Source: a virus. Taken from it: a stretch of 20,509 nucleotides of DNA. Where the stretch lies: positions 1-20,509 of the IMG/VR virus record IMGVR_UViG_3300011440_000060. The stretch is one strand, 5' to 3'. Below the pieces are notes generated by a model that saw nothing but the letters and a program-made list of their open reading frames with translations, made no database searches and was not told the origin of the DNA. Position 1 is the first letter of the stretch. Every line of letters starts with the position of its first letter. Shown piece by piece: positions 1 to 20,509 of this stretch. The translations under genes were made by a program, and so were the position numbers.

Positions 1-102
1 CAAGAGGCCATTCGCCCAAGGGTAATCTCTGTGCGGTCCCGACGGGAAGAACGTCAAGAGCCACAACACCATGAAGACAACAAAAAGGATCTGAATGATC
101 AT
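1..102 (-). CDS. Small membrane protein, partial (C-terminus beyond the left edge)
   Basis: An ATG at 102 opens a frame that stays open for 34 codons to the window edge. The start MIIQILFVVFMVLWLLTFFP is a typical single hydrophobic transmembrane helix, followed by a polar stretch (SGPHRDYPWANG). A strong purine-rich ribosome binding site, AGGGGAG at 110-116, sits seven bases before the start. The gene follows the tail hub gene by 58 bases on the same strand, at the end of the structural operon. Holins and other small lysis-associated membrane proteins often occur there, but nothing in the visible part proves that role. The family is not recognised and the real length is unknown. The frame is credible because of the ribosome binding site, the collinear position and the clear membrane helix. 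Confidence 0.6.
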   Translation of the reverse strand, partial: MIIQILFVVFMVLWLLTFFPSGPHRDYPWANGLL

Positions 103-109
103 AGCACCG

Positions 110-116
110 CTCCCCT
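110..116 (-). promoter_or_regulatory. Strong ribosome binding site for the edge membrane protein
   Basis: The minus strand reads AGGGGAG seven bases before the ATG at 102. It lies in the 58-base gap after the tail hub stop codon. This gene is not overlap-coupled to its upstream neighbour and appears to have its own initiation signal. Confidence 0.6.
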
Positions 117-160
117 GTTCACGCGCCGAGATGAGCGCCCCACGCGACCCCGCGCGGATG

Positions 161-1711
161 TTAATCGGCGGCCATGCGACGAGCGGCGGCGGCCCGTGCA
201 CGGTGATGGTGAGCCAGAGGTTCAGCGGGCTCCGTCTCCGGTTCCTCGCGCGGCGCCTTCGGTCCCGGCACGATCTCGATCGGCACCGCGGGCGGCGTGC
301 CGAGCTCGTCAGCGCGCAGCACGTCCCAATCGTAGGCAGCAGCCGCCAACGACGCGACGCGCACCCGCAGCCCGTGCAGGATGCTGCCCTCGATGATCGT
401 GAGCTCGACGCCGAGCACTTCGAATGTTTCGTTGATGCCGAGCTCGGGCAGGTTCACGAACACGAAACGCTCGCCCATCACGGGCAAGGCCCGCAGATTA
501 CATAGCAAGCTGCCCACCCAGCGCGGGTTGGCGCGGGCTGCCGCGAGCTTTAAGAGCCGCCGCGCTTGCCCGTGGCTCGGCGCACAGAACAGGTCCACAT
601 CCGTCGTGAACTCGCCGCGGTCGGCAACGTCGGCCGCGTCCACCCACGGGTCGGCATCCGTCTCGAGGTAGTCGTGATCCGGCGAGGTGTAGCGAGCGCG
701 GATCGTGTTGGCGGTCGAGAGGATGTCGCGGCCGCGGCCGAACTCGGTGAACCCGAGGATCGCGTTGCTGTCGATCGTGAAGGTCGGCGTCACCCACTTG
801 CCGACCTTCAGCGACAGGCCGCGGTTCGGCGTGGGAAACAGACTACCGTCGCAGGCGGCCAGAAACCGCGCCAGCACATCGGCCGGCCGCTCGTCGAAAC
901 GATAGCTATTCCAAATCCTGTAGCGCGCCTCACCACCGACATCTTCGTAGCAGACGGCTATCGCGGTTTCCCAATCGGCTGCGGCGTTCGTGATCCAGCT
1001 TGGATCGAGCTTCAGCCCATCCGCGTGCGTCAGGTAATCGAGGACGATTCTGGCTGCGTTGTCAGACCACGACGGCGCAGTGAGCGCGCCGCCGGAAACC
1101 GCCGGCACCTTGGCGCCGCGAAGCACCTGGCGATAAAGCGTATTGCCGTAATTGGGCCAGATGTCGCCCATGTCCTCGCTGGGCACTTGATGCATCACGA
1201 GGAAGGCCGAGGGGATGCCCTTGCCGAGATGCGCGCCGGTCCACAGCGTCGGGTAGGTGGCGGCGAGCGCGCTATAGAAGGTGCCGGCATCTGTCCCGAG
1301 GCCAAACTCGATGAATGCCTTCGATGCGCCCAAGGGCGCATAGGGTGCGCTGGTGACCGCGCTGCCCGAGAGAGTCAGAAGATTGTCATCGAGCCAGTGT
1401 TCCTCGACGGCATCGATCTCGCCCGAACCCATCGCGAACACGCGCCCCAGCGCGCCGCCCGAGGTGTTGGCGAACACGATGGTCCCGCCGGTTTTCACCC
1501 GCCCGTAATGCCTGATGCGCGGCCCGGCGGCCTGCTTGATGTTGACCTGGCCGTCCGCCGGTTTCGGCTGCGAAGGTTTCGATGAAAACAGCGTCTGCGC
1601 CAGCATCGAAATACCGAGGCCGACAGCAATCACGATAACTTGCGCCAGGATCGGCGCTGTTGCCACGCCAACACCGATGGCGATCAGCGCGGGCGCAATG
1701 GCGACGGCCAT
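161..1711 (-). CDS. Phage tail hub / tail-tip protein (gpJ/baseplate hub-like)
   Basis: This 516-residue protein occupies the place where siphophages and gene transfer agents encode the large tail-tip hub. In such phages the hub closes the tail tube and anchors the receptor-binding parts. Residues 1-45 are strongly hydrophobic (two Ala/Ile/Val-rich segments), as seen at the start of several tail-tip proteins. The middle is rich in Trp, Tyr and Asp in beta-like patterns, and residues near 430-460 have a GERFVFVNLPELGINETFEV stretch typical of hub beta domains. The last 40 residues are Pro/Glu- then Arg/Ala-rich and probably disordered. The ATG directly abuts the TAG stop of the preceding peptidase-like gene. 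It is much shorter than lambda gpJ (about 1130 residues), so host-recognition functions probably reside in the separate fibre and spike genes. The hub call rests on position and general features. Confidence 0.65.
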   Translation of the reverse strand: MAVAIAPALIAIGVGVATAPILAQVIVIAVGLGISMLAQTLFSSKPSQPKPADGQVNIKQAAGPRIRHYGRVKTGGTIVFANTSGGALGRVFAMGSGEIDAVEEHWLDDNLLTLSGSAVTSAPYAPLGASKAFIEFGLGTDAGTFYSALAATYPTLWTGAHLGKGIPSAFLVMHQVPSEDMGDIWPNYGNTLYRQVLRGAKVPAVSGGALTAPSWSDNAARIVLDYLTHADGLKLDPSWITNAAADWETAIAVCYEDVGGEARYRIWNSYRFDERPADVLARFLAACDGSLFPTPNRGLSLKVGKWVTPTFTIDSNAILGFTEFGRGRDILSTANTIRARYTSPDHDYLETDADPWVDAADVADRGEFTTDVDLFCAPSHGQARRLLKLAAARANPRWVGSLLCNLRALPVMGERFVFVNLPELGINETFEVLGVELTIIEGSILHGLRVRVASLAAAAYDWDVLRADELGTPPAVPIEIVPGPKAPREEPETEPAEPLAHHHRARAAAARRMAAD

Positions 1712-2122
1712 CTAAACCCGCCAGGCGGCGAGCAGCCGCACCCGCTCCGCCGGCACCGAGGCCAGCCCGTCGTCGAGCCGCATGACCCAGCCGCGTGGCG
1801 TGCGGATGGCGCATATCGCGAGGTTCGCGCCGAGCTTCACGACGGCGACATCCCCGGGCTGCGGATCACGGGTCATCGGCAGGCCGAGGCAGCGCAATGC
1901 CTGTCCGGCGGCGCGTATGAGGCCGCCACGCCCGCCCTTATCGATGAGGCAGGCATTGGCGTCGCCTGCGTAGCCGCGGCAATCGGCAATTGGATCGACG
2001 CCGCGGCGCAGCCGCACCCAGTCAGCTGCCAGCGTGACGCAATCGGCCGCGCCGAGCTCAAAGCCGCGGCCCGCTTCGGCGCGCAAGAACGCCGGCAGGT
2101 CCGTCACTTCCAATAGACCCAT
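1712..2122 (-). CDS. DUF6950-like tail-tip protein (NlpC/P60-type peptidase relative)
   Basis: This 136-residue protein resembles the small cysteine-peptidase-like proteins found just before the tail hub in gene transfer agents and related siphophages. The recognisable pattern is F-x-L-G-A-A-D-C at residues 20-27, followed by AADWV, GVDP and a Cys/Arg/Gly-Tyr segment. A PGDVAVV motif lies near 93-99 and the protein ends in AAWRV. Cys27 fits the nucleophile of NlpC/P60 enzymes. I do not see a convincing catalytic His after it, so cleavage of peptidoglycan is not assured. The start is uncertain. ATG at 2122 overlaps the fibre gene by 19 bases. An in-frame GTG at 2107 gives a GTGA overlap like most other junctions here, with GGAA just before it. 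In phages with this layout the role would be local wall penetration during DNA entry. Confidence 0.7.
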   Translation of the reverse strand: MGLLEVTDLPAFLRAEAGRGFELGAADCVTLAADWVRLRRGVDPIADCRGYAGDANACLIDKGGRGGLIRAAGQALRCLGLPMTRDPQPGDVAVVKLGANLAICAIRTPRGWVMRLDDGLASVPAERVRLLAAWRV

Positions 2123-3831
2123 CCGCTGCCGATATGGCGGAAGGCGAGCGCGGCACCCGGCCCGTAGGCATTGGTCGGCCCTCCAGGCACCGTGACACCC
2201 GCGCTATCCTGTATCGTCAGCGCCGTCACCGGGTTGGCAAAGCCGATCTCGACAAGATGACCCGAGAGTGCGCCGGCCGGCAGCCTGATGGTTAGCGCCG
2301 CCAGCACGGCGGGGTTGTTGACATAAAGCGGCCGCAGGTCAGCGAGCGTCAGCGTCGCGCCCGAGGCCGGCGCCACGATGTTGACCGGCACCCGCGGCGG
2401 CTCCAGCGAGGCCGTGATGTCGCTGACGTCGATCGTGATCGCGTCGGTGGTATGCGCATCGCCGAACAGGTCGACATAGGGGCGGAAGTAGATGGTGCCC
2501 GGCGGCGCGGTGTGGTCGAGCGCCACAGTGGCCGGCGGCGCGATGCCGATGCGGACGGTGCGCTGCACCACCCCATCGGCAACGACCAGCGCGATGTTAT
2601 CAATGACCGCGGAGCCGTTCACGGCTTTGGCGTTGGTCAGCCAGGCAACGCCGAGACTGGCGCTGTCGTTGAGCGGGTCAGCCGGGTTGACCTGGCGCTG
2701 CACCCGCCATCGCACTTCGTAGACCCGGCCCGATTCGAGCGGATAGGCGGCAACGGGTGCCACCGTCTGCGGGTCACTCGCGGTCGCGGCGGTCACGCGC
2801 ACGACGCTGCCGGCGGCCGAGACGGCAACCCATGCCGGGTCAATCGGCACGACAGCATCGGCCGGGCCGGTCTTGGTTTGTCCGTACAGCCCGACTGCAT
2901 CGCCGGGGCGATGTGGCACCGTGGCGGCTTCGGCGTCAGCGAGTGCCTGGGTCGCGTCTTCCTGCGCGGCCACGGCCGTAGCTTGCGCTGCATCGGCATC
3001 GGCCTGCGCCGCCGCGGCGGCCGCCGTGGCAGTGTCAACTGCGGCATCGAGCACTAATCCGGCGGCATCCACATAGGCGGTCGTCGCAAGCTGAGCGCTG
3101 TTGGTGAGCGGCGCTGCGGTCGGCGCGGTCGGGACGCCGGTCAGCGGCGGGCTGGCGAGCGGTGCCTTAAGGTTGAGCGCGGTTTGCGTGGCGCTACTGA
3201 CCGGCAGATCGGCAGGCGCCAGATTGGCGACATTGCCGAGTCCGACATCCACCTTGTCCACGGCGTGCGGATTGCTGGTGTTCGCCTGGTGCGCATCGAT
3301 GTCAGACTGTGCGGCAACAGCGGCAGCCGCGGCCACATTGATTGCCGCCTGTTGCGCGGTGCTGACGGGCTTCGCCAGATCGGCGGTGTTGTCGACGCTG
3401 CCGAGCCCGACATCAGCCTTGGTGACTTGGTGCGGGTTATCGAGATCGGCGAGATGCGCGGCAATCAGGTCGTCGCTGGTGTCGCCGGCATCGAATGCGT
3501 TGAGCGCCGCCTGCACGAACTGAGTCGTCGCAAGCTGGCTCGTGACCGTGCCCAGAACGGCTGTCGGGGCCGTGGGCAGACCCAAAAGAGCCGGGCTGTC
3601 CAGTGGCGCCTTCAGCGCGAGAGCAGCACCCTGCGCCGTCGAGATCGGCTTGTCGGCATCGCTGGTGTTGTCGGCGTTGCCGAGCCCAACCTGCTCGGCG
3701 GTGACGGCGTGCGGGTTGGCGATGTCGAGCAGGTGCTCGTCGATATCGGCCCGTGCGATCGCATCGAAGGCCGAGGCGTAAATCTTGATCGTGCGCGTCG
3801 AAAGGTTCAGCGCGGCGTTGCGATTGCTCAT
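2104..3831 (-). CDS. Tail fibre protein with NPH / VGLGNV repeats
   Basis: This 575-residue protein has the repeat signature of trimeric phage tail fibres. Three copies are visible: a His, then NPH, then VGLGNVDN, then KPVS and a run of Gln/Ala/Leu. The NPH tripeptides fall at residues 39-41, 132-134 and 187-189. Copies 1 and 3 also carry KAPL-SP-LxG-PTAPTA and QLATT segments. Residues 255-303 form an Ala/Asp/Gln-rich coiled coil. After a Pro/Gly hinge, the last 270 residues make a beta-rich distal part that ends in GSGWVYWK, plausibly the receptor-binding tip. I see no cysteine and no signal peptide, unlike the upstream spike genes. The start is ATG at 3831 because it overlaps the upstream stop as ATGA. 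Upstream in-frame codons only translate an Arg-rich shadow. A chaperone gene for this fibre is not evident. Confidence 0.85.
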   Translation of the reverse strand: MSNRNAALNLSTRTIKIYASAFDAIARADIDEHLLDIANPHAVTAEQVGLGNADNTSDADKPISTAQGAALALKAPLDSPALLGLPTAPTAVLGTVTSQLATTQFVQAALNAFDAGDTSDDLIAAHLADLDNPHQVTKADVGLGSVDNTADLAKPVSTAQQAAINVAAAAAVAAQSDIDAHQANTSNPHAVDKVDVGLGNVANLAPADLPVSSATQTALNLKAPLASPPLTGVPTAPTAAPLTNSAQLATTAYVDAAGLVLDAAVDTATAAAAAAQADADAAQATAVAAQEDATQALADAEAATVPHRPGDAVGLYGQTKTGPADAVVPIDPAWVAVSAAGSVVRVTAATASDPQTVAPVAAYPLESGRVYEVRWRVQRQVNPADPLNDSASLGVAWLTNAKAVNGSAVIDNIALVVADGVVQRTVRIGIAPPATVALDHTAPPGTIYFRPYVDLFGDAHTTDAITIDVSDITASLEPPRVPVNIVAPASGATLTLADLRPLYVNNPAVLAALTIRLPAGALSGHLVEIGFANPVTALTIQDSAGVTVPGGPTNAYGPGAALAFRHIGSGWVYWK

Positions 3832-4163
3832 GTGTAGAGCCCTTCGAGCACATTGACCGGCACGGCGCATTCGGTGTCGGTGTCGAGCGCGAGGAACAGC
3901 TTGCACAGTTGCCCGAGCGGCATTGCTTCGGTCTGCGCCGCGGTCAGCGACAGCTTCGCGACGCCGCCCGGCGCATCGACGACCTCGACCGTCACCGGCT
4001 GCACGCCGAGTATCCAGCGGATTTCGCCCGAGACGGTCTTGCCGGTGAGATCGGTCGGCGTCGTCTCGGCAGTGTCTTCCCAGAAATGCGCATACCACTC
4101 CCACGGCTCGTCGCCGCGGACGAGCGGGATGGCGCCGTCGAGAAGCTCGATGTCGGATGACAT
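3828..4163 (-). CDS. BppU-like N-terminal domain / fibre adaptor protein
   Basis: This 111-residue protein resembles in pattern the N-terminal domain of phage baseplate upper proteins (BppU), which forms a small beta sandwich used to attach receptor-binding parts. The elements are an early LVRGDEPWEWYAHF segment, then DLTGKTVSGEIRW, then a late LSLTAAQTEAMPLGQLCKL stretch; such domains typically read 'L.rG.t..l...l.d..G...DLTG..v...ir'. Only the domain is present, so the protein may bridge the tail and the fibre encoded directly downstream. The start ATG at 4163 overlaps the spike gene stop as TAATG, and its own stop overlaps the fibre start as ATGA. The adaptor role is inferred from domain type and location. 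Confidence 0.6.
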   Translation of the reverse strand: MSSDIELLDGAIPLVRGDEPWEWYAHFWEDTAETTPTDLTGKTVSGEIRWILGVQPVTVEVVDAPGGVAKLSLTAAQTEAMPLGQLCKLFLALDTDTECAVPVNVLEGLYT

Positions 4164-6130
4164 TACCCGCCTGCCCGTGCCGTACAGCGATAATTGAGCT
4201 TGTTACCGCTGGCGGCGGTCTGCGTGACGCCGATGGCGAGGTAGTTCACGGTGTATTGCATTACCGGCAGGTTTGATTGCCACGTCACGGTGCAGTAGGG
4301 CGGCGCCGCCGCGCCCGCCGGGCCGCCGTACTGGTTGGCGAAGGTGATGATGCATGTGGTCGGGTTGCCGCTGCCGAGCGTGACCTCGCCCGCCCGGTCA
4401 TCGCCCGAGATCGTTGGGCTGGTGCCGCACGCGGTCAGCGCGGGCGGCGCGGTGTTCCCGCCGCGCTCGTGCCCGAAACGGTCGATGCCCCAGAGGTTCA
4501 CCAGCGTTGCCGCGGCATCGGCATTGCCGGGAGCCGCGGTGCCGGTAAAGCCGAACGCTCCGGTCGTGCTGTCGAGGCTTAGCAACCCTCCATAATTGGC
4601 CGCCGAGCCCTTGCCGAAAGCAAAGGTGCCGCCGCCCGTCCAACGAAGATTGAAGCCGATTCCCGGCGGGGCGTATTGCAGGTACACCGGCAAGTTCGGC
4701 CCGAACTTGGCGGATACGGCGAAATTGCTGCGGTTCGGCCGGTCGATGTCGAACACCGCGCCGGTAGGCCCCGGCGAAGTCTTGTAGGACATGCCGTTGT
4801 GATCGAAGAAGCCGGCGCCGGGACGGTTATCGAAATGCACGCCGTCATCGGCGATGTAGCCAAGGTTGGCGCCGCCCGCCACCACGGGGACCGGTGAGCC
4901 CGAGCCGCGGCCGTTCTGTGAGATGAAGTTATCGAAACTCGGCAAAGCCGCGGTGATCGTGCCGCTCGCCGCGGTCTGCGCTTGGTCTACCGTGTAGGTG
5001 CCGGTGCCGCCGGTCCCGGTGCCCAGCGCGGCGATCCGCACGGGGAAAGAAATGGCTGGGCCGTACAGCAGATACCCGACCTTCAGCGTTCCCGAGGAAA
5101 CAGCGCTCACGGTCAGCGTCGTCCCGCTGATCGATCCGGTGCCGGTGGCAAACACCGTCTCGGTCGCCCGGGGTGCGCTGCCGGGGTTGGCGTTGAGCCC
5201 GAAATATCCCTCGAAGATGTTTTCGCGGCATTCGGAGAGATTGTAGGGCGCGGTTGCAGAGGACGCGCCGCGCAATTCGATGCTCATGCCGGTGCCGCCG
5301 AGGATCGGCTGCCCCCAGCTTGAACGAACCCAGTTCGTGTCGGCGTTGATGCACTTCCACCCAACGCCGTTCTGATATTGCACGATCACATTGTCGAAGA
5401 CGTTCTGAAATGTGTCGTTCGTCTCGGTGCCGTTCCAGACGATGCCGTCCGAGGCGGCTGCGCCGGGACTGTCGAGGGTGATCTGAATATCCTCGAAGCG
5501 GCTGCGCGCCGAGCCGTTGGTGTTAACCGCGGATGGTGCCAGGTCGATTGCCGCCGCTGTCGAGTTGTGCAGGAACAGGTCGCGAAATTGCTGGCTCTGG
5601 TTGCTGCGGCCGACGAGCAGCTTTCCGGCAGACGACGCGCCTTCGAGGCACAGCCCGGTCATGCCGCCGCCGACCGTGAGCCCCGTGGCGTCGTCGCCGA
5701 ACGCGACCATCGTGCCGCCGGCCGCGCCGGTCCATTTCAGTTGCGTCTTGCAGTTGCCGAAGTTGCCGGGGCCGCCGGCACCGCGCAGCAGCACTGCGGG
5801 GCTGCCTGCCTGGGTAATGGTGGCGGCAATGCCGATGTTGCCGGCCGGCAGCACCACGACGCCGCCGCCGGTTTTGAACGAGGTAGTCGGGTCGGTGCCG
5901 ACGGTGGCCTTGGCTGCGGCAATCGCCGCATTGATGCAGGGCGTATTGTCGCCGGTTCCATCCGGCGCCCACAAGCAGTTGCCGTATTGCTTCGCATAGA
6001 CGACGCCGCTATCGCCTTGCAGGTTTGTGATTGCCTCCGGCAATTTCGCGTTCGATGCGTCCGGGTACATGTCGGCGCGGGCTGAAGTCGCGGCCAGCAA
6101 TAAAAGCCAGGCAATAAGGAAGTGGCCCAT
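4163..6130 (-). CDS. Exported beta-helix (pectate lyase-like) tailspike protein
   Basis: This 655-residue protein opens with a clear Sec-type signal peptide: MGHFLIAWLLLLAATSARA, with cleavage expected after ARA near residue 19. Residues about 50-110 carry the start motif of right-handed parallel beta-helix spikes: APDGTGDNTPCINAAIAAA, then a GGGVVVLPAGN turn. Long Gly/Asn/Ser-rich repeats follow, as expected for a beta-helix that binds or cleaves surface polysaccharide. The last 90 residues form a separate Cys-containing module that begins CGTSPTISGDDRAGEVTLG. I recognise this module as recurring at the ends of alphaproteobacterial phage fibre proteins. There are ten cysteines in total, an even number that fits disulfide formation after export. 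The start at 6130 overlaps the previous stop as TAATG. Enzymatic activity cannot be read from the sequence. Confidence 0.75.
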   Translation of the reverse strand: MGHFLIAWLLLLAATSARADMYPDASNAKLPEAITNLQGDSGVVYAKQYGNCLWAPDGTGDNTPCINAAIAAAKATVGTDPTTSFKTGGGVVVLPAGNIGIAATITQAGSPAVLLRGAGGPGNFGNCKTQLKWTGAAGGTMVAFGDDATGLTVGGGMTGLCLEGASSAGKLLVGRSNQSQQFRDLFLHNSTAAAIDLAPSAVNTNGSARSRFEDIQITLDSPGAAASDGIVWNGTETNDTFQNVFDNVIVQYQNGVGWKCINADTNWVRSSWGQPILGGTGMSIELRGASSATAPYNLSECRENIFEGYFGLNANPGSAPRATETVFATGTGSISGTTLTVSAVSSGTLKVGYLLYGPAISFPVRIAALGTGTGGTGTYTVDQAQTAASGTITAALPSFDNFISQNGRGSGSPVPVVAGGANLGYIADDGVHFDNRPGAGFFDHNGMSYKTSPGPTGAVFDIDRPNRSNFAVSAKFGPNLPVYLQYAPPGIGFNLRWTGGGTFAFGKGSAANYGGLLSLDSTTGAFGFTGTAAPGNADAAATLVNLWGIDRFGHERGGNTAPPALTACGTSPTISGDDRAGEVTLGSGNPTTCIITFANQYGGPAGAAAPPYCTVTWQSNLPVMQYTVNYLAIGVTQTAASGNKLNYRCTARAGG

Positions 6131-7002
6131 TAAAAGCCCCAAAATGCTTTTTGGTTGGCGGTCAGCGCTGCGCGTTCGGCCGCCGACAATGCGGTGCTGT
6201 TCCATTGAATGCTTTCGACGAAGCTGCACGCGGTGCCCGAGGCGGCCCCCATCGCGGGGTAAAATGTGCCGCCCGACGTCGCCGCCGTTACCGTGCCGGC
6301 CTGCTCGGCGCTGTCCACCCGCAGCACTGAGGCCGCGCCGTTTACGACGCCCACGCCCGCGTGCCACGCCCCATCTGCCGCCGCCAGACCAATGCTTCCC
6401 GTGCCGGCAAGCTGCCAGGTGTTCGCGGCGGTGGGTGCCCACAGGAAAGTGCTGGTGACGGCCATCTGGCAAGCGCCGGAGCCGCTCTGGCGCTTTGCTA
6501 CCATTGACAATGATTGGATCGCGGTCGGCACGAAGCCCGCTACTTGGAGAAACCGGAAATCGGCCGTGCCCATGTTCATGCACGCCGTCAAATTGAGACA
6601 ACCGAACTGGAGCGGCGGGCGATTGGCCGCAGCAGCCGGGGCTGCGTTGCGCCCATTGCCGGATTGGTCGTACCAAAGCACGACGGTGCAGGTCGTCGCC
6701 GCGCAGTAAGCCGCTGCCGCCGCTTCATCCCACGGTGCCCCGAGGCCGGGCACGAACCCGAGAAAGTTAATGTCTGTCTCGGCACTATCCGATGCTCGAC
6801 GAATGCGAGCCGCCGGGCCGGTGTAGTTGCTCCTCAGCTTGCGAAAGGAGTACGCCGCCGCCGGGACGGTGAATCCATCCAGCGGCGCCGCCGTCGCCGG
6901 CACAATGCGGTGGCCACGATAGGGCGCGTGCATACGGGCATCGGCCACGCCAGCCGTAGCCAGCAAAACCGCCGCCCCCAGCAAGAAGGAACGTCGGCGC
7001 AT
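6130..7002 (-). CDS. Exported LamG/arabinofuranosidase-like protein
   Basis: This 290-residue protein begins MRRRSFLLGAAVLLATAGVA, an Arg-rich start and hydrophobic core. The RRSFLLG part looks like a twin-arginine (Tat) signal, with a possible cut after ADA at residues 20-22. The next part resembles the concanavalin-like catalytic fold of arabinofuranosidase B and related LamG-type domains in phage tail proteins: AYSFRKLRSNYTGPAARIRR, then DINFLGF, then VVLWYDQSGNGRNA. Its likely substrate or ligand is a cell-surface or extracellular polysaccharide, but catalytic residues cannot be assigned with confidence. It has six cysteines, several in pairs (YCAATTC, CLNLTAC). The start lies two bases after the preceding stop. 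The C-terminal GGTFYPAMGA to KAFWGF stretch is typical of this LamG type. It may be a spike component or a secreted polysaccharide-binding protein. Confidence 0.75.
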   Translation of the reverse strand: MRRRSFLLGAAVLLATAGVADARMHAPYRGHRIVPATAAPLDGFTVPAAAYSFRKLRSNYTGPAARIRRASDSAETDINFLGFVPGLGAPWDEAAAAAYCAATTCTVVLWYDQSGNGRNAAPAAAANRPPLQFGCLNLTACMNMGTADFRFLQVAGFVPTAIQSLSMVAKRQSGSGACQMAVTSTFLWAPTAANTWQLAGTGSIGLAAADGAWHAGVGVVNGAASVLRVDSAEQAGTVTAATSGGTFYPAMGAASGTACSFVESIQWNSTALSAAERAALTANQKAFWGF

Positions 7003-7004
7003 GC

Positions 7005-7355
7005 TCAGATACCGGAGCCCGGGGTCAGGTAGAGCGTCGCCGTGCCGGTCGCGGTGATGCCGGCGATGTGGCTGGTGCAGCCGATTACCTCGACCGTCCC
7101 CGGCGCGATCGGCATGCCAGCGGCCGTGGTGGCGACCACGGTAACATCACCGCAGGCGACGAACGCCGCCACCGTGCCGCTGTTGTAAATGCGGGCGTGC
7201 TGCGTCGTGACATCGGCCGGCAGGATCTGCACCCGCGCCGTGGTGGTGCTCGCCGCCAGCGTCACGGTGGGACCGGAAGCCCGAAACGCGGATTGCTGCG
7301 CCGTCGCCGGCAGGGCGAGCAGCAGCAGTGCCGCGGCAATCGCGAAACGAAGCAT
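7005..7355 (-). CDS. Small exported beta-rich phage protein
   Basis: This 116-residue protein has a Sec signal peptide: MLRFAIAAALLLLALPATAQ, with a consensus ATA-Q cut near residue 19. The mature part is almost entirely short beta-like segments (ARVQILPADVTTQHARIYNS, GTATLYLTPGSGI). It has two cysteines that could pair (FVACGD and VIGCTS). The pattern resembles small hypothetical proteins encoded beside tail genes of alphaproteobacterial phages, but I know of no established function. It is the first of three genes in a row with export signals. Its ATG has a good AAGGA ribosome binding site that overlaps the preceding stop codon. It might be a capping or decoration piece for the exported spike proteins, or a secreted protein unrelated to the virion. 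Confidence 0.75.
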   Translation of the reverse strand: MLRFAIAAALLLLALPATAQQSAFRASGPTVTLAASTTTARVQILPADVTTQHARIYNSGTVAAFVACGDVTVVATTAAGMPIAPGTVEVIGCTSHIAGITATGTATLYLTPGSGI

Positions 7356-7364
7356 CGGGGTTTG

Positions 7365-7369
7365 TCCTT
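7365..7369 (-). promoter_or_regulatory. Ribosome binding site overlapping the upstream stop codon
   Basis: The minus strand reads TAAGGA, so the TAA stop of the upstream tail-tip gene is shared with an AAGGA Shine-Dalgarno sequence. Nine bases separate it from the ATG at 7355. It supports this start and suggests coupled but independently efficient initiation at the head of the exported-protein cassette. Confidence 0.55.
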
Positions 7370-7973
7370 AGTAATCCGGCCAGGTCAGCGTCTGATTGAC
7401 CAGGCTCGCGGTGTATTCGAGGAAGCGGTCGCCGGAATAGCGGGTCTGCTGCTCGCGGTCGGTGTAGCGGCCGGCGGCGGGCCGACCGCGGCCCCAGAAC
7501 AGATTCTCTGTGGGCAACTGCAGCGTGCGCCGCGCACCGATCGTCTCGGTGGCCGGCTGCAATTCGACCCGCGGCGGCATGCAGATGCCGAAGTAGATCG
7601 CTATGGGGCTGCCGGCCGGCTGCCAGGCGCCGTCGAACAGTTGCAGCGACACGATCGCCAGCCGCCCCTGGATATTGTCGGCTTCGGCGAGCGCCCGCGC
7701 GAGCAAGTCGGCCGGGCTGTCGGGCACGCCCGAGAGCGAGAATGTCACCTGATGGCTGACCGGATTTCTCGCCTCCTCCAGCCCGTCGATGTTGCCGAGA
7801 TCGCCCGCGCCCAAATACGTCTTGCCGGCGAAGACACGGGTGCCAAAGCCGTTCCACAAATACACCGGACCGCCGGACGGCGGCGTGCCGCCGAACTCGA
7901 GATCGACCAGCGTGCCGACGCGTACCGTCGAACGGGCGAGCGCCGCCGCCTCATCTGGAGTGAAGAACGCCAC
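7368..7973 (-). CDS. Phage minor tail / tail-tip protein
   Basis: This 201-residue protein follows the tape measure by one gene, the usual place of the lambda gpL-type or DUF2163-type tail-tip proteins. Visible features are an N-terminal beta domain (VGTLVDLEF, then PVYLWNGFGTRVFAGKTYLG), a HQVTFSLSGVPDSPADLL segment typical of tail-tip proteins, and a C-terminal GRYTDREQQTRYSGDRFLEY stretch. No signal peptide or membrane segment is present, in contrast to the next three genes. The start codon is GTG at 7973, five bases after the preceding TAA, with only a weak TTGGA upstream as ribosome binding site. The tail-tip call comes from position and pattern. The exact family is not certain. Confidence 0.65.
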   Translation of the reverse strand: MAFFTPDEAAALARSTVRVGTLVDLEFGGTPPSGGPVYLWNGFGTRVFAGKTYLGAGDLGNIDGLEEARNPVSHQVTFSLSGVPDSPADLLARALAEADNIQGRLAIVSLQLFDGAWQPAGSPIAIYFGICMPPRVELQPATETIGARRTLQLPTENLFWGRGRPAAGRYTDREQQTRYSGDRFLEYTASLVNQTLTWPDY

Positions 7974-7978
7974 CGTCG

Positions 7979-8575
7979 TTAATCCAAGTTCGGGTCTTCG
8001 ACAAAGCGCACCGTCGCGGTGCCCATCCGCGCCGGGTCGATTGTCAGTGTCATTTCATCGTCGCTCGCCAGTCGGCACTTGCAGATCAGGTCGTTGAACC
8101 AGATCGGCCAGGCATCAGGGAAGCCGTCGCGCAGCGGCGGGCGGAAGCTGAAGCTGTATTGATCGGAGCCGAGCGCGGTGACACCGAACGCCCGGTAGAG
8201 CCGCTCTTGAATGCTGAAATGCTGCCCTGGCACAACCGGCGCACCGATCCGCTGCACGGTCATCACGGTGGCGCCGACGGTGTAAGCCCCGACCGATATG
8301 CCATCCGGCGTCGAGGTCGTGGCATCGCCAATTAACGGCACCAGGATCGGCACACTGCCGCCGTCGAGGTAGGCCTCGTAGGCATCCCAGACGCGCAGCT
8401 GTTCGTCGGTGGCGACCAAGATGTTCTCATAAGTGATCTGCCACGAATGGATGGGCACCGACACCCGCTGGGTGAAGCCGGCGGTCGAGACGGTCCCGGC
8501 CGTGGTACGCGGTGCGATGTGGCGCACGATGCGGGCGGGGCGCAGATACGCGATGGGCCAGCGCTCGGCGGTCAT
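7979..8575 (-). CDS. Distal-tail-like protein (Dit/gpM position)
   Basis: This 198-residue protein is encoded immediately after the tape measure, where siphophages encode the distal tail protein that links tube and tip. It has a beta-rich N-terminal half (AGFTQRVSVPIHSWQITYEN) followed by a helical QLRVWDAYEAYLDGGSVPIL segment. A late DAWPIWFNDLICKCRLASDD stretch resembles the tail-tip proteins found in Rhizobiales siphophages. The start ATG at 8575 overlaps the tape measure stop as ATGA. I cannot assign a named family with certainty. The role at the tip is inferred from order, size and beta-rich composition. Confidence 0.6.
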   Translation of the reverse strand: MTAERWPIAYLRPARIVRHIAPRTTAGTVSTAGFTQRVSVPIHSWQITYENILVATDEQLRVWDAYEAYLDGGSVPILVPLIGDATTSTPDGISVGAYTVGATVMTVQRIGAPVVPGQHFSIQERLYRAFGVTALGSDQYSFSFRPPLRDGFPDAWPIWFNDLICKCRLASDDEMTLTIDPARMGTATVRFVEDPNLD

Positions 8576-10440
8576 AGCTGGCGGGCCTGCGCCTCGGCCG
8601 ACATGCCGCCGAAATTGCGCGCCACTGTGCGCTGCGATTGCCTGACCGCGACCTCGATGATCTGCCCCGAGCGGGTGACGATGCGCTGGTCGGCGACGCC
8701 GGCAACCCAGCCTTCGCTCGGGTTCAGATCAATGCGAATGGTTCCGCCGCCGCGGCGGGCGTCGCTCTGGCGCGTGACGTCCACCATCTCGCCGGGCGAC
8801 GCGCGGAACGCGACCAACTGGCTGTCGAGCGCGCCCGCCCCGCCGACCCGCCAGTGCGCGCCGTTCTGTGCCTTCGCGAGCCCGCCGAACAACGAGCCGA
8901 AGATGCCGCCGCCGGCTGAGCCGCCGAACAACGCGCTCCCGGCAGCGTTGAACAACGCGTCGAACGCCTTGTCGGCGAGCTTCTTGCCGATGCTCTTTAA
9001 CAGGTTGCCGATCGCGTCGCGGAGCTTGAAGGTACCCTCGATCAGAGCATCGAAGGCGCTGCCGAGCGAGCCCTTGATGCTGTCGCCGAGATCGGAAAAC
9101 ACTTCCTTGAACTTGTTGCGCGTCTCCAGCGCGGACTCCTGGAAAGTGGCCTCGCGCTCGGTCAGATAGCGTTCTTCATCGAGTTTCTCGGCGGCTCGCA
9201 GTTTGCGGGTTTCGTCCTGGTCGGCGACCGCGGCCTCCAACTTCTTTTTGTAGAACCCCTGCGTCGCCGCCCATTTCTCGTCGAGTAATTTGCGCTCGGC
9301 CGCGATGCTTTCCTGCTTGGTGATTTTCTCCATCGCGAGATCGTGCTTGAGCGCCTGCTCCCGGCGCCGGAATAGCTCGTCCGAAATCTTGCTCTGCTCC
9401 TCGGCGGCCTCGATGGCTTCGCGCTGGCGGCGCTCCAGTTCCCGCTCGGCGGCGCGGGCCAACGCATCCTCGCCCTTGCCGGCACCACCGCCGCCCTTCT
9501 TTGGCCCGGCTGTTTTGGGAATGCTTGTCGGCTTCGCTGTAACAACCACTTCCGGTAAAACTGCGGTTGCAACATCCGAGCCCTGCATCAGGTTCTTAAA
9601 AAAATTGTAGAATTGAATGATCTTGCGGAGTTCCTCGACCGTGGTCTGCAGGCGGTTGATGCCCTCTTGAATAAAGTCGACGAATACCGCAAACGCATCC
9701 CGCCCCGTCGCCGTGATCGTGGCAAACAGATTGTCCAGTGATTTATCGACAGCCTTTGCTGCTTCGTCAAAGGCGGCCATCCCCGGATTGAGATCATCAA
9801 ATGCCTTTTTCTGTGCCGCTAGACCATCGGCTCCGTCCTTGAAAAGCCCAATTAGCGTCCGCCAACGGCCACTAAGAAGTTCGGCCATCGCCGCAGTCTT
9901 TTGCGGGCCATCCGGTAATTTTTGGAAGGCGTTTGCGAGTAGGTCTATTACTCCTGAGAGGTTATTGCTATTTGCCTGTAATTGTTGCTGGCTGATGCCA
10001 AGGTCTTTGAATGCGCGGGCCGCCGTGCCAGTCGGTTCGGCCAGAGCGTCCCGCAATGCTACCGCGAGCTTGGTCAGCGTCCGGGCGGCTTCATCTGCGG
10101 TGGTGCCATTTGCGATAAGCACGCCTTCCAATCTACGAAGCTCAGCGATGGGCAATCCTAAAGCGATGGCGAGGTTCTCGGCGGCTTCGCCAGAATCGGC
10201 CATACTCTTGACCCAACCTGCGATCCCGGCGACGGCACCGCCGAACGCCAGCGCCCTGAGCGAACCGGCGATGCCGTTAATGCTGCCGGTGATCGTCTTC
10301 GCCTGACCATCAATCGTTCGGGCGACACCGGCAAATTGCCGCCCGAAGCCCGTCAGCTTGGCGTTTGCCTCGGCGATGCCCTTATTGAAGCTCGCCGTCT
10401 CCATCTGCAGCGCGACGAGCAGATTGCCGATCTCAGGCAT
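8572..10440 (-). CDS. Tail tape measure protein
   Basis: This 622-residue protein sets tail length and is ejected ahead of the DNA in siphophages. The N-terminus (IGNLLVALQMETASFNKGIA) is the characteristic start of many tape measure proteins. It is followed by amphipathic helices and a hydrophobic Ala/Gly segment around residues 60-80. Residues about 325-430 form a highly charged coiled coil with repeated Glu, Arg and Lys. The C-terminal part has Gly-rich FGSLFGGL segments, then DSQLVAFRASPGEMVDV, which is typical of tape measure C-termini. At roughly 1.5 angstroms per residue a tail near 90-95 nm is expected. The start is ATG at 10440 because MPEIGNLL begins the conserved part and overlaps the preceding stop by eight bases. 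Base composition in the central section is clearly lower in GC than at both ends. Confidence 0.92.
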   Translation of the reverse strand: MPEIGNLLVALQMETASFNKGIAEANAKLTGFGRQFAGVARTIDGQAKTITGSINGIAGSLRALAFGGAVAGIAGWVKSMADSGEAAENLAIALGLPIAELRRLEGVLIANGTTADEAARTLTKLAVALRDALAEPTGTAARAFKDLGISQQQLQANSNNLSGVIDLLANAFQKLPDGPQKTAAMAELLSGRWRTLIGLFKDGADGLAAQKKAFDDLNPGMAAFDEAAKAVDKSLDNLFATITATGRDAFAVFVDFIQEGINRLQTTVEELRKIIQFYNFFKNLMQGSDVATAVLPEVVVTAKPTSIPKTAGPKKGGGGAGKGEDALARAAERELERRQREAIEAAEEQSKISDELFRRREQALKHDLAMEKITKQESIAAERKLLDEKWAATQGFYKKKLEAAVADQDETRKLRAAEKLDEERYLTEREATFQESALETRNKFKEVFSDLGDSIKGSLGSAFDALIEGTFKLRDAIGNLLKSIGKKLADKAFDALFNAAGSALFGGSAGGGIFGSLFGGLAKAQNGAHWRVGGAGALDSQLVAFRASPGEMVDVTRQSDARRGGGTIRIDLNPSEGWVAGVADQRIVTRSGQIIEVAVRQSQRTVARNFGGMSAEAQARQL

Positions 10441-10669
10441 GCGGGTGCGCCTTTTGGACGGTGCCGCCAAAGGCGGCGTTAAGCTGGCGGGCGATGCGCA
10501 TTTGCTCCTGCCACGTCTGTGGCTCTTTGGGTTTTCGTGCGGGGCCGAGGAGGTCTTTCAGGGGCGGCAGGCGCTTCGTGCGGTCCAATGCCACGATGTG
10601 CCAGGCGAGCCAGGCGCGGGCGCGCTGCTCATAGTCGAGGCGCTGTTCGTCCGCTTCGCGGTGGGTCAT
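10433..10669 (-). CDS. Tail assembly chaperone, second frame (TAC_6-like; probably made by frameshift)
   Basis: As annotated from ATG this is a 78-residue frame that follows the first chaperone by a TGATG overlap. It contains ARAWLAWHIVALDRTKRLPPL, a pattern typical of the small TAC_6-type chaperones of gene transfer agents and alphaproteobacterial siphophages. The defining FW motif of that family is not inside this frame. It lies upstream in the same -1 frame (SEESFWASTLRQV, roughly 10673-10710), within the end of the preceding gene, where the frame is open but has no usable start codon. The functional product is therefore likely a fusion reached by -1 ribosomal frameshifting from the upstream gene, as with lambda gpG-gpT. 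Such chaperones coat the tape measure protein during tail assembly. Independent reinitiation at 10669 is the alternative. Confidence 0.75.
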   Translation of the reverse strand: MTHREADEQRLDYEQRARAWLAWHIVALDRTKRLPPLKDLLGPARKPKEPQTWQEQMRIARQLNAAFGGTVQKAHPHA

Positions 10670-11088
10670 CACCTGTCGGAGAGTGCTCGCCCAGAAACTT
10701 TCTTCGCTGCGGCCGGCGGCGATCCATTCGACGAGGAGTCGATGCCAGGGGACGTCGCCGTCATCGGAGGAGGGCTTTTGCCGTTGGCAGCCTCCGCGGT
10801 CGGGAACGCGAGGCGCACGGTCTTTTCCAGAAGGTTCGCGGCCGGCAGATAACCGCCCAGCTCGTCGATGATGTCGGTGGTTTCTTCGAGACTTGGCTTG
10901 CCGTCGAGCGCGGCGCGGAAGATGCGGCGGATGTCGGTCATCCGGCCCAGTTCAAGGTGCGCCAGGACCCGCATGATGCCGAGATCGAACTCGGCTTCGA
11001 GCTCGCACATGGCATTCGTATCGAGCCGCAGCGTGCGGGTGCGGCCACCCGCTGCAAACTCGACTTCGCCTTTATGCGGGTTCGCCAT
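10669..11088 (-). CDS. Tail assembly chaperone, first frame (GTA TAC-like)
   Basis: This 139-residue protein lies between tail tube and tape measure. The first 100 residues read GEVEFAAGGRTRTLRLDTNA, then MCELEAEFDLGI, then a helical part ending LLEKTVRLAF. This pattern is that of the gene-transfer-agent-type tail assembly chaperone family (TAC_11). The last 40 residues are Pro/Ser/Ala-rich, low in structure and unlike the rest. They overlap an open -1 frame that reads as a good chaperone sequence, so the tail of this protein is probably what is made when no frameshift occurs. The start ATG at 11088 is two bases after the tail tube stop. The chaperone binds the tape measure protein in the cytoplasm and is absent from the finished virion in known systems. 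Confidence 0.85.
   Translation of the reverse strand: MANPHKGEVEFAAGGRTRTLRLDTNAMCELEAEFDLGIMRVLAHLELGRMTDIRRIFRAALDGKPSLEETTDIIDELGGYLPAANLLEKTVRLAFPTAEAANGKSPPPMTATSPGIDSSSNGSPPAAAKKVSGRALSDR
10673..10830 (-). other. Probable -1 programmed frameshift zone joining the two chaperone frames
   Basis: In the -1 frame the last 40 codons of the first chaperone translate to DVPWHRLLVEWIAAGRSEES followed directly by FWASTLRQV, and run without a stop into the second chaperone. The zero frame here encodes only a low-complexity Pro/Ser/Ala tail. No ATG, GTG or TTG exists in the -1 frame between 10798 and the GTG at 10672. No perfect X-XXY-YYZ heptamer is present. Possible slip sites in the zero frame are G-GAA-AAG (10822-10828) and the Pro codons CCT-CCT-CCG (10765-10773). 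The exact slip site is not determined. Confidence 0.6.
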
Positions 11089-11090
11089 GA

Positions 11091-11519
11091 CTATTCGATA
11101 AAGGCGGTCACGCCGGTTACCTTGAAGGTGGCGGTCAACGACATTTTGTCGTCCAAAGGCACTTCGCTTTCGATGCCGGTGCAGAACGCATCGAAGATCC
11201 AGAACGGGGCCGGGGAGCCGGGGAATAAGATCCGCCAGGTCGCCACGGTGTCGGTTGTGAAAGCGGTGTACAGCGCGTCTATGCTGGTGCTGCCTGGAAC
11301 GAAGTTCATCTCGACCGATACCTCGCCGCCATCGCGCAGACCGGGGACGTATTCCCGCCACTTTTGCGGCGACGCCATGTGCGTCGCGTCCACGGTGTCG
11401 CGCACCATTTGCGGCGGTGTGATCGAGACGACCTCGGCAAAGTCGGTAAAGACCTGGGGCGAGCCGCCGTCCCCGACACCGAAACTGGTGCCGTGGCCAA
11501 TCGTAACCTGCGTAGCCAT
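11091..11519 (-). CDS. Major tail tube protein
   Basis: This 142-residue protein has the size and layout of the siphophage tail tube protein that polymerises into stacked hexameric rings around the tape measure. It is almost all beta strands. Segments typical of the family include FTDFAEVVSITPPQMVRDTV, then THMASPQKWREYVPGLRDGG, and FVPGSTSIDALYTAF followed by WRILFPG. It lies between the tail-terminator gene and the tail chaperones, the standard order. The TAG stop is followed two bases later by the chaperone ATG. The gene is expected to be the most abundant tail component. No Ig-like extension is present at the C-terminus. Confidence 0.9.
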   Translation of the reverse strand: MATQVTIGHGTSFGVGDGGSPQVFTDFAEVVSITPPQMVRDTVDATHMASPQKWREYVPGLRDGGEVSVEMNFVPGSTSIDALYTAFTTDTVATWRILFPGSPAPFWIFDAFCTGIESEVPLDDKMSLTATFKVTGVTAFIE

Positions 11520-11522
11520 CGC

Positions 11523-11915
11523 TTAGACTCCTTCGTGCCAGATCATCAGATCGACGCTTACGCGGTAGAGTATCTCGTCGGCCGCGCTGCCTTCGTCGGC
11601 AAGATCGCGCTCGTCTACGACGAAGGCACCCTGCACCCGCATGGCGGGCTCGCGCAGCCCCGAGAGGTCGGCGACGACGGCACGCGAGACTGCGGTGGCG
11701 TCGGCGTAGGTCGCCGCCCAGCAATCGGCCTGCACGCGCGACTGCACCAGTTCAGACGAGCCGCCGAGGTGATAGTTTCGTACCCCGCTGATCAGGTGCA
11801 GGCACACGGACGGCAGCGCATCCATCCGCGGGCGGGCGCCCCACGACACGCGGGCGGCGACCAGCCCGGCAAGCTCGGCATCGGCCAGCAGTCGAGCGCG
11901 CAGTTGCTCTTTCAT
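11523..11915 (-). CDS. Tail terminator / tail completion protein (DUF3168)
   Basis: This 130-residue protein matches the DUF3168 pattern: an N-terminal helix (LRARLLADAELAGLVAARVS) followed by a MDALPSVCLHLIS strand, a DCWAATYADATAVSRAVVAD helix region, and a C-terminal YRVSVDLMIWHE strand. DUF3168 proteins sit between the gp10-like protein and the tail tube and are linked to tail termination or completion. The start is ATG at 11915 (MKEQLRARL), which overlaps the upstream stop as ATGA. An in-frame codon at 11975 would extend it inside the upstream gene and gives only an implausible Gly/Arg-rich extension. The family assignment is firm; its exact contact partners are inferred. Confidence 0.85.
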   Translation of the reverse strand: MKEQLRARLLADAELAGLVAARVSWGARPRMDALPSVCLHLISGVRNYHLGGSSELVQSRVQADCWAATYADATAVSRAVVADLSGLREPAMRVQGAFVVDERDLADEGSAADEILYRVSVDLMIWHEGV

Positions 11916-12409
11916 TTCTTCGCCCGCGCCGCCTTCTTGGCGAGGCGCGCCGATGCCTTGGCGATCTCGGCCCACATGTCGTCGGCGAGCCCTTTGATCA
12001 GACGCTGGCGGTTCTCGTCAAACGCCGGCCGCAGGTACGGGTGCGGCGGGTGGTTGCGGTTGCCGAATTCCTGCTGCCCGGCCTGCGGGTGGCGGCCCGG
12101 CCCGACAAACACCTCGACCATCGAGGCGCCTGCGGCCTTGGAGGCCGCACGCCCGGCGGCGCCGCCCCCGGCGGCCGCGAAAGCGCGGCGCGATGCCGTG
12201 GCGCGGCCGGCAGGCCGCTTCGTCGTGGCGATGATGCTGCGGCGCAGGTGCCCGAGCCGTACCGGGGCTTTGGCCCGAGCGGCGTCCACGACGATCTGCG
12301 CCCGCTTCAGCAAGACGCGCCGCTGCACATTGCGGCTGGTGGCTTTGGGCAGGTCGTCGAGCGCCTTTTTCAGCCCGGCGAGCCCCTCGAGCTTAAGTGC
12401 GCCTTTCAT
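11912..12409 (-). CDS. HK97 gp10-family head-tail / tail protein
   Basis: This 165-residue protein shows the two hallmarks of the HK97 gp10 family: an Ala-rich helix leading into APVRLGHLRRSI, and a C-terminal QEFGNRNHPPHPYLRPAFDE. These proteins are encoded between the head-tail adaptor and the tail terminator and help to build the connection between head and tail. Between the motifs there is an Ala/Gly/Arg-rich stretch (residues about 65-95) longer than usual for the family. The C-terminus is Lys/Ala-rich. The start at 12409 overlaps the adaptor stop as ATGA, and the stop overlaps the next start in the same way. Confidence 0.9.
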   Translation of the reverse strand: MKGALKLEGLAGLKKALDDLPKATSRNVQRRVLLKRAQIVVDAARAKAPVRLGHLRRSIIATTKRPAGRATASRRAFAAAGGGAAGRAASKAAGASMVEVFVGPGRHPQAGQQEFGNRNHPPHPYLRPAFDENRQRLIKGLADDMWAEIAKASARLAKKAARAKK

Positions 12410-12735
12410 TGGTCGGTGCGCGCCGCCGCGGTGATTTCCAGCCCTTCTCGCCGGCCGATCATCTTCACCGCCGTCACGTTAAAATATCTGCCGCCCGCGC
12501 AGATCCGGTCCTTCGGGTTAAGGCTCTCGATGCTGCCGCGCCAGCGCACCCGGAAGCGGGTCGTGGCGTCGGACCCCACTTGTTGCGCCCGGTAGCGCTC
12601 GCTGTCGCGGATGTCCTCGGCCGAGGCCCAGACCGTGGCGACGTGTAGCCACTCGGGTACGTCCTCGCCGAACTCGTTCGTCGTGGCACCCCAGCGCTCG
12701 ATGGTGATGCGCCGATCGAGCGGGCCAGCGATCAT
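12406..12735 (-). CDS. Head-tail adaptor (phage head-tail joining protein)
   Basis: This 109-residue protein fits the phage head-tail joining family (SPP1 gp16 / HK97 gp7 type). It starts with the family's pattern GPLDRRITIERWGATTNEFG, then WLHVATVWASAEDIRDSERY, a beta-rich FRVRWRGSIE part and a YFNVTAVKMIGRREGLEITA end. It forms the ring between connector and tail. The start is ATG at 12735, which overlaps the connector stop as ATGA. The in-frame upstream extension to 12948 is Arg-rich and lies in antiphase inside the connector gene, so it is rejected. Confidence 0.9.
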   Translation of the reverse strand: MIAGPLDRRITIERWGATTNEFGEDVPEWLHVATVWASAEDIRDSERYRAQQVGSDATTRFRVRWRGSIESLNPKDRICAGGRYFNVTAVKMIGRREGLEITAAARTDQ

Positions 12736-13316
12736 CCGAAGCCGATCCGCGCATGATTGATCAGGAGCGCCGTCACCGCGTAAGGCACTTCGGCGAGGTT
12801 GCCAGCGGCGGCCGTCTCGCGCTGCGCGTACCAGTGCCCGACGAGCAGCAGCATGGCCTGGCGGATCGGTGCCGCGACCGCGGCCGGCGCCTGGCCGGCG
12901 ACAAATTCCACCGTCACCGCGTCGTCGCGCACCGCGGTGGCGGGCCATAGGGCGTCGGTGGTGCGCTCGATCCGGGGCCCGGCCTCGGCCTGCACCAGCC
13001 GGTAAAGCGTGTCGCCGACCACCCCCGCAACGCCGGCCTCGTCGTAATAGTTGATCGCGGTCACCGCCTCTACCGGCTGCAGCCCGAGCGGCAGCAATAT
13101 CGGGTCGGTGAACAGCGGATAGGCCTGCGCCCAGGATTGCGTGACGAGCGCCCGCCCCAGAATGCCCGTCGCGCCTTCGAGGTAGCCCGTCGCGGCGTCA
13201 ATGTAGAGCTGCAGCGTCGGGTCTTCGTCGGTGTGGTCGATCCGCAGATGCGCCCGTACGTCCTCGAGGCTAATCGGGGAGAGGATCGGCGCTTCGGTGC
13301 GAATTGCGGTCAGCAT
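12732..13316 (-). CDS. Head-tail connector (HK97 gp6 / phiE125 gp8 family)
   Basis: This 194-residue protein matches the connector family that binds the portal ring: LSPISLEDVRAHLRIDHTDE, DPTLQLYIDAATGYLEGATG, then a RALVTQSWAQAY strand. Late in the protein come PAAVAAPIRQAMLLLVGHWY followed by a QRETA segment, and a C-terminal VPYAVTALLINHARI. These are diagnostic for the phiE125 gp8 / HK97 gp6-type families. The start ATG at 13316 overlaps the preceding stop as TGATG. It is separated from the portal gene by the collagen-like gene, an unusual intrusion into the usual portal-connector neighbourhood. Reading further upstream from 13526 in the same frame gives only an Arg/Ala/Pro shadow of the collagen gene. 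Confidence 0.92.
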   Translation of the reverse strand: MLTAIRTEAPILSPISLEDVRAHLRIDHTDEDPTLQLYIDAATGYLEGATGILGRALVTQSWAQAYPLFTDPILLPLGLQPVEAVTAINYYDEAGVAGVVGDTLYRLVQAEAGPRIERTTDALWPATAVRDDAVTVEFVAGQAPAAVAAPIRQAMLLLVGHWYAQRETAAAGNLAEVPYAVTALLINHARIGFG

Positions 13317-14188
13317 CAGGCGCGCACCAGGAGCGGGTAGAGATCGGCGGTCAGAGTAGAGCCGTCCGCCAGGGTCAAGGTCAGGAGTCCCGCGTCGTCG
13401 ACCGAGAAGCCTTGCGGCGCGGGGCCCGGCGGGCCGGGATAACCGCGCTCGCCATCGGCGCCGCGCGGGCCGAGCGGCCCGGCCTTGCCGCGGGAGGCGA
13501 CGAGCTGCCAGCCGTCGCCGGGACATGGGCCTGGCGCGTCCTGTAATGCCACCCAGGACCCGCCGTCATGTGCAATGACATCGAGATATCCATAATCACG
13601 GCCTGCCTTCCAAGTGCCCCGGAATGCCAGCGAGCGGCCATCGCGCCCCGCCGCGGCGAGCACCGCCCAATCATCGGCCGGCGGCGGCTGGCCGGTGTCG
13701 CGCAACGCCTGCCAGGTGCTGCCGCCGAGTGTCACGACGTCGCCGGCGTACCAGACGCCGGCACGCCATACCGACACGGCCGCCAATTTGCCGGGCGGGC
13801 CCTCGGGACCGGGCGGTCCGGCGATGCTCTCGCCGTCGCGGCCGGGCGGGCCCTCGGGACCGGGCGGTCCAGCTATGGACTCGCCAGGCTCGCCCTTGTC
13901 GCCGGGCGGGCCCTGGGGTCCGGTGATGCTGTCCCCGTCCTTGACCAGCGCCAGGCGCGCCGCGACCTGGTCGGCGAGCTGCTGCAGGGCGCCCCGCACG
14001 CACGCCTCGGCTTCGAGCCGGGCGGCGCGCAGTTCGGCCAGCGCGGCGGCGAGATCGGCTTTGGCGGCGGCGACCTCGAGGCGCACCTCGCGCTCGAGCC
14101 GGGCGACATCGGCACCGAGTTCGCCGGCGAGCGCCTCAAGCGGCAGCGCGCGCGGCTCGGTAGGCCCGGATCGCCCGCTCGGCATCAT
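13316..14188 (-). CDS. Collagen-like protein with two CBM5/12-like modules
   Basis: This 290-residue protein has a clear modular layout. Residues about 15-80 form an Ala/Glu/Arg/Leu coiled coil. Residues about 84-130 are G-x-y collagen-like repeats (GPQGPPGDKGEPGES, with GPPGPEGPPG twice). Two related modules of about 45 residues follow, each with Trp, a Tyr, then a GG-x-W segment (WRAGVWYAGDVVTLGGSTWQ and WKAGRDYGYLDVIAHDGGSW), like CBM5/12 carbohydrate-binding modules. A second short collagen stretch (GPLGPRGADGERGYPGPPGP) leads to a C-terminal DGSTLTADLYPLL. Coiled coil plus collagen suggests a trimeric fibre. It overlaps the portal C-terminus by about 50 bases. The start is uncertain among 14209, 14188 and 14185; GCGAGG precedes 14188. 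It may be a head fibre or decoration protein that binds glycans. Confidence 0.8.
   Translation of the reverse strand: MMPSGRSGPTEPRALPLEALAGELGADVARLEREVRLEVAAAKADLAAALAELRAARLEAEACVRGALQQLADQVAARLALVKDGDSITGPQGPPGDKGEPGESIAGPPGPEGPPGRDGESIAGPPGPEGPPGKLAAVSVWRAGVWYAGDVVTLGGSTWQALRDTGQPPPADDWAVLAAAGRDGRSLAFRGTWKAGRDYGYLDVIAHDGGSWVALQDAPGPCPGDGWQLVASRGKAGPLGPRGADGERGYPGPPGPAPQGFSVDDAGLLTLTLADGSTLTADLYPLLVRA
13791..13870 (-). repeat. Collagen-coding tandem repeat (two identical 29-base copies)
   Basis: A 29-base element at 13791-13819 recurs exactly at 13842-13870, spaced 51 bases (17 codons), with a partial third copy near 13902-13916. It encodes the repeated GPPGPEGPPG block followed by a DG-ES-IA spacer. 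The period is a multiple of three, so unit number can change without breaking the frame. It is coding, not a CRISPR array. Confidence 0.8.
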
Positions 14189-15527
14189 CCTCGCTTTCGT
14201 CTTCGTCATTGGCCGGCTCGGGCAGCGCCGGCGGTGCTGCCGGCGTCGCCGGCGGCGGCTGCATGTCCGAGCCGTAGGACAGCGGCACGACCTGCTGCTG
14301 CACCCGCGGCTCCTTGCCGTGGCCGCCCGGCACGCGGCCGAGATCGACCAGTGCGCGGGCTTCGTCGGGCGCATAGATGCCGCCGATGACGCCGAGCTGC
14401 AGCGCCTCCATCTGCTCTTTGAATTCGCTGCGCAGGAGACCGCGCGTGTCCATCTCGAGCCACTCGAACGGCGGCCCGCGCAACCCGAAAAAGAGGCCCA
14501 TCGCCTCCTCGAAATGGTTGAGGCAGAACCCGAACCCGCTGGCGAGCCAGCTGGAATAGAGCGCCTCGGTGGAGCTCACCGCCTGGGTTCCGAGCCCGAG
14601 GATCGGCAGCGGGATGCGAAAGGCCAGCGCGATGTTCTCGCTGTTCATTTTCAGCAGTTCGGCGAGGCGCCCGTCATTTGCCGACATCGTGACGGCGCGA
14701 GCTTTCAAGCCCCATCCGATAGCCGGCGAGCGGCCGGCATTCGATCCGGTTGTCGCGTCCTGGAACTCGTCGGCCAGTTCCTTCGCCTTGCCGGTTGCCA
14801 ATTTCTCGTCGGTTTCGAGCACAAAGCGCGGCGTGGCGCCGTTGAGATAATGCCGCACTTGCTGCGACAGCGCCGCGCCCGAGAGCGCCATGTCGAGCGC
14901 CGCCGCCGTAATCGGCGAGACGCCTATCAGCGGGTGCCTCGGGGTATGCAAGCGCAGGTGCAACACGTTGCGCGCCGGCTGCGGCTCGGTGAGGTCGACG
15001 CCGCGGGTGCGCAGATAGGTTTCGAGATCGGCGTGCGCCCGCAGCACATACCACAGGCCGCCGCCGGAGCGGTCGGAGAAGGCCGGCGTCGCGCGGTCCA
15101 TCAGGTGCAGCGACTCGACCTCGCCCCGGTCGTTGCGCAATGCCAGCGCATAGGCGTTGCCCTCGGCGTAGAGCCGCCGGATCAGGTTGAGCACGACATC
15201 GCTGATCGAGGAATAATCGTTCGGATCGCGCAGGATGCGGGCCAGCGCCGAATTGGTGACCTGTTCCTTGCCGCCGTCGGGTAGCGCTTTCCAATGCCCG
15301 CCAGGCAGGCTCGCGGTGGTCTGCGAATAGGCCGCGACGCAGGCCTCGACCATCGCGCTGGCGCCGGCATAGGGGCGCACATCCTGCGCCGACTGCCAGA
15401 AATTCCACGGCGTTCCCGCCGGCAGCCAGCCGTTCGAGAGCAGGTAGGGCCCGGGACGATACTGCCCCTCGACCGCCGGCGCCGCCCGCCGCAGCGGCGC
15501 CAGCATGGTTTCTACCCAGCGCAGCAT
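14136..15527 (-). CDS. Portal protein (HK97 family)
   Basis: This 463-residue protein has the size and motifs of HK97-type portals, which form the dodecameric DNA gate of the head. Typical segments are VEACVAAYSQTTASLPG, LARILRDPNDYSSISDVVLN, LIRRLYAEGNAYALALRNDR, then SPITAAALDMALSGAALSQQ, and a late FRIPLPILGLG and SSTEALYSSWLASGFGFCLN. The C-terminal 60 residues are Pro/Ala-rich, then acidic and then Arg/Ala-rich, probably unordered. The ATG at 15527 abuts the preceding TAA. In most HK97-like phages the portal gene precedes protease and capsid. Here it comes after them. Its stop lies within the start of the collagen-like gene. Confidence 0.93.
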   Translation of the reverse strand: MLRWVETMLAPLRRAAPAVEGQYRPGPYLLSNGWLPAGTPWNFWQSAQDVRPYAGASAMVEACVAAYSQTTASLPGGHWKALPDGGKEQVTNSALARILRDPNDYSSISDVVLNLIRRLYAEGNAYALALRNDRGEVESLHLMDRATPAFSDRSGGGLWYVLRAHADLETYLRTRGVDLTEPQPARNVLHLRLHTPRHPLIGVSPITAAALDMALSGAALSQQVRHYLNGATPRFVLETDEKLATGKAKELADEFQDATTGSNAGRSPAIGWGLKARAVTMSANDGRLAELLKMNSENIALAFRIPLPILGLGTQAVSSTEALYSSWLASGFGFCLNHFEEAMGLFFGLRGPPFEWLEMDTRGLLRSEFKEQMEALQLGVIGGIYAPDEARALVDLGRVPGGHGKEPRVQQQVVPLSYGSDMQPPPATPAAPPALPEPANDEDESEDDAERAIRAYRAARAAA

Positions 15528-15860
15528 TTAGCGGGTGACGTACCCGCCGCCCTGCTGCCCTTCCATTGATCGCCGCGTCGTGATCGGCGCCTCCGGCGGC
15601 GCGGTCGGGTCGTATTCACCGAGTGCGATGGCGTCGAGCCCCTCCTGCGTCGGCGTCGCCGGCGGCGGCGGCTCCCACGCCTGGCCGGTCACCGTCAGCA
15701 GTTGTCGCGGCTCATTGCGCGCCGCTCGGCGCCGTTCCTCCTCATCCTCGCGCGGCTCGCCCGGGCGCGGCTGGCCGGGCCGCGGTGTCGGCGGGGTTGG
15801 CTGCGGCTGCGGCGTCGGCTGCGGTTCCGGGGCGCCCGGGTTCGGTGTCGTGGTTGCCAT
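15528..15860 (-). CDS. Proline-rich small protein of unknown function
   Basis: This 110-residue protein has no recognised family. Residues 5-40 are extremely Pro/Gln/Thr-rich (repeated PQP, PTP and RPG), followed by an acidic-basic patch (EDEEERRRAARNEPRQ). A short LLTVTGQAWEPPPPATPTQE segment and a C-terminal GGGYVTR complete it. It is likely unstructured over most of its length. It has its own good ribosome binding site (GAGGA at 15869-15873) and its stop directly abuts the portal start, so it is a real gene of the head operon. A role as scaffold-like linker or head morphogenesis factor is possible but unproven. The C-terminal end is the least biased part and the most likely to hold a functional contact. 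Confidence 0.7.
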   Translation of the reverse strand: MATTTPNPGAPEPQPTPQPQPTPPTPRPGQPRPGEPREDEEERRRAARNEPRQLLTVTGQAWEPPPPATPTQEGLDAIALGEYDPTAPPEAPITTRRSMEGQQGGGYVTR

Positions 15861-15868
15861 GTTGGTTA

Positions 15869-15873
15869 TCCTC
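15869..15873 (-). promoter_or_regulatory. Ribosome binding site overlapping a stop codon
   Basis: The minus strand reads TGAGGATAACCAACATG. The TGA stop of the upstream head gene is shared with a GAGGA Shine-Dalgarno element eight bases before the ATG at 15860. It fixes the start of the Pro-rich gene. Confidence 0.6.
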
Positions 15874-16252
15874 AGCGGTTGGTCACTTGCTGGTACAGAA
15901 GCGCAGCGGGCACCTCGATCGCGACGGCGAAGTCGCGTTGCGCCGCCTGGATTACCGGGAATGCCCGGGTGCCGCTGCGTACCTTCAGAAACGCGACGGC
16001 GCGCAGGTAATCCGAGAGCGGCGCGACGACGACGGCCGAACCCGGCACCACCGGGATCACGATCTCGCGGCCGTCGATCGTCACGAGATCGTTGTAGCCG
16101 GCGCCGTCGCTCGATATCTGGAACGACAGGTTGGCGCCGGTCCAGACGGCCGGCATGGTCAGCCGCACGATCTCGCCGGCGGTGCAGTCGAGCCCCGCCG
16201 ACAAGGATTGCCCGGCCGCGATGATCGGGCCGTTCAGAACCTGCAGCGGCAT
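15872..16252 (-). CDS. Small beta-rich head protein, possible capsid decoration protein
   Basis: This 126-residue protein follows the capsid gene directly, with a TAATG overlap that fixes the start at 16252 rather than at the in-frame upstream ATG (16285). It is mostly beta-like: GEIVRLTMPAVWTGANLSFQ, SSDGAGYNDLVTID, PLSDYLRAVAFLKVRSGT, then a late DFAVAIEV strand. The pattern 'W..A.L.F..S.DG......' and 'V.FLKVRSGT' recurs in small hypothetical proteins beside capsid genes of alphaproteobacterial phages. Position and fold type suggest a head decoration or stabilising protein, but I know of no established function. There is no signal peptide. Confidence 0.7.
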   Translation of the reverse strand: MPLQVLNGPIIAAGQSLSAGLDCTAGEIVRLTMPAVWTGANLSFQISSDGAGYNDLVTIDGREIVIPVVPGSAVVVAPLSDYLRAVAFLKVRSGTRAFPVIQAAQRDFAVAIEVPAALLYQQVTNR

Positions 16253-18177
16253 TACGCCGGCGCCCAGTTGACGCCCGCCATCCACTGCACCATGCCGGTG
16301 CGGCGCATCGCCCAGGTCACCGGCATGATCAGACGCAGCGCCAGCTGGTTGGTCTGGAACATGCTCTCGACCGGAGTCGATGCGGTCCCAGAAACGATAT
16401 GAGCGGGCGCGGTGTCCTCGATGTGCAATGTCGCCTCCTCGCTGACCATGAATTCCGGCGTGCCCATTGCGCTGACGAAATCTTCGCCCTCGACCATGAT
16501 GACGGTGCCGGCCGGCACCACCGTCGATTCGATTATGGTCATTCCTTCCGTCACCGCGGCCGTCCAGCCGATGCCCATGTTGCCCGGGCCGGGCACCAGG
16601 CCCAGCGCCCGGCGCTGCGCCGGGTTCATCAGCATCACCAGCCTGGCGCCCGCGTTCACGGCGTAGAACGGCGCGGTCAATTTGCCGATGTCGCCGAGCA
16701 CCGCGCCGTAGCCGCCGCCGGCCGTGGCGGTCAGCGCCGCAACGCCGTTGAGCAGCCCGGCCGGCCGGGTGGCGCTACCAGCGACGGCGTCGATCACCAG
16801 CGTGTCGAGCACGATGTTGGTGGTGCGGATGATCTCGCTGCGCACCAGACCCTCGATCGACGGGTTCGATGCCTCCGCGATCTCTCTGCTGTACCGGGTG
16901 ATGACGCCGACCTTGTGCGGCCGCAATTCGATCGACGTGAACCCCATCCGGCGCACCGGGATCGGCTGGGCTTCACCGACGAAGCTGCCCGCGATCGACG
17001 GCGTGGTGGCGGTCGACGGGATCTTGATGACCCAGCCGTCCGGCCCGAAGTTGAGCGCCGTGCCGGCGGCCGACAGCCCCGGCAGGATGCGGCCGGGCGT
17101 CAGGGGCGCGAGGAATTCGCGACTGGTGGTCTGCACCAGTTCGGCGGCCCAGGTCGCCAGCGTCGTCGAGGCGCCGGGCTGCGCGGCGCGGGTGATGATC
17201 GAGGTGGCTTCGTCGTCGGGATACCAGTCGCGCAGGATCTCCTCGATCGGCTTTCTGGTGGCGTTATGGTGCAACGAGATGGCGCCCGCCCGCGCCCAGT
17301 AGTCGACGCCCTCGAGCTCGCGCTTCGGCAGGCTGAGCGGCCGACGGTTGATCGCCGGCGCGGTGACGGTGGTGGCGGCGGCCTGCTGCGCCGGCACGCG
17401 CGGCGCCAGCGCCTTTTCGGCGACTTCGAGGCTGGCGAGCTCCTCCTGCAGCGCATCGACCTCGCCCGCCATCGCGTCGCGCTGCGAGCGGTCCTGGTGC
17501 TCTTGCGCGAGATATTCGGTGAGCGCGTCGCGCGAGGCGTTGAGGCGTTCCTGTACGGCTTGAATCTTCTGTCCGATGTTCATGGTTGACGTGATCCTGG
17601 GCGGTGCCCGCGTCGCGGGAACCCGGTACGGATCGGCAAGCTCGCCGCGTCTGCCGTCCAGCCCTGTTGCGGCAAGCTCGCCGAAGGCCAGGCGGATCGT
17701 CTCTTCGCTAATGTGCAGGGACCGCGCGAGGTGCAGCGCGGACGGGTTGGCCGGCACCGACACGATGCTGGCTTCGAGCAATTCGGTTTCGAGGAAGCGG
17801 GTGCCGCGGTGCGGCGCCTCGGGGTCGATCGGTTCGCGTTTTAGCGGGCGGAACCCGACGCTGGTCGCCGGCAGGATGTCCTGCCTAATCAGGCTGATGA
17901 TCTCGTCGATGCGGGCGCTGGTGCCGGCGTCGGCCGGCGCGAGATCGGCGATCAGCTGCTCGCCCTCGACCCGCGGGTTGCGCCAGGTGCCGATCGGGAA
18001 GCTGGTGTCGTGGTTGAACAGCGCCACAGGGTTGCGGCGGAACCAGTCGAGCTGCCAGCCCGACGGCTCGATGATGTCGCCCATGCGGTCGCGGGTCGCG
18101 TCGCTGAGCACGAACGACAGCGAGCCGGCGCGCTTGCCGGCCGCCTCGCGGCGGTGCATTGCCATTCCGTTAACCAT
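16252..18177 (-). CDS. Fused HK97-type prohead protease and major capsid protein
   Basis: One 641-codon frame joins two proteins that are separate genes in HK97. Residues 1-150 are the S78-type prohead protease: a LFNHD segment with His56, an ATSVGF segment with Ser106, and LLEASIVSVPANPSA with Glu135. These are the likely catalytic residues. Residues 199-262 form a charged coiled coil, like the scaffolding delta domain. The rest is the HK97-fold capsid: VQTTSREFLAPLTPGRILPG, then YSREIAEASNPSIEGLVRSE, then LVMLMNPAQRRALGL. Cleavage to the mature subunit probably falls near residues 275-290. An internal ATG at 17583 (Met199), with AGGA 11 bases before it, could make a separate scaffold-capsid protein. 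The main start is unclear among ATGs at 18177, 18165 and 18159; GGA is best placed for 18159. Confidence 0.9.
   Translation of the reverse strand: MVNGMAMHRREAAGKRAGSLSFVLSDATRDRMGDIIEPSGWQLDWFRRNPVALFNHDTSFPIGTWRNPRVEGEQLIADLAPADAGTSARIDEIISLIRQDILPATSVGFRPLKREPIDPEAPHRGTRFLETELLEASIVSVPANPSALHLARSLHISEETIRLAFGELAATGLDGRRGELADPYRVPATRAPPRITSTMNIGQKIQAVQERLNASRDALTEYLAQEHQDRSQRDAMAGEVDALQEELASLEVAEKALAPRVPAQQAAATTVTAPAINRRPLSLPKRELEGVDYWARAGAISLHHNATRKPIEEILRDWYPDDEATSIITRAAQPGASTTLATWAAELVQTTSREFLAPLTPGRILPGLSAAGTALNFGPDGWVIKIPSTATTPSIAGSFVGEAQPIPVRRMGFTSIELRPHKVGVITRYSREIAEASNPSIEGLVRSEIIRTTNIVLDTLVIDAVAGSATRPAGLLNGVAALTATAGGGYGAVLGDIGKLTAPFYAVNAGARLVMLMNPAQRRALGLVPGPGNMGIGWTAAVTEGMTIIESTVVPAGTVIMVEGEDFVSAMGTPEFMVSEEATLHIEDTAPAHIVSGTASTPVESMFQTNQLALRLIMPVTWAMRRTGMVQWMAGVNWAPA
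17581..17598 (-). promoter_or_regulatory. Possible internal translation start for the capsid part
   Basis: ATG at 17583 begins MNIGQKIQAVQERLN, exactly where a stand-alone scaffold-capsid protein would begin. AGGA at 17595-17598 is 11 bases upstream, a little long for an ideal spacing. It could give a second, protease-free product in excess over the fusion. Confidence 0.45.
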
Positions 18178-18241
18178 TTAATTTTGGTGGGTCGCTAAGT
18201 TTTGCCTTGCTGGCGACTTAGCGGGTCGCTAGATACGGTCG
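18178..18241. promoter_or_regulatory. Divergent intergenic region with operator-like repeats
   Basis: This 64-base gap separates the minus-strand capsid operon from the plus-strand helix-turn-helix gene. GGGTCGCTA occurs twice as a direct repeat (18189-18197 and 18223-18231). CGCTAAG (18193-18199) and CTTAGCG (18217-18223) form an inverted repeat, so three related half-sites lie within about 45 bases. This is what an operator for the adjacent small regulator would look like. Convincing -10 and -35 boxes are not evident by eye. Confidence 0.5.
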
Positions 18242-18418
18242 ATGACCGGCGCCGAACTGCACGAAGCTCTTACCGCGCTTGGCCTATCGCAGCGCGAGTT
18301 CGCCCGCCGCTTTGAGGTTCACGAAACCAGCGTCAGCCGGTGGATCGCCGGCACGCATGCGGTGCCCCGGTGGGTACCGATGGTGCTGGCGCAGCTCCAA
18401 CGAGAAAACCATGACTGA
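18242..18418 (+). CDS. Small helix-turn-helix DNA-binding protein
   Basis: This 58-residue protein is almost only a Cro/XRE-type helix-turn-helix. Residues 6-40 carry LHEALTALGLSQREFARRFE, then VHETSVSRWIAG, with the usual SQ-x-EFA second helix and a T/SVSRW recognition helix. It ends in a helix (WVPMVLAQLQREN). It begins with ATG directly after the repeat-bearing gap and its stop overlaps the next start (ATGACTGA, eight bases), so the two are likely co-expressed. It lies opposite to the structural operon. A local regulator of this island or of the divergent capsid operon is likely. It is too small to have a sensor or oligomerisation domain and may act as a dimer. Confidence 0.8.
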   Translation: MTGAELHEALTALGLSQREFARRFEVHETSVSRWIAGTHAVPRWVPMVLAQLQRENHD

Positions 18419-18689
18419 TCGCCTCACCCTTACCCGCGCGCTGGAAAGCGGCGGCATGGACAGTCAGGCGGCCGAGAGGATCGCGACCGAGATCTACGAC
18501 GCCATTCACGACAACGTCGCCAGCAAGACCGACCTGCGTGAAATGGAGCAACGGCTCGATCTGCGGTTTGAACAACTCAATGTGCGGTTCGAGCAGCTCG
18601 ATCGCCGCATCGACGCGATGGTGATGCGGCTCGGCGGCATGATCGTGATCGCCACCGGGGCGCTGATCGCCATCAAATATTTCGGTTGA
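18411..18689 (+). CDS. DUF1640-like coiled-coil membrane protein
   Basis: This 92-residue protein resembles the DUF1640 / CCDC90 type: an N-terminal helix with AERIATEIYDAIHDNVASKT, then a DLREMEQRLDLRFEQLNVRF coiled coil with regular heptads, and a C-terminal transmembrane helix (GGMIVIATGALIAIKYFG). It would be tail-anchored in the inner membrane with the coiled coil in the cytoplasm. Small proteins of this type are common in Alphaproteobacteria and their prophages; their function is not established. The start ATG at 18411 overlaps the regulator gene. In-frame upstream codons back to 18279 only read the regulator in another frame. Superinfection exclusion or membrane-linked immunity is possible but speculative. 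Confidence 0.8.
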   Translation: MTDRLTLTRALESGGMDSQAAERIATEIYDAIHDNVASKTDLREMEQRLDLRFEQLNVRFEQLDRRIDAMVMRLGGMIVIATGALIAIKYFG

Positions 18690-18692
18690 AAG

Positions 18693-18697
18693 AGGAG
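18693..18697 (+). promoter_or_regulatory. Ribosome binding site
   Basis: AGGAG lies ten bases before the ATG at 18708, just after the stop of the coiled-coil gene. It supports the start of the following membrane-anchored protein and shows that the three plus-strand genes form one operon. Confidence 0.6.
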
Positions 18698-18707
18698 AAC
18701 ATTCCCA

Positions 18708-19037
18708 ATGGACACGGCGACTAGACGAACACTTGCTTTCGCTGTCATTGCAACCATCGGCGTTATAGCCGCCGTTGCGCCCCCGATAGCAACACCAGCT
18801 CCATCAACACCAGTAACAACTACTTATCCGGCATCCAGCTATCGGTTGACACGCGCCCAGGAGGATACATTTGTCAAAGCGGTGCGCGAGAACGGTTATA
18901 TCTGCAATCGCGTGATGGGGTCGCGTCATTTGCTTAGCGAGCCTGGTATGACCCTGCATTGTGAGAATTGGACTTACGACTTCCACCAAAAGGCCGGTCG
19001 CTGGACAATTACGCCCCGGAAACTCTGGGGTCAGTAA
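18708..19037 (+). CDS. Membrane-anchored or secreted small protein, unknown family
   Basis: This 109-residue protein has an N-terminal hydrophobic segment (residues 8-28, TLAFAVIATIGVIAAVAPPI) that could be an uncleaved anchor or a signal peptide. A Pro/Thr/Ser-rich linker (29-43) follows, then a small domain of about 65 residues with two cysteines (GYICNRV and TLHCENW). The cysteines are placed for a disulfide, so a periplasmic location is likely. No family is recognised with confidence. Its codons and base composition are visibly less GC-rich than the neighbours (52% in the 60 bases from 18781), a sign of separate origin. The stop abuts the terminase stop on the other strand, with no space for a terminator. 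Lysogenic conversion or superinfection exclusion are reasonable guesses. Confidence 0.7.
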   Translation: MDTATRRTLAFAVIATIGVIAAVAPPIATPAPSTPVTTTYPASSYRLTRAQEDTFVKAVRENGYICNRVMGSRHLLSEPGMTLHCENWTYDFHQKAGRWTITPRKLWGQ

Positions 19038-20509
19038 TCAGCCGATCATCGCCCGCACGTCGAATGGCTGGTCGGCCAGGCGCTTGGCGATCTCCAGCGC
19101 CATCACCGTCGCCACCGCGCCGTCGACCCTGACCGGCCCGCGGCCCTGCGACTTTTCCTTGTCGATCTTGTGGTTGCCGGCCGGGTCCGACACCTGCACC
19201 GAACCCGCCACCGCGGCGCCGAGCACCGGGTGCCCGCCATGCCGCAGCCGCCCGGTCAATGCCAACTCGCTGAACCAGTCGATCGCCGGGCTCATCTCCT
19301 TGTAGCCCTGCCCGAAGGGTTCCAGCGGCACCGCGAAATCCGGGTCGATGTCCGAGAGATCCGCTTTGAAATCATCAATCCGCCAGCGGTCATAGCCGAG
19401 CCGCCTGATGTCGAATTCGCGGCTGAGCTCGATCAGCGCCTGCGCGACAAAGCCGAACCGCACCGTCGGACCCGGCACGGCGGTCATCTGCCCGGTCCTG
19501 ATCCACTGCCGGAAGCGTTCCTGCTCCTGCTGCCGGCGGGTCGGCAAGGCGCCCTCCGGGGTCCAGAAAAACGGCAGGATGTCGAAGCTCGGCTCCGGGT
19601 CGTCGTCGGGGAACACCAGCACCAGCGCCGTCAGGTCGTGCTTGCCCGACAGATCGAGCGCGGCGTAGCAGACCCGCCCGGCTAACTGCTCGCGGTCGAC
19701 CGGCACCGCCCCGAGGGCCCACACCTCGCGCGTCACGATCCGCTCGTCCTCGCGCGCGTCGATCCGCTGGTTGAGCCGCAGATTGCGGAACGCCGGCTCA
19801 AAGGCCGGGATGCGCCGGGCGCGCTCGGCTGCGGTGCGCATCTCGTCGAGCGACAGAAATTTTCCCAATGCCGGATTGCACGCCCGCCAGGTGCGCTCGG
19901 CGAACGGGTCGGCGTCCTCGGGCGCCGCCAGCAGCTGCACATAGAGCGACGGGTCGTCGCCCCGCAGCCCGTCGTCGATCAGTTGCGACAGCGGGTGCTG
20001 GTCGTCCGGCGCCTGGGTCGAGATCACCAGCCCGAGCGCCTCCTTCCGCTTGCCGAGGCCGTTCACCAGATTGTCCAACAGCACCCGGTTCTTCGCTTGC
20101 GCCAGCTCGTCATAAGCGAACAGGCTCGGCGACAGCCCGTGCGCGCGGCGCGCATCCGCCGACAGCGCCTCGTAGATCGAGCCGGTAGCAGGCCCGTCCA
20201 GCACCTCGATCCTCTTATTGAAGCGCAAGATGTTGCAGATTTCGGCGAATTCCGGCACCTCGTAAATGATCGCTTCCATTTCCGCAAAAATCAGCGCGGC
20301 CATCTGTCGGTCGATCGCCGCCGAGTAGATTTCGCCGCGCGGTTCCGATTCCGGGCCGAGCAGGTGGCAAAGGCAAAGACCGGCAATGAGCCCGGTCTTA
20401 CCGCTGCCCTTGGGGGCGGACTTGACCCCAAGGCGTCGTCGACGCAGTCCCTGCCTGGTCAGATTACCGTAGATCTCCTCGATGAACTCCCGCTGATCCG
20501 GCAGCAACC
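19038..20509 (-). CDS. Terminase large subunit (partial, N-terminus outside the window)
   Basis: The visible 490 codons hold a near-complete TerL, the motor and nuclease that packages DNA into the prohead. Walker A is KGSGKTG near residue 35 of the visible part. Walker B is LFAYDE near residues 130-135, followed by a VISTQAPDDQ coupling motif. The C-terminal nuclease has its first acidic residue in YAALDLSGKHDLTAL and further acidic positions at YDRWRIDDF and VDGAVATVMALEI. The pattern is that of HK97-like TerL. The frame is open to the right edge and TTG near 20507 is an internal Leu codon, not a start, since normal proteins have about 60-90 more residues before WQREFI-like sequence. The small subunit and packaging site would be further right. 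The stop abuts the plus-strand gene's stop. Confidence 0.95.
   Translation of the reverse strand, partial: LLPDQREFIEEIYGNLTRQGLRRRRLGVKSAPKGSGKTGLIAGLCLCHLLGPESEPRGEIYSAAIDRQMAALIFAEMEAIIYEVPEFAEICNILRFNKRIEVLDGPATGSIYEALSADARRAHGLSPSLFAYDELAQAKNRVLLDNLVNGLGKRKEALGLVISTQAPDDQHPLSQLIDDGLRGDDPSLYVQLLAAPEDADPFAERTWRACNPALGKFLSLDEMRTAAERARRIPAFEPAFRNLRLNQRIDAREDERIVTREVWALGAVPVDREQLAGRVCYAALDLSGKHDLTALVLVFPDDDPEPSFDILPFFWTPEGALPTRRQQEQERFRQWIRTGQMTAVPGPTVRFGFVAQALIELSREFDIRRLGYDRWRIDDFKADLSDIDPDFAVPLEPFGQGYKEMSPAIDWFSELALTGRLRHGGHPVLGAAVAGSVQVSDPAGNHKIDKEKSQGRGPVRVDGAVATVMALEIAKRLADQPFDVRAMIG

Follow-up and report, generated by a model that had tools for sequence, protein, structure and literature searches.

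Phage tailspikes are not known to have signal peptides, and their assembly is cytoplasmic. Because phage particles are assembled inside the cell, exported spike-like phage proteins are unexpected. The available part of a report on WceF of Pantoea stewartii describes a beta-helix that resembles tailspikes and is exported by way of a Tat signal (PMC7949094). As far as the available parts of two further papers go, the PBSX phage protein XepA is reported to be exported during development and to be absent from mature particles (PMC6834076, PMC1266369). Here, we describe a group of environmental tailed phages that looks to carry a mobile gene set for spike-like, sugar-related proteins, apparently exported and held together by disulfides. 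A literature search by titles and abstract openings found no description of this A-B-C cassette.

Gene layout and predicted N-terminal signals

The window, which is the whole 20,509-nt stretch of viral DNA that was analysed, holds the genes A, B and C packed together with tail genes. Gene A (7005..7355, minus strand) lies 12 bases from the gene for a gpL-like tail protein directly upstream (7368..7973, minus strand; phrog_2048, 4e-44) and encodes 116 aa, with a predicted signal peptide (residues 1–19) and a mature beta-sandwich of about 97 aa containing Cys68 and Cys93. B (6130..7002, minus strand; 290 aa) combines a predicted twin-Arg signal peptide (1–22) with a GH54-like domain and six Cys, and C (4163..6130, minus strand; 655 aa) a predicted signal peptide (1–19) with a conserved mature N-terminus (DMYPDASNAKLPEA), a variable right-handed beta-helix and ten Cys. 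The ATG start of C at 6130 overlaps the stop of B, and its frame is open farther upstream, to a TTG at 6676. The stop of C is overlapped by the start of a 111-aa protein (3828..4163, minus strand) that matches phrog_1084 (1e-6) and, under our cut-off, LtfC (0.029); neither this protein nor the gpL-like one has a signal peptide. Beyond it lies a fibre-like protein (2104..3837, minus strand; start position uncertain), without signal peptide or Cys, which is also found next to the cassette in two other loci (L014 and L042).

The original prediction, that all three proteins begin with an N-terminal signal, agreed with what we found: their lengths and N-termini match the description, and all three are signal-peptide-like, with predicted cuts after MLRFAIAAALLLLALPATA (before QQ) in A, MRRRSFLLGAAVLLATAGVADA (before RM) in B and MGHFLIAWLLLLAATSARA (before DM) in C. 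Signal peptides were scored by a rule of our own, for which E. coli K-12 proteins taken to be exported, cytosolic or membrane proteins served as calibration. At a score of ≥4.0, all 14 exported proteins passed and none of the 75 cytosolic ones did, but so did 9 of the 27 membrane proteins, so that the rule alone does not tell signal peptides apart from membrane anchors. A, B and C scored 5.14, 6.12 and 4.67, respectively, and among 17 other window proteins selected for testing J (161-1711) alone passed (3.82, with an uncharged n-region). The window has 130 open frames of at least 60 aa, and a scan of all of them, which misses C because its frame begins upstream, gave 10 with a score of ≥4.0. 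Eight of these are plus-strand frames that mainly run opposite other genes, but one of them (18708-19037; score 4.37) may be a real gene. Whole-protein shuffles (5000 trials) reached the observed score in 0.4% (A), 0% (B) and 0.2% (C) of cases, and shuffles of the first 40 residues (5000 trials) in 0.8%, 0.02% and 0.2%.

Signal-peptide-like N-termini were kept in relatives of A, B and C, which makes the observation wider than first stated. With near-copies included, 54 of 55 close A relatives passed the rule (52 at ≥4.0; the exception is truncated where its contig ends), as did 51 of 51 B relatives (49 at ≥4.0) and 51 of 51 C-type relatives (all at ≥4.0). The predicted C cut falls exactly before a conserved DMY motif in 46 of the 51 C-type proteins. 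Of 41 distinct C junctions, 40 have Ala at position −1 and all 41 have Ala, Leu or Val at position −3; these positions look like signal peptidase (AxA-like) sites despite the varying bodies. As judged by our rule, the sequence features of the Sec pathway and signal peptidase I, namely n-, h- and c-regions and an AxA-like site, are conserved in the relatives. The claim of a Tat-like signal in B held for the window protein, which has a twin-Arg motif, but the pattern used recurred in only 4 of 51 B relatives (and, outside this set, in L113 and L116), and the Tat pathway was therefore rejected as a trait of the B family.

Cysteine counts and predicted folds

Even Cys counts had been claimed for A, B and C (2, 6 and 10), against none in the fibre and tape measure proteins, and these numbers were right. 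The contrast with the neighbourhood is less general than proposed, since other window proteins do carry Cys (J 4, a 136-aa protein 5, a Dit-like protein 2, the 111-aa protein 2 and the gpL-like protein 1). Mature Cys counts were even in 36 of 37 A, 41 of 41 B and 44 of 45 C proteins, versus 113 of 223 other predicted proteins. Cys68 is present in 56 of 56 close A sequences and Cys93 in 54 of 56, and eight distant, signal-less A relatives have neither. In B, Cys100, Cys105, Cys135 and Cys141 are invariant across 29 sequences, and Cys178 and Cys259 are jointly lost in one locus (L070). At the level of sequence, export with disulfide formation is thus well supported by the conserved signals and the Cys parity in relatives: A, B and C are very probably exported and very probably disulfide-bonded.

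A is predicted to form a small beta-sandwich (mean pLDDT 88.5), and its five matches among solved-structure sequences (best E 0.013) were judged unrelated. B matched the Pfam model ArabFuran-catal (2e-11) and PDB AbfB (about 1e-12 over profile positions 51-128), and one PHROG family that contains a B-like domain bears the name virion structural protein. For C, no match was found among solved-structure sequences, residues 328-399 matched a PHROG tail fibre family, and the predicted structure is a tailspike-type parallel beta-helix of low overall model confidence (mean pLDDT 51.7). The C model aligned with 2pyg (Z 20.4, rmsd 2.4 over 221) and 7chu (Z 22.4, rmsd 4.3 over 266), and its fold resembles those of tailspike depolymerases and secreted polysaccharide enzymes. 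Signal-bearing neighbours in other loci matched WbsX (L032) and pectate-lyase (L019) models over the cut-off. The suggestion that the proteins are polysaccharide-active was borne out in part, as the modelled beta-helix of C points in this direction and the GH54-like match of B does so less strongly.

Distribution among phages and possible roles

A-B-C forms a tight cassette in both siphovirus-like and podovirus-like phages. These labels are our own and follow similarity to proteins encoded in the window and in L057 and L066, because the tape-measure Pfam model, a siphovirus mark, matched only 2 of 37 records. An identical type of C mature N-terminus occurs in phages with differing tail and portal types, and on the B tree these types are intermingled. 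The idea of a gene set fixed to the tail module was rejected, as the cassette is found in other places too: in L074 it sits between the capsid and portal genes, and in the podovirus group (L057, L066) upstream of the terminase. At the corresponding place in the partial records of some podovirus relatives, the cassette was not seen; the terminases of these relatives are 78-79% identical, so the absence may follow lineage and not loss or gain. The cassette resembles an accessory (moron-like) gene set in that some relatives have it at a given place and others do not, and in having moved between phage types.

An LtfC-like tail-fibre-assembly match, not always adjacent, was present in 14 of 55 A-bearing loci, and seven loci hold two C-type proteins (L019, L032, L044, L052, L078, L110 and L134). 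Signal-less A relatives lie beside the terminase (L080) and immediately behind the major head protein (L082). Among the 34 records, partial ones, that have one or more cassette genes, 9 hold a tyrosine integrase. With J as query, only two viral loci were found: L145 has the cassette, whereas A, B and C are all missing from the examined stretch of L146. In L156, the A match is cut by the contig end, with no B or C in the stretch examined. The viral scan confirmed no relative of the window C body, whose nearest relative among the loci examined is in L122 (E 3e-37). Profile scans of 84,980 genomes gave 103 (A) and 56 (B) candidate stretches, none of them confirmed; these scans depend on exact matches to short patterns and may therefore overlook relatives. 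In 72,556 plasmids, B had no match. The 50,697 phage records contained one distant A relative, in Microcystis phage Mwe-JY08 (no B profile match in that record), five partial B matches, and no match for C or its N-terminal peptide.

Our preferred explanation, to which we give an even chance, is that A, B and C are late-made, exported, disulfide-bonded and glycan-active proteins that act outside the cytoplasm and form a self-contained accessory cassette. They would be made alongside virion proteins, as the operon packing suggests, pass the host Sec pathway (B possibly Tat in some phages), be trimmed by signal peptidase I and form disulfides in the periplasm. There, and outside the cell after lysis, they would bind and process envelope or extracellular polysaccharide, with C as a variable beta-helix enzyme or lectin, B as a GH54-like, lectin-like partner and A as a small beta-sandwich scaffold. 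Opening the glycan layer round the dying cell, or occupying receptors, would let progeny spread. That the proteins are glycan-directed is likely, and that they act mainly as free proteins and not as virion parts is slightly favoured. This explanation is favoured by the signal conservation, the predicted C cut before DMY with its −1 and −3 residues, the even Cys counts, the missing Cys68/Cys93 in signal-less A and the paired Cys loss in B. Further points for it are the C fold, the WbsX and pectate-lyase matches, the C N-terminus shared across tail and portal types that interleave on the B tree, the podovirus relatives in which the cassette was not seen, and a fibre-like protein without signal in the same window. 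It is weakened by the tail-gene packing, the LtfC-like matches in A loci, the membrane anchors that pass our rule, the weak C model and the podovirus absence that may follow lineage, as well as by the conserved mature N-terminus and variable body of C, which resemble a virion anchor with a receptor-binding domain.

The same division of C, together with its tailspike fold, could instead mean that C (with A and B) is oxidised via the periplasm and docks on finished virions only at lysis, A or B being an adaptor that binds the C mature N-terminus. We consider this possible but doubtful. The paired C-type proteins, the nearby LtfC-like or fibre matches, the signal-less A relatives near terminase and head genes and the B-like domain in a virion structural family all agree with it, but phages that differ in tail type share one C N-terminus type, the cassette of the podovirus group is placed upstream of the terminase and was not seen there in some relatives, and no tailed phage is known to export spikes and then dock them on finished virions. 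Somewhat more speculative is a two-compartment assembly, in which exported, periplasm-oxidised spikes and adaptors would attach only at burst, as a movable host-recognition kit for unrelated tails. The earlier ideas of decoys and of spikes joining the virion after lysis are both possible; secretion by the lysogen, also proposed earlier, is putative, with the three genes packed among tail genes and a tyrosine integrase in 9 of the 34 partial records. Improbable, in our view, is lysogenic conversion or superinfection exclusion by prophage-made proteins displayed outside to modify or mask receptors: the integrases and the accessory, mobile nature of the cassette would fit, but its apparent late-gene position and the lack of a confirmed copy in the exact-pattern genome scans do not. 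Finally, the hydrophobic N-termini might arise by chance (rejected on the conserved signals and Cys parity) or might serve ordinary virion proteins of the cytoplasm as membrane or assembly segments. This is very improbable given the conserved AxA-like sites, the even Cys counts and the distant A relatives, in which signal and Cys pair are missing together, even though uncleaved anchors and antisense frames can pass our rule and the hub protein J also has a hydrophobic N-terminus.

If A, B and C are exported, the rule of thumb that proteins of tailspike type are virion parts made in the cytoplasm no longer holds, and a signal peptide with even Cys would be a sequence mark by which metagenomic virion spikes could be told from glycan proteins that phages export. 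If docking takes place after lysis, tailed-phage virion assembly has an unrecognised extracytoplasmic step.

Comparison with known systems

The phage tailspike depolymerases Fri1 gp49 (6c72; Z 23.0, rmsd 21.2 over 328) and LKA1 gp49 (4ru4; Z 19.3, rmsd 17.1 over 309) have a right-handed beta-helix like the C model, and such depolymerases share with C a short N-terminal segment and a variable body. They are not known to have a signal peptide, whereas C has a conserved one and even Cys counts. GH54 alpha-L-arabinofuranosidase B (1wd3 and others) matches B over positions 51-128, with a C-x4-C pair aligned; the remainder of the domain does not align with B, whose arabinofuranosidase role stays putative. 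XepA shows a weak fold resemblance to A (Z 5.8, rmsd 3.2 over 82), and a Z below 8 is no sign of kinship; in the available parts of its sources it belongs to a lytic cassette and, unlike A, is listed among extracellular proteins without signal peptide (PMC6834076, PMC1266369). WceF (6tgf) aligns with the C model more closely (Z 19.1, rmsd 4.0 over 279), but is, in the available text, a bacterial gene of an exopolysaccharide cluster, whereas A-B-C is a phage cassette (PMC7949094). Signal-peptide and SAR endolysins, as presented in the available part of their source, are phage proteins exported through the Sec pathway of the host, as proposed for A, B and C, but they are lysis enzymes, whereas A, B and C are spike-like proteins (PMC6116005).

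Predicted signal peptides of A, B and C and their relatives

The original prediction assigned export signals to the products of three consecutive minus-strand genes, A (7005-7355, 116 aa), B (6130-7002, 290 aa) and C (4163-6130, 655 aa), and all three do begin with signal-like N-termini by a rule of our own. Calibrated on three E. coli K-12 stretches, this rule passed 14/14 exported, 0/75 cytosolic and 9/27 membrane proteins at a score of ≥4.0; it argues against a cytosolic protein but cannot alone separate a signal from an uncleaved anchor. Some frames antisense to other genes also passed in a scan of all 130 window frames, as did, weakly, the hub-like protein J (161-1711).

Relatives settle more than scores in the window alone. 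We fetched 85 loci and used the 63 that remained after removal of 22 near-copies. Among their 62 A-like frames, the rule was passed by 54 of 55 close relatives (52 at ≥4.0; the sole miss is truncated by a contig end) and, with low scores, by 3 of 7 distant ones, none of which reached 4.0. All 51 B-like frames passed (49 at ≥4.0), as did all 51 C-type frames from these and 12 further loci, each at ≥4.0; some rows in these counts are near-copies. Close homologues retain the hydrophobic N-termini. Signal sequences were divergent and mature parts conserved, and many A matches start at residue 20-24, just past the predicted cut. For comparison, the 63 loci contain 473 other predicted genes of ≥150 aa, of which 34 scored ≥4.5 with a charged n-region; by our reading of the list, 26 of these were further C-type, QQVxxP, B-like or WbsX-like genes and 8 were others.

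The clearest case is C. Its relatives share a common signal followed by the peptide DMYxDxxNA, and whole-protein identity to the window C is 20-28% for four of them and 27-33% for eight chosen as nearer. The predicted cut falls exactly ahead of the D of the DMY motif in 46/51 C-type frames. In 41 distinct junctions, position −1 is Ala (40) or Gly (1) and position −3 is Ala (31), Leu (7) or Val (3). In the loci scanned for this motif, all 50 distinct NAxxPxAxxN[LIM] stretches were preceded by a start whose signal scores ≥4, and none was found to lack one.

Cysteine parity in the mature proteins

Cysteine counts offer a test independent of the signal rule. The even numbers first noticed in A, B and C extend to their relatives: once redundancy was removed, mature proteins containing any Cys had an even count in 36/37 A, 41/41 B and 44/45 C (one additional C has no Cys), against 113/223 controls, as chance predicts; the controls, likewise predicted from these loci but restricted to the plus strand, were picked for no hydrophobic N-terminus, and some are perhaps spurious frames. 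In close A rows (window counted, L038 cut), Cys68 was present in 56/56 and Cys93 in 54/56, while both were absent from all eight rows without a signal, although two of the eight contain cysteines elsewhere. Because the signal-bearing A rows form one close-kin set, this result represents few independent events; independence is greater among the C bodies. In B, Cys100, 105, 135 and 141 are invariant across 29 sequences, and the L070 protein lacks Cys178 and Cys259 jointly.

Gene order, spread and neighbours

The window (66.7% G+C over the 20,509 bases of one virus record) reads leftwards on the minus strand as terminase-like, protease-capsid fusion, portal-like and tail genes, A, B and C, then a 111-aa protein, a fibre-like protein, a 136-aa protein and the J-like hub; terminase and portal were named from likeness and by eye. 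Late expression of A, B and C is likely, given their close head-to-tail packing with adjoining genes. Prohead protease and major capsid protein seemingly form one frame (16252-18177, −), whose top phage-record match is a Rhizobium phage capsid (28%). A frame with collagen-like GPP repeats (13316-14374, −) adjoins the portal gene and is retained in relatives, and a 109-aa frame on the opposite strand (18708-19037, +), between capsid and terminase genes, has an N-terminus that resembles a signal or an anchor (score 4.37).

B followed A in 51/55 loci, with a spacing of −4 to +4 bases in 45; in two of the four loci without B, the sequence stops <700 bases from A. Two B domains were found in 10/51 B frames, and the 795-aa B at L113:3574-5961 has three in tandem. 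Directly after B, a signal-bearing gene was present in 37/48 checkable loci, its mature start always of the DMY/DMF type. By our own labels, the loci with A comprise 26 podovirus-portal, 17 window-like and 12 without assigned type. On the B tree the labelled groups are intermingled, with 9 changes (shuffled mean 11.4), at least 3 of them forced by well-supported branches. The position of the cassette differs between loci: within the tail module in the window and L042, in the capsid-portal interval in L074, and ahead of the terminase in L057 and L066; in L057, an HslV-like peptidase (9312-9929; phrog_1040, 2.6e-19) is immediately upstream of A. Among podovirus terminase relatives (best 80 of 169 kept), L217 (78% identity) carries A, B and C, and no A, B or C was seen in 4-7 kb upstream in the partial records L174, L182, L183, L184 and L201 (78-79%).

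Extra signal-bearing genes close by in other phages are WbsX-like, pectate-lyase-like or of the QQVxxP family. Twin-Arg proteins in cassette loci match Glyco_tran_WbsX at 9e-7 (L032:13886-15073, passing the cut-off) and 4e-4 (L078:8078-9253, below it). The QQVxxP proteins (L141:2558-3694, L014:12342-13976, L019:15468-17306, L116:7130-8650) form a second signal-bearing family, some members continuing into an NAxLPxARxNL motif resembling that of C. Another signal-bearing protein, mature DTFVTLGGALWNTTN, occurs in podovirus-group loci (L017:1531-2328, L182:13499-14296, L183:12137-12934); in L182 and L183, no cassette was seen at the terminase.

Folds, function and precedents

The A model is a small beta-sandwich (mean pLDDT 88.5). 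A resembles unnamed phage proteins, many of ∼85-140 aa (50 matches, E ≤0.001), and all its PDB matches fall below Z 8 (top PirA, Z 7.9, rmsd 3.0 over 81). B aligns to the first part of a GH54 arabinofuranosidase, C-x4-C pair included, the remainder of GH54 being unmatched. The C model is weak overall (mean pLDDT 51.7), and its better-modelled part matches right-handed beta-helices: the Fri1 tailspike (Z 23.0, rmsd 21.2 over 328), the alginate epimerase/lyase 8ja4 (Z 20.8, rmsd 3.4 over 249), WceF (Z 19.1, rmsd 4.0 over 279) and V. cholerae RbmB (Z 19.1, rmsd 5.3 over 279). As these include both kinds, the fold cannot choose between a virion spike and another polysaccharide enzyme. C shares residues 328-399, a short segment that may be a movable insert, with tail-fibre families in PHROG.

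On our best reading, A, B and C are exported, carry disulfide bonds and are directed at glycans as one set, acting beyond the cytoplasm at lysis and afterwards. Phages whose tails differ have the same mature C N-terminus, which argues for docking of C on a co-travelling partner (A or B, for example) and not on the tail. Docking of the three onto virions after lysis is a serious rival, because fibre and LtfC-like genes are present in some loci (LtfC-like match in 14/55 with A) and the variable C bodies resemble receptor-binding proteins. Lysogenic roles are possible, given an integrase in 9/34 records holding a cassette gene, but exact-pattern scans of 84,980 genomes confirmed no genome copy.

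In a literature search of titles and abstract openings, nothing returned described a phage cassette of tailspike-type proteins that are exported. Precedents are known: XepA of PBSX is described as exported and not in particles (PMC6834076), though another paper lists it as lacking a signal peptide (PMC1266369); some endolysins use the Sec pathway (PMC6116005), and WceF is a bacterial tailspike-like enzyme carrying a Tat signal (PMC7949094).

Follow-up and report, generated by a model that had tools for sequence, protein, structure and literature searches.

How can this phage make a second tail chaperone when the segment carrying its conserved motif lies in the -1 frame beneath the first chaperone gene and no start codon precedes it? 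Programmed -1 frameshifting is well known in tail chaperones, and the initial annotation of the window (the whole 20,509-nt stretch of viral DNA analysed here) had proposed such a shift, in the style of lambda G/GT, as the means by which the two frames are fused. Comparative evidence strongly supports that proposal. Judging from sequence, a programmed -1 frameshift at the tetramer C_CCU (10774-10771, minus strand) very probably joins chaperone 1 to a TAC_6-like domain, and both products would arise from one start.

On the minus strand, the tail tube gene is followed by chaperone 1, then by chaperone 2 in the -1 frame, and then by the tape measure gene; two overlapping ORFs lie between the tail tube and tape measure genes, as in lambda G/GT. 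The tail tube gene (11091-11519, minus strand), which lies upstream of chaperone 1, was identified by its match to PF16461 (lambda TTP; E 1.1e-20) and by synteny. The tape measure ORF, as listed, covers 8572-10470 (minus strand; phrog_8462 tape measure, E 4.7e-27; PF10145), with ATG 10440 as the probable start. Chaperone 1 (10669-11088, minus strand) runs from the ATG at 11088 to the TGA at 10671-10669 and encodes a zero-frame, gpG-like product of 139 aa that begins MANPHKGE. The T-like extension that would be read after the slip occupies 10433-10771 (minus strand), ending at the stop codon 10435-10433, and the region coded in both the zero and -1 frames, delimited by frame translations and codon-position difference rates, spans 10669-10771 (minus strand). 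Translation across the slip predicts a fusion of 218 aa with the junction ...AANGKSP|SSDDGDVPWHRLL..., for which the predicted tryptic junction peptide is SPSSDDGDVPWHR. Elsewhere in the window, a protein with collagen-like GPPGPEGPPG repeats (13316-14374, minus strand) adjoins a probable portal gene (14136-15527), and one long ORF (16252-18177, minus strand) reads as a fusion of prohead protease and major capsid protein; a similar protease-capsid fusion is annotated in Paracoccus phage vB_PbeS_Pben1.

Chaperone 1 is a member of PF11836 (Phage_TAC_11/GTA-gp10; E 1.3e-9, 38.5 bits versus a gathering cut-off of 27.8) and also matches the tail protein phrog_2115 (E 1e-12). The window's chaperone 2 matches phrog_19318 (E 2e-16) and gave no match in a Pfam search, while its relatives hit Phage_TAC_6 (PF09550) at E 5e-4 to 5e-3, under the Pfam cut-off. 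Alignment of the chaperone 2 family with a TAC_6-type profile by hhalign returned a probability of 95% (E 4e-8), confined to the N-terminal helices. Homology of the -1 frame to chaperones, the absence of which the initial annotation would have taken as grounds for abandoning its proposal, is thus supported at the profile level. In AF2 models, the chaperone 1 core has pLDDT above 90 and gives way to a tail predicted to be disordered from near the shift site onward, whereas chaperone 2 is all-helical with pLDDT 91. A fold search of the PDB with the chaperone 1 model found no significant match, and the chaperone 2 model returned one weak viral match; neither result is informative. Synteny, PF11836 and the TAC_6-type profile match support putative gpG- and gpGT-like roles for the two products.

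The frame relation is clear. The motif and its upstream helix, PWHRLLVEWIAAGRSEESFW, are encoded in the -1 frame beneath the 3' end of chaperone 1, as the initial annotation had it. In the window, this frame is open from a stop at 10954 to 10435, and the first ATG, GTG or TTG after that stop is the GTG at 10672, past the FW motif; the startless interval, previously dated from 10798, is therefore even larger. When chaperone 1 and chaperone 2 were used as queries, 82 distinct TAC_11/TAC_6-like pairs were retrieved for which the frame relation could be resolved, and in all 82 chaperone 2 lies in the -1 frame, so that the exact -1 relation seen in the window is not the product of an indel or assembly error. 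When 30 codons were examined, 79 of these pairs had no ATG, GTG or TTG before the conserved W in the -1 frame, and 50 of the 79 also lacked CTG, ATT, ATC and ATA there. Other searches yielded little: the window, queried as DNA against named phages, gave no match, and scanning genomes with an alignment of chaperone 1 hit a single bacterial genome, Pseudolabrys, because the conserved seed MANPHKGE was too narrow.

The point at which the frame changes can be located from codon-position difference rates in 150 pairs of relatives. Upstream of the CCT codon, the fastest-changing position is the third of the zero frame (0.51-0.58); from about +30 downstream, it is the second of the zero frame, which is the third of the -1 frame (0.51-0.55), and the stretch between has the intermediate pattern of dual coding. 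The comparison of substitution by frame across related phages that had been suggested earlier thus reveals a switch to the -1 frame at the CCT codon. Stop codons bracket the same site. Specifically, the -1 frame is closed two codons upstream of CCT in L133 and L139, and three or four codons upstream in nine more loci, and in L158 the zero frame ends with the codon right after C_CCU. Taken together, the phase switch and the stop bracketing place the shift at C_CCU. Between the window and its relative L080, there are 0 differences in the 30 nt from +30 to +59 after CCT (window 10714-10743, minus strand), which may reflect either dual coding or an RNA structure missed by the folding used. This identical stretch covers most of an inner TCGAC/GTCGA hairpin.

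What, then, is the slip motif? As the initial annotation had noted, the window has no in-register X_XXY_YYZ heptamer from 10954 down to where the zero frame stops at 10671. Its in-register tetramers are G_GGC (10947 and 10857), A_AAG (10824), C_CCG (10803) and C_CCU (10773 and 10749). At the first C_CCU, zero-frame AGC CCT (10776-10771) places the slip codon in the zero frame, as is characteristic of Z_ZZN motifs. The two candidate slip points named previously fared differently: the run of Pro codons (10773-10765) is borne out for its first codon only, and GGAAAAG (10828-10822) is rejected because zero-frame coding runs past it and because -1 stops in the family fall two to four codons before C_CCU.

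Conservation of C_CCU (zero frame NNC CCU) extends throughout the family. It occurs in the accessible overlap of 61 of the 82 sequences and, after clustering at 70% chaperone 2 identity, in 40 of 51 clusters; by frame, CCCU is distributed 41:0:1 in the 51 cluster overlaps. Codon shuffling, a conservative null since it retains the CCT codons, gave a mean of 13.2 clusters with C_CCT (maximum 25 in 1000), and synonymous resampling gave a mean of 6.9 (maximum 16). Among the Pro codons of these genes, CCT makes up only 10.6%. The codon before it is variable (AAC, CGC, GAC, TCC, AGC, GGC, CCC or CAC) and always ends in C; the codon after it starts with C in 35 of 40 cluster representatives, giving UCN as the -1 codon. 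This flanking-codon tally used the last C_CCT where two were present, which affects few rows, the window among them. Of the 40 C_CCU representatives, 11 read A_AAC_CCU and in 3 others a different XXX precedes CCCU; all of these therefore formally match the heptamer pattern. Most of the remaining members carry G_GGA_AAG, A_AAA_AAC, C_CCA_AAC, A_AAA_AAA or G_GGA_AAC in roughly this position; C_CCU_UUN also occurs there, and C_CCC or A_AAG is seen in a few members. Of the other clusters, L003 is the nearest and has C_CCU_UUC. At least six switches between C-type and heptamer sites are implied by the tree, in which many forks are weakly supported.

Several relatives merit separate mention. In the Pben1 phage (MK291441; L160, 2582-2803), the annotated second chaperone begins about 27 codons past the family start and omits the FW helix, and the overlap region carries G_GGA_AAG. 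In GTA-like pairs from alphaproteobacterial genomes (L053, L054, L055, L059 and L070), the PFPW motif of the second chaperone is dual-coded with the canonical heptamer C_CCU_UUC. Finally, more distant MANPHKGE-type chaperones (L016-L022) possess A_AAA_AAC directly before the zero-frame stop and a second, unrelated-looking domain in the -1 frame.

Candidate stimulators flank the slip site on both sides. Upstream, mean anti-SD pairing energy in family windows starting 22 nt before the site is -4.9, versus -1.45 in the rest of chaperone 1. The best-site family mean is -6.9; the background in chaperone 1 gives -3.3, and controls with shuffled codons give -5.6 (sd 0.34), a value which indicates that the SD-like signal is owed in part to the G/A-rich linker. 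The window itself has a strong Shine-Dalgarno-like GGAGG (10795-10791, minus strand; duplex energy -9.5), 16 nt upstream of the tetramer. Downstream, family folding is strongest just past the site (z -1.54 at +6, versus about -0.3 elsewhere), and uninterrupted stems of 8 bp or more starting at +6 to +13 occur in 31 of 61 sequences, versus 4.9% of control positions. The commonest stem start is +8, a 5-nt spacer. Compensatory pairs are found in the stems of several groups, and in many members the 3' arm of the hairpin holds the letters that encode WDW of chaperone 2. Heptamer-bearing members have weaker structure (mean z -0.53 versus -1.46; p 0.03, small sample). The window's own candidate stem-loop (10760-10717, minus strand; CGGCGA...TCGCCG around the inner hairpin; dG -14.8, z about -1.1) is much weaker than the family hairpins; folded over several spans, it was never significant (z -0.2 to -1.1), and it has no 8-bp stem of the kind typical of the family.

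This weak hairpin, together with the in-register A_AAG (10825-10822) and the second in-register C_CCU (10750-10747), counts against the C_CCU model in the window, and C_CCU alone is barely shifty in E. coli (PMC4066793). A shift at either of the other two sites, of which the second C_CCU lies just before the W codon, is nonetheless unlikely, even though no tetramer shifts more readily than A_AAG in E. coli (PMC4066793). Zero-frame amino acids are conserved beyond A_AAG to CCT (window KTVRLAFPTAEAANGKSPPP versus KTVRLAFPRAAEAANGTSPPP in L002), the second C_CCU is missing in the closest relative (L002/L080), and the CCT at 10773 is the one shared across the family. Independent translation of chaperone 2 from a non-canonical start, or by termination-reinitiation, would dispense with frameshifting entirely. 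Near-cognate codons are indeed present in some -1 frames, and distant GTA-like cousins (L050, L067 and L069) have overlapping starts (GTGA or ATGA). Such cousins are the only relatives in which a second chaperone with its own start codon, which the initial annotation had regarded as damaging to its proposal, was found; there is no clear case within the family. The scarcity of starts before the conserved W makes this explanation very improbable, and it accounts neither for the conservation of C_CCU nor for the canonical heptamers that other members have at roughly this position.

Two further explanations can hardly be credited. Sequencing error, a pseudogene or a chance overlap might be entertained for a metagenomic assembly, where the window alone could not exclude error, but the 82 distinct pairs and the phase-specific selection in both frames refute it. 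Likewise, transcriptional slippage, known from other frame transitions (reviewed in PMC5009743), could in principle produce a fusion mRNA; the site, however, offers only three or four C residues with no long A/T or C run, and the SD-like and hairpin elements conserved here are of the kind that typically stimulates ribosomes to shift. There is scarcely any likelihood that it operates here.

Programmed ribosomal frameshifting at C_CCU therefore remains the preferred reading. Comparison among relatives establishes the frame relation, the lack of a start, the location of the frame change, the conservation of C_CCU and the presence of candidate stimulators at the sequence level. From these features, we infer a mechanism in which the tRNA-Pro on CCU would release and re-pair one base upstream on CCC, a G34-U wobble pair being exchanged for G34-C, provided that the anticodon of the reading tRNA is GGG. 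Decoding would then continue in the -1 frame with UCC (Ser). The tRNA on the preceding codon, not the same one in all members, would follow with poor pairing, and in A_AAC_CCU members a preceding tRNA-Asn could partly re-pair on AAA. The upstream SD-like sequence and, in most members, the hairpin about 5 nt downstream may pause and strain the ribosome. The zero-frame, gpG-like chaperone 1 would be expected to be abundant, and the gpGT-like fusion to be the minor product.

The same putative C_CCU slip site, usually with an SD-like element before it and a hairpin after it, recurs in dozens of related phages, where a slippery heptamer would normally be expected. It seems somewhat probable that C_CCU is a distinct natural -1 signal at which a single tRNA-Pro slips by G-U to G-C exchange, almost independently of the preceding codon; that an SD-like sequence, together with a hairpin carrying the fusion domain's code in its 3' arm, enhances the slip; and that this signal dominates a large tail-chaperone family of high-GC phages. 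In practice, frameshift finders based on X_XXY_YYZ would overlook most of these genes, and annotators begin the second chaperone too late. Moreover, C_CCU, C_CCC, C_CCU_UUN and classical heptamers interchange in one gene, forming a natural series in which one can directly test how much each slip codon, and the wobble-to-Watson-Crick exchange, contributes. The family also suggests that a weak tetramer can serve as the main site when paired with stimulators.

The motif itself has precedents. When a strong stimulator is present, Z_ZZN tetramers in E. coli reporters rank with A_AAG first, U_UUC and U_UUU next, C_CCU and C_CCC level behind these, and A_AAA last, and they barely shift otherwise (PMC4066793), which fits the stimulators seen in the chaperone family; C_CCU is one of six active tetramers, with modest shifting (Sharma et al. 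2014, PMC4066793). Like these motifs, the phage site would rely on a single cognate re-pairing, CCU to CCC, and would need a stimulator; unlike the reporter constructs, it is natural, conserved and equipped with candidate stimulators of its own. The earlier suggestion of a new kind of shift signal thus does not hold for the motif, which belongs to the known Z_ZZN class; what does appear to be new is that an entire family of tail chaperones has it as a natural, conserved and dominant site accompanied by stimulators. The open PMC papers searched describe no naturally occurring -1 site of the C_CCU type, and an earlier mention is possible in the survey of frameshifts in tail genes by Xu et al. 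(2004).

Among natural systems, the E. coli dnaX and IS911 cassettes likewise combine an SD-like element upstream, a slippery motif and a structure downstream, but they differ in the slippery motif, and the 3' arm of the chaperone hairpin overlaps the WDW codons in many members. Listeria phage PSA shifts +1 at ACA_CCC_(UCC_GAA) and CCC_UGA (PMC5009743), and it also uses proline codons with near-identical local letters (CCCUCCGAA); the direction here is -1 and the register is different, and the likeness is probably a coincidence. The GTA-gp10/TAC_6 pairs of alphaproteobacteria are homologous and mostly -1, but these GTA-like cousins use C_CCU_UUC, G_GGA_AAG, A_AAA_AAG or ordinary start codons. 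Finally, the locus resembles lambda G/GT in its order of tail tube, chaperone 1 with -1 fusion and tape measure, in its -1 direction and in its expected short and extended products, whereas it departs from lambda in its slip site, C_CCU rather than G_GGA_AAG, and in its protein families, TAC_11 and TAC_6-like.
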